Source: Erysipelotrichales bacterium
Lineage (GTDB): Bacteria; Bacillota_I; Bacilli_A; Erysipelotrichales; Erysipelotrichaceae
Length of the DNA: 64,000 nucleotides
Direction of reading: 5' to 3'
Assembly (NCBI GenBank): GCA_910575705.1
Contig: CAJTFG010000003.1
Coordinates: forward strand, 186,001-250,000
Below are positions 1-64,000 of the stretch, piece by piece. Position 1 is the first letter of the stretch; each line of letters starts with the position of its first letter. The notes beneath the pieces are model-generated. The model was not told the DNA's origin. It searched no databases and saw only the letters and a list, made by a program, of their open reading frames with translations. Position numbers and translations under genes: made by a program.

Positions 1-3000
1 AGAATACCGTTGTTCCTTCATTTGCTTCTGTATTCGCAAGTACAAACGTATGTGATGAAGGTGTAGATGTTTCCGTAACATCAAGCAATGGTTTCTTATC
101 ATCAAATTTCAAAATGACGCTTGCACCGTTACCGCCGGCATTTCCGCCAGCTTCTGCTTCCGCCTTAGACACAATCTTAAATTCATATGTGCCGCCAGAC
201 GTTACATCGAGAGTTGCTTTTCCATCCGCGTCTACTGCTAGATCAACCGGTGTTCCACCGTCAACGGTGTATACAAAGTGATCGATACCGGATAATACAC
301 GGTTGCTCGGATCTTCTTCTACCGTGATCGTTACCGTACCGTGGTAAACAGATGCCGTTGGATTTACGCTCACTTTCGGAGCCGGAGCTGCTGCATTGTC
401 AATGATGAAGCTGTTTACCAACTCTGCAGAAAGGTTTCCGGCAACATCCGTTGCAATCGCCGAAACACGATAACGTCCATCTGCCAAGCTATCAGCATTC
501 ACCGTTACTTCATTCTTACTGTCTACGGCTGCAGTCGTATCCGAGATGAGATCAATGACATTTCCATTCTCATCTACTTCATTGATGATGATACGAATCT
601 CTTTTACACCGCTCAATGTAGCCTGATCAGAAGCGTTAGCTGTAATTACCCGATCGCTAGCATTTGTTCCATTTGCGATCTTAATATTGTTTACAACAGG
701 TGCTGTTGGATCATATTTTACTTTTGCCGTAGTCGGTTTCGTTGCCAGCTTATCATCTGTCTTGAAGACGATGCTATATACATGCTCACCGATTCTATCA
801 GCAGTAAAGGAAGCCGTCTCATTTCCGTTATTCACGGACAGTTTCGTAAACGGTGCCTGTGGCGTAAATACGATCGGTACATTCGTCCAAGGCGCCGTCA
901 CAACATCATAATCCGGAGTAGTAACAAGATCCGTTGATACATCACCGGTACGTCCGGTAACCGTTAAATCAGCCGTATCGAAAATCAATGTATAGTTTTT
1001 CGTCACTGCCGGATTAGCAGTAGCCGTATCAAACTCTACAATATTGATCGTATAGGTTCCTGCCGGACTGGAAGATGTCGCATCCGTAGAGAATTTAGGT
1101 GTACCGAAATCTTCGATCACTGCACCATTCAGCAATCCTGTTACAGAATCTAATGTGAATTCCGGCAGAGGATCACCGGCTACCATCGTTGTAGCCTTCG
1201 GTGATACATGAATATCTTTGGAAGCAATCGTGAACGTTCTAGTTACCGTTTCAGAATCATAATTTCCATCATCAGCGATCGTTGCGGAAATATCAGCAAC
1301 ACCCGTACCTACGATCGTAACCTTACCTTTATCGTCTACACGCAGAACATCTTCATTGGAAGAAGAATAGCTGACTGTACCTTTGCTTAGCGTACTGCTT
1401 GCAGTCGCATCGAACGGCAGATCACCATACGTATAATTCAGCTGAGGATTCAGTTCATCAAAGCTCAACAGACTGCTCTGTTTCTCTACGATAATCGTAA
1501 AGATAACTGTCTTCTCTTCATAAATATCGTCTCCGGAAGCATGGAACGTCAATGTCGTCGTACCAGCTTTCAGGATTTCCCATTCATTTACAAAGGTACC
1601 AGAACCATCTGTATTTTGGAGGATCGGATCAGTTCCTACAGGTCCATCTACCAAAGTAACAGTACCAAAAGCATCCGCAAAGATATCCGCAAAATCGATC
1701 GTCTTATTTGGAGCATAGGAATAGCTAAATGTCTGATCTGTAAAGTTTACCTGATCTTTCTTTCCAACAATGACTTCAAAGACATTAGAAGCCAGTACAG
1801 AACCATCTGCTTCATAAGCCTCTAAGCGATAGATGCCTGCAGAAGCAGCCACTGCTTCTTTATGAATTCTGATCTTCGTTGCGCTTGGAGCCATCGCACC
1901 AGAAGAATCTACAATATCAAATTCTCCGGTAGCTTCATTTCTCTTCAACAGCTTATATTCTCTAAATGAAGTCTTAAAGCCTTCAGCCGCTTCTATATTC
2001 GTAGAAATATCAAATCCACTAGGATCACCGCTCGTCACATGGATCCAATACAATCCATTATCATCGATCGTACCGATATCGGACATCTTGTGCTGTTTAT
2101 TCTTCAAACGTTCAAATTCAGCACGCAATGCCGCAACATCACCGCTTTGACTAGCGTGAACATCCGAATGATCTCTTAATTCTTTTTCAATTTCTTCCAG
2201 CTTATCTTCAAATTCCGGAGTATTTACTACTTCATTAATAGCCGGAAGTCCTTTAATGACAATCGTTGTCGTCGCAATACGTCCGCTTACGTCCGTAGCT
2301 TCGATCACATATGTGCCAGCTTTAGAGAAGTAAGTAGCATATGTTCCCTTTTCAACATCAAAGGAAGCTGTCTTGCCATTAACTGTCACATTTGCCAAAC
2401 CACTGCCATTATCCGTTATCGTTACCTGTTTACCTAAATATGTTTCGTCCATATTCGGCGTTACCGTAATGATCGGATCTTCGTTATCGATCAACAGTAC
2501 ATCACTATAAGATACCGTTGTATTTCCTGCTTCATCTACGCTCTGTGCAGCAATGACATAGCGACCGTCGGTCGTGATATCAACACCACCAGCTGGTGCA
2601 GGCAGCCAAGTACCAAGACTGTTTTTCTCTAGCCACTCATTCAGGCTCAAAGTACCGAGATCAATAATCTGGTAATTCGCACTCATGGTATCGTCACCGT
2701 GCTCTGGAGCTACCGGTTCAATATCCGCATGATAGCCATCATCGATCTTAGAGATCTTGCCACTCAACTGAATTGCAGCAGGAGCCGTCTTATCGATTTT
2801 CACGATGTACTCATCGGAAACTTCAGAAACCTGACCTGCTTTTGTTTCATAACGGAAGAAGTATTTCTTTGCCTCTTCCTTGCCGTTTGCAGCTAATGTC
2901 TCAGTAACTCTAACAGAATCTGATGGAAGATCCTTCCATAAAGAAGCATCCTTAGCTACTTCCGCAGACGTGCAATCGGCATCGTTTACTGAACAAGACG

Positions 3001-6000
3001 TATAACGCAATCTTACCAGATCGCCGTACGTATCTAGTATCGTTCTATCGCTGAGCGTCAATGTTACATCCTTGTTAACCCATCTTGTACCATCATATTC
3101 AGCATCTTCCGTACGCATTGCAACAGAAGGCTTGTTCAGACTGACAAGTTCCAGATTAACCGTATATGGTTTTGGATCAATATATGTGACTCCAGCACCA
3201 GTTACAGCTTTGAAATAATATACGCTGTTTTCGTTATTAATGATATCCAGCGCATTCGTACCAACCATTTCCGTCCATGTAGCCTTATTATCTTTTGAAT
3301 AATAATACTTCACGCCAGAATTTGGATTGTCCTGAGCAGAAGGATTCGTCAAAGTTAATGTAAAGTTGACATTTGTCTTATCCACTTCATCCGGCTTCGT
3401 CTGATTTGGTGTTCTTGCGACATCAAATTCAGGTACGAAACCATCGATATTCGCCTGATATCTCGTCATAGCCCCGCATACACCCAAACTGTTGCATACA
3501 CGGAAATGATATGTCTGTGTAGAAGATGCCGTGAACGGATTTGTCGTCAATGCCGTCCAATGAGCAGACTGAGAAGGATCACATACTTCTTCCGTACATA
3601 CTTCAATTCGATCTACACCACTTACCGTAGGGATATTCTTATTATCTTCCACTAAGATATTATTAATGGAACTAGATGTCCATACATCGCTTCTTACCGG
3701 TGCAGAAACCGTCGGTGCAGCAGGTGCATTCTTATCAATCACCAGATCATAGCTGGAAGATACATAATTTCCTGCCTTGTCATATACCGTTGCTTTCACC
3801 AGCAGATGAGCTCCCGTATCCGGAGTCAAATCAAAGGATGCGGTATTATCACCGTTGTCCGGATCCGCAGGACTTGCACTCGTATTTGGAATGAAATTCG
3901 TCACTTCAGATCCATCCAGAGAGATTCTGTCAACACTGTATTCGTAATGATCAATGCCGCTTCCGTTCGCATTATCCGTACCATGCAGCGTGATCGTCAC
4001 GTTTTCGTTGTATACATTGCTGCTGGCAGCCTTCATGATATAAGAAGTCGCAGAAGCACCGGAAGGTTTTTGTACACTGGAAATCGTCAAATTCGGTTTT
4101 GTCTTATCGATTCTGAATGTATGCGTCAGTTTATCAGAAACGATATCTCCGGACTTCATGGCAATCTCATATTCATGTTCGCCTTCCGCAGTAATCGTCT
4201 CAGACTCCTTATAAGGGTTCATTCCGACACTGATCTGATCATATCCTACCGGCATAATAACGATATCCGTATTTACCCACGTACCATTCTTTGCACGTAA
4301 CGGATCCGTTGTAAAGTCACTTTCACTGATTTCTTTTCCAGTAATTGTCAAGACACCAGGTACAGCTTCAAACTCTACTTCATAATCATCTTGACGTGCT
4401 CCCGTATCTTTAACAAAGTCGATCAGTTTGATGTTATACAGACCAGGGCCTGTTTTTACATCTACAGGAAGTCCATTGCTGTCAAGAACTTCAAAGATCG
4501 GAGTACCTAAATCGCTGATGGTATCACCATTTACCAAATCAGCTGGATCAACAGGAGAAATCGTAAATTCAGGATTTTCCGTACCGATTTCCTTTTCCTT
4601 GGAATCCGTCTGTACTTTTATTTTCTTTCTTGCAACGTTAATCGTAACGCTGAATACTGTCTCACTATACTTATCATCTGCAGGAATAATTACCTCGATG
4701 ACTGCTTTTCCTGCACCGGTAATACGGCCTACAGATTCCGTAGTTCCATCGTCCTTCGTAACAGTCACAATATCTACTACATCCGGATTATCCGTACGAT
4801 AGATAGCCGCAGGACGTCCCTTGATGGATGGAAGAGGATCCAACGTCAAGTCGATATCCGCATCACCGTACGTATAAGAAGCCGGGTTTGTAGGAATATT
4901 GGCAAATCCGAAAGAATCATCAGATGCAGGACGAATCGTTACCTGCATATTAATCGTCTTCTCTTTATAGTTGTTATCGCCTTTTGCCGTTACTTTAAAG
5001 TTAGCAATACCAGCCTTCTTCATAGAACATGTCGTACCAGCCGTATTACATACGATAACATCTTTTGCATCACTTTCTCCAAATGACAGCTCTCCCTTGC
5101 CTGTTTTTATCTGAGAAGCAAGGTTAAGCGTAGCTGTAGCATCAAAGTCAACTTCATATGTCAAATCAACGAATGCATCCTGTGCTTTCTTTTCAATAAT
5201 GACACTGAATTCTTTCGTCATTTCAGAGTTTGATTTATCCGGGTGCATTCTATCGACTGCAACGATCTTGTAATCACCGGCAGTAGATGCATCCGCAGAC
5301 GTCGCAAGATTGAAGGTAGCAGTTGCTACAAGGCCTTCCTTCGTTGCGTTGATCTCTCTGATCTTCTGAGATCCCTTATAAAGCTGGAATGTAAATTCCG
5401 CATCCGGGAACTGAGGATCGATCTGCAAGGTAGCTGTGACATTTACAGAACTGTTAACATACGTGAATATATCATCGATCACATCCAAGCTATGCACCGG
5501 TGTAATCGTACTTTTCAGAGCATCTTTCAACTCCTCAACCTTCTGCTCCACGATCGGCAGATCGATCGGAGGATAGTTCTTCATCTCCTGCTCAATTTCT
5601 GAAATGATACCTTCCCATTTGTCGATCTTATCCGGATCGGTATCAGAAATGATATCATCCGGTACTGGGAACTTCTTAATTTCAACCTGAACAGTTGTAA
5701 CATTTCCACTTAAGTCAAGTACATTAAATACATATGGCGTGCTGGAAATTCCAGTGCTTGCATCGGTAATGCTGGCAGAAGCATCATATTCCAGCTTCAC
5801 GCTCTGATAAGAAGTCGGCGTATACTGCGTTCCATTCTTAGTTGCCGTACTGTTTACCGTATCGATACCACTGATAGCATCACTGAATTTCACAGTCTTA
5901 TTCAAATAGTAACTTCCGCCGTCCTTCAATCCGCTGTAATCCGGAGCTGTACGATCCACTGCAAACGTTCTCGTAATAGGCGTACCGCTGTTGCCAGCTT

Positions 6001-9000
6001 CATCCTTAATGTTCGCAGTTATCGTATATGCACCTTCATTTACAATAGATAACGGACTTGAATATTTCGTATTCGTATTTTCATTTACATCACCGCGCGT
6101 CAACGTGTAAGTAATGATATGAGGACTTCCGGAATCCGGCCTATCCGTAATCGTAACATCCATACCGATCTGCCCGTATTTATCGAACGTGATCGCTCTC
6201 ATGATGTCTTTGTAGAATGTAGAATTCTGTTTTTCCAAAAGAACTTTTTCCAGAGCCGGATCTGTCTTATCGATCTTCGCTGTGATCGGTGAGCTAACTA
6301 CGCCCGGTTCACCAAAAGAAGGGTTTACTCGGAAATAGTAATCCATCTCAATATCATGTTCAACGGCTACGTTCGTACGCAGCGTCTTCAGCTTCGTTGC
6401 ACCTTCTAGCATCGGTACCCAATTGCCGTCGACAACCGAACTGCCTTTCGGCACTGCCTGATACTCATAGCATCTTAACAGAGAATCGTTATCGATACCA
6501 TCTGTGATTTCAAATAATACATCCTTATTCGTCCATGTATTGCTTGTATAAGCTCCTAATTTATTTCCTGCATCATCCAATGTAAATACAGTTACCGTAG
6601 GTGCTGTAATATTAGCACGGATGATATTTACATCAAAATCTTCTGTTCCGGCATTTGTACATGCATCCGCAGTTACATTGCTAGGACATGTGATAAAGAA
6701 TTCATACGTATGAGTACCTACAGAAGTGATTTCCAATTCATAAGGTGAATTCAACGTAATGGCAGGATCTTTACCATCTACTTTATACTGCATTGTTACC
6801 GGAATATCATTCTTCTCGTTCATTGCAGCAGTCAAACGAACATTATAATTCGTCGGATCACCGCTCGCATAAGGAATGTCCGTTTCCCCAGGATAATATG
6901 CCAATCCCTCTACAGAGAATTCCAGAGGATCGCTTTCCATCATAACGGTTACCGTCGTAGGAACACCATACAATTTCTCACCTGTGCTGGAAGTCCAGTA
7001 AGCGACAATCTCAATATCATAAATGCCGTCTTCTGTCATCTTGATGGCATGAACCGTATCCGTTCCCACACCTACTGTTCCAATGTCGATAAAGTCACCA
7101 CCGGTGCTCTTCTTTCGCCATGCAAATCCTTCGATTCCGGTGTCGTTGGTATCGGAAGAACTAGGTACGATAACGACGTTCTTCAAATAAGCCCAGTTAC
7201 CCTGTACGTATTTGTTAGCATCTACTTTCCAAGACGCAACATCATTGAAATCAACAGTGCTTTCTAACTGATATCCATCAATCTTCGGCGCTGCCGGTCC
7301 GTTTTTACCAATGACCGTATAGCTATGCGTATTATCACTGCTGTTACCGGCGTGATCGTATGCAACAGCTTCAATATCAAACGTACCGTCAGAAGAAATA
7401 AACTTCGTTACTTTCTCCTGTGTTTGCGTACTCGTAAACATCAACGTTCTCGTATCTCTGATATTAGAAGTACCGTAATCTTTATAACTCAATGTAACTT
7501 TATTAATACCGGACACATGATTTGTTCCATAATGAGGATCATCTACCGGCGTAACCGTTACGTCAACAGCTGTTTTAAAATATTGGAAAGAAACAGGTGA
7601 TTTTGTCAGATATCCCAAAGACATCGTCGTAGAGTTCTTTGTTACACCTACCGTTACAGACGGCTTGCGCAAGTCAAGTTTTACCATCTGTCCCTGTCCG
7701 TCCGCTGGTTTGTCATATAAAACGATCGCTCTGGAATACTTGCTTCCTGTAGCATCCGTCAAATAGAACGTACGGTTCGTATAAGTTTCATCAGGAATAT
7801 CGATCTCAGTTCTAGGATTTACCGGCGTCCCCGTACTATCTGCCTGATCGGTAATATGCGTGAAGCCTTTCGCATTTGCTTCTGCACTCGGCTTCAACTG
7901 GACAGCCGTATTGTAGAACTTCGTAAGATCGGTAATAACATCACCATTCTTGATATTAAACGTAAGGTCACCGGATGTGATAGCTTCTGCAGTAACCGTA
8001 AGTTTTCCCGTTGTACCAGAGTCATCGTATGAAATATTATAGTTTTCATACACACTGCCCGTTGGATTAAACTCACTTCCATCTACAAATACAATCTTAT
8101 AAACACCCGGACCATAATTTTTCGGTGTATTAGCATCCAATACAACGTTTGTTCCGTCTTGCTTTTTCACAACCAAATTAGGTGTACCTAAAGAAGAGAT
8201 GGACTCATCGCTTGCAATAGTACCCGTTTTTAAAGATATGTTCTTCTTCGCTGTATCTATAACACTCGGCAGGAATTTATCATTGACAATTTCCATATTG
8301 TTGATTTGAAGAGTGATCGCTCTTCTCTTCAGAGTGATATCCAGCGTTTTTTCATGAACTTTTCCATCAGACGTCGTAACCTTTAATTTCAATGTGAAAA
8401 CACCGTCACCATTTGCGTCTATCTTTGTAGCATCTGAAATCGTAGGACGCGTTCTTGACGTATTTATATATAACTGCTTATCTTCATTCAATGTAAAGAA
8501 ATCGTTCTTTTCAGCTCCGGCAGGCAATTCGATTTTAGAAATCGTTACCGGCGGATATCCGTCAGGAACATCGATAGATTGCGCAGAAATAACACCCAGC
8601 ATGCTCGTGCCGTTATATACGGTGTCTTTATACGTAAAGTTCGTCGCAGAAGACGTCACTTTTATGTCCGGACGATCCTTACCTATTTTTAATTCTCCAG
8701 GCGTCGTAAAGTTAATGTCTTTGGACGTCGTCACATTCGTCTCTCCTGTGCCTTTATCCGTCAATGTCGCAGTAGCCGTGACCTTATATACACCTTCTGT
8801 GATCGTTCCAGCTTCTTTCGCCTTGATCACCAAAAGATATTTATTCGTCGCATCAGAATCAAGAATAAACTTATCCGTCACATCAACATCATCTAACATG
8901 ATCTTAACATTAGAATACGCAATTTTATCGACGGAAGCATCCGGAGTCTGCGCTGGAGATATCGTAGCCAGCGTATCTCCTGCCTGAATCGCATCTGCCG

Positions 9001-11065
9001 GATAACTTGGATAAGCCGTATCACCCGGCTTATACTGCGCCGGTGTCAGCGCTAAAGATTTAGGATATTCCGGATAAATATTAACTACATAGTTGATAAA
9101 CGCTGTCTGCGTACTACCGCTGATATTGTTTCTCGCTATTACTTTGAATGTCAACGTTTTCTTAGTAGAAGCATCGGTAGACGTCAATGCTTTGGTAGTC
9201 TTCAGGCTGTATTTTTCTCCTGAAGCTACACCCACTTTTGACGTGTCAGAAGCATCCGCCGTTAATGAAAATTCTTCCGGAGCTGTTCCGTCAAATGCCA
9301 GTGTATAACGCGTACCTAAAGTAGCGGAATCCGTCCCGCCTGTTAAGGTAATCATATCTAACACTTTATTTGCATCTGCCGCTGTTGTACCGGCACGCAA
9401 ATTGATCGTAGCAGTTTTTGTCGCAACATCAAAGTGCGCAGAATCAACACCGGACGCTGCTGTCAGCGTAGGAGGCGTAACACGCACTTCTCCGCCTATT
9501 TTAGCAGAAGCTGTATTTCCAGGTGTAGATACCGTTACATTCGCTACATACTTTTTACCTGTCTTACCGTCGCTACTATCTGTAGCAGCACCGACCAAAG
9601 ACTTATTCGGTCTTACAAAGAATCTATCTTCTACATTTTCACCTAAATTAGAAGGTGTATATGTAAATGTAGTTCCACATGTTCCAGATGCCGTTGCGCC
9701 TTTATCGGTAGTAGGACAAATTTCAAAATTGTCCGCGCCTTCGGCGCCTGCTCCCAATGCAATCGTATACTCCCCAATTTCAGTTGTCGTGAAAGAGAAA
9801 GAATACGTTTTTCCCTTCTGGGTTGCATTCGTGGTATCTTCCTGCACAGTCTGGGCTGTTGTCAATCCACCTGAAACCGAGAATTTTGATGGCAGATTTT
9901 TCAAATACAGAGCCGGACGCTGATAGTCTTCCCAGACCGCTTGAAAAAGAGCCCATTTAGGTTGTACTTTTGCATATTTTAATACAATATATGCGAAAAT
10001 ATTACCTGAATGATTAGTAGATAGGAAATAGTGCTTTGTCGTAGTGAAGGTAAAATCTTCGGAACCTGTACATGAAGTTTGCCCCAGGCAATCCTTTGAC
10101 AAGACTGTTAAGATACGGTGAGAATTAGAAATCGTGCTATAGCTGATCCAAGTACTTGGGTATTGATAAGATCCATAGGTTTCTCCTACGGGTAATCCAG
10201 TTGACGCATCTAACTGTGCATCAATAGGAAATCCATTTTCCGTAAGTTCATCCGCATCAATCTTACCATTACCGTTTTTGTCTGGTGTAGTCATCCCTGC
10301 TTTTCTCGTATACGCAAAAGGCATGGTATATATATAAGGATTATACATACCAGTAGTATCACTACCCGAACCAGTTCTAGGATATGGTTTTGTAGTTAAA
10401 TCAGTACCGTTACTAGTAGCCAAGGCTCTTGTACCATCGGAATTCTGCCAGTCTACCAAAACAGTTACCTGTTTGTCAGCAGCGTGATACTGATCTTTGT
10501 TCGCTCCATCATAGTACCCAACATATGTACCAAACGCACTACCTTGGATACTACCGACAAAGTTAGGTACAAAATACCTATCCATCCAGTCGGCAACAGA
10601 ACCACCAAAATAAGCATTCTGCCATGTACCAGTGATCGCCTGGTTATTCGCAGCTGCCCCGCGTGCTGTTGTTATAATAGACAAGTTCTGGTTAGAAGCT
10701 CCTTGTCCAAATGTCCATGGCGCACTTGTACAGTTACCGCTACCGCTGTTCGCATAGTAACAGTTCGTGTTCCATCCCTGAGAAGCCTGTTCGATCGGCT
10801 GCTCCGTCATGGCAACACCTTCACCTGTTTTTTCGTTCGCATAGACGATTCGCCATCTCAACGGCTGCGACACACCCGCATTGGTACCTGCGATCGGTGT
10901 GTACGTACCATACGTGAAGACATCTCCTTCTGTCAAATGAACAGAACTAGAGTCTGCTGCCGCTTCGACGGTTTTTTCCGCAAATGGCTGCACGGTCTGC
11001 AGAACAAATGTTCCGCCGACAAGCATGGCCATCGCAAACAAAATCTTCGGCATAAACTTTTTCAT
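1..11065 (-). CDS. Giant secreted Ig-like surface protein (partial, C-terminus off the left edge)
   Basis: The minus-strand frame is open from ATG 11065 to base 1, about 3,688 codons without a stop. I checked the frame at 9922, 5642 and 2. A GGGG ribosome site lies 8 nt before the ATG. Residues 1 to about 36 form a signal peptide (MKKFMPKILF, hydrophobic core, then EKTVEAA). Residues 40-390 are a DUF6273/C-type-lectin-like domain with LRWRIVY near its start and QRPALYL at its end. The rest is a chain of Ig-like units marked by DKT(A/K)P-type motifs, three MBG-like modules and two helical linkers. Short CXnC loops recur. No LPXTG is visible because the end is missing. The protein is probably a cell-surface adhesin or ligand-binding fibre. 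Its neighbour upstream is an ECF-like sigma factor on the same strand. Function is inferred from architecture only. Confidence 0.9.
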   Translation of the reverse strand, partial: MKKFMPKILFAMAMLVGGTFVLQTVQPFAEKTVEAAADSSSVHLTEGDVFTYGTYTPIAGTNAGVSQPLRWRIVYANEKTGEGVAMTEQPIEQASQGWNTNCYYANSGSGNCTSAPWTFGQGASNQNLSIITTARGAAANNQAITGTWQNAYFGGSVADWMDRYFVPNFVGSIQGSAFGTYVGYYDGANKDQYHAADKQVTVLVDWQNSDGTRALATSNGTDLTTKPYPRTGSGSDTTGMYNPYIYTMPFAYTRKAGMTTPDKNGNGKIDADELTENGFPIDAQLDASTGLPVGETYGSYQYPSTWISYSTISNSHRILTVLSKDCLGQTSCTGSEDFTFTTTKHYFLSTNHSGNIFAYIVLKYAKVQPKWALFQAVWEDYQRPALYLKNLPSKFSVSGGLTTAQTVQEDTTNATQKGKTYSFSFTTTEIGEYTIALGAGAEGADNFEICPTTDKGATASGTCGTTFTYTPSNLGENVEDRFFVRPNKSLVGAATDSSDGKTGKKYVANVTVSTPGNTASAKIGGEVRVTPPTLTAASGVDSAHFDVATKTATINLRAGTTAADANKVLDMITLTGGTDSATLGTRYTLAFDGTAPEEFSLTADASDTSKVGVASGEKYSLKTTKALTSTDASTKKTLTFKVIARNNISGSTQTAFINYVVNIYPEYPKSLALTPAQYKPGDTAYPSYPADAIQAGDTLATISPAQTPDASVDKIAYSNVKIMLDDVDVTDKFILDSDATNKYLLVIKAKEAGTITEGVYKVTATATLTDKGTGETNVTTSKDINFTTPGELKIGKDRPDIKVTSSATNFTYKDTVYNGTSMLGVISAQSIDVPDGYPPVTISKIELPAGAEKNDFFTLNEDKQLYINTSRTRPTISDATKIDANGDGVFTLKLKVTTSDGKVHEKTLDITLKRRAITLQINNMEIVNDKFLPSVIDTAKKNISLKTGTIASDESISSLGTPNLVVKKQDGTNVVLDANTPKNYGPGVYKIVFVDGSEFNPTGSVYENYNISYDDSGTTGKLTVTAEAITSGDLTFNIKNGDVITDLTKFYNTAVQLKPSAEANAKGFTHITDQADSTGTPVNPRTEIDIPDETYTNRTFYLTDATGSKYSRAIVLYDKPADGQGQMVKLDLRKPSVTVGVTKNSTTMSLGYLTKSPVSFQYFKTAVDVTVTPVDDPHYGTNHVSGINKVTLSYKDYGTSNIRDTRTLMFTSTQTQEKVTKFISSDGTFDIEAVAYDHAGNSSDNTHSYTVIGKNGPAAPKIDGYQLESTVDFNDVASWKVDANKYVQGNWAYLKNVVIVPSSSDTNDTGIEGFAWRKKSTGGDFIDIGTVGVGTDTVHAIKMTEDGIYDIEIVAYWTSSTGEKLYGVPTTVTVMMESDPLEFSVEGLAYYPGETDIPYASGDPTNYNVRLTAAMNEKNDIPVTMQYKVDGKDPAITLNSPYELEITSVGTHTYEFFITCPSNVTADACTNAGTEDFDVNIIRANITAPTVTVFTLDDAGNKLGAYTSNTWTNKDVLFEITDGIDNDSLLRCYEYQAVPKGSSVVDGNWVPMLEGATKLKTLRTNVAVEHDIEMDYYFRVNPSFGEPGVVSSPITAKIDKTDPALEKVLLEKQNSTFYKDIMRAITFDKYGQIGMDVTITDRPDSGSPHIITYTLTRGDVNENTNTKYSSPLSIVNEGAYTITANIKDEAGNSGTPITRTFAVDRTAPDYSGLKDGGSYYLNKTVKFSDAISGIDTVNSTATKNGTQYTPTSYQSVKLEYDASASITDASTGISSTPYVFNVLDLSGNVTTVQVEIKKFPVPDDIISDTDPDKIDKWEGIISEIEQEMKNYPPIDLPIVEQKVEELKDALKSTITPVHSLDVIDDIFTYVNSSVNVTATLQIDPQFPDAEFTFQLYKGSQKIREINATKEGLVATATFNLATSADASTAGDYKIVAVDRMHPDKSNSEMTKEFSVIIEKKAQDAFVDLTYEVDFDATATLNLASQIKTGKGELSFGESDAKDVIVCNTAGTTCSMKKAGIANFKVTAKGDNNYKEKTINMQVTIRPASDDSFGFANIPTNPASYTYGDADIDLTLDPLPSIKGRPAAIYRTDNPDVVDIVTVTKDDGTTESVGRITGAGKAVIEVIIPADDKYSETVFSVTINVARKKIKVQTDSKEKEIGTENPEFTISPVDPADLVNGDTISDLGTPIFEVLDSNGLPVDVKTGPGLYNIKLIDFVKDTGARQDDYEVEFEAVPGVLTITGKEISESDFTTDPLRAKNGTWVNTDIVIMPVGYDQISVGMNPYKESETITAEGEHEYEIAMKSGDIVSDKLTHTFRIDKTKPNLTISSVQKPSGASATSYIMKAASSNVYNENVTITLHGTDNANGSGIDHYEYSVDRISLDGSEVTNFIPNTSASPADPDNGDNTASFDLTPDTGAHLLVKATVYDKAGNYVSSSYDLVIDKNAPAAPTVSAPVRSDVWTSSSINNILVEDNKNIPTVSGVDRIEVCTEEVCDPSQSAHWTALTTNPFTASSTQTYHFRVCNSLGVCGAMTRYQANIDGFVPEFDVARTPNQTKPDEVDKTNVNFTLTLTNPSAQDNPNSGVKYYYSKDNKATWTEMVGTNALDIINNENSVYYFKAVTGAGVTYIDPKPYTVNLELVSLNKPSVAMRTEDAEYDGTRWVNKDVTLTLSDRTILDTYGDLVRLRYTSCSVNDADCTSAEVAKDASLWKDLPSDSVRVTETLAANGKEEAKKYFFRYETKAGQVSEVSDEYIVKIDKTAPAAIQLSGKISKIDDGYHADIEPVAPEHGDDTMSANYQIIDLGTLSLNEWLEKNSLGTWLPAPAGGVDITTDGRYVIAAQSVDEAGNTTVSYSDVLLIDNEDPIITVTPNMDETYLGKQVTITDNGSGLANVTVNGKTASFDVEKGTYATYFSKAGTYVIEATDVSGRIATTTIVIKGLPAINEVVNTPEFEDKLEEIEKELRDHSDVHASQSGDVAALRAEFERLKNKQHKMSDIGTIDDNGLYWIHVTSGDPSGFDISTNIEAAEGFKTSFREYKLLKRNEATGEFDIVDSSGAMAPSATKIRIHKEAVAASAGIYRLEAYEADGSVLASNVFEVIVGKKDQVNFTDQTFSYSYAPNKTIDFADIFADAFGTVTLVDGPVGTDPILQNTDGSGTFVNEWEILKAGTTTLTFHASGDDIYEEKTVIFTIIVEKQSSLLSFDELNPQLNYTYGDLPFDATASSTLSKGTVSYSSSNEDVLRVDDKGKVTIVGTGVADISATIADDGNYDSETVTRTFTIASKDIHVSPKATTMVAGDPLPEFTLDSVTGLLNGAVIEDFGTPKFSTDATSSSPAGTYTINIVEFDTATANPAVTKNYTLIFDTADLTVTGRTGDVSTDLVTTPDYDVVTAPWTNVPIVFTPQAPFTKLSVNNGNETASFTADRIGEHVYSIVFKTDDKLATKPTTAKVKYDPTAPVVNNIKIANGTNASDRVITANASDQATLSGVKEIRIIINEVDENGNVIDLISDTTAAVDSKNEVTVNADSLADGRYRVSAIATDVAGNLSAELVNSFIIDNAAAPAPKVSVNPTASVYHGTVTITVEEDPSNRVLSGIDHFVYTVDGGTPVDLAVDADGKATLDVTSGGTYEFKIVSKAEAEAGGNAGGNGASVILKFDDKKPLLDVTETSTPSSHTFVLANTEANEGTTVF
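940..1229 (-). repeat. MBG-like module 3 of the giant protein
   Basis: It runs from KDIHVSPKATTMVAGDPLP through EDFGTPKFS and GTYTINIVEF to NYTLIF...ADLTVTGR. It is the closest of the three to a textbook MBG repeat. Confidence 0.7.
2100..2225 (-). repeat. Charged helical linker, copy 2
   Basis: It contains EFEDKLEEIEKELRDH and ALRAEFERLKNKQ. It corresponds to the linker at 5515-5635 and again is followed by a (K/G)KxQxxF-type beta unit, then a TYGD unit, then an MBG module. Confidence 0.6.
4330..4636 (-). repeat. MBG-like module 2 of the giant protein
   Basis: It runs from KKIKVQTDSKEKEIGTENP through SDLGTPIFEV and GLYNIKLIDF to DDYEVEF...GVLTITGKE. The order of motifs matches modules 1 and 3. 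It lies about 3.7 kb from the first copy and 3.4 kb from the third. Confidence 0.7.
5515..5635 (-). repeat. Charged helical linker, copy 1
   Basis: The segment is rich in Glu and Lys with a heptad-like pattern (KIDKWEGIISEIEQEMKNY, then EQKVEELKDALKS). A similar linker occurs at 2100-2225, about 3.4 kb away, at the matching place in the next super-repeat. It breaks the otherwise all-beta chain. Confidence 0.6.
7985..8335 (-). repeat. MBG-like module 1 of the giant protein
   Basis: The module begins at RRAITLQINNMEIVND, passes through SSLGTPNLVV and GVYKIVF, and ends at NYNISY...GKLTVTAE. This is the G-x-P / GxYxI / NYxxxxxxGxLTI pattern of MBG-type surface modules. It aligns by eye with the modules at 4330-4636 and 940-1229. 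Confidence 0.65.
9908..10137 (-). other. Variable-type segment inside the giant protein, bounded by cassette cores
   Basis: On the minus strand this segment starts with GCACGATTTCT (10127-10137) and ends with CAGCGTCCGGCTCTG (9908-9922). It encodes 76 codons from TISNSHRIL to QRPAL. The same two borders flank four unexpressed fragments elsewhere in this window, so this is the candidate expressed copy of that family. It forms the C-terminal part of the N-terminal lectin-like domain, the part expected to carry the ligand-facing loops. Confidence 0.75.
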
Positions 11066-11135
11066 AAAAACAACCCCTTTTTTTACTATAGCCCTTTGTC
11101 CAAATTCTCACTATTCTTCTCAAATGCACAAATAC

Positions 11136-11159
11136 CCTAACTTAAATTTTTAAGTTAGG
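11136..11159. promoter_or_regulatory. Perfect 11-bp palindrome between sigma factor and surface protein
   Basis: CCTAACTTAAA (11136-11146) is followed after two bases by its exact complement TTTAAGTTAGG (11149-11159). It lies in the 115-bp gap before the surface-protein start. It is AT-rich and not followed by a T-run on the minus strand, so an operator or processing hairpin is more likely than a terminator. No obvious sigma-A promoter was found in the same gap. Confidence 0.5.
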
Positions 11160-11180
11160 CAATGCATTTAATGCTGAATC

Positions 11181-12257
11181 CTAATACGCAATCTCTTCAA
11201 ATCGACTGCTCCATTCTTCCTCAACCAGAAGTTGATAATAGGTGCTTCCGCTATTTTTCAACGCTTCGTAGATCGGCCTGACACCCGCTATCTCCTCACT
11301 GGTCTTCCCTTCCATCTCGATGTAGCAATGCGCCCACAACTTCAGCGTATTGTACGCCTCTTCCGCTGTGGAAATGGTTCCATCATCAGTCGTCACTGTT
11401 TGAAACGCACTGTCCGCAACTACCGATCTTCCTCGGAAGTTATCATCTATATATTCGCCTACTAAATAAATTCCGCCTACAGCGATAGCCGCTGCCGCGA
11501 TTGCCATTCCTGCTTTTGCGGCAATCGACGAGAAAGAAAATGTAGACTTTACCACCGGCGCCGCCGAATGTAAAGCGCTTACGCCAGTGCTTGCAGGTAA
11601 CTGAAATCCATTTGCATTATCCATAAAGTACTTTATCAATAATGCATCAACGCTCACAGAATGGAAATCCAATGCCGCCCCTTCTGTTCGCTCGTAATCT
11701 ATAATTTGTTCTCGAAGAACCTTTTTTGCCATATTTAACCGGGATTTTACCGTTCCTTCAGGAATCCCGCATACCGCCGCAACTTCTTTATAATTCATCT
11801 CTTCAAAATAAGTCAGAACCACGATGGTACGATACCGCATGCTCAGGTTTTCCACAAATTGATGGATCAATTCCTGATCATTTTTAAAGCGGCTCTGGCT
11901 TTGCGGGATCATATAGTTTCTCGTTTCCGCCTGACGCTTCCATATAATATCATCGTCATCATAAAGAGAATCCTTATTTTTCGCAAAGATCTTATTCAGC
12001 TTTGATACGACGATCCGTTTTACCCAAAGCCGAAAAACCTTTATCTCTCTTAAATTCTTTATCGACTTGTGAATCTCTATAAAAGTTTCCTGCGTGGCAT
12101 CTATCGCATCTGCATCGCAATTAGCAATTTGCATTGCAAGATAATAGGTCGACTTATAGAAACGTTTATACAATTCTTCAAATGCCTCTTCATCCCCCAT
12201 TTGGCATAATTCAATAATCTCTTCGTCAGTCTTTTGCCTCATAGTAAACTTTTCCAT
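11181..12257 (-). CDS. Membrane-tethered ECF-like RNA polymerase sigma factor
   Basis: The 358-residue product has sigma region 2 at about residues 15-90 (QETFIEIHKSI, FRLWVKRIV) and region 4 at about 135-185 (YKEVAAVCGIPEGTVKSRL, a helix-turn-helix). A linker is followed by one transmembrane helix at about 244-267 and a 90-residue tail predicted outside the cell. Ordinary ECF factors end after region 4 near residue 190, so the membrane and external parts are an extension that could act as a built-in sensor or anti-sigma. The first ATG (12257) is only about a dozen bases from the predicted -10, so the true start may be Met6 at 12242. The gene is upstream of the giant surface protein on the same strand and may control it; this is inferred from position. 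Confidence 0.85.
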   Translation of the reverse strand: MEKFTMRQKTDEEIIELCQMGDEEAFEELYKRFYKSTYYLAMQIANCDADAIDATQETFIEIHKSIKNLREIKVFRLWVKRIVVSKLNKIFAKNKDSLYDDDDIIWKRQAETRNYMIPQSQSRFKNDQELIHQFVENLSMRYRTIVVLTYFEEMNYKEVAAVCGIPEGTVKSRLNMAKKVLREQIIDYERTEGAALDFHSVSVDALLIKYFMDNANGFQLPASTGVSALHSAAPVVKSTFSFSSIAAKAGMAIAAAAIAVGGIYLVGEYIDDNFRGRSVVADSAFQTVTTDDGTISTAEEAYNTLKLWAHCYIEMEGKTSEEIAGVRPIYEALKNSGSTYYQLLVEEEWSSRFEEIAY

Positions 12258-12269
12258 CCTATCATATAA

Positions 12270-12298
12270 AGATTAATACCTTTTTGTCTGCTTGTCAA
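12270..12298 (-). promoter_or_regulatory. Promoter of the sigma factor gene
   Basis: On the minus strand, TTGACA (12293-12298), a 17-base spacer and TAATCT (12270-12275) form a good vegetative promoter. It makes transcription independent of the ECF factor itself at this site. Confidence 0.65.
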
Positions 12299-12799
12299 CT
12301 ATATGAAGATTACCTTTTTCATATTTTTCCATATCGTTAACCGCCTTTTTAAAGGCACAACACCACGTTCCCCCACGGAAACACACCCCCTATCATACTA
12401 TGTAAGAGGCGTGTTTCTGTCTTTGCGGATATCATCACATCATTGATTTCATGCTGTTCATACTCATCTTCGCGCTCAGCTGGACCTTGATGACTTACAG
12501 AGAGACACCGCCAGCAATTACATTAGCTCTCGAAGCAGGATACAACCTATAACAATTTCGGCATACAGAATTAACTGTCTATTCTCTTAATGAAATCTAA
12601 TACGTAGAGAATTGATGTATGATCCTTCCGCATCAGTTAAAACGTATACTGAACACGAAATCCAATATACATTTATAAGAGTCCCTATTTCACAAAAAAG
12701 TTCGCAATAAAGTTAATTTTTTTGATATTTCGCATTTTTTAAGCATAATATTAAAGAAATTTGCAAAATTTGTATTTTTACAAAAATCAGACCAAACAT
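12299..12799. other. Gene-poor 500-bp gap with one stable hairpin
   Basis: No supported gene lies here. GAAACAC (12378-12384) and GTGTTTC (12411-12417) are the base of a long hairpin whose inner parts also pair imperfectly. It is not followed by a T-run. A short plus-strand frame near 12450-12552 (MLFILIFALSWTLMTYRE...) has no ribosome site and is not called. Confidence 0.4.
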
Positions 12800-12843
12800 G
12801 ATAAAAGGCATGACAGCCCAAATTTTCCATCATGCCTTTTATC
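12800..12843. terminator. Terminator-like 14-bp inverted repeat after the toxin gene
   Basis: GATAAAAGGCATGA (12800-12813) and TCATGCCTTTTATC (12830-12843) are perfect complements. The repeat lies 28 bp beyond the toxin stop on the minus strand and probably ends the toxin-antitoxin transcript. Confidence 0.6.
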
Positions 12844-12870
12844 CTAAAAAAATACTGTCTTACAGTTTTT

Positions 12871-13206
12871 TCATTCCTGAAGGAACGACTTTCCATCATA
12901 ATAATCAATAAAAATGTCTTTGTCTCTATGATACATATGCAGTATATCGATTCTTCTTTTATCGTAATGCAGCTGATATATAATGACATAACTATCCAGA
13001 TCCAAACGTTGAAATTTATCCGTTCTCACATTCTGTACCGGCTGACACAAAGGTTTGGCGGACAGCCTTTCGGTTTTATCCAGAACATAAAGAAAGAAAC
13101 CGAAAACTGTCGTTTCCTCATATCCCTGCGTAAGAAAGTATTCACCGAGCCCTATGAGACTTTCTAAGAACGTTTTCGTATATTTCACCGAAAATATCTC
13201 TTCCAT
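12871..13206 (-). CDS. RelE/ParE-like toxin
   Basis: The 111-residue basic product has the compact RelE/ParE layout: an N-terminal VKYTKTFLESLIGL helix pair, a central strand-rich part (DSYVIIYQLHYDKRRIDILHMYH), then a short C-terminal tail. The family cleaves ribosome-bound mRNA or poisons gyrase; which applies here cannot be told. The start is set by AAGGAG five bases before ATG 13206. That start lies inside the upstream antitoxin gene, giving a 65-bp overlap. Weak alternatives are other type II toxins of the same fold. Confidence 0.65.
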   Translation of the reverse strand: MEEIFSVKYTKTFLESLIGLGEYFLTQGYEETTVFGFFLYVLDKTERLSAKPLCQPVQNVRTDKFQRLDLDSYVIIYQLHYDKRRIDILHMYHRDKDIFIDYYDGKSFLQE

Positions 13207-13345
13207 AGTACTCCTTGATCTTTCTCTTTACTTCATCAACATCGTATACTCGCTCATGCATCTTGTCCCGTATTGCAGCCCGAATCGTTTCTCTTGTATC
13301 GGGATTGCGCTTTTTCAATTCTTCTGCTAGTTCATCCCTACCCAT
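13142..13345 (-). CDS. Putative antitoxin of the RelE/ParE-like toxin
   Basis: A 67-residue, highly charged, helix-rich product (MGRDELAEELKKRNPDTR at the start) precedes and overlaps the toxin gene. A GGGAGGAATT ribosome site precedes the ATG. I do not recognise its DNA-binding family; the call rests on size, charge and position before a toxin-like gene. Its C-terminal third is read in a second frame as the toxin N-terminus. Confidence 0.55.
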   Translation of the reverse strand: MGRDELAEELKKRNPDTRETIRAAIRDKMHERVYDVDEVKRKIKEYYGRDIFGEIYENVLRKSHRAR

Positions 13346-13462
13346 AATTCCTCCCTTTTTTCAATGCGGAAACATTATACCATACTTCATTCAATTATTC
13401 TAACGGATAATTATATAATTTTAAGAGATTATTTATTAAAAAAAAGCGCAGCTTTACTGCAC

Positions 13463-14230
13463 TTATTCATCTTCTCCTCCCACAGACACTTCTTTGGCGA
13501 TAATGGTGATCGGAAAATCATAACTCACGCCGATGGAATCGAAAATCCAGCGAATCGTCACTTCTTCATCGCTTTCCGCTTCCCGTGCATCCACCTCAAA
13601 AACCGTAGTTGCTGTTACATATCCATTGACCGGTTTTTCTTTTTTTGTTTCCTTAAAATTAAATTTATACGGATACGGCAGTGAATTCGCTACGATACGC
13701 GGCGTCTGAACATCCGTACCTTCACGATATTTATACGTTAGCGATATCATCATTCCGTTTTCCGATTCTGCCGCCGTACAGTCGATCGATGAAAAATACT
13801 CAATCGTGATACGCGCTTCTTTTTCAATCGTTTCTCCGTTTTCCAGCGTTCCCGTCAATACAAATGTATTCTCTCCCCCCGGAAACTGGTATACATCCTG
13901 ATTCAGCACATAACTGTTCAATGTATTCACATCTGCTACCGTATTATCATCATGAAGCAGCTTCAGCGACGTTATTTTTTGCTCCCCCTGCTGAAGGGAC
14001 CAAGACAGACGTACCTGTTTTGCCTCAGAATCATAAGATCCCTGAAAAGAAGCGATCGCAGTCTCTTTCTCTTCTTTTTCCATGGGAGCATTTATAACCG
14101 GCAGCTGCGGATCCGCCTTCTTTATATACGTAATATAATAGATGCCGAGCACAGCAGTGATCATCATGATCACACTGAGCAGAAAGACAAACACTTTATT
14201 ACGGCGAATATAATTAACCATTTTTTTCAT
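13463..14230 (-). CDS. Single-pass membrane protein with an extracytoplasmic domain, unknown function
   Basis: The 255-residue product has a short basic N-terminus, one membrane helix (residues about 10-32, FVFLLSVIMMITAVLGIYYI) and a beta-rich external part of about 200 residues. The start at 14230 is chosen because GAGGAG lies six bases upstream; an in-frame ATG at 14251 has no such site. No catalytic motif was recognised. It lies between the toxin-antitoxin pair and the methionine importer with its own spacing, so context gives no function. Confidence 0.7.
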   Translation of the reverse strand: MKKMVNYIRRNKVFVFLLSVIMMITAVLGIYYITYIKKADPQLPVINAPMEKEEKETAIASFQGSYDSEAKQVRLSWSLQQGEQKITSLKLLHDDNTVADVNTLNSYVLNQDVYQFPGGENTFVLTGTLENGETIEKEARITIEYFSSIDCTAAESENGMMISLTYKYREGTDVQTPRIVANSLPYPYKFNFKETKKEKPVNGYVTATTVFEVDAREAESDEEVTIRWIFDSIGVSYDFPITIIAKEVSVGGEDE

Positions 14231-14384
14231 ATACGACTCCTCGGTTCTCATTATAATCCTTTTTTATATGGAAAGCCAGTTTTTTATCACAATCAATAAC
14301 AGCCTGTCTTGATTTCCCAGATTTATACATAGAACTCATCTTTCATGAATATCATATGCAGATATCGCTTCATGATGCCAAAAT

Positions 14385-14422
14385 AAAAAAAAACCGATCT
14401 CGTGCATCTTCCACAAGATCGG
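14385..14422 (-). terminator. Terminator of the methionine importer operon
   Basis: On the minus strand, CCGATCT (arm at 14416-14422) pairs with AGATCGG (14394-14400), followed by a run of nine T residues. It lies 28 bp after the metQ stop. Confidence 0.85.
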
Positions 14423-14450
14423 TCATTTACGACCTTATACGTAAACTTTT

Positions 14451-15275
14451 TTAAAATACAGGTACAACCAATCCATCATATGTTTCTTCAATGAATTTAC
14501 GGCACGCATCACTCTGCAATGCTTCCATCAAAACTTTTGTCTTCTCTGAGCTTTCATTGCCTTTTTTCACTGCCAGCACATTCGCAAACGTCTTTGCGCC
14601 TTCACTTTCGGTCGCTTCTTTTACGATGACTTTATCACTGATGTTATTCGTCAAAGCGTAGTTTCCGTTAATCACGGCATATTTTACATCCTTCAGTACG
14701 CTTGGCAGCACTTCTGCTTTCATTTCCTGAAGCTGAATATTTTTCGGATTTTCCAAGATATCAGCCGGTGTAGCCTCTAACCCTTTTGACGTATCAAGCT
14801 TGATAATGCCACACTCATCCAACAGCTGCAATGCGCGTGCTTCATTCGTAAGATCATTCGGCACGGCGATGATATCGCCTTCTTCTATATCATCCAAAGA
14901 CAATGCCGTTTTTCCCTGCGGATCATCGGCATATACACCAAGCGGTTCAAAATGAATAGCTGCTACCGATGCCAGCTCTGTCCCATGCTCAACATTGAAG
15001 TTTTCCAGATAAGGAAGATGCTGGAAATAATTCGCATCGAGTTCTCCTTCATCAACGGAAGTATTCGGGAGGATATAATCATCAAATATCTTCACTTCCA
15101 ACGTATAGCCTTTTGCTTCTACCTGATCTTTCAATGCTTCCAATATCTCCGCATGAGGGGAAGCGCTGGCTCCAACCGTGATTACCTTGTCATCACCATC
15201 ACTCTCTTTGCTGCCGCAAGCTGCTAAAGAGAGACACAACGTAAACGCTGCACAAACTTTCCATAATTTTTTCAT
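14451..15275 (-). CDS. metQ: Methionine-binding lipoprotein MetQ
   Basis: This is the substrate-binding lipoprotein of the methionine ABC importer, anchored outside the membrane. The 274-residue product has a lipoprotein signal (LCLSLAACGSK, Cys about 20), then the NlpA/MetQ hallmarks VITVGASASPHAEILE and LDANYFQHLPYLENF, and a C-terminal GLVVPVF. Length is normal for the family. It is the last gene of metN-metI-metQ on the minus strand and is covered by the T-box upstream of metN. D- and L-methionine are the usual substrates. Confidence 0.95.
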   Translation of the reverse strand: MKKLWKVCAAFTLCLSLAACGSKESDGDDKVITVGASASPHAEILEALKDQVEAKGYTLEVKIFDDYILPNTSVDEGELDANYFQHLPYLENFNVEHGTELASVAAIHFEPLGVYADDPQGKTALSLDDIEEGDIIAVPNDLTNEARALQLLDECGIIKLDTSKGLEATPADILENPKNIQLQEMKAEVLPSVLKDVKYAVINGNYALTNNISDKVIVKEATESEGAKTFANVLAVKKGNESSEKTKVLMEALQSDACRKFIEETYDGLVVPVF

Positions 15276-15292
15276 AATCGTTCTCCTTTTCC

Positions 15293-15973
15293 TTAATGGG
15301 TTGTTTTACGTATAATTATATTGCCTACCGTCTGAATAACGGAAACAAACAATAACACAAAGAATACCGAAACATATATGATATCCATCATATTTCTCTG
15401 ATATCCATAACTGATGGCAAAATCTCCCAGACCGCCACCGCCGATAGCCCCCGCCATGGCAATCAAGCCAACCAGTGACACGAATGTGATCGTTGTGCCG
15501 CGCACAATTCCGGGAATACTTTCTTTCAAATATACACGGAAGATGATCTCCATCGGAGAAGCTCCCATCGAGATGCTCGCTTCCCGAAGGCCGGGATCCA
15601 CTTCCGACAAAGCCGACTCTATCTGACGGGCAAAAAACGGAACGGTTCCTAAAATCAGCGGAGGGATAGCGCCTACCACACCGATCCCCGTCCCTACTAA
15701 TAAACGAGTCAGCGGTATTACCATCAAAATCAAAATAATGAAAGGAATCGATCGAAAGACATTGATGATCTTATCGATGATATTATACACGATCTTGTTT
15801 TCCAGAATATCACCGGGTCGGGTCACAACGAGGATCACACCGAAAATCAATCCAAAAACCAGAGAAATAAATCCGGAAAAGAACAGCATCACAAAGGTCT
15901 GCTCACAAGACAGCCATAAACGATCCTGATATTTTATAACATTCGGCATCCATTCATTCAACAGCTCTAACAT
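15293..15973 (-). CDS. metI: Methionine ABC transporter permease MetI
   Basis: The 226-residue integral membrane protein has about five helices and the binding-protein-dependent permease loop (EASISMGASPMEIIFRVYLKE, the EAA motif) that docks with MetN. It overlaps the end of metN by seven bases and is followed by metQ after 17 bp. Length and order match the family. Confidence 0.95.
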   Translation of the reverse strand: MLELLNEWMPNVIKYQDRLWLSCEQTFVMLFFSGFISLVFGLIFGVILVVTRPGDILENKIVYNIIDKIINVFRSIPFIILILMVIPLTRLLVGTGIGVVGAIPPLILGTVPFFARQIESALSEVDPGLREASISMGASPMEIIFRVYLKESIPGIVRGTTITFVSLVGLIAMAGAIGGGGLGDFAISYGYQRNMMDIIYVSVFFVLLFVSVIQTVGNIIIRKTTH

Positions 15974-17001
15974 TCCTTCATCACCTCCACCTTTACATGA
16001 TTATCGCGCAGGCAGCGGATCGCCTTTGCGATATTCTCCTTTTCGCCTCCGAGAATAATTACCAAACCGCCTAACGGGGTTCCTTGGATCACTTCGATAT
16101 TTCCAAAAATGATATTCGTATTTACACCAAAGTCACGGGAAATCTTCGAAATCAGCGCCTCTCCTGTATTGTTCGGTGCATAATTCAGCTTCACGAGCGT
16201 TTCTCCTTTTTTGATCTCTACGATCGGATGCCGCTGATCCAGGAGCTCATAAATCTTATGCATCGCCGATGTCGTATTGATGAAATTTCTCGTTACCTCT
16301 TGCTTCGGATTCGAGAAAATATCCAGAATATTTCCTTCTTCCACCATGCTGCCGTCTTCCATAACGGCAACCCGATTGCATATTTCCTTGACAACCGCCA
16401 TCTCATGCGTGATAAGCACGATGGTTAAATTCAAACGCTGATTCACTTCCTTTAGAAGTTTCAAGATCGATTGCGTCGTCTGCGGATCCAGTGCGGAAGT
16501 CGCCTCGTCACATAAAAGCACCTGCGGATCATTCGCCAATGCACGGGCAATGGCAACACGCTGTTTTTGTCCACCGCTCAACTGAGACGGATAGACATCG
16601 GCTTTTTCTTTCAGATCGACCAATTCCAACAAAGAAGCCACCTTATTTTTTATCTCTTCCTTGGATAAACCGCTTTTTTTCAGCGGAAATGCGACATTCT
16701 GAGCAACGGTACGGGATCGCATCAAATTGAAATGCTGAAAAATCATACCGATCTTCTTTCGTACCTGACGCAGCTCCTTCGCATTCATCGTTGTTAAGTC
16801 CTTGCCATCCACGATCACTTCCCCTGTGGTTGGCCGCTCCAATAAATTAATACAGCGTACCAGTGTCGATTTACCGGCACCGCTGAAACCGATAATACCG
16901 AAGATCTCTCCGTCATGGATCGTCAGACTGACATCCCTTACCGCATGGACGCTTTTCTCTTTTGAACCAAAGGTCTTCGATACATGCTTCAATTCAATCA
17001 T
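15967..17001 (-). CDS. metN: Methionine ABC transporter ATPase MetN
   Basis: The 344-residue ATPase drives methionine import at the inner face of the membrane. Walker A is GFSGAGKST (residues about 37-45), the signature is LSGGQKQR and Walker B is LLCDEATSALD. Residues about 265-344 form the NIL domain that senses intracellular methionine and shuts transport. A GGAGG site precedes the ATG. It is the first gene after the T-box leader. Confidence 0.95.
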   Translation of the reverse strand: MIELKHVSKTFGSKEKSVHAVRDVSLTIHDGEIFGIIGFSGAGKSTLVRCINLLERPTTGEVIVDGKDLTTMNAKELRQVRKKIGMIFQHFNLMRSRTVAQNVAFPLKKSGLSKEEIKNKVASLLELVDLKEKADVYPSQLSGGQKQRVAIARALANDPQVLLCDEATSALDPQTTQSILKLLKEVNQRLNLTIVLITHEMAVVKEICNRVAVMEDGSMVEEGNILDIFSNPKQEVTRNFINTTSAMHKIYELLDQRHPIVEIKKGETLVKLNYAPNNTGEALISKISRDFGVNTNIIFGNIEVIQGTPLGGLVIILGGEKENIAKAIRCLRDNHVKVEVMKEC

Positions 17002-17021
17002 CCGTCATCCTCCTATAACAT

Positions 17022-17293
17022 AAAAGCTTTCATCCATATAGGACGAAAGCTTGCTTCGTGTTACCACCTATGTTTATGAATACCTCGCGATACTCACCTC
17101 ATCAAGTACGCCTGCATGCAGGTTATACTCTATCGCTGTAACGGGCGCCCCCGTCGTAATCTAACCAAAGGTTCAACTACGCTACTCCAAGACCATTTTC
17201 AACAGTTATTACCTCTGTCCTCTTCCACCGCACAAGGACTCTCTAGAAAAGCTTTACCTGTCTACTCTTCTTTTCATCGTCAATGTCTTATCT
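17022..17293 (-). promoter_or_regulatory. Methionine-specific T-box leader of metNIQ
   Basis: The minus-strand leader carries the T-box sequence AGGTGGTAACACGAAGC (within 17053-17070), just before a terminator hairpin (arms in 17022-17052) with a T-run. Upstream is a stem-I region with AGAGAG near 17240. A specifier candidate ATG (17194-17196) lies in the context GAAAATGGTCTTGGAGTAG; the GAGTAG after it is typical of T-box specifier loops. ATG specifies methionine, matching the operon. Uncharged tRNA-Met would stabilise the antiterminator and turn on import. Confidence 0.88.
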
Positions 17294-17300
17294 GGTTGTT

Positions 17301-17329
17301 ATGATACCGCATCTATCTCTTTCTGTCAA
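17301..17329 (-). promoter_or_regulatory. Promoter of the metNIQ T-box transcript
   Basis: TTGACA (17324-17329), a 17-base spacer and TATCAT (17301-17306) on the minus strand, placed just before the T-box leader. Confidence 0.85.
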
Positions 17330-17381
17330 CCGCTTTTCACATTTTTTTCAATTCTTTTTCATTTATTTCAATATAGCAATC

Positions 17382-18920
17382 TCACTTTACATATGTACGT
17401 AATATATCATCAAATTCTTCTTTATATGCATGCAGCCATTGCGGATATGTCATCTGATGAGAGGATACGGCATTTCCGATCGCCTCCAGGAAACAGCACA
17501 TATCTTCTTCCAATATCACTCCCTTATTATCACCGAAGTGCTCTTTACGATAAGCGTCGTTTCCGTGAATGCTCAACGTAAATGCGGGATACGCTTTTTT
17601 ATCAATGACCTTCACAGTTCCTTGAAACCCCAATTCTCCGATCTGATTGGTTCCACATGAACTCGTACATCCGGAAATAAAGATCCGCGGCAACACGTGA
17701 TCCGCATAAGCCTTTTCACGCATGTACATGATGAGCTCTTTCAAAACACCTTGAGAATCGCGCAATCCCACTTGACATGTCGCTGCGCCGATGCATGCTA
17801 CGCTTTCTTCAAACAAATTACGCGCTCCGTCATCGGTAACAGCTAAAACACGGCGTGCCTCTTCGGCGGTACAGTTGATGATATATATGCCTTCCTGCGG
17901 CGTAATGCGCACTTCCGCCTCTTCTATATCTTTGATAACTTCATAAATATCCGCAAGCTTCTTCGGCGTGATGCTACCCCCTAACGGATGATAATAAACA
18001 GCATATAAGCCGCTTTGTTTCTGAGCAAAAATGCGTCGGTCAGCAATGCTACCCGCGCCTGTCTTTACGACTGTTTTTTCTTCTACATGCAGTTTCAAAT
18101 GTTCCCCTGCAAAGGCCGCTTTCACCTTGCGCTGAAATTCTTCGGCCAATCCCTCTTCCCCAAGCGTTTCCTGAAGATAGCGGGTCCTTGCTTTTGCCCG
18201 GTTCTCATAATTGCCGTATTCCATAAAGATCAATACCATAGCGGAAACATAATAGAGGATGTCCTCCCCTTGGACATGGTCTCCTACCTTTACTCCCATA
18301 CGCGGGTTGTTCCCCAATCCCCCTGCACAATAAACATCAAACGTGTGATCGCTGTTCGCAACGAAGCCGAGATCGCGAAACGTAGCGTGAGTTTCATTGC
18401 GCTCACTGTTGCTGAAAGCGATCTTCAGCTTTCTTGGCAAAGAGAATTTATTGATCAGCGTCAATACATACTCGCCTACTCCGCGGGCATAAGGCAACAC
18501 ATCAAATGCTTCCATAGGATCTACACCGCTTAACGGCGAGCACATCACATTGCGCGGGAAATCACCGCCTCCCCCGCGGCAGACGATATCATGTTCCAAA
18601 GCCTCCGCCATGATATGAGGGATCTCCATACCGCTTAAATCATGCAGCTGAATCGTCTGACACGTCGTAAGATGCGCACGGGATACCTGATGTTTTTCAC
18701 ATTGTTCAATGATGAATTTCAGCTTATCTTTTGTCATAACGCCCTGATTCATGCGCAGCCGAAGCATAAAGCTCTGGGCACCGCGCTGAGCATAGCTGCC
18801 GAAACCGCCGGAATAGCCTTTGAATTCCTTTACGCTCAGTTCTTTATTAAGAAAACGCTTCGTCTGCTCGTAAAACACTTCAATTTCTTTAAGAAGCTCT
18901 TGTTTCATCGTATCGTTCAT
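17382..18920 (-). CDS. Siroheme [4Fe-4S] sulfite/nitrite reductase
   Basis: The 512-residue product belongs to the ferredoxin-dependent nitrite/sulfite reductase family, which reduces sulfite to sulfide or nitrite to ammonia by six electrons. Two half-domains are present (GGFGSYAQRGAQSFMLRLR near the start; a second ferredoxin-like half from about residue 290). The cluster/siroheme ligands are CIGAATC (C-X5-C) and SGCTSSCG (C-X3-C) at about residues 395 and 430. GRGGGGD-like CRGGGGDFPRN binds siroheme. The start at 18920 has AAGGAG upstream; an earlier in-frame ATG does not. It stands alone, without siroheme or cysteine genes nearby, so sulfite versus nitrite is undecided. Confidence 0.88.
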   Translation of the reverse strand: MNDTMKQELLKEIEVFYEQTKRFLNKELSVKEFKGYSGGFGSYAQRGAQSFMLRLRMNQGVMTKDKLKFIIEQCEKHQVSRAHLTTCQTIQLHDLSGMEIPHIMAEALEHDIVCRGGGGDFPRNVMCSPLSGVDPMEAFDVLPYARGVGEYVLTLINKFSLPRKLKIAFSNSERNETHATFRDLGFVANSDHTFDVYCAGGLGNNPRMGVKVGDHVQGEDILYYVSAMVLIFMEYGNYENRAKARTRYLQETLGEEGLAEEFQRKVKAAFAGEHLKLHVEEKTVVKTGAGSIADRRIFAQKQSGLYAVYYHPLGGSITPKKLADIYEVIKDIEEAEVRITPQEGIYIINCTAEEARRVLAVTDDGARNLFEESVACIGAATCQVGLRDSQGVLKELIMYMREKAYADHVLPRIFISGCTSSCGTNQIGELGFQGTVKVIDKKAYPAFTLSIHGNDAYRKEHFGDNKGVILEEDMCCFLEAIGNAVSSHQMTYPQWLHAYKEEFDDILRTYVK

Positions 18921-18991
18921 GGTATCTCCTTTCCATTCATACTTTATAGGATGTATGCTATCATGCATATCATACCACTCCTTAGCAAAAG

Positions 18992-19016
18992 AAAAAAGAC
19001 CGGAATATCTCCGATC
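18992..19016 (-). terminator. Intrinsic terminator overlapping a stop codon
   Basis: GATCGGA and TCCGGTC (one G-U pair) form a stem followed by TTTTTT on the minus strand. It ends the transcript of the gene at 19015-19479. Confidence 0.75.
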
Positions 19017-19479
19017 ATTTGATCTTATATTTCAGACGGTATGTCTTTCCTTCGCTTTCATCATCGAAATATTCCGTATAAGACAAGCATATCTTTTTTG
19101 TTGCGGAAGCGATGATAAATACAAGACAACCAGTGCGCTCTTCCTGCGGCTTCAGCGCATATTCATCCGGAAATTGCTTTTCTGCATCAAAGCATTCCTC
19201 CGCCTCATAAGGCGCTCCATCATCACAGGATATCTCAAAGTCCTCACGAAACATACCGAGGATCTCATTCGTCATATTCCGGATCGTAAAATGCAGCTTG
19301 ACGAACATCCCTTCCTCGCTTACCTCATATCCTTCCAATTCTTTTCCGCATAATTCGATACAGCGCATCTTACATGTAAAAAACGATGTTTGAAATTCAT
19401 TGATCATCGCATGATTAGGACTGTAATCACTAGTCAGCAAAAGACGGTGCCGGCCATTTTCATAGACATCGATCTCCAT
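19015..19479 (-). CDS. Small beta-rich protein, DUF4352/DUF5067-like, unknown function
   Basis: The 154-residue product has no signal peptide or membrane helix. It has the strand pattern of DUF4352-type domains (VKLHFTIRNMTNEILGMF, then a charged loop, then RTGCLVFIIASATKKICLSY). Those domains are usually exported; this one appears cytoplasmic. GGGGTGAT precedes the ATG. Family assignment is by pattern only. Confidence 0.6.
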   Translation of the reverse strand: MEIDVYENGRHRLLLTSDYSPNHAMINEFQTSFFTCKMRCIELCGKELEGYEVSEEGMFVKLHFTIRNMTNEILGMFREDFEISCDDGAPYEAEECFDAEKQFPDEYALKPQEERTGCLVFIIASATKKICLSYTEYFDDESEGKTYRLKYKIK

Positions 19480-19536
19480 GATATCACCCCTCTATTACAT
19501 TTTATAAAAAAGGGCTCATGGAATATGTCGAAAAAA

Positions 19537-20301
19537 CTATATGAGGATGTGAGGAAACTGCTGTGTCCCCCGCTTGATAATCGAACGCAGCACAACCGGA
19601 GAAAGCTGTCTCATCACATAAGAAAGGCTGGATCCTTCCGCCAACAGGATATCCGCCTGCTTGCCGACACGTAAAGAGCCGATATGAGAGCAGCCCAAAA
19701 AGACAGCCGGACGCTGCGTAAAGCGCTTCAAAACTTCCCGTTCGCATAATCCTTGCTCACGAAACAGCAAACGAGCCCGGTAAAAAGGATCGATACAAGG
19801 ATACTTCATCGGATCATAGCCACATGTCATGATATCGTCTCCCGGTTTTCCTACAGCGGGCATATATTCATAAGGATGTCGGTGAAGCCTATGCAGCGCC
19901 TGTTCATACATGTCCGCTTTCGACACATAAGCAAATGTGGTAATCCCCTTTTGCAAAAGCTGAAACAGCCAGGCATGCATATCCCGCAAAAGCTCCCTGC
20001 CGTGTTTCTCATAGTAGCTGTCCATATCCGTATGCTGTTCGAAAAGATACGGAGACAGCAAAGGCCTTGCCTGCATGCGGCAATCGATAAACCCGGGAAG
20101 AGCGATGCATCCGCGTGCGTTTATGATCCTCGTAGACGAATCGATATAAGCAGAAAAATCACCGCTTCCCATAGCGATGATCCGATCGTGATAAACAGCG
20201 ATCGCCGCATCTTTCAAAACGACGTCTTCCCCTGATGCATCCGTTTCCATCGTATATACATATGCGATATCTTTGATTAATAACGTAGCCGCATGTTTCA
20301 T
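19537..20301 (-). CDS. Truncated imidazolonepropionase-like amidohydrolase, probably inactive
   Basis: The 254-residue product keeps the N-terminal strands of amidohydrolases (LLIKDIAYVYTM, ARGCIALPGFIDC), the helix before the barrel (LLQKGITTFAYVS) and the C-terminal strands (IGSLRVGKQADILL). Family members are about 400 residues. Here the metal-binding HxH that should follow GFID is CRM, and the barrel segment with the other His and Asp ligands is missing. This is seen directly. It is likely a relic or a non-catalytic protein. No strong ribosome site precedes ATG 20301. Confidence 0.6.
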   Translation of the reverse strand: MKHAATLLIKDIAYVYTMETDASGEDVVLKDAAIAVYHDRIIAMGSGDFSAYIDSSTRIINARGCIALPGFIDCRMQARPLLSPYLFEQHTDMDSYYEKHGRELLRDMHAWLFQLLQKGITTFAYVSKADMYEQALHRLHRHPYEYMPAVGKPGDDIMTCGYDPMKYPCIDPFYRARLLFREQGLCEREVLKRFTQRPAVFLGCSHIGSLRVGKQADILLAEGSSLSYVMRQLSPVVLRSIIKRGTQQFPHILI

Positions 20302-20383
20302 ATGTTCATTATAAAGGAAAGCGATCAAAAGCGCTAGTTGAATATACCCAAGGATGCTATAATAGAAAAAAAGGAGATTTGTG

Positions 20384-21187
20384 ATGTTTGAAAAATGGAG
20401 ACAGCTTTTTAAAAAGGAACACTTGCCTTCCCATACAGAAAAACCCGTTATCATAACCATTCACGGATACGGAAGAAGACGGCAGCATGAATTTGACAAT
20501 CTCGTCAGCTGGGGAAAAAAAGACGGTTATGAGATCGTACAGTTTGATATGTACGATCTCTTTGATGAACAGGACTGCGATTGGACAAAGTGGGTCAGCC
20601 GTGCAAAAAAACAACTGGATGCATATGAAGGACGTGAACGCTATGTAGTCGGCTTCTCTATGGGCGGTGTGATCGCATCTTATTTGGCAAATGTATGCGA
20701 TATACAAAAGCTGGTATTATTAGCACCGGCATTCAGTTATATGAATTTTGAAAACATATCCGGAGCCATATCCAAGGGAGCTTCCGCTTTGTTAAAAAAT
20801 GATAAAAAAGACGATATCGAAATACCGTCATCGTTTTATGGAGGATTTACAGGGCTTGTAAAAAATCTGAAAAAATATGCGGCCGGTATCGAATGTCCCG
20901 TCCTTTTTCTACATGGTGATGAAGATGAGGTCATTTCTTTGAAAAGCTCTTTATGGGCATATGATAAAGTCTTCCATGACAAAAAAAAGATGATCATCCT
21001 TCATAAAGGTCATCATCGTCTATTGATGGATAAAGCCGTAAACTGGGAGTGCTATCAGATCATAAAGCTGTTTTGGGATGATACGATCCTCACTTGCCCT
21101 ACTGTGCAGCAGGCGGAAGATATTTTAGAAAAAATGAAAAAAGAACGAAGACAAAACTTTTTTGAAGATCAGGAAAAAGACAGATAA
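20384..21187 (+). CDS. Alpha/beta hydrolase
   Basis: The 267-residue hydrolase has the oxyanion HGYGRRR near residue 27, the nucleophile elbow GFSMGG (Ser about 96), the acid in GDEDEV and the His in HKGHH. This is a complete catalytic triad of the carboxylesterase/lysophospholipase type. The start at 20384 follows AAGGAG by seven bases; a GTG just before it is too close. A TATAAT at 20358-20363 is a likely -10. Substrate unknown. It is divergent from the broken amidohydrolase. Confidence 0.8.
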   Translation: MFEKWRQLFKKEHLPSHTEKPVIITIHGYGRRRQHEFDNLVSWGKKDGYEIVQFDMYDLFDEQDCDWTKWVSRAKKQLDAYEGRERYVVGFSMGGVIASYLANVCDIQKLVLLAPAFSYMNFENISGAISKGASALLKNDKKDDIEIPSSFYGGFTGLVKNLKKYAAGIECPVLFLHGDEDEVISLKSSLWAYDKVFHDKKKMIILHKGHHRLLMDKAVNWECYQIIKLFWDDTILTCPTVQQAEDILEKMKKERRQNFFEDQEKDR

Positions 21188-21202
21188 GAAAACTGCAGTT
21201 TT

Positions 21203-21823
21203 TTAATACTCTTCCAAAACGATATTTTTTTGCGTAAGCTCTTTTGCCAGCGCCGGGTCGACATAGCGCGGTAATGCCATGCTTCAAATACATATCCTGT
21301 AATAGCTTCTTTCCCCGATGGATAACGCAAAACAAATCCGTATTTATATCCTTCTTCTTTCATGAACCGACCAACGGCACTGTCTAAAAGATCCTCATGC
21401 AGAAATCCATCATAACTGACATCAATAGCCAGCCCCAATTCATGCTGGCTGCTCACGACAGACGTTTTCTTGACATGTACGCTTCAGCACATGCTCACTT
21501 TGATTTCTCGCTTCATCGCTTACGCGATATCAAACGTCATAGCTTCCTTCCGTATGGACATCTACCGTCCCCTCATAAGTGATCTTCGCATTCACGTCTC
21601 CATCCGGATTATCCTTTGCAGTGATACCGTGTTCAGCAGGAGAAAATACAAATTCTCTTCCTAATTCCCAACTAATTTCATCCGGCCCTTCCAATACCGG
21701 AGCCGAAAGATCTTTTATGTGATATTTTATAAAAAACGTACGATATACACCATACAGCAATACCACCGATACGATCAATATAATAGGGAGTATTACTTTT
21801 TTACGCATGTTTTTATTATTCAT
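21203..21823 (-). pseudogene. VanY-like D,D-carboxypeptidase pseudogene
   Basis: The N-terminal part (one membrane helix, then an Ig-like unit) and the C-terminal M15 peptidase part (SSQHELGLAIDV, GKEAITGYVFEAWHYR) are in different frames. Three lesions are visible. A TGA interrupts GSYDV/YRVSDEA at about 21528. A large internal deletion and frame change near 21465 removes the middle of the peptidase. A duplicated GC just after the final HYR shifts the tail out of frame (the expected ending is YVDPALAKEL...LEEY). VanY enzymes trim D-Ala from peptidoglycan stems. This copy cannot make an active product. Confidence 0.85.
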
Positions 21824-21867
21824 AACCTTATTATAGTAGAAATCAAATCATCTGTCCCGCCGATGAT

Positions 21868-21889
21868 AAAAAAGAGGCAATCGCCTCTT
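21868..21889 (-). terminator. Terminator of the SGNH hydrolase gene
   Basis: AGAGGCGATTGCCTCT forms a hairpin followed by six T residues on the minus strand, directly after the stop. Confidence 0.8.
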
Positions 21890-22513
21890 CTATTGTTTGA
21901 TCTTTATATATATCGCTTCTGCCAAACGTCGATGATTGTTCGCATCCATATGGATACAATCAATTTCGGAAGCCTCCGCAACTTGCGATGCATCCAAAAA
22001 TTCACAGCCTGACTGTACAGCGATCTCCTCATAAACACAAGCTAATCTGCGCGATACGCGAAAACTGTTTTCATTAAACTGCTCCTGCATACGCAAAACT
22101 TTATCATAGCCTTCCCGTATGTGGATCGGAGACACAAGCAGGATCTTAGGAACCTTCATATGAACATTATATATCGCTTTATTCTGAATGATCTGCACCA
22201 TTTCCTTGATCCCCTTTGAAACCGATATCGCATCTGCACAAAAGCACGCCTTCAAATCATTAGTTCCAAGCATGAGGATAACCAGATCCAACGGCTGATA
22301 AATCTCCAGCGTTTCCCGAAGGGAAGAAATACCGTGACGATACGGTTTTACCGCATCTATAAAGGCTGCCGTCCTTCCGCATAAACCGTTTTCTATGACC
22401 TCATCCTCTTTGCAAAATTGCTGCAAAAGCTTTGGCCAGCGCTCCGCAAAACGATTGCCGGTTTTAGGATCGTGTCCCCATGTATTGGAATCTCCATAGC
22501 ATAGTATTCTCAT
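21890..22513 (-). CDS. SGNH/GDSL-family hydrolase
   Basis: The 207-residue esterase-like enzyme shows block I CYGDSNTWG (Ser about 8), block III LMLGTNDLK and the final D..H (DCIHMDANNHRRL). It has no signal peptide, so it acts in the cytoplasm; close relatives are annotated arylesterase. AGGAGAAC precedes the ATG. It is nine bases downstream of the HAD gene and probably co-transcribed with it. Confidence 0.85.
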   Translation of the reverse strand: MRILCYGDSNTWGHDPKTGNRFAERWPKLLQQFCKEDEVIENGLCGRTAAFIDAVKPYRHGISSLRETLEIYQPLDLVILMLGTNDLKACFCADAISVSKGIKEMVQIIQNKAIYNVHMKVPKILLVSPIHIREGYDKVLRMQEQFNENSFRVSRRLACVYEEIAVQSGCEFLDASQVAEASEIDCIHMDANNHRRLAEAIYIKIKQ

Positions 22514-22522
22514 ATCGTTCTC

Positions 22523-23299
22523 CTATAATAAATGCAACTCTTCCAATGTCTGCCAAATACCCGGCTCATAACTGGGAGCGCACACGATATCCGCTGCCTC
22601 TTTTGCCGTCGGATGGGCATTTCCCATAGCAACACCGACCTGTGCTTCTCGAAGCATCTCCAGATCGTTCAAAGAATCGCCAAACGCCAAATAAGCGGTT
22701 TCCGGCAGCTGCCAATACCGCATAAGCGAACGGATCCCTACCGCCTTATTGACATCATCACGAATAAAATCGCGGCAATACGGCGCAGAAGCTGTCTGTA
22801 TAAGATGATCGATCCCTTCAAACAGACGAAAATCCTCTTCTCGCTCACTGATCACGCTGACAGCACATACCGTTTCTCCGCGCCAATCGCGAATTTCTGG
22901 AACAGGCAAATGAAATTCATCGAGCAGCTTTGCCACAAGTGGTGTCATCGGCTCTGTCATAAATTCATATTTCCCGAAAGAATGCATGCAAAGTCCATGC
23001 TCTTTGGCAATACCGAACATCTGTTCCATCTGTGTCTGCGTATAATCGATCTGATCGATGATCTCATAATGCTCATCCATTACAATGCCTCCGGCACAGC
23101 CAACATACCCATCCCAATCCAGCATATCAAACACTTGCAGCTGATCTGCCATCTCTTTGGGACGACCGCTGCACAAAGCGACTTTAACTCCCTTATCTTT
23201 CAGTTTTCGGCATGCGGCAAGCGTTTGCGGCAAAACCTGATTCGTCGTATGGTCAAAAAATGTTCCATCAATATCAAAAAATACTGCTTTTACATTCAT
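22523..23299 (-). CDS. Cof-type HAD phosphatase
   Basis: The 258-residue hydrolase begins with the nucleophile motif VFFDIDGTFF. It has a C2B-type cap and ends with GDSLNDLEML and GNAHPTAKEAAD, the Cof subfamily signature. It dephosphorylates sugar phosphates or flavin precursors in relatives; the substrate here is unknown. The start at 23299 follows AAGGAG; the longer frame upstream has no such site. Confidence 0.85.
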   Translation of the reverse strand: MNVKAVFFDIDGTFFDHTTNQVLPQTLAACRKLKDKGVKVALCSGRPKEMADQLQVFDMLDWDGYVGCAGGIVMDEHYEIIDQIDYTQTQMEQMFGIAKEHGLCMHSFGKYEFMTEPMTPLVAKLLDEFHLPVPEIRDWRGETVCAVSVISEREEDFRLFEGIDHLIQTASAPYCRDFIRDDVNKAVGIRSLMRYWQLPETAYLAFGDSLNDLEMLREAQVGVAMGNAHPTAKEAADIVCAPSYEPGIWQTLEELHLL

Positions 23300-23377
23300 A
23301 ATTTTCTCTCCTTGCAACGCGTTCATTATAAAGCAAAGGCAGAAAAAAAGCAAACAAATGTACAGACATTATAATAT

Positions 23378-23405
23378 TTGTCATTTGCAGAAAACATGCT
23401 ACAAT
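23378..23405 (+). promoter_or_regulatory. Probable hflX promoter
   Basis: TTGTCA (23378-23383), 16 bases, TACAAT (23400-23405), about 50 bp before the hflX start. Confidence 0.55.
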
Positions 23406-23455
23406 ACACATAACGCTGACAATATCACAAATACTATGAAGAAAGGAGGAACAGC

Positions 23456-24703
23456 ATGGACAAAGAAAATATCATAGAAGTCATCACCGGCCGCGATGAC
23501 GACCGATACCAGGAATTCAAAGAATTGCTGAAGGCTGCCGATCTCACATGCACTGCAACTTTCCAGCAATATGTAAAAGAAGTGGACTTTCGCACATATA
23601 TCGGAAGCGGAAAAGTAAAAGAGATCGCATCTTATGCGGAACAACAGAAAGCAGACGGCATTTGCTTCGATACCGATCTGACGGCTTTGCAAATACGCAA
23701 CTTGGAAGACATCTTACAAATACCCGTCATTGACCGAGAAGATCTCATCTTGGAGATCTTTTACCGAAGGGCTTCTTCCAAAACGGCAAAGCTGCAAATC
23801 GAGCTTGCCCGTCTACAAAAACTATTGCCGCGTCTCATCGGTGCCAATACGCAGCTTTCCCGGCAATCCGGAGGCAGAAATAAAGGGTCGGGAGAAAAAC
23901 AGCTGGAATTGGATCGAAGACGTATCAAAGCGAGAATCACCGAGCTGAAAAAAGAACTGCGGCAAATAAAAAAAGAACGAAATACACAACGCCGCCAAAG
24001 AAGAAAAACAGAGCTTCCTCTCGCTGCACTTGTCGGATATACGAATGCCGGAAAGTCCACACTGATGAACATGCTGCTGAATATGTCCGAGCAGCAAAAC
24101 AAAAAACCGGTGATGGCAAAAGATATGCTATTTGCAACACTGGACACTTCTGTCCGCCGTATACGCCTGAAAGATTGTCCCGATTTCCTATTATCGGATA
24201 CTGTCGGATTTGTTTCAGATCTGCCTCACCATCTGATAGAAGCCTTTTCCTCAACGCTGGAGGAAGTCACCTATGCAGATGTGCTGATACAAGTCGTCGA
24301 TGCCAGCAATAAACATCATGACATGCAGATGGAAACGACAAAACAGGTCTTAGCACATATCAAAGCCTCTCATGTTCCCATGATCACCGTTTATAACAAA
24401 TGCGACCTGACTTCTTTTTCCTATCCCAACGCCTGCGATGATCAACTATATATGAGTACTTTACAGCAAGCGGGGACAGAGGAATTGATCCTTATGATCG
24501 CTCAACATCTATTCCCAAGCACACAGCTGTACCTCCTGCATTTCCCCTATGAGCATACCGGACAATTTGCTAAGTTCTTAAAAACACATAAGGTACAGCA
24601 AATTCAGCAAGAAGAAGACGGAATTTGCTGTCATGCTTTTCTGCACCAAAAAGAACTCGCCGCATATCAGCCGTTCATCCTTGAGCATCCTCGGACATTG
24701 TAA
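23456..24703 (+). CDS. hflX: Ribosome-associated GTPase HflX
   Basis: The 415-residue GTPase has the N-terminal HflX domain (GSGKVKEIASYA, residues about 52-63), a coiled coil rich in Arg and Lys (about 140-185), and the G domain with G1 GYTNAGKST, G3 DTVGFVSDLP and G4 NKCD. HflX splits stalled ribosomes under stress. AAAGGAGG precedes the ATG. Its 3' end overlaps the convergent nnr gene by 29 bp. Confidence 0.93.
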   Translation: MDKENIIEVITGRDDDRYQEFKELLKAADLTCTATFQQYVKEVDFRTYIGSGKVKEIASYAEQQKADGICFDTDLTALQIRNLEDILQIPVIDREDLILEIFYRRASSKTAKLQIELARLQKLLPRLIGANTQLSRQSGGRNKGSGEKQLELDRRRIKARITELKKELRQIKKERNTQRRQRRKTELPLAALVGYTNAGKSTLMNMLLNMSEQQNKKPVMAKDMLFATLDTSVRRIRLKDCPDFLLSDTVGFVSDLPHHLIEAFSSTLEEVTYADVLIQVVDASNKHHDMQMETTKQVLAHIKASHVPMITVYNKCDLTSFSYPNACDDQLYMSTLQQAGTEELILMIAQHLFPSTQLYLLHFPYEHTGQFAKFLKTHKVQQIQQEEDGICCHAFLHQKELAAYQPFILEHPRTL

Positions 24704-26180
24704 TAAGCTGAAATGCCCGATCGAGCACATCGCATAACTGATGTGGCAAAATCGTATATAAGCTATGTTCACGAGCGAGTATCTCCGCACATAACGCATG
24801 AAGAAAAACACCGCTGCACGCTGCTGTCAGCGGTTCTTTTGATTGCGCAAACAACCCGCTGATCAAACCGCACAGCACATCGCCACTGCCGCCTTTTGCC
24901 AATGCGTTGTTTCCTCGTATATTTAAGTATATCGCATCACGATGAAAGATAAGCGTTCTCTCATCTTTTTCTACTAAGGTAACTTGCGGATATTCTTGCA
25001 AAAAATCCCGAGCTGCTGCAATGGGATCTTGCAAGATCTCTTCCACACTACGATGGCACAAATAGCTGAATTCTTTGGGATGCGGCGTTAAAATTACCGG
25101 AGCGGACCGTTTCAGCCAAGAAAGGTTTCTGCCTAATAAATATAAAGCATCCCCATCTATAACACATGGTTTATCCGTTGCCAGCACCCGCTGAACCAAC
25201 TTTTCTCCAACCGTGTTTCGCCCCATGCCACAGCCGATCACGATCAAATCGTACACTTCCATCCGTTCCTCTGCTATCCGTTCGGCACCTTCTGCAAAAT
25301 ATCCAAGCGCACTCGGCGCACAGATAAGCATTGCTTCCAATAAACGCGAAGAAACGATTTCCCGAATATCTTCGGGAATCATCAGCGTCAAGGTTCCCAA
25401 GCCGCTATGCAAAGCAGCATCCGCTGCCATGGTGATCGCTCCGTGCATAGAAGCACTGCCGCCGATCATCAGAACATTTCCATATGTTCCCTTATGAGAA
25501 TGAGGTGTTCTCTTTGGTAAAAACTGCCGTATAATCTTTTCATCCAGTATAGCTATCGGTTGCTTAATTTGCGCATCCTCTGCCGCAATCCCGATATCTT
25601 TTACGACAATTTCCTTGCTGCATGTGCAGCCCGGATACAAATACATCCCCCTTTTCGCAAACTGAAAGGTAACACTCAGATCCGCACATACCGCACATCC
25701 TAATATCTTCCCAAGATCTGCCTGAATACCACTCGGTATATCGACACTGATGACATAGGCAGAAGAAGCATTTACCGCTCGTATGATCTCTTCGCCATCA
25801 CCTGTGATCGCTCGCTTAAGTCCTGTTCCAAACATCGCATCGACGATTACGTCAAACTCATCAAATGCCGCAAATTCCATCATGCGAATACCCGCCTGAA
25901 GTGCCAGCTCATGAAAATGACAGGCATCTTTGCTTTGCGGCTTTCGATATTTCAGAATACTTACGGAATAGCTTTTATGCGCATGAAGGGCAAGGGCATA
26001 TCCATCACCGCCGTTATTACCGGAACCGCAGATGATCAAAATCCGCGCTCCGTGTGCAAATCGCTTTTCCAGTTCTTCGTAAACCGCATATGCCGCCGTA
26101 TTCATCAAATCGATCGAAGACATTCTCGCGATCGTTCTCTGATCCATTCTTTGCATATCTTCTGTCGTTGCCAACCGCAT
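24675..26180 (-). CDS. nnr: Bifunctional NAD(P)H-hydrate epimerase/dehydratase
   Basis: The 501-residue fusion repairs hydrated NAD(P)H. Residues 1 to about 210 are the YjeF_N epimerase (ICGSGNNGGDGYALA). Residues about 225-500 are the ADP/ATP-dependent dehydratase with a ribokinase-like fold (THP-type HSHKGTYGNVLMIGGS; NALAKGGSGDVLCGLISG). GAGGG precedes the ATG. The two silent cassette fragments lie immediately upstream. Confidence 0.93.
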   Translation of the reverse strand: MRLATTEDMQRMDQRTIARMSSIDLMNTAAYAVYEELEKRFAHGARILIICGSGNNGGDGYALALHAHKSYSVSILKYRKPQSKDACHFHELALQAGIRMMEFAAFDEFDVIVDAMFGTGLKRAITGDGEEIIRAVNASSAYVISVDIPSGIQADLGKILGCAVCADLSVTFQFAKRGMYLYPGCTCSKEIVVKDIGIAAEDAQIKQPIAILDEKIIRQFLPKRTPHSHKGTYGNVLMIGGSASMHGAITMAADAALHSGLGTLTLMIPEDIREIVSSRLLEAMLICAPSALGYFAEGAERIAEERMEVYDLIVIGCGMGRNTVGEKLVQRVLATDKPCVIDGDALYLLGRNLSWLKRSAPVILTPHPKEFSYLCHRSVEEILQDPIAAARDFLQEYPQVTLVEKDERTLIFHRDAIYLNIRGNNALAKGGSGDVLCGLISGLFAQSKEPLTAACSGVFLHALCAEILAREHSLYTILPHQLCDVLDRAFQLITMSEDAQG

Positions 26181-26224
26181 AGTATCCCTCTTTTCTCTAA
26201 GCGAACATACATACTCTTTTTTTA

Positions 26225-26571
26225 TTATAACAAATAAACATGTACGAAATAAGGGAATTCATTCCCTTTTTCCTCTGCATCGCATACACCATCATAATAC
26301 GTATTACAATGATCGGATGCATCTGGCAGAGCCGGACGCTGATCGAAACGTGCACGAATTACTCCCGTATTGAGGCCGCCGCAGCTGTATACTGCTGCTG
26401 ACTGCAATGTAAGAGGAGCCGTGGATAATAAAATTCGATGACCAAGATCACTGCCGTCACTGACATAATAAGAAAAGAATACATCATAAGAGCCGTCACA
26501 TTGCGATATTGCCGGTCCGCTACAGGTAGTTGTGAATATCGGCAATATTTGATGATGAACAGAAATCGTGC
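26225..26571 (-). other. Silent cassette A (lectin-like segment, promoterless)
   Basis: GCACGATTTCT (26561-26571) opens and CAGCGTCCGGCTCTG (26327-26341) closes an 81-codon stop-free frame from TISVHHQIL to QRPAL. The frame then runs on to a stop at 26225 through a tail with DHCNTYYDGVC. Upstream there is no ATG or ribosome site, only an A/T-rich stretch. The interior (TCSGPAISQC, SYYVSDGSDLGHR) is unlike the other copies. It is therefore an unexpressed coding fragment of the giant-protein lectin-like domain family. Confidence 0.75.
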
Positions 26572-26669
26572 GCAAAAAAAGAAAAGAGATCCGCCTACCT
26601 TTTTTTTATTATACAACCTCTATTCTACGTATAGAATCATGATACCTACCATAATTACCGTTCTTTATA

Positions 26670-26990
26670 TAGAGCCGGACGCTGAATCGCTTCGTCTTTA
26701 CGGGAAGTAAATGGGCTACCCCAAGAGCCATCGGAATGTAGACCTCCGGTTCTTGCTCGGTCATAGTATGTTGCCAAAAAGGTAGTTTCCCATTGCTGCG
26801 CGGTCAGCTTTTTCCAATTGAGGGCAATATCGGGTTCCTTATTTATAACTAAAACAACCCCATGATAATTAGAAATCGTGCTCCCAAAGTGACCGAACCA
26901 CCATATTAAGCGAACTCCAATCCTCTCCATAGTGAACGAATCCCAGACCAATTATTTTAAAGAAGATCCCCCTTATGCATGAAATTTCAT
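26670..26990 (-). other. Silent cassette B with a long conserved 5' flank
   Basis: GCACGATTTCT (26871-26881) and CAGCGTCCGGCTCTA (26670-26684) enclose 70 stop-free codons from TISNYHGVV to QRPAL; the frame then stops after YKER. The bases upstream to about 26990 match the flank of cassette D at 49946-50057 almost base for base in blocks such as ATGCATAAGGGG, CTGGGATTCGTT, GAGGATTGGAGTTCG and GGTTCGGTCACTTTGG. In frame this flank reads WDSFxxxRIGVR...FGHFG. The 3' flank also resembles those of C and D. It lies head-to-tail with cassette A, about 100 bp upstream of it. Confidence 0.75.
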
Positions 26991-27123
26991 CCTCTTTTTC
27001 CTTTTTACCTACCTTTACTTAAAGGATACCAAATCATAACATGAAAATCACAGATAAATGATCTCCGTATTTTAAAAGAAACAGTGTATGCTTTAATCAT
27101 CAAGCATACAAAAAGCCCTTTTC

Positions 27124-27151
27124 TTGACTTTTTTACACCATATATTATAAT
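27124..27151 (+). promoter_or_regulatory. Promoter of a short transcript
   Basis: TTGACT (27124-27129), 16 bases and TATAAT (27146-27151). Together with the terminator at 27361-27385 it delimits a transcript of about 225 nt. Confidence 0.65.
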
Positions 27152-27182
27152 GGGAATGAAAAAAGGATGTGATGACAGCCCT

Positions 27183-27350
27183 ATGGGATCGGATTATTTA
27201 CTTGTACTTGGAATTATTTTACTTTGCAATTTTAAAACTGCTATTTTCGGCATTTTGTGTATCATTGCCGCATGTATGATTAAAAAGAGAAAAACGATCA
27301 GAGAGAAGAAGGGTATTCATTTCAAAGACAGCTTCGGCGAATATTCGTGA
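27183..27350 (+). CDS. Small membrane protein (55 aa), unknown
   Basis: The frame gives one or two tightly packed membrane helices (YLLVLGIILLCNFKTAIFGI, then LCIIAACM) and a basic tail. ATG 27183 is the first in this frame after the promoter, but its ribosome site (AAGGA) is rather far. A competing start, ATG 27172 in another frame, has better spacing from the same site and would give a 35-residue hydrophobic peptide. The transcript could also act as RNA. It has its own promoter and terminator. Confidence 0.45.
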   Translation: MGSDYLLVLGIILLCNFKTAIFGILCIIAACMIKKRKTIREKKGIHFKDSFGEYS

Positions 27351-27360
27351 AGCTATATCA

Positions 27361-27385
27361 TCTAAGCAAAAGCTTAGATTTTTTA
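27361..27385 (+). terminator. Terminator of the short transcript
   Basis: TCTAAGC and GCTTAGA around an AAAA loop, followed by TTTTTT. Confidence 0.85.
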
Positions 27386-27440
27386 TTTATCGACAGGAGA
27401 TTCCTTCTTGGTAATTTTTTCACAAACATGAGAAAAAAAG

Positions 27441-27469
27441 TTGTTTTGCCTACCCAATAGCGGTATAAT
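27441..27469 (+). promoter_or_regulatory. coaBC-coaX promoter
   Basis: TTGTTT (27441-27446), a 17-base spacer and TATAAT (27464-27469), 37 bp before the coaBC start. Confidence 0.65.
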
Positions 27470-27505
27470 AAGAAAAGCTAAATTGCTTCTCAAGGGAGTT
27501 TTTAT

Positions 27506-28708
27506 ATGAAAAAAACAATCGTATTAGGTGTTACCGGCGGGATTGCGGCATTTAAAGCTGCACAACTGACAAGCGATCTCATAAAGAAAGATTATGATGT
27601 GGAAGTTATCATGACAAAACATGCGACGGAATTCATCGCCCCCTTAACTTTTGAATCGCTGACCAAGCACAACGTGATGGTCTCTACTTTTGAAAAAGTG
27701 GCAGACCGCAGTGTCAAGCATATCAGTATCGCCAAACGTGCCGATCTTTTTATCATCGTACCGGCAACTGCCAACGTAATCGCAAAGATCGCTCATGGGC
27801 TGGCAGATGACATGCTTACGACGACCTTTTTGGCTGCTTCTTGTCCGAAGCTCATCTGTCCGGCGATGAACACCGGCATGTATGAAAATCCCATCACGCA
27901 AAATAATCTGAAGTTATGCCGTTCTTATGGCATGCATATCTTGGAACCGGCTAGTGGACGGCTTGCCTGCGGTGACAGCGGCAAAGGAAAACTTCCCGAC
28001 ATTGAGGATATCATCGATAAAGCGGAAGAACTCCTGCATACCGATAAACCGCTTTATGGCCAGCAAGTTCTGATCACCGCAGGCCCGACCCAGGAAGCTT
28101 TGGATCCGGTCCGTTTTCTGACCAACCATTCTTCCGGAAAAATGGGATATGAATTAGCCCGGGCTGCTCGTGATATGGGAGCTCATGTAACGCTCATAAG
28201 CGGTCCTGTTTCCTTGAGACTGCCTCAGGATATTACCGTCATTCAGGTAAAAAGCGCACAAGAGATGATGGAAGCGGTAAAAAAAGAAGGTGCACAGCAG
28301 GACATCATCATCAAGGCCGCCGCTGTCGGTGATTACCGTGCCGCGCATATTTCCGAGGAAAAGATTAAAAAAAGCGAAACGGAACTGACCGTCACGTTTG
28401 TGAAGAATCCGGATATCCTCGCTATGCTAGGAGAACGGAAGCGGCCGGGACAGTTGCTATGCGGGTTTGCCATGGAAACAGAGGATCTGGAAGAAAACGC
28501 AAGAAAAAAAATGTTGGAGAAGCATTGCGATATGCTCGTTGCCAATAATTTGAAAGTGGAAGGAGCCGGATTTCAGAATGATACGAATGTAGCTACCTTC
28601 TTTTATCAAGATAAAATGGAATCGTTAAATATCATGAGCAAGCGGGAACTATCGTTCCGTATTTTGGAAACACTGTGCTCTTTGAAAGAAAATAACGGAG
28701 GAAAATGA
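27506..28708 (+). CDS. coaBC: Bifunctional phosphopantothenoylcysteine synthetase/decarboxylase CoaBC
   Basis: The 400-residue fusion catalyses two steps of coenzyme A synthesis. The N-terminal flavoprotein decarboxylase CoaC (about 1-185) shows [11 protein letters not shown] and the active-site Cys in [13 protein letters not shown]. The C-terminal CTP-dependent synthetase CoaB shows [31 protein letters not shown] site precedes the ATG. It ends two bases before coaX. Confidence 0.95.
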
Positions 28709-28709
28709 T

Positions 28710-29501
28710 ATGTTGATCGTTATCGATATTGGCAATACTAACATCACATTAGGTATTTATGATAGGGATACTCTGCTGGGAAGCTATCGTCTTACCACCA
28801 AGATGAAGCGTACCAGTGACGAATACGGCTTTATGCTGATGAGTTTTTTAAACGCCAGCAAAATCGTTTTGGAAGATATTGACGATGTAATCGTATCAAG
28901 CGTCGTACCTAAGATCATGCACTCTTTCAATAACGGAATACGAAAATATATACATAAAGAACCCATTATCGTAGGCCCAGGAATCAAAACCGGCATATCC
29001 ATAAAAACGGAAAATCCCAAAGCGGTAGGAGCAGATCGCATCGTTGACGCCGCCGGTGCTTATTACACATATGGCGGTCCTTGTCTCGTTGTCGATTTCG
29101 GCACAGCTACCACATTTGATTATGTCGATGCAAACGGCTGTTTTGAATACGGAGTCATCAGCATCGGCATTGAGACCGGCGCACAGGCGCTATGGACACA
29201 GGCTGCCAAACTTCCGGAAATAGAGATTAAAAAACCGGCGACTATTCTGGCGAAAAGTACCATCACAAGCATGCAGGCCGGCTTGTTTTACGGTTACATC
29301 GGACAGACGGAGTATATCATAAGAAAATTCAAAGATGTTCTTCATAAAGATATGAAGGTCATCGCTACCGGTGGACTTGGCAACATGATCTATCAGAATA
29401 CCAAGCTTATCGATGTCTATGATCAAGATCTTACTTTTAAAGGGCTGAAGATCATATACGACCGACTTCAAAGCAACAAAAAAGCGGCAGAAGAAAAATA
29501 A
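28710..29501 (+). CDS. coaX: Type III pantothenate kinase CoaX
   Basis: The 263-residue kinase starts CoA synthesis by phosphorylating pantothenate. It shows the ASKHA signatures DIGNTNITLGIY, GADRIVDAAGAY and VVDFGTATTFDYV. The stop of coaBC and the GGAGG upstream suggest translational coupling. Two CoA genes side by side confirm the assignment. Confidence 0.95.
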   Translation: MLIVIDIGNTNITLGIYDRDTLLGSYRLTTKMKRTSDEYGFMLMSFLNASKIVLEDIDDVIVSSVVPKIMHSFNNGIRKYIHKEPIIVGPGIKTGISIKTENPKAVGADRIVDAAGAYYTYGGPCLVVDFGTATTFDYVDANGCFEYGVISIGIETGAQALWTQAAKLPEIEIKKPATILAKSTITSMQAGLFYGYIGQTEYIIRKFKDVLHKDMKVIATGGLGNMIYQNTKLIDVYDQDLTFKGLKIIYDRLQSNKKAAEEK

Positions 29502-29638
29502 CGGTAAAACATGAGCGTTTTATCGTTTTTATATGATAAGAGGCAATAGAAACCGATAGTTGCGTCATTGAAAACTAAAATATATGGAGCAATCGATCAA
29601 AAACCTATATAATAAGCACATAAAAAGGAGAGAATACG

Positions 29639-30421
29639 ATGAATATAGAAATCGCAAATAGATTGGTTCAGCTGCGGAAGCAAAAGAATCTATCCCAAGA
29701 AGCCCTGGCAAACGAGCTGGGTATCAGCCGTCAGGCTGTCAGTAAATGGGAGCGTGCCGAAGCCTCACCGGATACCGACAACCTCATCTTGCTGGCAAAA
29801 CTCTATGATATTTCACTGGATGAATTATTAAAGACGGATCAGGAATCCTTCGAAAGCGGAGCTAAAGATAAAAAGGAGCATACTGCGGAAGAAGACAGGG
29901 ATTATGTGCATGTCAGTTTAACAAAGGGAATCCATGTAAAAGAAAAAAACGGTGATGAAGTTCATGTGGGTTGGAACGGCATTCATGTAGAAAGCAACGA
30001 TAAAGACGATCGTCATAAATTTCATTTCGATAAAAACGGTGTTTATATCGACGATGAAAAATATGATATCAACGAGTGGAAACAAGAATGGAAAGACTAT
30101 CATTATCACTATGACTTCCCTATCGGTGTTTTAGTAGTCATGGCCTATCTTTACATCGGCATCGCCCACGATGCATGGCATCCGGGATGGTTGCTCTTTG
30201 GCATCATACCGCTGTTTCACAGTATGCTTTCTGCCTATCGCCATCGGGATTTGCTGCGCTTTTCCTACCCCGTTCTCATCTTTATGATCATCGGTTATTA
30301 CGGCTTTGTGCAGCATGCCTGGTATCCCGCTTGGCTGCTTATATTGACAATACCGGTATTTTATTCCATATTCGGATACATCCATCATCTATGTAAAAGC
30401 AATCAAAAAAAAGATATATAA
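29639..30421 (+). CDS. XRE-family regulator with a C-terminal membrane domain
   Basis: Residues about 8-62 are a complete helix-turn-helix (LSQEALANELGISRQAVSKWE). Residues about 85-155 are acidic and His-rich with four repeated VHV/IHV/FHF-type strands. Residues about 160-255 form three to four membrane helices with WHPGWLLFGIIPLF and WYPAWLLILTIPVF, an internal duplication. This is a membrane-bound transcription factor of a type common in Firmicutes. The signal and targets are unknown. AAGGAG precedes the ATG. Confidence 0.85.
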   Translation: MNIEIANRLVQLRKQKNLSQEALANELGISRQAVSKWERAEASPDTDNLILLAKLYDISLDELLKTDQESFESGAKDKKEHTAEEDRDYVHVSLTKGIHVKEKNGDEVHVGWNGIHVESNDKDDRHKFHFDKNGVYIDDEKYDINEWKQEWKDYHYHYDFPIGVLVVMAYLYIGIAHDAWHPGWLLFGIIPLFHSMLSAYRHRDLLRFSYPVLIFMIIGYYGFVQHAWYPAWLLILTIPVFYSIFGYIHHLCKSNQKKDI

Positions 30422-30445
30422 AAAGTCCAATAGGACTTTTTTCTT
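30421..30445. terminator. Bidirectional terminator
   Basis: AAAGTCC/GGACTTT with T-runs on both strands, serving the XRE gene and the convergent YitT-family gene. Confidence 0.8.
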
Positions 30446-31311
30446 TATAATCTCTTTTCGAAATTTCCACTGATGCTCATGCCTTCATTAAAGATCATAA
30501 ACGCCTTCGGATCGATATCTTTCACGATCTTTTTGATCTGCGGAACTTCATATTTGGAAATCGCCGTTACCAAAATATACGTTTCATCATTCGTATAAGC
30601 ACCGGCTCCCTTCCAATACGTTACACCACGATGCATCATATGGATGATCTGCTGCTGTACATCCGCGGATTTTGTAAAGATCATTACCGTCATATTGATA
30701 TTCTGATAATGGATCTTATCCATAATCATAGAAGAACATACCATATTCAGAATCGAATAGATCGCCGTGGGGATATCAAACAGATACGCACATAGGGAGA
30801 ATACAAAAATATTTACTAAAATACTCAGTTTACCGACACTGAAACCAGGTTTTTTCATGGAAAAATAAAAACCGAGAATATCGAGACCGCCGCCGCTTCC
30901 CTGCGCACGCAGCGTCAAACCGATACCGACACCGCAGCAGATACCTCCGACTAGACAGGCGGACAGAATATCCTCGATGATCGGTGTTTGAGGAATCGGA
31001 ATGCACGTCATGAAAATAGTTTGCAAAATGACACAGTATATCGTACGAATAAAAAACTTGCGGGATATACTGCGATATGCCATGATAAAAAGCGGTATAT
31101 TAATCAAAAAATTCAAAATGCCGGCAACGTCAAAATTCAATGTCACATACGATTGCAGCATCGTTCTCAAGATCTGCGCAATACCGATGATGCCGCCGCT
31201 GTACAGTCCTAAGGGAATGACGAAAACATTCATGCCAAGCGAAAATAAAAACGCCCCTGCGCCGATCCATCCGTATCGCTGTACCGTTTCTTTTGAAAGC
31301 TTCATTTCCAT
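30445..31311 (-). CDS. YitT-family membrane protein
   Basis: The 288-residue protein has five to six N-terminal membrane helices (family pattern SLGMNVFVIPLGLYSGGIIGIAQIL; GSGGGLDILGFYFSMKK) and a soluble C-terminal DUF2179 domain (VTAISKYEVPQIKKIVKDIDP). Family function is unsettled. The start at 31311 has GGAAGAGG upstream; the longer frame does not. Confidence 0.88.
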   Translation of the reverse strand: MEMKLSKETVQRYGWIGAGAFLFSLGMNVFVIPLGLYSGGIIGIAQILRTMLQSYVTLNFDVAGILNFLINIPLFIMAYRSISRKFFIRTIYCVILQTIFMTCIPIPQTPIIEDILSACLVGGICCGVGIGLTLRAQGSGGGLDILGFYFSMKKPGFSVGKLSILVNIFVFSLCAYLFDIPTAIYSILNMVCSSMIMDKIHYQNINMTVMIFTKSADVQQQIIHMMHRGVTYWKGAGAYTNDETYILVTAISKYEVPQIKKIVKDIDPKAFMIFNEGMSISGNFEKRL

Positions 31312-31397
31312 AAACCTCTTCCTTCCAAACAGAAAGGAACCGTATGATCCGATTCCTTTACTTAGATTATACACATCGATGACACGTCTTACAATGT

Positions 31398-32057
31398 TTA
31401 TTTCATCTTATTTCGCTGCCTTTTTAAAATGAAGTCATACGCTTCCTCAAAGGTATAAAATGCGGCATCTGCCTGATGCTGATCGACAAAGAAACGATCC
31501 TCTTTTTTAGCAAGCGTATACAGACCGGCACCTTTGGCAGCCGCAATTCCATAACGGCTGTCTTCGATGACTACGATATCATCGCGATTTCCACCAAGCA
31601 ATTCTACCGCCTTATGATAAATTGCCGGATCCGGTTTTGTCTTTTCAAACATCTTCCCGCTCAATACATGATCGAAAAACGATGTTAGCTGACAAGATTC
31701 CATCATCTGACGAATATGTTCCATAGGAGAACTGGATGCAAGCGCCAGCTGAAAACCATCTCGTTTCAAATTCGTTAAAATCTCCCGCACGCCTTCGTTT
31801 AAAAGTTCTGCATAGACAACCGGATGCTGCTGTATGTAACATGCAAACTGTGCATTCATCTCGTGAAAATCAAATGTGGTATGTAGAATATCACCCAACA
31901 TCTCCCACACCAGATAATCCGCATTCCCCGCTACGGAGGATATCTCATGCAGATCAGTATCAAAACCCTTTTCCTGTAGCATGCATGTCAGTCTTTGCAT
32001 AAAGGTATATTCAGTATCTACAAGCACACCATCCATATCAAATACAACAGCTTTCAT
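31398..32057 (-). CDS. HAD phosphatase, beta-phosphoglucomutase-like
   Basis: The 219-residue enzyme has the nucleophile VVFDMDGVLVDTE, motif II LASSSP, Lys motif KTKPDPAIYHKA and motif IV VIEDSRYGIAAAKGAG, with a helical C1 cap. It is a sugar-phosphate phosphatase or mutase. It begins directly at the stop of ung and is co-transcribed. Confidence 0.87.
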   Translation of the reverse strand: MKAVVFDMDGVLVDTEYTFMQRLTCMLQEKGFDTDLHEISSVAGNADYLVWEMLGDILHTTFDFHEMNAQFACYIQQHPVVYAELLNEGVREILTNLKRDGFQLALASSSPMEHIRQMMESCQLTSFFDHVLSGKMFEKTKPDPAIYHKAVELLGGNRDDIVVIEDSRYGIAAAKGAGLYTLAKKEDRFFVDQHQADAAFYTFEEAYDFILKRQRNKMK

Positions 32058-32726
32058 CTATTCCACCTGCCAATCAATCGCATCTTTTTGTATGCTTTTT
32101 AAAAATGTATTCGTCTTTGAAAAATGTCGGCAACCGAAGAAACCGTAATCCGCAGAAAACGGGCTCGGATGTGCACATTTCAATATCAAATGCCGCGTAT
32201 TCGTGATCAAGTTCATCTTGCTTTGCGCATTTCTCCCCCACAGCAAGAATACGATCGGATCCTCTCGTTCATTCAAAAGCCGAATGATCTGATCCGTCAG
32301 CTGTTCCCAACCGCGGTGTGCATGAGAATTCGCCTGACCCTTCCGTACGGTCAAAACCGTGTTCAGCATCAATACTCCTTGCTTTGCCCATGTGCTAAGA
32401 TCACCGTGGGAAGGAATGCTGCAACCGAGATCATCATGCAGTTCCGTAAAAATATTCTGCAAGGACGGCGGCGGAGTAACGCCCTTCTGTACAGAAAAGC
32501 ACAAACCGTGCGCCTGGTTTCGTCCATGATATGGATCTTGTCCCAATATAACGACCTTCACATCCTTGTATGCCGTATATTTCAACGCGTTAAAAATGTC
32601 ATACATATTAGGAAAGACCTCCTGTGTCGCATATTCAATGGATAAAAAATTGCGCAGTTGGATATAATACGGCTTTTTAAACTCATCCTTCAGCAATTCA
32701 TCCCAATCATTCCCTATCGATACCAT
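32058..32726 (-). CDS. ung: Uracil-DNA glycosylase
   Basis: The 222-residue family 1 glycosylase removes uracil from DNA. It has the water-activating loop GQDPYHGRNQAHGLCFSV, the Ser-Pro loop PPPSLQNIF and the DNA-intercalation loop HPSPFSA. Length is typical. AAGGTGAT precedes the ATG. Confidence 0.97.
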   Translation of the reverse strand: MVSIGNDWDELLKDEFKKPYYIQLRNFLSIEYATQEVFPNMYDIFNALKYTAYKDVKVVILGQDPYHGRNQAHGLCFSVQKGVTPPPSLQNIFTELHDDLGCSIPSHGDLSTWAKQGVLMLNTVLTVRKGQANSHAHRGWEQLTDQIIRLLNEREDPIVFLLWGRNAQSKMNLITNTRHLILKCAHPSPFSADYGFFGCRHFSKTNTFLKSIQKDAIDWQVE

Positions 32727-32758
32727 GTCATCACCTTCCCTTCTTACCCATTATAGCA

Positions 32759-34516
32759 TTATTTTTTTAACTCTTCTATCCGTTGCTGTTTTTCATGAAG
32801 ATACATCCAGTACTCCATCATCGCTTCCAAAGCCGCCTGCTTTTCTTCCCTTTTCCGGGAAAGACGCATCACTTCTTCATAATCACTTTGCACCGTTTCC
32901 ATGCGGCTGTCGATCATATCCATTTCCTCCTGCAGCTTTTCCATATCCCGATCGATCGTTTCCAGATCCCGCTTTTCCCGCGAAGTCATCTTCAGTGGCT
33001 GATCCCGTTTCTTTTTATCACGGACTTCTTTCGGTGCGGCTGGTTGTTTATATGACAAATACATGCTGTACCCGCCGATATATTGACGCAGCGTATGATC
33101 CGGCTGAAAAACAAACACCTGATCGCATATGCGATCCAGAAAATAGCGATCATGCGATACGGTGATCACCGCTCCTTCAAAGCGATCAAGATAATCTTCT
33201 AAGATCTGCAAAGTTTGAAGATCGAGATCATTTGTCGGCTCATCCATGAGTAAAACATTCGGTCTCTGCATCAATACTTTCAATAAGTACAAACGGCGCC
33301 GCTCTCCCCCAGATAAACGCATGATCTTCGTATGCTGTAGCTGTGCATCAAAAAGAAAACGCTCCAGCATGGAAGCTGCGCTAAACGTTCCTTCCTCTGT
33401 CGAAATCGCATTGCTGTCCTCTAAAATATAATCAATCACCCGCATCTGACCATCCATATCATCAAATCCCTGCCGGTAATAAGCGAGACGGACGGTTTCT
33501 CCGTACACGATCGTTCCGCTATCAGGCTCCTGACGCTTCGCGAGAACGTCCAGCAATGTCGATTTCCCGCAGCCATTCGGTCCGAGAATCCCGATGCGGT
33601 CTCTTTTCTTTATATAATATTCGACATCACGAAACAATACATTTCCATGATACCCTTTGGATATCCCCTTTATCTCCATGATCTTGCTTCCTAAGCGCGA
33701 GGTCAGCGTATCCAGCTTCATCTCTTTTTGCTTCGCGGGTTCTGTCATTTCCTGCAAGCGCATAAACCGATCCAATCGTCCTTTGCTTTTCGTGCCTCTC
33801 GCCTGCACCCCTGCCTGTACCCAAGCCAACTCTTTCTTTAACAAGCTCTGCCGTTTTCGTTCTAATGCTTGTTCGATATGCTCACGCTGTGTTTTCAGCA
33901 TTAAAAAAGCAGTGTAGTTTCCTTCATAGCTATACAGCTTTCCATTATCAATTTCCAATATGCGTCCGGTGATCCGATCCAAAAAATAACGGTCATGCGT
34001 CACCATTAACACCGCATGCGAAAAACGAATCAGGTATGCCTCCAGCCAGTCAATCATATCATTATCCAAATGGTTGGTCGGCTCATCCAAAATGAGCAGA
34101 TCACAAGGCTGCAACAATGCAGCCGCCAATGCCGTGCGCTTCTGCTGTCCTCCGGACAGCGTGGATATCTTTGTCTCATGATCATAAATACTGAATCTTT
34201 TAAGAATAGAACGCAGCTCAAAATCCTCTGTCAGATGATCTTTTCGAATGCTTCGCACCATGTATTCCATGACGGTCTCCTCTTTTTGAAACTGCGGATC
34301 CTGAGGGAGATAGGAAATACGCAACCCCTTTTTATAAATAATCTTCCCGTCCTGATAAGGCTCTTGCTGTGCCAGTATCCGCAGCAATGTCGTCTTCCCC
34401 GTTCCATTGATCCCTACAAATGCAATTTTTTCCCGTTCCTCGATCGCAAAAGATACATCCTTTACAATGCATTTATCATTATGAAATTTCGTTACATGCT
34501 CCGCTGCTATCAACAT
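32759..34516 (-). CDS. ABC-F family ATPase
   Basis: The 585-residue soluble protein has two ABC domains: Walker A GINGTGKTT and GPNGCGKST, signatures LSGGQQKR and LSGGERRR. A charged P-site linker lies between them and a C-terminal coiled coil at about 515-585. No membrane segment. ABC-F proteins bind the ribosomal E site and adjust translation or protect against antibiotics; the coiled-coil tail recalls Uup. The subtype is not assigned. Confidence 0.9.
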   Translation of the reverse strand: MLIAAEHVTKFHNDKCIVKDVSFAIEEREKIAFVGINGTGKTTLLRILAQQEPYQDGKIIYKKGLRISYLPQDPQFQKEETVMEYMVRSIRKDHLTEDFELRSILKRFSIYDHETKISTLSGGQQKRTALAAALLQPCDLLILDEPTNHLDNDMIDWLEAYLIRFSHAVLMVTHDRYFLDRITGRILEIDNGKLYSYEGNYTAFLMLKTQREHIEQALERKRQSLLKKELAWVQAGVQARGTKSKGRLDRFMRLQEMTEPAKQKEMKLDTLTSRLGSKIMEIKGISKGYHGNVLFRDVEYYIKKRDRIGILGPNGCGKSTLLDVLAKRQEPDSGTIVYGETVRLAYYRQGFDDMDGQMRVIDYILEDSNAISTEEGTFSAASMLERFLFDAQLQHTKIMRLSGGERRRLYLLKVLMQRPNVLLMDEPTNDLDLQTLQILEDYLDRFEGAVITVSHDRYFLDRICDQVFVFQPDHTLRQYIGGYSMYLSYKQPAAPKEVRDKKKRDQPLKMTSREKRDLETIDRDMEKLQEEMDMIDSRMETVQSDYEEVMRLSRKREEKQAALEAMMEYWMYLHEKQQRIEELKK

Positions 34517-34564
34517 TTTGTCACATCCTGACGTTTCTGCTATTCATTATAACAGAAAAACGAT

Positions 34565-34589
34565 GAAAAAAACCTGTTAAAACAGGTTT
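34565..34589 (-). terminator. Terminator built over the stop codon of the RNA methyltransferase gene
   Basis: AAACCTGTT/AACAGGTTT with a T-run on the minus strand. The stop codon of the upstream CDS (34577-34579) lies in the loop region. Confidence 0.8.
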
Positions 34590-35923
34590 CCATCAACAGA
34601 ACATCGCAATCCTTTCGGGAGCTTATTTTTAATGCACACGCCGTCTCCTTTGCCAAGCCCAAGCACATATCCGTGATACGTCAGTGCCGTATAACCCTTC
34701 CGGTGTTCTTTCGGCAGCACATTCCCGCTGTAAAATAAGATTGCTTCCTCTTTTGTCAATTCCGTCGTGCTTTTCAAATACGGACGCAGGAATGCGCTGA
34801 GATAAAAATGATGATGCGGTTCCAAACGCTGCCCCCGCACTTCTCCGCAGGCGATCCCCTGACGAAGGATGCGAATATTCTTCAAACGCAAAAACGGAGC
34901 CTGCCGCACATACACTCTCTGCTCATCCATCATCCAATGCATCGGCAATACGGAAAGCTGCTCCTGAAAAAAGGATATGACGCAGTTCGGCAATTTCTTT
35001 TCTTTTTCATAAACCAGCTTTGTCTGTTCGTTTGCCGAGATCCTTCTCATCTTCGCAATAAAATGTCCTTCTCCTCGATCCATCGGAAAAATCCTGCGGA
35101 CATAAGACACCGGCAGATCTTCATAAGCAAATCCACCTCTTCCAAATGACGCACGGCTATCTACCAATTCCATATCCGGATGGGTCTTTAAAAACTCATA
35201 TACGACTTGTTCATTTTCCTCAACGGCATACGTACATGTGGAGTATACAAGAATGCCGTCCTGCTTCAAAGCCTTATATGCGCTTTCCAGAATATGCAGC
35301 TGCCGATAGCGGCAGGCATTCACATGTTCTTCGCTCCATCCTTCCATAGCGCTGTCGTGCTTCTTGAACATGCCCTCTCCGCTACATGGAGCATCTACCA
35401 AGACCTTATCAAAGTGTCCCTGCAAAGCCTTGCAAAGCTCTTCCGGCTTCGCACATGTAATCATATTTTCACCGACGCCAAGCCGCTCCATATTCGATAA
35501 AAGAACAGATGCTCGCCCAACGTCGATCTCATTGCTGAGCAAAAATCCCGTATGTTTCAGTTTGGCTGCGATCTGCGTACTCTTTCCTCCCGGCGCGGCA
35601 CATAGATCCAACACCCATTCTCCTTCCTGCACATCCAATATCTCCACCGCACTGGAAGCAGACGGTTCTTGCATATAAAACAAGCCGCAGCTATGAAACG
35701 GGTGATTTCCCAAAGAGGCGATCTGAGGGGATATATAAAAGGATTCCTTACAAAAAGGAGAAACGCTCAAAGAATGCGGAAACTCTTTGGTAAAGTCTTC
35801 TACCGCACACTTCAGCGTATTGACCCTCACACCGCGGTACATTGGCATATCCAACGTTTTCACATATTCTTCATATTCCTCTTGCAGCAGGAGCTTCATC
35901 CTGTTTAAAAACGCTTCTTTCAT
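34577..35923 (-). CDS. RsmF-like rRNA/tRNA (cytosine-5) methyltransferase
   Basis: The 448-residue product has the NOL1/NOP2/Sun core: SAM motif DLCAAPGGKSTQ, DAPCSGEGMFKKH (first catalytic Cys) and VYSTCTYAVEENE (second Cys). The C-terminal part (about 300-448) resembles the RsmF PUA-like tail (HYHFYLSAFL-type, ALTYHGYVLGLGKGDG). It lacks the NusB-like N-terminal domain of RsmB. It starts two bases after the stop of the upstream gene. Confidence 0.88.
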   Translation of the reverse strand: MKEAFLNRMKLLLQEEYEEYVKTLDMPMYRGVRVNTLKCAVEDFTKEFPHSLSVSPFCKESFYISPQIASLGNHPFHSCGLFYMQEPSASSAVEILDVQEGEWVLDLCAAPGGKSTQIAAKLKHTGFLLSNEIDVGRASVLLSNMERLGVGENMITCAKPEELCKALQGHFDKVLVDAPCSGEGMFKKHDSAMEGWSEEHVNACRYRQLHILESAYKALKQDGILVYSTCTYAVEENEQVVYEFLKTHPDMELVDSRASFGRGGFAYEDLPVSYVRRIFPMDRGEGHFIAKMRRISANEQTKLVYEKEKKLPNCVISFFQEQLSVLPMHWMMDEQRVYVRQAPFLRLKNIRILRQGIACGEVRGQRLEPHHHFYLSAFLRPYLKSTTELTKEEAILFYSGNVLPKEHRKGYTALTYHGYVLGLGKGDGVCIKNKLPKGLRCSVDGNLF

Positions 35924-35925
35924 GA

Positions 35926-37152
35926 TCAGTGCCGCATGGTACCATCATCATCGGTCTGCATAAAACAGATCCCTTCGATGATCTCCCGTCCTTTTTCAAG
36001 ATAATCTTCTTCCATCGTGCGGTAACGGACGAGCAGCTGTTCCGTACCAGCGATCAACTGAGCGAAGATCTCATAATGCTCACCATAATTCAGCGTGATC
36101 ATATATCCTTCAAGAGAAGCTGCATGCAGCTTCTTTTTTTGTATGATAAAAGGAGATTCCTCAAAAAAGACAGCATCATACGTTCCTTTTTCCTGAATAT
36201 CCAGCTGCAGCATCCAATGCCATACTTCTTCTTCATGATGATAACCGTTATTGATCTGCGCACTTTTCTGCTCCTGATCCTGATAGATCTCACAACAGCC
36301 ATCAACGGGGATCCGCCAATCCTTCAGTTCATATTGCAGCGGATGACGGCGATATCCCATCTCTTCATCGGGAAGCGCATATGCACCCAACAAAAGATCT
36401 TCCCTTTTAATCACCTTCGCAAGCAAGCGGTAAACACCGAGAGGCAAAGGAAGCATAGGATCTTTTTCATATGCGATCTCCAAATAATCCATAATAGCAG
36501 AAGCGGTTTTATATGTATATTCATTCATTGCAGAATATTCAAAATAACATTCTTTCCAAATCAAATTCAAAGCACAGCTGCGGTAAAACCCCGCATGCAT
36601 CCCTTGTTCATTCCATATGAAAAACCGATCTGCCAGCTCTTCTATATCCATTTTCGCAAAATCCTGAACAAGAATATACCCCATCGGCGTAATCACAGCT
36701 CCCTGTTTTTCCTGCGGGCGATAATAATGTAGCGGCCATGCGATACAAAGATGCTCCAGGTCTTCATGATCCTGCACATATGCAGCCACACTGCTCAGCC
36801 ATGTATAAAAATAATCGTATTTCAGTTTTTCAAAGTCATGATCGTCCATATAACCGGTGGGATCACTCGCCTCCAGCTCTACATCACTCTCTTCCATCAG
36901 CGCTTCCAACAGATCCGCAGCATAAGCATGAAAGCCGGGGCCGACAACGTTGGTCTGTGCTAAAATGCTGACAAAATCATTTTCATAACTGCACTCAATG
37001 ATTCCCTCCGGACATATCTCTATTAAACATATCGTTCCATAATCCTCAAATTTCAGATGACGATGATGACAGAAATGCTCCAAAAAAGCGGTAAACTTCT
37101 CCTGATTGCTGGAAGGTTTCAGCGTTCCTTCCAATATTATCTCGATTGCCAT
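35926..37152 (-). CDS. Conserved-looking cytoplasmic protein of unknown function (408 aa)
   Basis: No signal peptide, membrane helix or known catalytic motif was seen. The sequence is rich in Glu, Asp, Tyr and His and alternates strands and helices. AAAGGAG precedes the ATG. It is coupled to the RNA methyltransferase downstream (two-base gap), so it may share that transcript. I do not recognise the family. Confidence 0.65.
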   Translation of the reverse strand: MAIEIILEGTLKPSSNQEKFTAFLEHFCHHRHLKFEDYGTICLIEICPEGIIECSYENDFVSILAQTNVVGPGFHAYAADLLEALMEESDVELEASDPTGYMDDHDFEKLKYDYFYTWLSSVAAYVQDHEDLEHLCIAWPLHYYRPQEKQGAVITPMGYILVQDFAKMDIEELADRFFIWNEQGMHAGFYRSCALNLIWKECYFEYSAMNEYTYKTASAIMDYLEIAYEKDPMLPLPLGVYRLLAKVIKREDLLLGAYALPDEEMGYRRHPLQYELKDWRIPVDGCCEIYQDQEQKSAQINNGYHHEEEVWHWMLQLDIQEKGTYDAVFFEESPFIIQKKKLHAASLEGYMITLNYGEHYEIFAQLIAGTEQLLVRYRTMEEDYLEKGREIIEGICFMQTDDDGTMRH

Positions 37153-37165
37153 ACGTACTCCTTTT

Positions 37166-37192
37166 GAAAAAGGGTCGATCTCATCGCCCTTT
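37166..37192 (-). terminator. Terminator after the lipoprotein gene
   Basis: AAAGGGCGAT and ATCGACCCTTTTT (one bulge) on the minus strand, immediately following the stop. Confidence 0.6.
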
Positions 37193-37793
37193 ACAATAAC
37201 TCTTTTACTACATAAACGCCGTCTGCGCTGATCATGATCAATTCCACATCTGTTTTTAAAATGGTCGGATCGATATCCGATTCACGATATTTCAACACCA
37301 GCTTAACGCGATATGCATCATATGTGACATCCTTGAATGTGACCTGTTCCGGCACAGTTTCTATTACCTCATGCATCGTCACATACGGCAAGGTATCTTT
37401 ATCATACATATTGACGATGATATCATAGTTCTGATAAAACCACGCACTGGCATATTCCCTGAATTCTTCCTGCATACTGCTAGGAATGAATTCCATACCG
37501 CCGATATCTGCCACGCCTTCTTTATTGTACAATGTAAAGAAATCATAAGCGAAGTTCGTCGCAGCCAATGTAGCTATCGTCTGCCCATCTGCCTGATTAT
37601 TGATCGCATCCGTTAATTCATTATAGACCGCCGCCATCTCATCCGTCGGATTTTTCGGCGGTGAATACATGCTGTTTTCTCTTATTTCTACCGGTTCTTT
37701 CGGCGGTTCTTCTTCCTCGCTCTTACATCCGCTGATAAACAACAAGGAAAAAACGCCGAAAGAAATCATCAGTTTCTTTAACAGTTTTTTCAT
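37191..37793 (-). CDS. Lipoprotein of unknown function
   Basis: The 200-residue product has a lipoprotein signal with lipobox LFISGC (Cys about 19), an acidic linker EEEEPPKEP and a globular part of mixed strands and helices. It is anchored outside the membrane. The start at 37793 has TGGAGG upstream. No enzymatic motif was seen. Confidence 0.75.
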   Translation of the reverse strand: MKKLLKKLMISFGVFSLLFISGCKSEEEEPPKEPVEIRENSMYSPPKNPTDEMAAVYNELTDAINNQADGQTIATLAATNFAYDFFTLYNKEGVADIGGMEFIPSSMQEEFREYASAWFYQNYDIIVNMYDKDTLPYVTMHEVIETVPEQVTFKDVTYDAYRVKLVLKYRESDIDPTILKTDVELIMISADGVYVVKELL

Positions 37794-37828
37794 AAGTTCC
37801 TCCATAAAACTAGGATAAGTATATCATA

Positions 37829-39004
37829 TCATTCCGTAATTGGAAACGATAGAATCGTTTCTTTCCAAGATTCTTGATAGATTCCTCCGCCCTGCGCCAA
37901 CAGTTCCGTACCGCCGCCGCGAATATGAATCGCTTGCGAGAGCCGCTGAAAGAGCTCTTTGGCATTCAATCCGCTCGTCTTTGATACGGCGATCACCACA
38001 TGACAGTTGTCATAGACCTTAGCCAGGATGACAGCCGCCGTTTTCTTTTCTACGATCATCTGCGCAAGCATAACAACGGATTTAACATCCATATCATCAA
38101 CGAATTCATGAAGGACGTCTTCTTCTTTCTGCAACAGACGTTCTGATTCCAAGACCAAGTATTTCTGTTTCCATACCGCTACATCATGTTCCAATGCCTT
38201 CTGCTCGTTTAACAGCTTATGGATCCCGGTATTCAAATACAGATGAGAAAGCGCAAGCGTCCTGCTTGCTTCATCGAGGACCTGATATCGCTTTCCTACG
38301 CTGTCCAACAGCTGATCCCCGCATATATATTTCACCTTGTAGCCGTGTTTTGTCTTTTCATATCCGGATATATAGATCATCTGCAAATATCGCAAACTCG
38401 GCACATGCATACAGCCGCATAAGTTATAGTCCAGATTTCCTATGCGAACGACGCGGAGCTCTTCATGCGTCAGCTTATCCGCAGAGACGAACTGCTGCGC
38501 GCTGGCCCGCGTTGGATAGATGATGGATATTTCCAGATCATCCCGAATCAAGCCATTGCATAATACCTGCAGTTCAAAAGCCATCTTATCTGTAAAATGA
38601 TCAAAATCAAATTCGATATCATTCTCTTCATCCGATACGTGATGCGACAATGTCTTCACTTTATATACGTTCCCTAATAAAGCGGATATGAGATGCTGCG
38701 ATGTATGGATCTGACATTTGCGAAAGCGTTCATGCAAATTAACACTCATAAATACGCTTCCTTCTAAGCGCACATCCAACAGATGATAAAGACGTCCTTC
38801 CTCTTCTTTCAGTTTCAGCACCTTATGATTATCGATCATCCCGATATCATCAGCCATCCCTCCTCCTTCAGGATAAAAGATCGTCTCTTTAAAAGCATGC
38901 CAATAATATCCGTCTTCCTCTTTGACATCGATGACTTCGCTGTTCAACTCTGTGAGAAAACAATTATCCAATAGCTTATTGATCATCCAATCACTCACTT
39001 TCAT
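37829..39004 (-). CDS. Alanyl-tRNA editing protein (AlaX-type with DHHA1)
   Basis: The 391-residue stand-alone editing factor hydrolyses mischarged Ser- or Gly-tRNA-Ala. Zinc ligands are HTSQH (about 100) and CGCMH (about 195). The strand motif FYPEGGGMADDIG matches the AlaRS editing domain. A helical region and a C-terminal DHHA1 domain follow (IRGGGTELLAQGGG). It lacks the AlaRS catalytic core. Confidence 0.9.
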   Translation of the reverse strand: MKVSDWMINKLLDNCFLTELNSEVIDVKEEDGYYWHAFKETIFYPEGGGMADDIGMIDNHKVLKLKEEEGRLYHLLDVRLEGSVFMSVNLHERFRKCQIHTSQHLISALLGNVYKVKTLSHHVSDEENDIEFDFDHFTDKMAFELQVLCNGLIRDDLEISIIYPTRASAQQFVSADKLTHEELRVVRIGNLDYNLCGCMHVPSLRYLQMIYISGYEKTKHGYKVKYICGDQLLDSVGKRYQVLDEASRTLALSHLYLNTGIHKLLNEQKALEHDVAVWKQKYLVLESERLLQKEEDVLHEFVDDMDVKSVVMLAQMIVEKKTAAVILAKVYDNCHVVIAVSKTSGLNAKELFQRLSQAIHIRGGGTELLAQGGGIYQESWKETILSFPITE

Positions 39005-39104
39005 TTTTTATATTTTATCACATATCCGTTATAATTTCATGACCGCACTCTGTAAATACTATGTGAAATCATGTTATAATAACACTCAGAAACGGAGTGG
39101 TAAG

Positions 39105-40001
39105 ATGAATCAGATCGCAGACAACTGGAAGGACTATGAGTGCATCGATGCCGGGAACGGAGAAAAATTGGAACGCTGGAACGATGTGATCCTGCGCCGT
39201 CCCGAACCGCAGGCAATATGGCCGAGCGATGATCGTCTCTCTGTATGGAAACATCCGCATGCTCATTATCACCGTTCCCGCAAAGGCGGAGGAAGCTGGG
39301 AGTTTTTAAAAAAGACAGAAGACAGCTGGACCATTCGGTACTGTGATCTTACCTTTAAGGTTTCTCCGACCGGCTTTAAACATACCGGTCTGTTTCCGGA
39401 ACAGGCAGCTAACTGGGACTTTATGAGAAACTGCATACAGCAATATCCGAAATCCATACGCGTATTAAATCTGTTCGCTTATACCGGAGGAGCCACATTG
39501 GCATGTGCCGCTGCCGGCGCGCAAGAAGTCGTGCATGTCGATGCCAGTAAAGGTATGGTGCAATGGGCAAAAGAAAATATGCGCTTATCACACTTAGAGC
39601 ATAAAACAATACGCTTTATCGTAGATGATGTGCAAAAGTTCGTCGCCCGGGAAAAACGCCGCGGCAGAACGTATCATGCGATCATTATGGATCCGCCGAG
39701 TTATGGCAGAGGACCCAATGGCGAGCTGTGGAAAATCGAAGAACAGCTGTACCCGCTTGTAGCTTCCTGCATGGAGATCCTGGATCCCGATCCTCTGTTC
39801 TTTTTGATCAATTCCTATACGACCGGATTCCCGTCATCCGTATTGCACAATTTACTGCACGAGACCATATTAAAAAAGCATCCCCATGGAGCCATCGAAG
39901 CAGGAGAGATCGGACTTCCTATCACGCATACGAACACGATCCTTCCTTGCGGTATTTACGGCAGATGGGTCAAACGGATGGATCAACACCATCCTTCATA
40001 A
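39105..40001 (+). CDS. Class I SAM-dependent methyltransferase (RlmI/K-like)
   Basis: The 298-residue enzyme has motif I VLNLFAYTGGATLACAAAGA, motif II VVHVDASKG and the catalytic MDPPSYGRG, the pattern of rRNA m5C/m2G methyltransferases. No PUA domain is present. CGGAGTGG precedes ATG 39105, and TATAAT (39074-39079) is a likely -10. The longer frame from 38922 overlaps the divergent editing gene and is rejected. Confidence 0.82.
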   Translation: MNQIADNWKDYECIDAGNGEKLERWNDVILRRPEPQAIWPSDDRLSVWKHPHAHYHRSRKGGGSWEFLKKTEDSWTIRYCDLTFKVSPTGFKHTGLFPEQAANWDFMRNCIQQYPKSIRVLNLFAYTGGATLACAAAGAQEVVHVDASKGMVQWAKENMRLSHLEHKTIRFIVDDVQKFVAREKRRGRTYHAIIMDPPSYGRGPNGELWKIEEQLYPLVASCMEILDPDPLFFLINSYTTGFPSSVLHNLLHETILKKHPHGAIEAGEIGLPITHTNTILPCGIYGRWVKRMDQHHPS

Positions 40002-40032
40002 AAAAAGCAAACACATGTTTGCTTTTTTATTA
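40000..40032. terminator. Bidirectional terminator
   Basis: AAAGCAAACA/TGTTTGCTTT with T-runs on both sides, between the methyltransferase and the patatin gene. Confidence 0.8.
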
Positions 40033-40044
40033 TGCTGCGCGAGA

Positions 40045-40902
40045 TCAGTTTTCTACAAACCGTAAGATAGTATCCATACGATCCAGTGTATCCTGATATC
40101 CCAGTTCATACCATCGTTTCAGTTTTTCGCGATCTGTCGTATAACGGGTAATGCCGTAATCGGCACTTGGACGAAGAACGAGAGCCTTCCCTTCCTTCTC
40201 CAATTCCTGCACGATCTTCCATTGGCGGTTATAATTCTCATGCCGTATTTTCAGATTTTCCCGTATCGTCTTATTCCCCGGATAAAACAAGGAAGACAGA
40301 TACAGCTGCCATGCGGGAGCAGGCTTCCGTACATAGTTTTCTTCCTTTGTGGAAATAAAGACATGCTTTTCATTTCCCTGACGGATCGACTGTTCGATAG
40401 GTATCATATCAATCAATCCGGCATCCATGTATTTTTTTCCTTGAAACGTATACGGTCTCGTCAATAAAAACAAGGCGCATGCCGCTTTTACCAATGTCTG
40501 GTCTTCTTTCGTATAATACGATTTATCAAAGTATTCGATCCGGTTGGTTTCCAGATTGTACAAACCGATATCCAGGCGGGAACTGCTTTTATGAAATGTT
40601 TCATAATCCAAAGGCGCATGCTTTTCAATAAATGAAAACGTAGCCTCAATACCGAAGATCCCCCGTTCATGCAACAGAGGAGAAAGTCCCACGGCGCCTT
40701 TCTGCGAAGCACTTTCAATACCGGTAATACGCAATCTTTCTGGTTGACGGGAAACATACGGAAGAAGATTTTCCGCACCGGCGCTGATTCCCACGCAATA
40801 TGGGAAATATAAGTTCTGATCCAGAAAGCATTGAAGAACACCGGACGTATACGCCGCTTTCGTTCCTCCACCTTCCGCAATCAACCCGATATTATCTCTC
40901 AT
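40045..40902 (-). CDS. Patatin-like phospholipase
   Basis: The 285-residue lipid hydrolase has the oxyanion loop EGGGTKAAYTSG, nucleophile GISAG (Ser about 41) and catalytic Asp in DAGLID. This is the RssA-like bacterial group with a C-terminal helical tail. AAGGAG precedes the ATG. It is a monocistronic gene, substrate unknown. Confidence 0.88.
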   Translation of the reverse strand: MRDNIGLIAEGGGTKAAYTSGVLQCFLDQNLYFPYCVGISAGAENLLPYVSRQPERLRITGIESASQKGAVGLSPLLHERGIFGIEATFSFIEKHAPLDYETFHKSSSRLDIGLYNLETNRIEYFDKSYYTKEDQTLVKAACALFLLTRPYTFQGKKYMDAGLIDMIPIEQSIRQGNEKHVFISTKEENYVRKPAPAWQLYLSSLFYPGNKTIRENLKIRHENYNRQWKIVQELEKEGKALVLRPSADYGITRYTTDREKLKRWYELGYQDTLDRMDTILRFVEN

Positions 40903-41036
40903 ATCATCTCTCCTTATAATTGAAGATATTATACTTCATAAATACATTTCCGTAAAGTTCCCAAAAACAGCACATGCGCAAAAAGTAAACATTAACATAT
41001 CTATTATCCCGCAATTAATATCGCTTTCTCCATATA

Positions 41037-41066
41037 CCAAAAAGGAAAGAGCTCTGCTCCTTCCCC
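41037..41066 (-). terminator. Probable terminator of the flavodoxin gene
   Basis: Imperfect stem GGAAGGAGC/GCTCTTTCC followed by TTTTT on the minus strand. Confidence 0.55.
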
Positions 41067-41095
41067 TCGAATCAAGATCTTTCTATTACCGTTTA

Positions 41096-41620
41096 TCAGC
41101 GTATATAGTCCAACAGCGGTTCCAAATATTCTTTATCCGTCCAGTCACACGTTTTATCCACTGCACTCATCAACGCTTTCATCCATGGTTCATACGTATC
41201 GGGATCTTTCTTTGCGATCGCTTTCTTCAGCATATTGCATAATGTTCGATCTTTCCATGACATCTTCTCTTCATCCCAAGCCCCTCTGCCGTAAAAAACG
41301 GGGATATCTTTCAAATCTTCTTTCAGATTATGTGCTTTCATTTCACAAAACGCTTTCTCTTCAAACGGAGATGCACCGACGCAAAGAATCGCTAATTTCT
41401 TATTGTTGAATGCCTTATGGCTTTTTCTAAAAAATGACAGCCCCGCTATACCGGAAGCATAGATCCCACCGCATAAAACGATCGTATCATAGCATTCCAT
41501 ATCTTTTATCTTGGTATCTGCCGTTTTCATGCAATCAAAGCCGGTTTCTTCCGTCAGCCAATCCGCATATTTTTTAGTTGCACCGTACTTTGAGGTATAC
41601 AATATGATCCCTTTTCCCAT
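41096..41620 (-). CDS. Flavodoxin-domain protein
   Basis: The 174-residue FMN protein has the phosphate loop YTSKYGATKKYADWL at the start and CGGIYASGIAGLSFF around the isoalloxazine. Length and C-terminal tail resemble HemG-type flavodoxins. Electron transfer is expected; partners are unknown. Confidence 0.83.
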   Translation of the reverse strand: MGKGIILYTSKYGATKKYADWLTEETGFDCMKTADTKIKDMECYDTIVLCGGIYASGIAGLSFFRKSHKAFNNKKLAILCVGASPFEEKAFCEMKAHNLKEDLKDIPVFYGRGAWDEEKMSWKDRTLCNMLKKAIAKKDPDTYEPWMKALMSAVDKTCDWTDKEYLEPLLDYIR

Positions 41621-41696
41621 TTTCTACGTCTCACTTTCAAATTTTTATTTATCAACTATAGTATCGCATATATTTTTCTTCTTGCAATAATTTTAA

Positions 41697-42376
41697 TAAA
41701 TATCCACCAGCTTAGCTGGTGGTTTTTCATATGCGCCTGTAAGGCTTTTCTACTAGCTGCGCTTTACAGCACTTGTCAGTCCGTCTCTCGCTTTTACTTC
41801 CTGCTACCCGTAAACGGGTCTATGCTTTCCAATGTCAACTGTTCTGCTATTTGATCTTCCTTGATCTGATTCGCAATGTATTCTTTTATCTTACTTGTAT
41901 TCTTCCCTGTCGTATCTACATAGTATCCTCGACACCAAAATTGCCTGTTTCTATACTTATATTTCATATTTCCCCATCGCTCATAAATCATTAAACTTTT
42001 CCCTTTCAAAAACCCCATGATTGATGATACGCTGTATTTTGGTGGTATCTCTATCAATATGTGTATATGGTCTGGACATGCCTCTGCTTCCAACAATGTG
42101 ATTCCTTTCCATCGACATAATTCTCTTAATATCGCGCCTATTTCTAGGCGCTTCTCTTCATAAAATACCTTCCTTCGATATTTGGGGGCAAATACTATAT
42201 GATATTTGCAACTCCATGTTGTATGTGATAAACTGTTCGTATCCTTCATTGGATATTCCTCCTTTGGCTTTGTGCAATTTTGACGGACTGCACTCTTATT
42301 TTACCATAGGAGGTTTTTTTTGGATTACATCGCTAAAGCTCTACTCTACCCCCCAGACTATCTGGGGGTTTTCTAG
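41697..42376 (-). mobile_element. IS200-type insertion sequence (IS200/IS605 family)
   Basis: A single tnpA is bordered by subterminal hairpins: CCACCAGC/GCTGGTGG (41704-41722) and CCCCCAGA/TCTGGGGG (42350-42368). There are no terminal inverted repeats and no tnpB, as expected for IS200-like elements moved as single-stranded DNA. Exact ends are estimated. It sits directly behind the terminator of the exporter operon. Confidence 0.88.
41794..42249 (-). CDS. tnpA: IS200/IS605 transposase TnpA
   Basis: The 151-residue HUH-Y1 transposase has the metal motif HIHILI (about residues 61-66) and a catalytic Tyr in RGYYVDTTGKNTSKIKEYI. Length is normal and the frame intact, so the element may be active. 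GGAGGAATAT precedes the ATG. Confidence 0.95.
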   Translation of the reverse strand: MKDTNSLSHTTWSCKYHIVFAPKYRRKVFYEEKRLEIGAILRELCRWKGITLLEAEACPDHIHILIEIPPKYSVSSIMGFLKGKSLMIYERWGNMKYKYRNRQFWCRGYYVDTTGKNTSKIKEYIANQIKEDQIAEQLTLESIDPFTGSRK

Positions 42377-42377
42377 T

Positions 42378-42409
42378 ACAAAAAAAGAAAGCATTTGCTT
42401 TCTTTTAGT
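42378..42409 (-). terminator. Terminator of the ABC exporter operon
   Basis: AAAGAAAGCAAATGCTTTCTTT with a T-run on the minus strand, overlapping the last codons of the downstream exporter gene. Confidence 0.8.
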
Positions 42410-44171
42410 GCATATCAGCAAATTGAGCTTGATACAGCTGCTCATAAAAGCCCTTCTTTTTCATGAGTTCCTCATGCGTTCCCTGTTCTACGATATTGCC
42501 GTCTCTTATTACCAAAATAAGATCCGCACTTCGAATCGTCGACAAACGATGAGCGATCACAAATGACGTACGCCCCTGCATCACGGTATGCATAGCATCC
42601 TGAAGCATTTTCTCCAAGCGCGTATCCACCGAAGAAGTCGCTTCATCTAAAATCAAGATACGAGGATCTTTCAGCATCGCTCTGGCAATCGTCAGCAGCT
42701 GTTTTTCTCCTTGCGAGATATTATTGGCTTCCTCATTCAGCATGGAATTATAGCCGTCCGGAAGCGTCCGTATAAAATGATGAACATTGGCCTGCTTCGC
42801 CGCCTCGATGACTTCATCCTTACGCGCATCCAATCGCCCATAGCGGATATTGTCATAGATCGTTCCCGAAAACAGCCAGGTATCTTGCAATACCATACCG
42901 AAAATAGAACGCAGGTCATCGCGCTTCATATCGCGGATATCCACACCATCGATCGCGATACATCCGCTTTTCACGTCATAGAAGCGCATTAATAAATTGA
43001 TCAGCGTCGTTTTCCCAGCACCGGTCGGACCGACGATCGCGACCATCTGCCCCGGTTTTACATGAACGCTGAAATCATGAATGATCGTTTCCTCATGATA
43101 ACCGAAATTCACATGATCAAAAGTTACACTTCCACGGATTGCGGAAGTATCCGTTACGCGGGAAGACTCTTTTATCTCCTCTTCCTCATTCAGCACCTCA
43201 AAAACACGCCCCATCGCCGCAAATGCGGATTGTATCTGTGCGGAAAGGTTGCTGATTCGGGAAAGCGGGTCATTGACCTGCCATATATAGCGTACAAAGG
43301 CCTGCAATTCACCGACCTGAATGATTCCCTGAATAGCAAACATCGTTCCCATGACCGCGATTGTACCGAGCGTCAAATAGGTTACCAAGGAAACGATCGG
43401 CGATATGATCGAAGACATGAACTGTGCCAAAAAAGCATTGCCGCACAACTCTTCATTGATCTTGCGAAACTGCTGTATAGAAGCTTCTTGTTTATTGTAT
43501 AAAAGAATCTCATTAAAGCCGGTATACATTTCCGTGATCGTCCCATTCAATTTTCCTAACGCTTTTTGCTGAGCGGAAAATCTCTTTTGAGATCGCTTTA
43601 CGATAAAGCGGGTAATCAGCAGCATGAGCGGAATGATCATCACGGCTACAAATGCCATCATCACATTGATGCGCATCATCATTACCAATGCCAGCGATAC
43701 CGACAATACACCGCTGAGAACTTGCGTGAGCGTCTGCTGCAAAGCATTGGATATCGTATCGATATCGTTCGTCAAACGGCTTAAAACATCACCGAATTGA
43801 TTGGTATCAAAATAGCGTACCGGCAAGCGGCGTATTTTATTTTGCAAGGTGTTACGCAGATCGTGCATCGCATTTTGAATGGAATTCGTCAATAGAAATA
43901 TGCAAACGACCTGCGATATCGTTTTCGTAAGATAAATCCCAAGCAAGATCACCATAAACCGAAGAACTGCCTGCAGATCGACAGCGGTATGAGCCATGAC
44001 ATCATTAGCCAGCTGGGTGGTGATCATCCCTTCTATCTGCGGCGAAAATGCCAGACAGAAATTGGTCAGCGCTACCATGAGCAAAGCAGTGAAGAAAGAG
44101 CCTTTATAAGGAGCGATGAACGGCACTAAGGAAGCAGCTGTCTGTTTCCATGCTTTCCATTTCTTATTCAT
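42405..44171 (-). CDS. ABC exporter half-transporter, subunit 2
   Basis: The 588-residue protein has six membrane helices followed by an ATPase domain: Walker A GPTGAGKTT, signature ISQGEKQ, Walker B ILILDEATSSVD. The signature ISQGE departs from canonical LSGGQ, as often in one half of heterodimeric exporters. The start at 44171 has GAGGAGG upstream and overlaps the partner gene by eight bases. It probably exports drugs, lipids or peptides together with subunit 1. Confidence 0.92.
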   Translation of the reverse strand: MNKKWKAWKQTAASLVPFIAPYKGSFFTALLMVALTNFCLAFSPQIEGMITTQLANDVMAHTAVDLQAVLRFMVILLGIYLTKTISQVVCIFLLTNSIQNAMHDLRNTLQNKIRRLPVRYFDTNQFGDVLSRLTNDIDTISNALQQTLTQVLSGVLSVSLALVMMMRINVMMAFVAVMIIPLMLLITRFIVKRSQKRFSAQQKALGKLNGTITEMYTGFNEILLYNKQEASIQQFRKINEELCGNAFLAQFMSSIISPIVSLVTYLTLGTIAVMGTMFAIQGIIQVGELQAFVRYIWQVNDPLSRISNLSAQIQSAFAAMGRVFEVLNEEEEIKESSRVTDTSAIRGSVTFDHVNFGYHEETIIHDFSVHVKPGQMVAIVGPTGAGKTTLINLLMRFYDVKSGCIAIDGVDIRDMKRDDLRSIFGMVLQDTWLFSGTIYDNIRYGRLDARKDEVIEAAKQANVHHFIRTLPDGYNSMLNEEANNISQGEKQLLTIARAMLKDPRILILDEATSSVDTRLEKMLQDAMHTVMQGRTSFVIAHRLSTIRSADLILVIRDGNIVEQGTHEELMKKKGFYEQLYQAQFADMH

Positions 44172-45897
44172 AAGCCAGTTCCTCCTCACTCAACTGAGAA
44201 GCTGCGATCTCATAATAGATCGGACAGGTCTTCAGCAATTCTTTATGCCGCCCTTCTCCCACGACTCTGCCTTCATCCAATACGATGATCTTATCCGCTT
44301 CCATAATCGTAGAAATACGCTGGGCAACGACCATGACGATCGCCTCGTTCGTTTCTTTTTTTAATTCCTTACGCAAAACGGCATCCGTTTTAAAATCAAG
44401 CGCAGAAAAGGAATCATCGAAGATGTAAATATCTGGACGTCGTACCAACGCTCTGGCAATGCTCAAACGCTGCCGCTGTCCCCCTGATACATTGGTTGCG
44501 TTTTCCGTAATCATCTCATCAAAGCCATCCGGTTTTTCCATGATAAAATCGTAGCTTTGCGCCACTTTAGCGGCATGGATGATCTCCTCCTCGGAAGCAT
44601 CCTCTTTACCGAAACGGATATTATCACGAATACTTCCCGTAAACAGTACGGCTTTTTGAGGAATAAAGCCGATCGCATCACGCAGTGTCTTCAAATCAAA
44701 CATTTTGATATCGTTTCCGTTTATCGTAACAGAGCCATCGGAAATATCATAGAAACGCGGGATCAGATTGATAAGCGTACTCTTCCCGGATCCCGTACTT
44801 CCGATAAACGCGATCGTTTCTCCTTTTTTTACCGAAAAAGATACATTCCTCAATACTGGTTCTTCCCCATCAGGATAAGCAAAGGTAACATTATGAAAGG
44901 CCAGTTCATCCACACCTTGCATATCGCAAATACCGGCTTCGGGATTTGTGATTAGCGGCTTGGTATCCAAGACCTCCTGGATACGTTTAGCAGAAACCGC
45001 CGCTCGAGGATACATGACAAAGACCGTACAAAACAGCATCATGGAAAACATGGCATGAAAGAGATACTCCTGAAAAGCGACCAACTGTCCAACCTGCAGT
45101 GTTCCCATATCGATCATGTTGGCAGCTACCCAGAAAATACACAAAACCGCAATATTCATCAGCATAAAAAATACCGGTTCCGTCGTAGACATCAGTTTAA
45201 AGATCTTCTTTGAAAACGTCGTATAGCGGACATTCGTTTCATCAAAGCGCTGCTGTTCGTGTGCATCATTGGTAAATGCACGGATAACGCGTATTCCCGT
45301 CAGATTCTCACGGGAGATCCTATTCAGATAATCTAGGGATGTCTGTTGTTTTTCCGAAAGCGGTTGGGATGCTTTTGCGACAAGGACAACGCCGAGAACG
45401 ATGATCGGCATCGTTGCGACGATAATCCAGGAAAGCTCTAACGATGTCCGGATCGTCAAAATAACACTGACGATATTCATAACCGGCGTCAATAATGCCG
45501 TTCTTAAGATAACATTGACAAACATCTGAATCTGAAAGGCATCATTATTCGTGCGGGTAATCATAGAAGATATCCCGAAAGCGTTAAATTCGCTATGAGA
45601 AAACTCCTGCGCCTTTTCAAAAATGTCATTGCGTATATCACGGGTGATCGCCGTCGATATCTTAGAACAGCAATATCCCAACAAAATCGTTCCGCCGACA
45701 CCGACAAACGAGATGAGAGCGATGACCCCGCCCATCTTCAGGATATACGCGCTGTCCTGATTCGCGACCCCCACATCGATCATCTGAGCGATGATCGTAG
45801 GAATGCCCAGTTCTACTAACGCAAACCCAAAAACCGACAGGACATTTACGAAAAACAGTTTTTTATATCTCATCAGATAACGTAATATAAATTTCAT
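44164..45897 (-). CDS. ABC exporter half-transporter, subunit 1
   Basis: The 577-residue partner has six membrane helices, Walker A GSTGSGKST, signature VSGGQRQR and Walker B with DDSFSALD (Asp in place of the catalytic Glu). This is the degenerate-site pattern of heterodimers such as TM287/288. ATG 45897 is preferred because the GTG at 45906 is too close to the ribosome site. Transcription starts from a MerR-type promoter. Confidence 0.93.
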   Translation of the reverse strand: MKFILRYLMRYKKLFFVNVLSVFGFALVELGIPTIIAQMIDVGVANQDSAYILKMGGVIALISFVGVGGTILLGYCCSKISTAITRDIRNDIFEKAQEFSHSEFNAFGISSMITRTNNDAFQIQMFVNVILRTALLTPVMNIVSVILTIRTSLELSWIIVATMPIIVLGVVLVAKASQPLSEKQQTSLDYLNRISRENLTGIRVIRAFTNDAHEQQRFDETNVRYTTFSKKIFKLMSTTEPVFFMLMNIAVLCIFWVAANMIDMGTLQVGQLVAFQEYLFHAMFSMMLFCTVFVMYPRAAVSAKRIQEVLDTKPLITNPEAGICDMQGVDELAFHNVTFAYPDGEEPVLRNVSFSVKKGETIAFIGSTGSGKSTLINLIPRFYDISDGSVTINGNDIKMFDLKTLRDAIGFIPQKAVLFTGSIRDNIRFGKEDASEEEIIHAAKVAQSYDFIMEKPDGFDEMITENATNVSGGQRQRLSIARALVRRPDIYIFDDSFSALDFKTDAVLRKELKKETNEAIVMVVAQRISTIMEADKIIVLDEGRVVGEGRHKELLKTCPIYYEIAASQLSEEELAYE

Positions 45898-45914
45898 ATT
45901 TTTCACTTCCTTTC

Positions 45915-45969
45915 TTGACGACTGTGAGTAACTTCTTTATGATAAACTATAAGGTAACCTGATAGTCAA
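45915..45969. promoter_or_regulatory. Overlapping divergent promoters and MerR operator
   Basis: On plus, TTGACG (45915-45920), 17 bases and TATGAT (45938-45943) drive merR. On minus, TTGACT (45964-45969), 19 bases and TATCAT (45939-45944) drive the exporter. Between them lies the palindrome CTATAAGGTAACCTGATAG (45947-45965). A 19-bp spacer holding a dyad is the hallmark of promoters activated by MerR proteins through DNA untwisting. The two -10 boxes overlap. Confidence 0.85.
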
Positions 45970-45981
45970 GGGGGTGCTTTT

Positions 45982-46794
45982 ATGTCTGTAAAAGATAAAA
46001 AATATTTTACAAGCGGCGAATTTGCGAAAATATGCGGCATACCTAAACACGTGCTATATCACTATGATGATATCGATCTTTTTAAGCCTGCCATTATCAA
46101 GGAAAACGGTTATCGCTATTACTCTCATCATCAATATGACACCTTTTCCATCATATCCCTGTTAAAGCATTTCGGGATGTCGCTTTCCGATATTAAGATC
46201 TATCTGAAACAGCGCTCACCTCAGCTGCTTTTAAAAGTGCTGGAAGAAAAAGATCAGGAAATCCAAAAAGAGATACGCCGTTTAAAAAATACAAGAGATT
46301 TCATACAGAGCATAAAAGAGACGACACAGTATGCTCTGCAGGCGGATACCCGAGAGATCAAGCTCGTCTCATTACCGGAAGAACTGCTGCTGTGCAGTGA
46401 AAATACCGAAGGCAGCAAAAGCTTTGCGTCCTATATGGAAGAATACGCGAACTTTTGTCAAGATAACTATCTTGCTCATGGCGATCGCGTCGGAGTGATG
46501 TTCGATATCAATAGACTGCGCCAAAAGCAATATTTGGGATTCCAATATTTATTCACGCGCGCAAAACATAAAAAAAGCGGAAACATACGCAAGAGGAAAG
46601 CAGGACAATACTTGCTGACATACTATAAAGGAAGTTATGAACACATTCACGAGGCATATGAACGGATGCTGCAATATGCGCAAACACATGCCATTCCGTT
46701 AGGCAAATATGCTTATGAAGAATATATGATCGCGGATTTCTCACAATGCAACTGTGATGAATACATCACCTTGATCTATATGGAAACATGCTGA
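45982..46794 (+). CDS. MerR-family regulator with a GyrI-like effector domain
   Basis: The 270-residue regulator has the winged helix at about residues 8-75 (FTSGEFAKICGIPKHVLYHYDDIDLFKP), a dimer coiled coil at about 85-115 and a C-terminal GyrI-like ligand domain (about 120-270; YYKGSYEHIHEAYERM). This is the BmrR/TipA type that senses small lipophilic compounds. It is divergent from the ABC exporter and probably activates it. AGGGGG precedes the ATG. Confidence 0.9.
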   Translation: MSVKDKKYFTSGEFAKICGIPKHVLYHYDDIDLFKPAIIKENGYRYYSHHQYDTFSIISLLKHFGMSLSDIKIYLKQRSPQLLLKVLEEKDQEIQKEIRRLKNTRDFIQSIKETTQYALQADTREIKLVSLPEELLLCSENTEGSKSFASYMEEYANFCQDNYLAHGDRVGVMFDINRLRQKQYLGFQYLFTRAKHKKSGNIRKRKAGQYLLTYYKGSYEHIHEAYERMLQYAQTHAIPLGKYAYEEYMIADFSQCNCDEYITLIYMETC

Positions 46795-46795
46795 A

Positions 46796-46819
46796 AAAAA
46801 GGACAGGATCTGTCCTTTT
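46796..46819. terminator. Bidirectional terminator
   Basis: AAAGGACA/TGTCCTTT between the convergent merR and ABC permease genes. Confidence 0.78.
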
Positions 46820-47456
46820 AAAATTCCTTTTTCATCATGATCCGGCAGGAAGCGTTTACCGATAACAGACCTATCAGCACCGATGCGATCGGCAGAATAT
46901 ACAAGCCGTATCGCTCGATAAATACCGGATTGAACAAGGAATCCATGTAAGGCTCCAAACCATAGGCAAGACAACCGACAAAAAGAAAGATCATCATGAT
47001 TACAAGGCGTGCCTTATTGCTGCCGAAACGAAACATCAACGGCAGCATGAGACATACTAATATATTCACTGAAAAAACAGACATCACTACCAGCCATGTA
47101 AACGAGGAGAGATCCGCATCGCTAAACCGCTGCGGAAACAGCTTCAGCATGATCACTCCCAAACATAAAGACAGAAGTATACCGACGGCATACAGCAGCA
47201 ACGCTAAAACGTACTTACTCATAACCAGATCGTTTTTCGTCAAAGGCAATGTCAATGCATAAGAATCAAAATCTGCCATTTCATCATAAGCGTATGCCGT
47301 AATGATGATAAATATAATAAGGAACACGCCGCCGAATACGATCATATCCAGCTGTTCATTCTGATATGCCAGAAAAGCCGTCAGAAACGGGAAACAAGCA
47401 TAGACTTTCAACTGTCCACTCAAATTGTAAATATCCTTCAGCAACAAGCCTTTCAT
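46818..47456 (-). CDS. ABC-2 type permease
   Basis: The 212-residue protein has six predicted membrane helices and the starting MKGLLLKDIYNLSGQ typical of ABC-2 permeases in ytr-type operons. GGAGGATG precedes the ATG, two bases after the ATPase stop. It probably exports or senses cell-wall-active compounds together with the ATPase. Confidence 0.82.
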   Translation of the reverse strand: MKGLLLKDIYNLSGQLKVYACFPFLTAFLAYQNEQLDMIVFGGVFLIIFIIITAYAYDEMADFDSYALTLPLTKNDLVMSKYVLALLLYAVGILLSLCLGVIMLKLFPQRFSDADLSSFTWLVVMSVFSVNILVCLMLPLMFRFGSNKARLVIMMIFLFVGCLAYGLEPYMDSLFNPVFIERYGLYILPIASVLIGLLSVNASCRIMMKKEF

Positions 47457-47457
47457 G

Positions 47458-48315
47458 TCAGCATCCTCCTTTCATCATATACAGCATGATATCTTCCAGT
47501 GTAGCCGAATCGAACACCGCCGATGCAAACCGCTGTGATATCGCCTTTCGGTCTTTTACAAGAACGTTGATCGCATAGCTGGATTTCCGATATCCGATGA
47601 TATCCTCCTCGCGCAGCTGCGCAAACTGCTCGGATGTTGCTCGTAAAATCCCGCAGTTATAAAGCAGCTCGTCTTTTTCCTGTGAAAGCAGTATCTTTCC
47701 CTGATGAAGCAAGACCACATAGTCGGCAACTTTTTCTATATCGCTGGTAATATGACTGGAAAACAAGATCGCATGTTCCTCATCCTGAACGAAATCTAAA
47801 AATATATCCAGTATTTCATCACGCACGACCGGATCCAAACCGGAAGTTGCCTCATCCAGCAGCAACAGTTTGGGATGATGGGATAGTGCGCAGGCGATGG
47901 ACAATTTCATCTTCATACCCTTGGAATATTCCTTGATCCTTTTTTTCAAAGGCAGAGAAAAGGTATTCTGAAACTGAAAAAACAAAGAAGAATCCCAATT
48001 TTTATAAATCTGTCCCATCACCTTATCGATCTTTTCCATACTCATATTTTCCGGAAACATGCTATCCGCAAAGACCGTTCCGATCATCTCCCGGCACTGC
48101 TTTTCATCATCCGGCATATTCTTTCCGAATAAGCGTATCTCCCCGCTATCGATCGTAATAAGATGCAGCAATGCCTTCATGATCGTCGTCTTACCCGCTC
48201 CGTTTTCACCGATCAGTCCCACGATCATCCCTTTGGGCACGTGCATGCAAATATCCCGAAGCTGAAAATCTCCGTAACTCTTTGTTACCCGATTCATTTC
48301 CAATATATCATCCAT
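47458..48315 (-). CDS. ABC transporter ATPase, YtrB-like
   Basis: The 285-residue ATPase has Walker A GENGAGKTT, signature YSKGMKMKL, Walker B LLLDEATSGLD and H-loop SSHI. The C-terminal extension resembles that of BcrA/YtrB-type subunits. It overlaps the GntR stop by one base (TGATG), so the genes are coupled. Confidence 0.9.
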   Translation of the reverse strand: MDDILEMNRVTKSYGDFQLRDICMHVPKGMIVGLIGENGAGKTTIMKALLHLITIDSGEIRLFGKNMPDDEKQCREMIGTVFADSMFPENMSMEKIDKVMGQIYKNWDSSLFFQFQNTFSLPLKKRIKEYSKGMKMKLSIACALSHHPKLLLLDEATSGLDPVVRDEILDIFLDFVQDEEHAILFSSHITSDIEKVADYVVLLHQGKILLSQEKDELLYNCGILRATSEQFAQLREEDIIGYRKSSYAINVLVKDRKAISQRFASAVFDSATLEDIMLYMMKGGC

Positions 48316-48692
48316 CAGTATCTCTCCTTATATAGAAGTGTCAGAACTTCTATCATCTCTTCTTCTGAAATATCATTTGCGGCAGCGATATCCACCGCTT
48401 TCCCCAATAATTCCTCCATCTGGCGACAGCTTTCTTCGCGAATGAGTTCTTTGTTCCTTCCCGCTACAAAGCTTCCCTTTCCCATAACCGTTTCAATAAA
48501 TCCATCTCGTTCCAGCTCTTCATACGCTCTTTTTGTCGTAATGAGCGATATCCGTAGTTCCTTAGCCAAAACACGCATCGAGGGAAGGGCGTCCCCTTCC
48601 TTTAATGAATCATTCATGATCAGATTTTTTATCTGTATCGTGATCTGTTCATAAATCGGTTTATCACTGGAATTACTGATAATGATATTCAT
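48315..48692 (-). CDS. GntR-family repressor, YtrA-like
   Basis: The 125-residue short GntR protein has a winged helix at about 10-75 (PIYEQITIQIKNLI, GDALPSMRVLAKELRIS) and only a small helical C-terminal tail, the YtrA subfamily. It heads the operon GntR-ATPase-permease and very probably represses it through the palindrome at 48712-48738. Confidence 0.92.
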   Translation of the reverse strand: MNIIISNSSDKPIYEQITIQIKNLIMNDSLKEGDALPSMRVLAKELRISLITTKRAYEELERDGFIETVMGKGSFVAGRNKELIREESCRQMEELLGKAVDIAAANDISEEEMIEVLTLLYKERY

Positions 48693-48711
48693 ACTATATC
48701 TCCTTCATCAA

Positions 48712-48763
48712 TATTGTATATATTGACTATATACAATATACTTTTTTTGTGATCGGATGTCAA
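48712..48763 (-). promoter_or_regulatory. Promoter and GntR operator of the ytr-type operon
   Basis: On minus, TTGACA (48758-48763), 17 bases and TATATT (48735-48740). A perfect 10-bp inverted repeat, TATTGTATAT (48712-48721) and ATATACAATA (48729-48738), covers the -10 and start point. This is the position of an autorepressor site. Confidence 0.82.
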
Positions 48764-48822
48764 GATTCCTACTCATAATTTTTATTTTTCTTGTCCATAC
48801 TAATGAACGAAAGGATGATAAT

Positions 48823-49575
48823 ATGAAACGTTTTGACTTACATGGGAAGGTCGCTTTAGTAAGCGGATGTTCTCAAGGTCTGGGATATGCTTGCGTGCTG
48901 ACACTGGCAAGGCACGGTGCTGATATTTTCGGCGTCAGCATCGGAGATGACAGCAATCTGAAAAAAGAAGTAGAAGCATACGGTGTTCAATATCACGGGA
49001 TCGCACTGTCTTTGACAACGCCGGGAGCGATCGATACCCTGATGAAGGAAGTCCTCGCTGCCTATGGACATGTCGACATCTTGTTAAACTTTGCCGGTAT
49101 CATGAAAAAAGAACAGACACTGTGCTGTGATGAAGCCTGCTGGGATTCCTTGATGGATGTAAACCTAAAGGCCTCTTTCTTTTTATCACAAGCCGTGATA
49201 AAACAATTCCAAAAACAAGGCCACGGCGGCAAGATCATCAATGCCTCAGGCATACTTCCGAAGGAATATGACAGCTATACGCTTTATTGTATAAGCAAAG
49301 GCGGCATCGATGCCATGACAAAATCGCTGGCCGCGCAGTTTGCTCATGAAGATATTCAGATCAATGCCATTCGATTCGGATTTATGACGACCGGTACTTC
49401 CTTGCAAACAGCGGACAACGGACATTATGACCATGCAATGCTTTCGCATATTCCCGCCGGACGCTGGGGATCCTATAAAGATGTGGACGGGCTGCTTCTT
49501 TTACTGGCTTCCCCTGCCGCAAACTACATGACTGGCTGCATCATCGCCATTGACGGCGGATATTCTATTTCATAA
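48823..49575 (+). CDS. Short-chain dehydrogenase/reductase
   Basis: The 250-residue NAD(P)H enzyme has the Rossmann motif GCSQGLGYA, NFAGIM (NAG-like) and the catalytic YCISK with an upstream Ser (INASGIL). Family members act as 2-deoxy-gluconate/gluconate dehydrogenases or 3-oxoacyl-ACP reductases; the substrate here is open. AAAGGATG precedes ATG 48823. Silent cassettes C and D follow directly. Confidence 0.88.
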   Translation: MKRFDLHGKVALVSGCSQGLGYACVLTLARHGADIFGVSIGDDSNLKKEVEAYGVQYHGIALSLTTPGAIDTLMKEVLAAYGHVDILLNFAGIMKKEQTLCCDEACWDSLMDVNLKASFFLSQAVIKQFQKQGHGGKIINASGILPKEYDSYTLYCISKGGIDAMTKSLAAQFAHEDIQINAIRFGFMTTGTSLQTADNGHYDHAMLSHIPAGRWGSYKDVDGLLLLLASPAANYMTGCIIAIDGGYSIS

Positions 49576-49597
49576 AGGGAGTGATCCCTTTTTTATG
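49575..49597 (+). terminator. Terminator of the SDR gene
   Basis: AAAGGGA and TCCCTTT with six T residues. It isolates cassette C from upstream transcription. Confidence 0.85.
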
Positions 49598-49649
49598 GTA
49601 AGATATAGATAAAGGATCGTATATAGGATCCGGCATTCCTTTTTAAAGA

Positions 49650-49909
49650 GCACGATTTCTGTTCATAATGGATTTATCTTGTATCTGACACAATTTCTTG
49701 AAGATTACGGTTCTTTGCCTGCTTTAAAATTTACCGAAGATAAGAGATTTTGGACTTCTACAACGATACAAAACCCAAAATGGGCGATTGCGGTTACAAA
49801 TTCCGGAGGGTGCGATTGGATGTTTGCGATAGGAGAAGCAAATAGTGTAGCAAAGACCATGGGATCACAGCGTCCGGCTCTGATGATATTGGATAACTAT
49901 GGTAAGTAG
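49650..49909 (+). other. Silent cassette C (promoterless lectin-like segment)
   Basis: GCACGATTTCT (49650-49660) and CAGCGTCCGGCTCTG (49868-49882) enclose 77 stop-free codons from TISVHNGFI to QRPAL; the frame ends after MILDNYGK. No ribosome site or start precedes the TIS codons, and a terminator lies upstream. The interior is unlike cassettes A, B and D. Its 3' flank (ATGATATT, CTATG, TCAAATA, CAGAGG) matches that of cassette D. Confidence 0.75.
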
Positions 49910-49945
49910 CATAGTTCAAATAGCATGCAGAGGGAATGGTAGAAA

Positions 49946-50320
49946 AAAAGATAGAATTTTATGCATAAGGGGAACTTTGTTTAAAACTCGGACTGGGATT
50001 CGTTTAAAGCGGTGAGGATTGGAGTTCGTTTCTAAGGTAGGTTCGGTCACTTTGGAGGCACGATTTCTACTCATCATGGCATCCTTACAAGGATGGCAGG
50101 GGGATATGGCGGCTCCATAGATTCTGCACTACAGTGGATAAACATGCTGCCGTCTTCTCCCGGTGCAGACTTCGTGTTTCAATCGACAGCTTACAACGAT
50201 ATCGCTCTCCATGGAAACCGCAGCGTTTATGCCATCACTCTTGCCGGTGGTACTTCCTTTGCAGGAGGAGCTTATGAGACCATGCGCATGCAGCGTCCGG
50301 CTCTGATGATATTAAGATAG
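49946..50320 (+). other. Silent cassette D with a long conserved 5' flank
   Basis: GCACGATTTCT (50058-50068) and CAGCGTCCGGCTCTG (50291-50305) enclose 82 stop-free codons from TISTHHGIL to QRPAL, then MILR and a stop. The 5' flank from about 49946 is shared with cassette B. In this copy the flank has an in-frame TAA (after RIGVRF) while the part between the borders is clean. Past the 3' flank, AGAGGATTGG.GTTCGG near 50355 repeats the 5'-flank sequence, as if another unit once followed. Confidence 0.75.
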
Positions 50321-50398
50321 CTATGATAGGTATTATAGCTCAAATAACATACAGAGGATTGGTGTTCGGCCACAAAGGTGAGGAAAGTATCCTAATAA

Positions 50399-50439
50399 AA
50401 AGACTCCTTCATAGCTTTTGCCATGAAAGAGTCTTTTTT
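50399..50439. terminator. Terminator between cassette D and the small membrane gene
   Basis: AAGACTC..TTCAT and ATGAAAGAGTCTT with T-runs. It works for the minus-strand operon of the CAP-domain protein and for any plus-strand read-through. Confidence 0.75.
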
Positions 50440-50451
50440 TATTTCAAATCC

Positions 50452-50544
50452 TTAAAAAAGCCGGTGAATCACCGCAATTAAAAGAATGTCCATAAGCAGG
50501 ATCAGCCATAAGATCATGCTATACAGCATCGGATCTTTCTTCAT
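50452..50544 (-). CDS. 30-residue single-helix membrane peptide
   Basis: ATG 50544 has GAGGGTGAT upstream and starts MKKDPMLYS, followed by one hydrophobic helix (ILWLILLMDILLIAVI) and the tail HRLF. It is 44 bp after the stop of the CAP-domain gene and before a terminator, so it fits the same transcript. No family is recognised. Confidence 0.5.
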   Translation of the reverse strand: MKKDPMLYSMILWLILLMDILLIAVIHRLF

Positions 50545-50588
50545 TCTATCACCCTCTGCTATATGGTATGAAAAAGAATATGTGCTTG

Positions 50589-51560
50589 CTAATGCACGAA
50601 GATCAGCGTCCACACCTTATTTTCACCTTCACCGATTACCGAAATGCCCAATTCCGTAAATTCCGGCGTTTGAATGATGGATTGATGCGTATCAGACGCC
50701 ATCCAATCCTGAATGACCTCCCATGCACTCTGCTGTCCTTTCGCTACATTTTCCCCAGCTGCTTTATATTTATAATCATAGTCATCGAGAATCGTAAAAC
50801 AAAGCTTTCCGTTAGGACGGTCATGACTGTAAAGCTGCTGAACTTCCTTGGCTCTCTCATACGTGACCTTCATCAAATCCGCGTTACCGAGTTCTACCGG
50901 CTCCAGACCCGCAGAAGCACGCATTTGATTTACGTATGTCAATACCTGCACGATCTCTGACAACTGCATCTCATCATAAGGAAGCTCTTGTAAATAGGCA
51001 TATTCTTCCGGTATGGCCGCATGCGTACTCTTGATGATGGAAACCGTAAACGCGACCTCTGTGGTGTTGCCCGCTTCATCGCTCACGCTGCATGTCGTCT
51101 TTCGCTCACCGAGATAAGCCGTATCAAATTCCCCGCAGGAAATAGTCTCCCGAAGCTTTTCCGCTGCCGTATAATTATCTGAAACACGGATCCGTTTCTT
51201 GGTCTCTTCATTCCAAATAAAGGGAATCCCCTGCCCCCATGTAAAGGAAGGAACTTCTATAAGCGGGGCTTCCGTATCCTTTATGCGGATCCGCAGTTTC
51301 ATATATTGATTATAAGTGATCTCGTAATCACCCGGTACTGCCTTGGGATAAGAACCCTCAATATATAAATAATCCTTATCTTCTTCCTCCAATGCCCGTC
51401 CGTTTTTCAATACATAGGCATATGGATCAAACACATCATCCATTCCCAGTTCCACATATGTCTGCGATAATGTAAAATGCGGCTGCAATATTCCCGTTCC
51501 GGCACTGCCGCTGCAAAATGTCAAAAGGATCAGACACATTATCAGATACTTTTCTTTCAT
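50589..51560 (-). CDS. Exported CAP/SCP-domain protein with an Ig-like unit
   Basis: The 323-residue product has a signal peptide, with MCLILLTFCSGSAG probably a lipoprotein-like or Sec signal. An Ig/cadherin-like unit follows (SVSDEAGNTTEVAFTVSI, about 85-180). The C-terminal CAP domain is at about 205-323 (YSHDRPNG, AAGENVAKGQ, WMASDTHQSII, FTELGISVI). CAP domains of bacteria are extracellular and of unclear activity. The Ig unit (DEAGN) resembles those of the giant surface protein. Confidence 0.87.
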   Translation of the reverse strand: MKEKYLIMCLILLTFCSGSAGTGILQPHFTLSQTYVELGMDDVFDPYAYVLKNGRALEEEDKDYLYIEGSYPKAVPGDYEITYNQYMKLRIRIKDTEAPLIEVPSFTWGQGIPFIWNEETKKRIRVSDNYTAAEKLRETISCGEFDTAYLGERKTTCSVSDEAGNTTEVAFTVSIIKSTHAAIPEEYAYLQELPYDEMQLSEIVQVLTYVNQMRASAGLEPVELGNADLMKVTYERAKEVQQLYSHDRPNGKLCFTILDDYDYKYKAAGENVAKGQQSAWEVIQDWMASDTHQSIIQTPEFTELGISVIGEGENKVWTLIFVH

Positions 51561-51739
51561 GCAGCACCTCCTACTCTATAGAATATCGTAATCTTTTTTT
51601 CGTATCAATTACTTTTTTTACAAATTTACAAAAAACATCGTAAATCCTCGAAATGCATATTTTCCCAGATTACTACCGATATTGCTAATTTCGACACAAT
51701 TTGAGGGGAATTAACCTATAATTTCATATAGGTGAGATT

Positions 51740-52066
51740 ATGAAGAAACTTGGTGATGTCATACAATCCGCGTTGGAAATGCGCAATTTAACACAAAAAC
51801 AAGCAGCTGATGACTTAAACATTACACCGCAGACATTTAACAGCTATGTTAAAAACCATCGTTATCCCGATATGGCGGTTCTAAGGAGCATCGCCGTCTA
51901 TCTGGACTTGGATATGAATGCTATTTTAGGGCTTCATCCGGACGAAGACGAACAGATGATCGCCAACCGGCGAGAAGCGGTACTGATCAAAAATTTCCGT
52001 GTTTTGGATGAACGTCAAAAAAATCTGCTTGTAGAAATTGTAAAACTGATGTCAGAAGACAAATGA
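51740..52066 (+). CDS. XRE-family transcriptional regulator
   Basis: The 108-residue product has one helix-turn-helix (LTQKQAADDLNITPQTFNSYVKNHRYPD, split over residues 17-45) and a short helical C-terminus. AGGTGAG precedes the ATG; TATAAT at 51716-51721 is a probable -10. Targets unknown. Confidence 0.85.
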   Translation: MKKLGDVIQSALEMRNLTQKQAADDLNITPQTFNSYVKNHRYPDMAVLRSIAVYLDLDMNAILGLHPDEDEQMIANRREAVLIKNFRVLDERQKNLLVEIVKLMSEDK

Positions 52067-52068
52067 AA

Positions 52069-52096
52069 AATATCCTTGTTAACAGGATATTTTTTT
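52069..52096. terminator. Terminator between the XRE gene and azlD
   Basis: ATATCCTGT-type stem (ATATCCT...AGGATAT) followed by seven T residues on plus. Confidence 0.75.
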
Positions 52097-52403
52097 ATGC
52101 CGCATTATACAACAGATCGACAGCGAAAGCCACTGCGCACGCTACCGCCGCAACGCACAGCAAGCTTTTTTCTCTGTATGCCATAAAGATCGCTGCAAGC
52201 GTACCGGCAATCGCCGAAGGCAGCTGTGAGACCGATGTAAAAACCGCCGGAAATGTCATCGCTCCCAACACACTGTATGGAACATAAAATAAGAAGGAAC
52301 GAACAAAACGATTTTGAATTTGCCTTTGACATAAAGCGAGCGGCAGCACCCGGATCAAATACGTAACCCCCGCCATCACGATCATATAGGTAACTATCCT
52401 CAT
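52095..52403 (-). CDS. azlD: Branched-chain amino acid exporter subunit AzlD
   Basis: The 102-residue membrane protein has three to four helices and the family start (YLIRVLPLALC). It overlaps azlC by four bases (ATGA), so the start is 52403, not the longer frame. Together with AzlC it exports valine-type amino acids in relatives. Confidence 0.88.
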   Translation of the reverse strand: MRIVTYMIVMAGVTYLIRVLPLALCQRQIQNRFVRSFLFYVPYSVLGAMTFPAVFTSVSQLPSAIAGTLAAIFMAYREKSLLCVAAVACAVAFAVDLLYNAA

Positions 52404-53110
52404 TTTTTCACCTCTTCTATCGGAAACAGCCAGGCACCGAGCGCAGCGGACAACAACGTGCATATGATGATGGAAAATCCCGATCCGATTGCCCATATAT
52501 GCTCCATGCTTGCAAAAATACAGCTGCATACGATCGCGATCATAAGAACGATACGAACGGATCTCATCACCTTTGCCGGCGGCAAAATGATAGCGATAAA
52601 CATGCCGTATATAGCAATACCCAGCGCATCACGCACTCCCAGTGGCAAGATGGAAGAAGCAAATCCGCCGAAAAACGTACCGATCGTCCAACAGAAGATC
52701 GGCAGCCCCATCAATCCCCACATATAATGCTTCCCTATTTGCGTATGACGGCTGGCAACCGCAAAGATCTCATCGGTATTGCCAAACGCGATGATGCATC
52801 GATCAAATGTCGACATCTTATGATCCAACTTCTGTGACAACGCCAAAGACATAAGCGCATAGCGCAGGTTGATGATCAACTGCGTCATAGCCATCTCTAT
52901 ATAAGAAGCATTCATAACGATCAGCTGCAATCCGGCAAACTGACCGGCACTCGTTACGTTCGTCAATGAGATAAGAACGGCTGTTTCAAGGGGAATCCCC
53001 TGACTGACAGCGGTCATGCCGAAAGCAAACGATACCGATAAGTATCCCAAAGCGATCGGCAAACCGTCCCGCACTCCCTTCTGAAAGCTATCAAAAATGT
53101 TATCCTGCAT
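52400..53110 (-). CDS. azlC: Branched-chain amino acid exporter subunit AzlC
   Basis: The 236-residue membrane protein has the family motif GVRDGLPIALGYLSVSFAFG, INLRYALMSLAL and FGNTDEIFAVA. ATG 53110 has GGGTGAT upstream. Length and coupling to azlD are typical. Confidence 0.92.
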   Translation of the reverse strand: MQDNIFDSFQKGVRDGLPIALGYLSVSFAFGMTAVSQGIPLETAVLISLTNVTSAGQFAGLQLIVMNASYIEMAMTQLIINLRYALMSLALSQKLDHKMSTFDRCIIAFGNTDEIFAVASRHTQIGKHYMWGLMGLPIFCWTIGTFFGGFASSILPLGVRDALGIAIYGMFIAIILPPAKVMRSVRIVLMIAIVCSCIFASMEHIWAIGSGFSIIICTLLSAALGAWLFPIEEVKK

Positions 53111-53191
53111 AATATCACCCGACAATTGCAGTCCTATTATACTATAAAGACATGTGCAAGAAAACCTTACTTTTGCATCTGCCGCACATAA

Positions 53192-53218
53192 AAAAGGACA
53201 TTATGTCATGTCCTTTAA
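53192..53218 (-). terminator. Terminator of the split pfl operon
   Basis: AAAGGACAT and ATGTCCTTT with a T-run on the minus strand. Confidence 0.85.
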
Positions 53219-53445
53219 AAACGCTCATGCATCGTACGTGAAATAACTTCGTCCTGCTGTTCTTTGGTCAGCTTATTGAAATTGACCGCATAGCCGGAAA
53301 CACGTATCGTAAGCTGAGGATATTTTTCCGGATGTGCCTGTGCATCCAGCAGCGTCGAACGATCGAATACATTGACATTCAAATGATGCCCTCCGTTTGC
53401 CGTATATCCATCGATCATGGAAACCAAATTATCAACTCTTGACAT
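53215..53445 (-). CDS. Glycyl-radical subunit of split pyruvate formate-lyase
   Basis: The 76-residue product carries the glycyl radical loop RVSGYAVNF (Gly about 50) and the flanking HLNVNVFDR and YPQLTI of the PflB C-terminus. A one-piece PflB has this part fused. Here it has its own ATG and AGGAGG, starting two bases after the stop of the catalytic gene in another frame. It is related to the spare-part protein GrcA/YfiD, but here it supplies what the neighbouring large subunit lacks. The activase PflA is encoded 0.5 kb beyond the operon promoter. Confidence 0.9.
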
Positions 53446-53447
53446 CG

Positions 53448-55445
53448 TTAGTCCTCCTTTCCTAATGCATCGGGAATGATGGAGAAAGTATTGGAGATAC
53501 CGTCTCGTGAATGCTCATACGGCAGCTTGGCAACGGATTCCAAAGAAGCCAATGCACCGTTAGCATCACGACCGTGCATCGGATTAGCACCGGGAGCAAA
53601 TGCTGCGCCTGCCTTTCTTCCATCCGGCGTACTTCCCGTTTTCTTTCCGTACACCACATTGCTGGTAATAGTCAAAATACTCATAGAATGCACGCCTTCA
53701 CGATAAGTCTCGTGCTTTCTGATCTTATTCATAAATCGTTTTACCAAATCAGCAGCTAACAGATCCACGCGGTCATCATTGTTGCCGTATTTCGGAAAAT
53801 CGCCCTCTATTTCATAATCCTGTGCCAGACCGTCTTCATCGCGCACCACTTTTACCTTAGCGTATTTAATAGCGCTCAAAGAATCCGCGACAACGCTTAA
53901 TCCGGCGATGCCCGTCGCAAAGAATCTTCGCACATGCGAATCATGCAATGCCATCTCCGCCGCTTCATAACAGTACTTATCATGCATATAATGAATGATA
54001 TTCAACGTATTCACGTAAAGGCCGGCCAGCCATTCTAGCATCTGATCATATTTTTCCATAACCTCGTCAAAATCCAGATAATCAGAAGTGATCGGTTCAA
54101 AGCGCGGTGATACCTGTTCTTTTTTCTTTTCATCCATACCGCCGTTAATCGCATACAAAAGCGCTTTCGCAAGGTTTGCACGAGCACCGAAGAATTGCAT
54201 ATCCTTACCGATCTTCATGCAGCTAACACAGCAGGCGATACCATAATCATCGCCCATCTCCGGACGCATCAAATCATCATTTTCATATTGGATGGAACTT
54301 GTCTCAATGCTGACTTTGGCACAGAAACGCTTAAATTCCTCCGGCAGGCGAGGGCTCCATAATACCGTAAGATTCGGCTCTGGAGCCGGCCCCAAGTTGT
54401 ACAGTGTATGCAAGATACGGAAAGAATTTTTCGTTACAAGCGAGCGGCCGTCTACACCCATACCGCCGATAGATTCCGTTACCCAATTCGGATCTCCTGA
54501 AAACAAATCGTTATATTCCGGCGTCCGCATGAACTTGATCAGACGAAGCTTCATGATGAAATGATCCATCAGTTCCTGCGCTTCTTCTTCTGTAAGAACG
54601 CCGTTTTGCAAATCACGTTCTATATAAATATCCAAGAACGTGGAAATACGCCCGATGGACATAGCGGCTCCGTTTTGGTCTTTGACCGCAGCCAAATATC
54701 CGAAATACGTTGCCTGTATCGCCTCTTGCGCCGTAGCAGCCGGACGGGAAATATCCAAGCCATAGATCTCTGCCATCGCCTTCATATCCTGCAGCGCTTT
54801 GATCTGCATCTGCAGTTCTTCTCGATCACGGATCTTATCAGCATTCATCGAACCGTCTAATAAAGCTTTATCTTCCTTTTTGCACTCGATCAGAAAATCG
54901 ATACCATACAACGCGATCCGGCGGTAGTCACCAATGATCCGTCCGCGCCCGTAAGCATCGGGAAGACCTGTGATGATCGCACAATGACGCGCTTTCCGCA
55001 TCTCATCGGTATAAGCATCAAAAACACCTTGATTATGCGTCTTACGGTATTTAGTAAAGATTTCTTTTACAGAAGGATCCAATTCATAGCCATATGCCTT
55101 AAGAGCACCTTCGCTCATCTTTACGCCGCCAAACGGCTGCAATGCCCGTTTAAACGGCCGATCGGTCTGAAACCCGACGATCTTTTCCAATGACTTATCC
55201 AAATAAGCCGCGCCATGCGAAGTCAGTGTAGACACGATCTTTGTATCCGCATCCAAGACGCCGCCCGCTTCTTTCTCTTTTTGATTCAATTCCATGACCA
55301 TATCCCATAGCGTCTTTGTCGCTTTGGTAGGACCTGTTAAAAAACTGTCATCTCCTTCATAAGGAGTATAATTGCGCTGGATAAAATCTCTGACATGAAC
55401 TTCTGACATCCATGGCCCAGACGCAAATCCATTCCATTCTCTCAT
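53448..55445 (-). CDS. Catalytic subunit of split pyruvate formate-lyase (lacks the radical domain)
   Basis: The 665-residue product matches PflB (about 750) from its start to the linker [18 protein letters not shown] and then stops. The catalytic Cys pair is present in [12 protein letters not shown]. The enzyme converts pyruvate and CoA to acetyl-CoA and formate in anaerobic metabolism. The break is exactly at the linker before the radical domain, no residues are lost, and the second part is well translated. This makes a functional two-subunit enzyme likelier than a broken gene. Transcription starts behind a ZTP riboswitch. Confidence 0.92.
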
Positions 55446-55505
55446 AGCGTTGCCTCTCTTTCTAACTTACAGGGGTATTAAAAAAACAGTCTTCCCCCAG
55501 ACATT

Positions 55506-55572
55506 TGCCCAGACGGTCGGCTGTTATAACGTCATACTTCACGTGGTTATCCACTTCCGTCAGTCATATGAC
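55506..55572 (-). promoter_or_regulatory. ZTP (pfl motif) riboswitch
   Basis: The minus-strand leader contains P1 GTCATA/TATGAC, the core GACTGACGG, hairpin GTGGATAACCAC with GTGAAG after it, and the 3' element CCGTCTGGGCA. The usual pseudoknot GGCG/CGCC is replaced by the compensating pair GACGG/CCGTC, which supports real folding. The class senses ZTP/ZMP, signals of low formyl-folate. Control of a formate-making enzyme fits. A T-run at 55478-55485 follows about 20-30 bases later and may belong to a terminator. Confidence 0.9.
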
Positions 55573-55579
55573 TAACAAA

Positions 55580-55608
55580 AGTATACCGAAGCTTTTTTTA
55601 CATGTCAA
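55580..55608 (-). promoter_or_regulatory. Promoter of the split pfl operon
   Basis: TTGACA (55603-55608), a 17-base spacer and TATACT (55580-55585) on minus, just before the ZTP aptamer. Confidence 0.85.
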
Positions 55609-55705
55609 TAAATTTACACATGGAAAATACAGAAAGAAATCATAATAAAATAATTAATTTTAGGAATCTTTTTCATCCATGTGTATACATATATGGAGGT
55701 GTCGC

Positions 55706-55768
55706 ATGATGCAGGAACGTTATTGGAGAAAGGAGGTCAAGTGGCTGCACTGGTTCTGCTGTTCTTAA
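55706..55768 (+). CDS. 20-residue mini-gene 1
   Basis: ATG 55706 (TGGAGGTG upstream) encodes a short basic, aromatic peptide (MMQERYWRKEVKWLHWFCCS). It overlaps mini-gene 2, whose ribosome site lies within it. It may be a leader peptide coupling translation of the second frame. Unverified. Confidence 0.35.
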   Translation: MMQERYWRKEVKWLHWFCCS

Positions 55769-55803
55769 TACTTCTCGTATTAGGACGGTATCGTCTTATG
55801 TAA
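55741..55803 (+). CDS. 20-residue hydrophobic mini-gene 2
   Basis: A GTG start with a perfect AGGAGG (55731-55736) encodes a single membrane helix (AALVLLFLILLVLGRYRLM). The quality of the ribosome site and the terminator that follows argue for expression. It could be a small membrane subunit or toxin-like peptide. No family is recognised. Confidence 0.45.
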   Translation: MAALVLLFLILLVLGRYRLM

Positions 55804-55863
55804 GACTTTTTTCATTTACATAGTCTGTCTGTACCAGTACTTCTTGATCCGACCTTCCATGTG

Positions 55864-55894
55864 AAAAGGACGAGGCTCAACCCCTCGTCCTTTT
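55864..55894. terminator. Strong bidirectional terminator
   Basis: AAAAGGACGAGG and CCTCGTCCTTTT, a 12-bp perfect stem, ending the mini-gene transcript on plus and the pflA-thioredoxin transcript on minus. Confidence 0.88.
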
Positions 55895-55962
55895 CTTTCT
55901 TCTTGATCATCTATATTATATCCGGCATTCTTTCTTTTTTCAACTTCCGAAATCGAATCCTA

Positions 55963-56247
55963 TCAAACAGTTTTATTTCTTATGATATCCTGTAGCCAAT
56001 AAGAGAGAACCTCAGCAGGCTGATATCCGTAAGCGACTGCAATCTTTCGATCATTACGCACAAATAAAAGCGCGGGGATCTTATCGATCCGAAAGCTTTC
56101 TACCATTCTTTTTACGTCTTCTCCCTGATCAATACTGTATTCTTCAAACCGCAGATCGGGAAACGACGGCAAGACTTTCCTCACTTCCATATGAAGCGAC
56201 GTACAGCCGGCACAACCGGAACCGCTGATCAAAACAAGCTTATCCAT
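55963..56247 (-). CDS. Thioredoxin-like protein
   Basis: The 94-residue product has a CXXC redox motif (GSGCAGCTSL, Cys 12 and 15) and the cis-Pro strand IDKIPALLFV. It overlaps pflA by eight bases, so it may keep the activase or PFL thiols reduced. This link is inferred from coupling. Confidence 0.82.
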   Translation of the reverse strand: MDKLVLISGSGCAGCTSLHMEVRKVLPSFPDLRFEEYSIDQGEDVKRMVESFRIDKIPALLFVRNDRKIAVAYGYQPAEVLSYWLQDIIRNKTV

Positions 56248-56983
56248 GATCGTTTCTCCCTTCCCATAAAATGCGCTGCGCCATTTCTATCTGCTCTTTA
56301 TCAGGCGGCAACGTATCCTTCAAACGATACGCGATTCCCAGTTTTTCATATTTCACTGCCCCCATTGTATGATAAGGCAAAATCTCTATCTTTTCGATAT
56401 TATCAAGCGTATCCAGAAATCTTCGCAATTCCCTAAGTGACGGTTCTGAAGCCGTATATCCCGGAACAAGCACATGACGGATCCATACCGGCTTATGATA
56501 CGCAGCTAAATATCGCGCAAAAGCAAGGGTATTTCGATTAGAGTGTGCTGTTAATTCCCGATGGCGTTCATCATCCATATGTTTGATATCCAACAAGAAC
56601 AGATCACTAACCGCTAACAGTTTTTCAAACTGCTTTATTTTATCTGCGTCCTCCTCATCAAATACCGCTCCGCTCGTATCCACACACGTATGAAGACCAT
56701 GTTCCTTACAGCGTTGTAGCAATGCTATCGCCGCATCCAACTGCAAAAGAGGTTCCCCGCCACTCAGCGTTACGCCTCCTCCGTTTTTAAAATATGATTT
56801 ATATTTCAGAATTTCCGTCAGGATATCTTCGGTATTCACCGTCTTTCCCTGCCCGATATGCCATGTATCCGGATTATGACAATACGCACAGCGCAAAGGA
56901 CAGCCTTGAAAAAAGACAATAAAACGGATACCGGGACCATCGACAGTACCGAAGCTCTCATAAGAATGAATTTCCGTCTTCAT
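56240..56983 (-). CDS. pflA: Pyruvate formate-lyase activating enzyme
   Basis: The 247-residue radical-SAM enzyme installs the glycyl radical on PFL. It has CX3CX2C in GCPLRCAYCHNP, the GGEP motif (LSGGEPLLQ) and the family start SYESFGTVDGPGIRF. The start at 56983 fits GGTGATG. It lies just upstream of the pfl region on the same strand but in a separate unit. Confidence 0.95.
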   Translation of the reverse strand: MKTEIHSYESFGTVDGPGIRFIVFFQGCPLRCAYCHNPDTWHIGQGKTVNTEDILTEILKYKSYFKNGGGVTLSGGEPLLQLDAAIALLQRCKEHGLHTCVDTSGAVFDEEDADKIKQFEKLLAVSDLFLLDIKHMDDERHRELTAHSNRNTLAFARYLAAYHKPVWIRHVLVPGYTASEPSLRELRRFLDTLDNIEKIEILPYHTMGAVKYEKLGIAYRLKDTLPPDKEQIEMAQRILWEGRNDHG

Positions 56984-57030
56984 ATCATCACCGGACATAT
57001 TATAGCACATCCCGCTTGCTCGTAAAAAAC

Positions 57031-58257
57031 TTATGCCTTATGCAGCTGATACAAGGTACGCTTTGTCAGCACCGTCAAAACAATCCCTGCCGCTATCCCG
57101 AATAGCAAGATCCAATAAATATGATCGACGGCATCAAACAGATATCCGTAAAGTGCCTGGCCGACCGGTAAAGAGCACATGACGATCGTCGCTACAAAAG
57201 CCGAGACCTTACCTAGCATGTCTGCAGGTGTTATCTGCTGCAGATAGGTCTGTATAAAAATATTAAATACCCCGATGAACAGCATGGCAAGAAAAACCGA
57301 AAGCAGCAGGATGGCATAAGCTGTCAAAGCGTGAATATCCCAAAACAGCACGACGGCGATCGGCAGCAAGACCACAACGCCTCCCATCAACAGCCGATAT
57401 GATCTATGAAACGGGATGCGGCGAGAAACCATACCGACAACAAGACCTGCCGCTATGGATCCAAGCCCCATTATCCCTTCGGCCACTCCATAGAGCTGCG
57501 CAGAAAGTCCCAGATCGATACGGATGATATACGGCAATCCAATCAACAGCAAAGCGGAAAGAAACAAATTTAGCATAGCCAAGATCATCAAAAAGCGAAA
57601 AACTGCCGGATGTTCACGAATAACAAAGCGAACGGCCCGTTGCAGGTCTCTTATAGCCCCGTCATCATTTTCCTTCTTTTTAACAAACGGAATGTGCAGA
57701 AACATCTCCATCACGGCAGAACAGAAAAAAGCAGCTGCGCTGATCATCAATATCGGTATCAAACCGAAAAAGCCATAGAAAAGCCCACCCAGCATGGGAC
57801 CGATCAGATTTGCCAGCGCATTTACCTGCATGGCAATACCGTTTGCCTGCATCAGATGCTCATCCGCAGCCAAAAGCGGAATGCTGGCCTGCACCGCAGG
57901 CTGATAAAAAGACTGAATGACGGCAAGTACCATCATCATCGCGGCAATCCCCATCACGTCCAGATGAACATCCAAAATAACATGAAAAGCGATACAGATC
58001 CCGCATGTCAGAAAATCCAAGCCTGCCATAATATCCCGTTTGCTCATGCGATCGGCAATCAATCCGCCAAGCGGTGAAAGCAGGATCGTCAACACCATGG
58101 AAGCTCCTGTGATCATCGCAAAGGAAGCCGCGGATCCCGTCATTTCTAAGACCTGTAAAGATAAAGCAAAACGAACGATGGAATTACCGAACAAAGAGAT
58201 GATCTGACCGATGATCATCCATGTAAAATCACGTGTAAAAACAGTATATTTCTTCAT
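57031..58257 (-). CDS. MFS transporter
   Basis: The 408-residue protein has about 12 membrane helices and the motif-A loop GGLIADRMSKRDIM between helices 2 and 3. It resembles the enterobactin/macrolide exporter branch (DHA3-like). ATG 58257 follows AAAGGAG. Substrate unknown. Confidence 0.88.
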   Translation of the reverse strand: MKKYTVFTRDFTWMIIGQIISLFGNSIVRFALSLQVLEMTGSAASFAMITGASMVLTILLSPLGGLIADRMSKRDIMAGLDFLTCGICIAFHVILDVHLDVMGIAAMMMVLAVIQSFYQPAVQASIPLLAADEHLMQANGIAMQVNALANLIGPMLGGLFYGFFGLIPILMISAAAFFCSAVMEMFLHIPFVKKKENDDGAIRDLQRAVRFVIREHPAVFRFLMILAMLNLFLSALLLIGLPYIIRIDLGLSAQLYGVAEGIMGLGSIAAGLVVGMVSRRIPFHRSYRLLMGGVVVLLPIAVVLFWDIHALTAYAILLLSVFLAMLFIGVFNIFIQTYLQQITPADMLGKVSAFVATIVMCSLPVGQALYGYLFDAVDHIYWILLFGIAAGIVLTVLTKRTLYQLHKA

Positions 58258-58377
58258 AAGAATACTCCTTTCAAGCATCCCCATTGTACGTTTTACACAT
58301 TCGTTGCCGCCACCTATTCTCGTTTGCAATCGCGCAACTTTTCGTTTCTTGTAAAATGCAACCGCAAGTTTATAGAG

Positions 58378-58563
58378 CTAAACAAGTTTCATATATTCCT
58401 GCCATCGTTCTTCACGGATCGGCATCGGACGATGATTATCGAAATAAAGCACGAGTGCAGGCGATATATGATTCCATCGTTCTACGATCTCATAGCGGAT
58501 CAAATGTCCGTGCGCGATTAAATTTTTTGCCTGTGCATGATAATTATAGTATCCCATATGCAT
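58378..58563 (-). CDS. Small conserved protein often labelled thermostable hemolysin delta-VPH-like
   Basis: The 61-residue product (YYNYHAQAKNLIAHG at the start, ISPALVLYF, then PIREERWQEYMKL) matches my memory of a short Firmicute family carrying that legacy label. Evidence for hemolysis is doubtful. GAGGG precedes the ATG. It lies 120 bp upstream of the MFS gene. Confidence 0.7.
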   Translation of the reverse strand: MHMGYYNYHAQAKNLIAHGHLIRYEIVERWNHISPALVLYFDNHRPMPIREERWQEYMKLV

Positions 58564-58630
58564 AACTTTCCCTCATTCAAAGAACCGATACGCAGTTTTA
58601 TCATAGGATAAACAGAAGGAGGAATGCCGT

Positions 58631-59701
58631 TTGTTAGTATTAAGCCCAGGACCCGGCATCTGCGATCCGAATGTTTTACAAGTACTCGCGCAGCCTTGTA
58701 TCCATCATCGCAGCAATGCCTTTAAGCAAACCTACCGTGAGATTATCAAAGAGATGAGAAAGCTTCTGCATGCGCCAAACAGCGAGATCATTATCATGAA
58801 CGGAAGCGGTTCCTATGGTATGGAAGGCGCCGTAAAAAATCTGCTTCATAAAAACGATCGTGTTTTATCCATCCGCTGCGGTTATTTCGGAGACCGTCTT
58901 TTTCAAATGGCGCGCCACCAATCATGTGATGTATATTCTTTGCAATACACAGATGGCGATACTTATCGTCCAAAAGACGTCCGATGGATGATGGAGCACG
59001 TATCCTTTGACGCTGTTCTCGTCACACATTGTGAAACGGAAACCGGTTCTTTGCAAAATCTACAGTTTCTCGGAGAGCTCTGCCGGCAGCATCATGCTCT
59101 TCTCATCGTCGACAGCATCTCCGGCGTCATCATGAATGAGGTAGAGATGGAAAAGTGGCATATCGACTGCTTGATCATGGCATCTCAAAAAGGATTTTTA
59201 ATGCCGCCGGGATTAAGTATGACGGCGTTCAGCAAAACGGCGCTGCAAGTGATGAAGAAACAACGCAACAACAGCTATATATTCGATTATCCCACCATGC
59301 TGAAAAAATTACACGATGACGCCCGCATCCACACGACACCGAATATCAATATGTTTACCGCTCTCCATACGGCTTTGCGAAAACTGAATGCCGTCCCTAC
59401 CCAAAAGCTGGCGGATCATTATAAAACTCTGCATGCATACACAAAAAAAGAATTGCTATCTATGGGATTTACCATCTTGGCACAAGGCCATGACAGCCAT
59501 TCGCTGATCGTTTGCAAGACACCTGCCGCATATCGTGCTTCCTGCATTCAAAGCCATTTAGAAAAACATGGTATCCGTATTGAGCTGGGACTGCGTGACC
59601 GAGACGATCGAATATTGCGCATCGGCATCATGAACGCCGTAACAAAACATGATTTACAATGCTTTTTAAATACGCTGAGGGGCATTCTCCATGAAACATG
59701 A
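58631..59701 (+). CDS. PLP-dependent aminotransferase, class V
   Basis: The 356-residue enzyme resembles the alanine-glyoxylate/serine-pyruvate aminotransferase group: LSPGPG at the start, NGSGSYGMEG for phosphate, ETETGSLQN, VDSISG, and the PLP Lys in ASQKGF (about 187). It starts with TTG 58631, eight bases after GGAGG; no in-frame ATG fits. It overlaps the next gene by 11 bp. Confidence 0.85.
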   Translation: MLVLSPGPGICDPNVLQVLAQPCIHHRSNAFKQTYREIIKEMRKLLHAPNSEIIIMNGSGSYGMEGAVKNLLHKNDRVLSIRCGYFGDRLFQMARHQSCDVYSLQYTDGDTYRPKDVRWMMEHVSFDAVLVTHCETETGSLQNLQFLGELCRQHHALLIVDSISGVIMNEVEMEKWHIDCLIMASQKGFLMPPGLSMTAFSKTALQVMKKQRNNSYIFDYPTMLKKLHDDARIHTTPNINMFTALHTALRKLNAVPTQKLADHYKTLHAYTKKELLSMGFTILAQGHDSHSLIVCKTPAAYRASCIQSHLEKHGIRIELGLRDRDDRILRIGIMNAVTKHDLQCFLNTLRGILHET

Positions 59702-61082
59702 GATCCTGTTGGAGGAAGCTTGTACAGCAGAGAAATTCCTTTCTTATCTGTATCATCAATATCCTTACGATATCGAAGAAAAAATGGTGTTCTCTCTTTT
59801 GGAAAAAGATCCTTATCCGCATCCAGCACTATTGAATTTCATCGACTATTATGCCGCCTTCCCCAAATACCGCATAGGCGATGAACACCATGAACAGCTG
59901 GATCCTTTATGCGCCGCTATGAGCAGACTGTATCAAAGCAACAAAAGCGCGCTTCATCTCCACGCCTTCCAATTCGATGCGGATGTACACATCCGCTCTT
60001 ACAAGATCACTTCTCCATACGCGCATCTATGTCTGAATAAGATCCCCTTTCTGTCGGGCATCCATCTGCATACGCTTCCCATCTTATCGATGGATCAACC
60101 GTATATACCAACAGAGATTATAAAAAGCGACAGTTTTCTATACAAGAATATCAGCATTGACGCGGATGACTTCCTCGCTGTTAGTATTCGGATCAGCGAT
60201 ATGCACGGAATCGTCTATGTGCCCAAAACACAAATGGGGATCGCCATTGCCGTATGCATGATATATGAAAGCGTCCCTCCGTCAACCGATGCCGATTTCA
60301 TCCTTTTATACGGACTGTCCGCTCGAGAAGATACCTACGCCTATTACTTCGACAGCACCAACGGCATCTACATCGGACTGATCGCCGGACAGCGGTATCA
60401 TCACTTCCAATACGTCATGCAGATGATCACCGTCTTATACAATGCCATCTGCATAGAAAAAAAAGATCTCCCTATACAAGCCTGCATGCTGAGTATACAC
60501 CGCGACGACGGTGATGAGGGCATCGTTATCATCGCGGATGAACAAAGCGGAAAAAGCGAACTGTGCGCTGCGCTGCGCACGTGCTGTCAGCATATGCACA
60601 TTTCCTGTGACTGCATCTTTGAAAACTGCGGTATCTTGCATTTTCTGGATAACGACATCAGCGCTACCGGTATACAGATCGGCGCATGCGTTTCCATCTT
60701 TGGACTCCCTAAAGAACGAATCTTGCAGATGCTTCCCTTTTGCGCACTGTTAAAACATCGCGACGAGGTTACGCACATTCTGTTTCCTTTTACCTCATGG
60801 AAAGAGACATGCCGTTTTCATAAAGTACATGCATGCTTCTATCTTTCACGGCACAAAATGGAAAAAAGCTATCGAATGATCCATCAGCTGAGTGAAGCGC
60901 AACAGCTGTTTTTAAAAGACCGCGTTCCTTATGAAGATGCCATGCAGGAATTGATCCATCAGTTTCTTACCATCATGATGATCAATGATATACCGATCCA
61001 TGAATTATCCATGCCGCATCTCAGAAAAAAGAAACATCTGAAACAGTTCATTCAGCTATGTATGCAAATAAAAGACGGATGA
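59691..61082 (+). CDS. HprK/PEPCK-like P-loop protein of unknown role
   Basis: The 463-residue product has an unfamiliar N-terminal part (about 1-270). Near residue 283 it has IADEQSGKSELCAAL, matching the HPr kinase P-loop pattern (GxSGxGKSE) except that the first Gly is Ala. A helical C-terminus follows. No HPr-kinase catalytic His-rich region was recognised. Overlap with the aminotransferase suggests a joint pathway. Possible peptide or amino-acid modification kinase; not assigned. Confidence 0.6.
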   Translation: MKHEILLEEACTAEKFLSYLYHQYPYDIEEKMVFSLLEKDPYPHPALLNFIDYYAAFPKYRIGDEHHEQLDPLCAAMSRLYQSNKSALHLHAFQFDADVHIRSYKITSPYAHLCLNKIPFLSGIHLHTLPILSMDQPYIPTEIIKSDSFLYKNISIDADDFLAVSIRISDMHGIVYVPKTQMGIAIAVCMIYESVPPSTDADFILLYGLSAREDTYAYYFDSTNGIYIGLIAGQRYHHFQYVMQMITVLYNAICIEKKDLPIQACMLSIHRDDGDEGIVIIADEQSGKSELCAALRTCCQHMHISCDCIFENCGILHFLDNDISATGIQIGACVSIFGLPKERILQMLPFCALLKHRDEVTHILFPFTSWKETCRFHKVHACFYLSRHKMEKSYRMIHQLSEAQQLFLKDRVPYEDAMQELIHQFLTIMMINDIPIHELSMPHLRKKKHLKQFIQLCMQIKDG

Positions 61083-61151
61083 TATCCTTTCCTCCCATAT
61101 TGTTTTCTTGAAATAAAACCGCTATACTTAAGGTGCCGATGGGAGGAACTT

Positions 61152-61697
61152 ATGAAGCAAAAGGAAATTTTAGATGCACAGGCAATGCGCCGTTCCCTCA
61201 CACGCATTGCCCATGAGATCATCGAACATAATAAAGGAGTCGATAATATCATCATTGTCGGTATTAAAACAAGAGGTGAATTTCTAGCAAAGCGACTCGT
61301 GGAGATCATCGAAAACGTAGAAGGGACTCGCGTAGAATATGCCTCTTTGGATATCCGGCACTGGCGCGATGACCTTCAGCAGCAGCACCCGCTTCCCGAA
61401 ACAGCGCTAAACGTTGCTGATAAGAAAGTCATCTTGATCGATGATGTCTTATTCAAAGGAAGGACTGTTCGTTCTGCTATGGATGCCATCATGTATTACG
61501 GACGTGCAAAAGAAATCCAGCTTGCGGCTTTGATTGACCGAGGACATCGGGAACTGCCGATCCGCGCGGATTACATCGGTAAAAACATCCCGAGTTCCTT
61601 GCAGGAACAAATCCAAGTTCGGGTAAGAGAGATCGATGAGGTCGATGCGGTCTATATAACGAAGGATGAGACAGCGGAAACAGACAACAAGGCATGA
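61152..61697 (+). CDS. pyrR: Pyrimidine operon attenuator/uracil phosphoribosyltransferase PyrR
   Basis: The 181-residue protein has the PRPP loop VILIDDVLFKGRTVRSA and the PyrR-type DRGHRELPIRADYIGKN. It binds pyr mRNA leaders when UMP is high. No pyr operon follows it here, so its targets lie elsewhere. GGGAGGAAC precedes the ATG. Confidence 0.93.
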   Translation: MKQKEILDAQAMRRSLTRIAHEIIEHNKGVDNIIIVGIKTRGEFLAKRLVEIIENVEGTRVEYASLDIRHWRDDLQQQHPLPETALNVADKKVILIDDVLFKGRTVRSAMDAIMYYGRAKEIQLAALIDRGHRELPIRADYIGKNIPSSLQEQIQVRVREIDEVDAVYITKDETAETDNKA

Positions 61698-61703
61698 TGA
61701 ACA

Positions 61704-61732
61704 AGAGGTACGGGATAATCCGTACCTCTTTT
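61704..61732. terminator. Bidirectional terminator after pyrR
   Basis: AGAGGTACGG and CCGTACCTCT, a 10-bp perfect stem with a T-run, shared with the convergent SGNH gene. Confidence 0.85.
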
Positions 61733-62680
61733 CTAATCCTTCCCTGCGACCACGGCGCCCGCCGCTTTGTTGCGCATATATTCCGAAAAATACGTACTTG
61801 CCTTTACAGCTCCGCTTTCTGACAAATGCTCGCGATCATAAAAATCTCCGCTCCGCAGATCCAATTCCTCAAACTTCTGATTGAGATCAATATAATCGAG
61901 ACCGCGTTCACCGGCATACGCCTTTACCCAATTAAAATACATCGTGACCTCTTCATCTAACTGACAGGGACTTTTCACAAAGATAAGCTCGATATCGCGC
62001 TCCCTTGCGAGCTGTATGATCTTATCTGCATATTCACGGTTTTTTGATGATATTTCCTTTTGTTCCGTAATATACATATAGGCGGAATTGTCTATTACCA
62101 CATCATCACGTTTCTCCAATCCGATAAAACCGCCGTTATCGACCCCTTTCAAACGAAATGCGCTTTCCAGATCCTCTTTTTTTAAATTGCGGTATCGCGC
62201 ATGATATTTCATGATGTTCAAATAATAGGAATTTCGCTCTTCTTCATCTTCCACACTCGCTTGAATAGCCTGTATCTTATTTGCGGACATATGCATCCGA
62301 TCCAGTGCCTCACGGGTCACTCCCTCACTCATGTATTCCTCATCCGCATGAAACATGTTCGTTTCCAATACAAAATATGCAGGAGACTGCGTCTTCAGCG
62401 TTTCCACCATATAATAATACGTGATATAAACCGGCTGCTGCCGCGTAGCAAAATTATAAGATTTCAGTCCCGTCTGTTCCTCTATGATCTTTGGAGAAAA
62501 CGTGGTATAGCTATGGGAAGAACCGAAAAACACCACATCTAGGGAATGATCGGGCAATTCATAAAAAGAAGTGACATCCGATCCATACCCATTCCCTTTT
62601 AAAATAAATATATTGCCGCACACATGCAGCAGTACCGCAAAGATACCGATAAATATTAAGTCTCTCACTGCCTGTTTCAT
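61733..62680 (-). CDS. Membrane-anchored SGNH-like acyl-transfer/esterase protein (DltD/AlgX-like)
   Basis: The 315-residue product has one N-terminal membrane helix and an external SGNH domain: block I VVFFGSSHSYTTF (Ser about 57) and the final YDREHLSESGA (Asp and His). It pairs with the MBOAT gene just upstream, as in alginate, teichoic-acid or polysaccharide O-acylation systems. ATG 62680 fits GAGGTGG; the longer frame starts with TTG. The acceptor polymer is unknown. Confidence 0.85.
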   Translation of the reverse strand: MKQAVRDLIFIGIFAVLLHVCGNIFILKGNGYGSDVTSFYELPDHSLDVVFFGSSHSYTTFSPKIIEEQTGLKSYNFATRQQPVYITYYYMVETLKTQSPAYFVLETNMFHADEEYMSEGVTREALDRMHMSANKIQAIQASVEDEEERNSYYLNIMKYHARYRNLKKEDLESAFRLKGVDNGGFIGLEKRDDVVIDNSAYMYITEQKEISSKNREYADKIIQLARERDIELIFVKSPCQLDEEVTMYFNWVKAYAGERGLDYIDLNQKFEELDLRSGDFYDREHLSESGAVKASTYFSEYMRNKAAGAVVAGKD

Positions 62681-62688
62681 AAGCCACC

Positions 62689-64000
62689 TCAAAACTGAAA
62701 GTATATAAATTCCTGAGCGTCAAAACCCGGTCCGTACATTCCGAAGATGATGATAAAAAACAATATGAAATAATATATGAACCAGCGAATGATCAAATGC
62801 TGTCCGTAAAAAATACGCTTCAAATTCCAGTTTAACGATGCGATATCCAATAGGAATACCGCTGTCAACGAAATAAGAAGCACCAATGCTTCTATCGTTT
62901 GAAAACCGAGCATAGAAAGATCGCCGGTCATACCGAAACAAAACAGATTACGGATGATAAAAAAGGAATCGCTCAACGTATTGGCACGAAAGAATATCCA
63001 CGCAAAATCGATCAAGACAAACGTCCATAGGATCTTTGCCAATCGGCGCGCTGTCGATACTTCCCGCTGCTTGGGACGAATCCTTCGGATGACATTTTCT
63101 ACGACTTGATACAGTCCGTGCAATCCTCCCCAGATCACAAAATTCCAAGCAGCCCCATGCCATAGTCCGCTTGCTAAAAACACGATCATGATATGCAGCT
63201 GCGTCCGAAAAAAACCTTTTCGATTTCCGCCTAGGGGAACGTATACATACTCCTTGAACCAAGTGCTCAATGAAATATGCCATCTTCTCCAGAAATCCTT
63301 GATCGAATCCGCAAAGTAAGGCATGTTAAAGTTTCTGCTGAGCTGATATCCCATCACATTTGCACTTCCGCAGGCGATAGCAGAATAGGCACGAAAATCA
63401 AAATAGATCTGAACGGCAAATAACATCGTCGCAGCAATCAAATAAAGTCCTCCGCCTGCCGCATAATCATCCAGATGATTGTACACCTGATTTACGCCAA
63501 TCGCCGCACGATCCGCGATCACAAGCTTATAAAAAAAGCCGATGACGATGAGAAATAACCCTTCATGCACATGTTTCCATTGAAACTTATGTTCTTTACT
63601 GAATTGCCCAAGTAAGGTTTTGGACCGTTCGATCGGTCCTGCCACTAACTGTGGGAAAAAGGACACAAACAAAGCATATCGAAAAAAATTCCGCTCCACA
63701 TTGACATCATTGCGATAAACATCGACCGTATAGCTCAATGCCTGAAACGTATAAAAGCTGATACCGATCGGAAGAAGCAAATGCAGTGTGGATGGTATCG
63801 ATAAAGAACATATGCGCTGCAAGATGGGAGTAAGAGAATCTATCAAAAACGTATAGTACTTAAATAAAAATAAGATTCCCAGATTCAGCATAAAGGATAA
63901 ACATACGTATATACGCCGCTGCCGCTTTGTCGCCGCCCTTTCTATAAGGATGCCGCTCAGATACGTTATGATCGTCGAAAAGAGCATTAAGAATGCATAC
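62689..64000 (-). CDS. MBOAT-family membrane O-acyltransferase (partial, N-terminus off the right edge)
   Basis: The multi-pass protein carries the family signatures VAGPIER, DFRAYSAIACGSA, RRWHISLSTWFKEYVYVPLGGNR and the catalytic His in SGLWHGAAWNF. The frame continues past the first visible ATG (63987) as YAFL to the window edge, where the usual first 30-40 residues would lie. It transfers acyl groups across the membrane to an extracellular polymer, working with the SGNH protein downstream. Confidence 0.92.
   Translation of the reverse strand, partial: YAFLMLFSTIITYLSGILIERAATKRQRRIYVCLSFMLNLGILFLFKYYTFLIDSLTPILQRICSLSIPSTLHLLLPIGISFYTFQALSYTVDVYRNDVNVERNFFRYALFVSFFPQLVAGPIERSKTLLGQFSKEHKFQWKHVHEGLFLIVIGFFYKLVIADRAAIGVNQVYNHLDDYAAGGGLYLIAATMLFAVQIYFDFRAYSAIACGSANVMGYQLSRNFNMPYFADSIKDFWRRWHISLSTWFKEYVYVPLGGNRKGFFRTQLHIMIVFLASGLWHGAAWNFVIWGGLHGLYQVVENVIRRIRPKQREVSTARRLAKILWTFVLIDFAWIFFRANTLSDSFFIIRNLFCFGMTGDLSMLGFQTIEALVLLISLTAVFLLDIASLNWNLKRIFYGQHLIIRWFIYYFILFFIIIFGMYGPGFDAQEFIYFQF

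Follow-up and report, generated by a model that had tools for sequence, protein, structure and literature searches.

Two kinds of described system come closest to the locus analysed here. Diversity-generating retroelements (DGRs) are known as random adenine-based mutators whose template usually lies beside the reverse transcriptase (RT), and silent-cassette switching is known as a form of DNA recombination. In silent-cassette gene conversion, represented by Borrelia vlsE and Neisseria pilE/pilS, one expressed surface gene is served by many silent donors, and the donor is kept. The DNA studied here, a stretch of 64,000 nucleotides from an Erysipelotrichales bacterium (the window; contig C3:186001-250000 of a genome of 1.845 Mb in 11 contigs), resembles vlsE and pilE in having one expressed surface gene, silent in-frame donors without a start of their own and copying that keeps the donor. 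Unlike in those systems, extended homology is absent, the interiors of the donors having almost nothing in common with the expressed gene, and the donors bear an RNA-type hairpin, many of them also a promoter-like motif, in a genome that encodes a DGR RT. With DGRs, both those of the Bordetella phage BPP-1 type and the DUF6273-target DGRs of gut phages and Clostridia, it shares an RT with YMDD and GxxxSQ motifs and an Avd neighbour, a TR-like donor ending in a GC-rich, RPAL-coding border followed by a structured spacer hairpin, and a variable region (VR) at the C-terminal end of a putative lectin-like domain (placement according to PMC11792537 and PMC10743442). However, about 136 templates are found here instead of one or a few, they are unlinked to the RT, their interiors, far from being adenine variants of one another, have unrelated sequences and lengths and show no adenine bias, the RT has a motif-4 Q in place of the L/I/M/P of its relatives, and no hairpin follows the VR. 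As adenine bias, template linkage and a VR hairpin were each looked for and not found, this is not a canonical DGR. More than one template type for a single surface-protein DGR system has also been described in Treponema denticola, but there the TR variants (three types in isolates, more in metagenomes) occur mostly between strains and mutate adenines (PMC4891356), whereas about 136 mostly unrelated templates are found here in one genome. A search of the open-access literature found no multi-template DGR archive.

The window contains five cassettes with exact borders, as a sequence-only reading of the same DNA had described, with lengths of 230, 245, 212, 233 and 248 bp and interiors that are stop-free in the frame assigned to them. 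The one at 9908..10137 (minus strand, 76 codons) is the expressed VR, in frame with the gene of a giant surface protein and not followed by a donor-type hairpin. The others are silent template cassettes, stop-free throughout, of which 26327..26571 (81 codons) and 26670..26881 (70 codons) lie on the minus strand and 49650..49882 (77 codons) and 50058..50305 (82 codons) on the plus strand. Each continues into a 3' tail made of the right border and a hairpin, matched by a covariance model at 26269..26341 (minus; C3:212269-212341, 66.4 bits), 26614..26684 (minus; C3:212614-212684, 66 bits; a TR/spacer-like RNA), 49868..49936 (plus; C3:235868-235936, 66.7 bits) and 50291..50360 (plus; C3:236291-236360, 73.5 bits), respectively. 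Upstream of the plus-strand pair lies a predicted extended -10 element (TGGTAAGAT, 49597..49605, plus), recognised by sequence and belonging to a motif class enriched upstream of templates. The one segment that sits in an expressed gene is 9908-10137. The same reading held that four of the five lack a promoter and start, but the donors are not featureless: nearly all have the 3' tail, and a good part of them have an upstream motif. Elsewhere in the window, Rfam reported above its gathering scores only a T-box leader (17036-17286, minus) and a ZMP/ZTP riboswitch (55500-55577, minus).

Genome-wide, the right border CAGCGTCCGGCTCT occurs in 138 copies with at most one mismatch, compared with none for a reversed-pattern control. 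In each cassette unit, 59-97 variable codons stand between an 11-bp left border and the GC-rich right border CAGCGTCCGGCTCTG, which encodes QRPAL. A census of the genome stretches carrying the right border gave 137 border pairs of 59-97 codons, 134 of them in frame; exactly one lies in an expressed gene, and about 136 are silent. Stops are lacking in 132 of the 137, against 2.1 expected from shuffled interiors. A first census, limited to 124 pairs, showed that any one of the other five reading frames is interrupted by stops in 116-123 of them. The sequence-only reading, which took the segments for a donor reservoir, had depended on whether border pairs recur elsewhere and on whether other copies gather stops: the pairs proved abundant and the stops have not accumulated. 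The pairs of the first census form 55 clusters of 1-7, with gaps of mostly 70-270 bp inside a cluster, and the silent cassettes are scattered over more than 50 intergenic clusters. At 70% identity these 124 cassettes fall into 85 families, mostly singletons. Most donors match the expression site over no more than 11-12 bp at the left border and 15-19 bp at the right one, the interiors being unrelated; in 17-19 of the 136 donors the left border is extended by 12-40 bp.

Silent cassettes are under purifying selection and are kept as protein-coding sequence, with a dN/dS of about 0.30 and 655 of 1,353 differences between related copies at third codon positions, which fits their occasional use at the expression site. 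Decayed templates are few; two have in-frame stops, and a few others are frame-shifted or have no 3' hairpin (C1:152119-152331, C1:220091-220276, C1:226554, C1:264857, C1:530105, C1:578480 and C1:613415 make up this set). An origin of the cassettes by chance or as gene debris was ruled out by the upkeep of the frame together with the exact copies described below. Three mosaic cassettes (C1:288987, C1:437218 and C1:530836) have first halves that are near-identical or similar and second halves that differ, as if they had come from template switching or partial conversion.

The gene that holds the expressed cassette (C3:176531-197065) runs off the left end of the window, in which the N-terminal 3,688 of its 6,844 amino acids are encoded (2..11065, minus). 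The protein begins with a signal peptide and the cassette-bearing variable domain, continues with Ig-like (Big/MBG) repeats and ends, beyond the window, in a region rich in Pro, Asn and Gly, followed by a membrane helix and a short, charged tail. Its N-terminal region occurs in full just once in the genome, and no counterpart of this N-terminus was found in viral contigs. Directly upstream lies a gene for a sigma-70/ECF-type sigma factor (11181..12257, minus; Pfam Sigma70_r4_2 54.7 bits, Sigma70_r2 34 bits), which might control the giant gene or the template promoters. A relative from the same family, G085, has a homologous pair of sigma factor and surface protein (locus L086; sigma gene L086:1969-2946), and its surface protein reads TWIDYQTI and VIRPALYF where the giant protein has the borders TWISYSTI and QRPALYL; a protein search found no cassette copies in G085.

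The window domain is 36% identical to the protein of G085, with the same start and RPALY end, and matches the DUF6273 profile weakly (E 0.094); these ends, this likeness and the weak profile match together suggest that it is of the lectin type. Its own AlphaFold model, computed with the cassettes as alignment, was poor (pLDDT 50.6). The DUF6273 domain of a canonical relative was modelled with a pLDDT of 90.7 as a C-type lectin fold, which superposed on the N-terminal domain of the Thomasclavelia ramosa IgA peptidase (Z 17.8, 2.1 A, 163 residues) and, in a second look with VIA-align, on many C-type lectins (Z 5-6.4 over about 100 residues); in Foldseek, 9qa6 was the only significant match to this model. 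DGR variable regions have been mapped to the C-terminus of DUF6273, whose fold was called C-type-lectin-like (PMC11792537, PMC10743442).

The expressed cassette is identical to the silent cassette C1:632805-633034 over all 230 bp, and the identity continues for 15 bp on the left and 2 bp on the right. This is a single donor-to-expression copy, seen in one genome. A silent cassette that stands base for base in the surface gene bears out the proposed donor reservoir for cassette exchange, and this reading is strongly supported. The silent copies show the same pattern among themselves. The pair C1:78555 and C1:150574 is identical with 0 bp of identity beyond either border, and the pair C1:150959 and C3:32182 with 2 and 0 bp, the flanks being unrelated in both cases; in other near-identical silent pairs the flanks are mostly at background similarity, and C1:489529 and C1:621966 have the downstream hairpin in common as well. 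Since identity is confined to the borders and the flanks are unrelated, the copied unit extends from border to border, and template loci also receive copies.

Beyond what the sequence-only reading could see, the machinery is likely indicated by two features, namely that the donors resemble DGR template RNAs and that a DGR-type RT with Avd is encoded in the genome. In nearly every donor a hairpin begins inside the right border, where CTCTG pairs with a CAGAG lying about 50 nt further on; the two enclose an inner stem of the AACTATGATAAGTATCATAGTT kind, and the 3' layout reads CGTCCGGCTCTG (RPAL), then CTCTG...ATGATAAGTATCAT...CAGAGGAA. Among 46 diverse donors, two-sided changes were found in 12 of the 15 pairs, with 98 compensatory cells compared with 20 in shuffles (0 of 500 shuffles reached 98), and the covariation was destroyed by sliding the pairing by 1-3 columns. 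On the donor sense strand, G-U wobble pairs outnumber A-C ones by 54 to 14, and the folding molecule is therefore most likely sense-strand RNA. Within 400 bp upstream, 52 of the 136 donors have a promoter- or leader-like motif (resembling an extended -10 followed by AGGTAG), as against 1% of random stretches. The structured 3' tail together with this upstream motif makes it likely that the donors are small RNA genes and are transcribed; transcripts would start near AAAGGTAG and run through the hairpin. Many templates also have degenerate tandem units of about 25-30 nt (such as GAGGATTGGAGTTCGTTTAAxATGGTGAGG) directly before the left border, for example at 49990-50057 and 26882-26960 of the window, and a core GGnnnTTC motif precedes the left border in 47 of 136 templates; perhaps these units form a 5' RNA structure or a cDNA stop signal.

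The donor ends can be set beside those of canonical templates, in which a GTCCGCCCCGC-type end (VRPA) leads into the spacer, with a first helix such as ACTCCC...CCGTAAGTACGG...GGGAGTAAAGGAA (layout judged by eye). A covariance model built from the donors only (R1) found its best match in 111 kb of canonical loci at the TR/spacer junction of L108, a locus of the uncultured Erysipelotrichaceae bacterium RUG087 that is also present as L099 in genome G059; outside its own genome this match is modest, its E value of 0.015 being rough. On the strength of this shared locus, the family to which G059 belongs was taken to be Erysipelotrichaceae. Of the canonical spacer RNA of about 200 nt, only the first helix is recognisable in the donors. 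In BPP-1, RT and Avd are recruited by the spacer, which also provides, downstream of the TR, the adenine used for priming (PMC12875486), and a GC-rich 14-bp element forms part of the VR 3' end; for cDNA integration at the other end, 8 bp of identity are enough and at least 19 bp are better (PMC3240598). Both borders fit these requirements, the right one being GC-rich and the left one 11 bp long, or longer by 12-40 bp in 17-19 donors. BPP-1 also requires a DNA hairpin or cruciform just downstream of the VR (PMC3240598); after the expressed VR there is no inverted repeat, and the DNA there folds more weakly than shuffles (z +1.7).

The only RT found in the genome (C2:179009-180247, minus, 412 aa) is of the DGR type. 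Among the structures in the PDB it is closest in sequence to the BPP-1 DGR RT (E 3.6e-43), with retron, DRT and group II intron enzymes far behind (1e-14 for a group II intron protein). An Avd-like gene lies directly upstream, scoring 45.6 bits with Pfam bAvd (cut-off 40) and 41 bits with the NCBIfam Avd model, under its cut-off of 80; both genes are intact open reading frames. The RT adjoins neither the target gene nor donors, and no border pair, repeat or canonical TR was found around it. BLAST of the 8 kb around it against the cassette-bearing part of the genome gave nothing, with about 1 Mb of the genome outside the comparison. Ten relatives of the RT were found in named genomes. Canonical DGRs, with the TR beside the RT, make up the eight distinct loci L101 and L103-L109, where TR-VR mismatches fall at TR adenines in 17/18, 21/21, 19/19, 20/21, 13/14, 20/21, 18/23 and 21/23 cases. 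Most VRs of these loci finish in a VRPALW-type motif of a DUF6273-like protein, and twenty further loci from viral contigs are adenine-biased too. At L107:494-7160 (a Phascolarctobacterium MAG), four tandem DUF6273 genes stand beside a canonical DGR, and at least two of them carry VRs for the same TR.

The RT of this genome has the motifs YMDD and GNLVSQ, the latter preceded by Q instead of I/V/L, and this residue is L/I/M/P in the 34 relatives aligned with it (35 sequences compared). The DGR motif has been defined as (I/V/L)GxxxSQ, many non-DGR enzymes have Q at this position (QGxxxSP), and motif 4 has only been hypothesised to set DGR fidelity (PMC3521204). Between the donor and the expressed cassette, none of 66 adenines has changed, an outcome with odds of about 0.001 if the per-adenine error were 10%. 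AAY codons make up 4.8% of codons in donors, compared with 33-42% in five canonical TRs. Canonical adenine mutagenesis among the donors was rejected, as the substitutions between related donors (CT 411, AG 320, AT 237, AC 154, GT 133, CG 98) show no adenine excess. Residue I181 of the BPP-1 bRT reportedly affects adenine errors, and we take it to occupy the same place as the motif-4 Q. Given this Q, the 66 kept adenines and the lack of an adenine excess, copying looks faithful, and we infer that the enzyme may be tuned for fidelity owing to its altered motif 4.

An archive of this kind was sought in relatives with model R1, using stricter filters in the large runs, and none was found in 272 other genomes of the family and 315 other genomes of the order, in a collection where the genus is represented by one genome only. 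Weak family matches (L112, L113) and viral contigs carrying the 17-mer (L126, L127) were judged to be chance, as the sequence was coding or unrelated.

At the level of sequence, the genome combines a frame-kept archive, a single expression site, an exact border-confined copy, a covarying hairpin like TR/spacer ends and a DGR-type RT with Avd; that the RT does the copying and that surface switching is its purpose are readings which these features suggest. We consider it probable that the system derives from a DGR, draws on an archive and works by cassette retrohoming, apparently without mutagenesis. The roughly 136 silent cassettes would act as template (TR-like) RNA genes, in which the right border CAGCGTCCGGCTCTG would work like IMH* and the hairpin like the DGR spacer RNA. 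The single DGR RT with Avd would copy one template into cDNA, which would take the place of the corresponding border-to-border segment in the only expressed gene. What is exchanged in this way would be the C-terminal portion of the putatively lectin-type N-terminal domain that forms the tip of the giant membrane-anchored protein. The fuller picture of RT-driven antigenic variation, with a faithful DGR enzyme, over 130 RNA template genes serving as its library, one giant surface protein and copies passing between template loci too, appears reasonably likely.

Gene conversion by homologous recombination through the short borders, as in pilE/pilS or vlsE, with the DGR RT unrelated or a relic, would predict much of what is seen here: one expression site, many silent in-frame copies and exact border-to-border copying with the donor kept are its classic pattern, and exactness would call for no special polymerase. 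Yet in most donors recombination would have to make do with 11-12 bp of left-hand and 15-19 bp of right-hand homology, their interiors are unrelated and the flanks of identical copies are non-homologous, and the covarying RNA hairpin, its likeness to TR/spacer ends and a DGR core without a nearby template would go unexplained, so that we regard this route as unlikely. RT-driven copying derived from a DGR is the best explanation, because a single account then covers the borders, the enzyme and the RNA hairpin.

The hairpin could instead be an attC-like single-strand DNA site for a tyrosine recombinase, three clear examples of which are encoded in the genome, and units of a cassette with an imperfect palindrome in tandem clusters do recall integrons. 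However, the expressed copy is without a hairpin and the donor is retained, which points to a copy and not to cut-and-paste; moreover, the wobble pairs favour sense RNA over DNA and the clusters are dispersed over the genome instead of gathered at one integrase, and an integron-like origin thus seems highly improbable to us. Just as little credence is given to a dead archive, in which the cassettes spread and were used formerly in a lineage where the system no longer works: the few decayed copies, two with in-frame stops and some frame-shifted or hairpin-less, would suit such a history, but 132 of 137 pairs are stop-free, dN/dS among related cassettes stays near 0.30, the genes for RT and Avd are unbroken, and no difference has yet arisen between the expressed copy and its donor.

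If DGR-derived cassette copying operates as proposed, this genome, which appears to join a DGR machine with a heritable cassette library, would represent a new way of making programmed surface variation and a compact apparatus with which chosen cassettes could be written into a gene. With its motif-4 Q and apparently exact copying, it would also offer a natural experiment on why DGR RTs mutate adenines. It further suggests that DGR surveys keyed on a TR beside the RT or on adenine bias would miss such systems.
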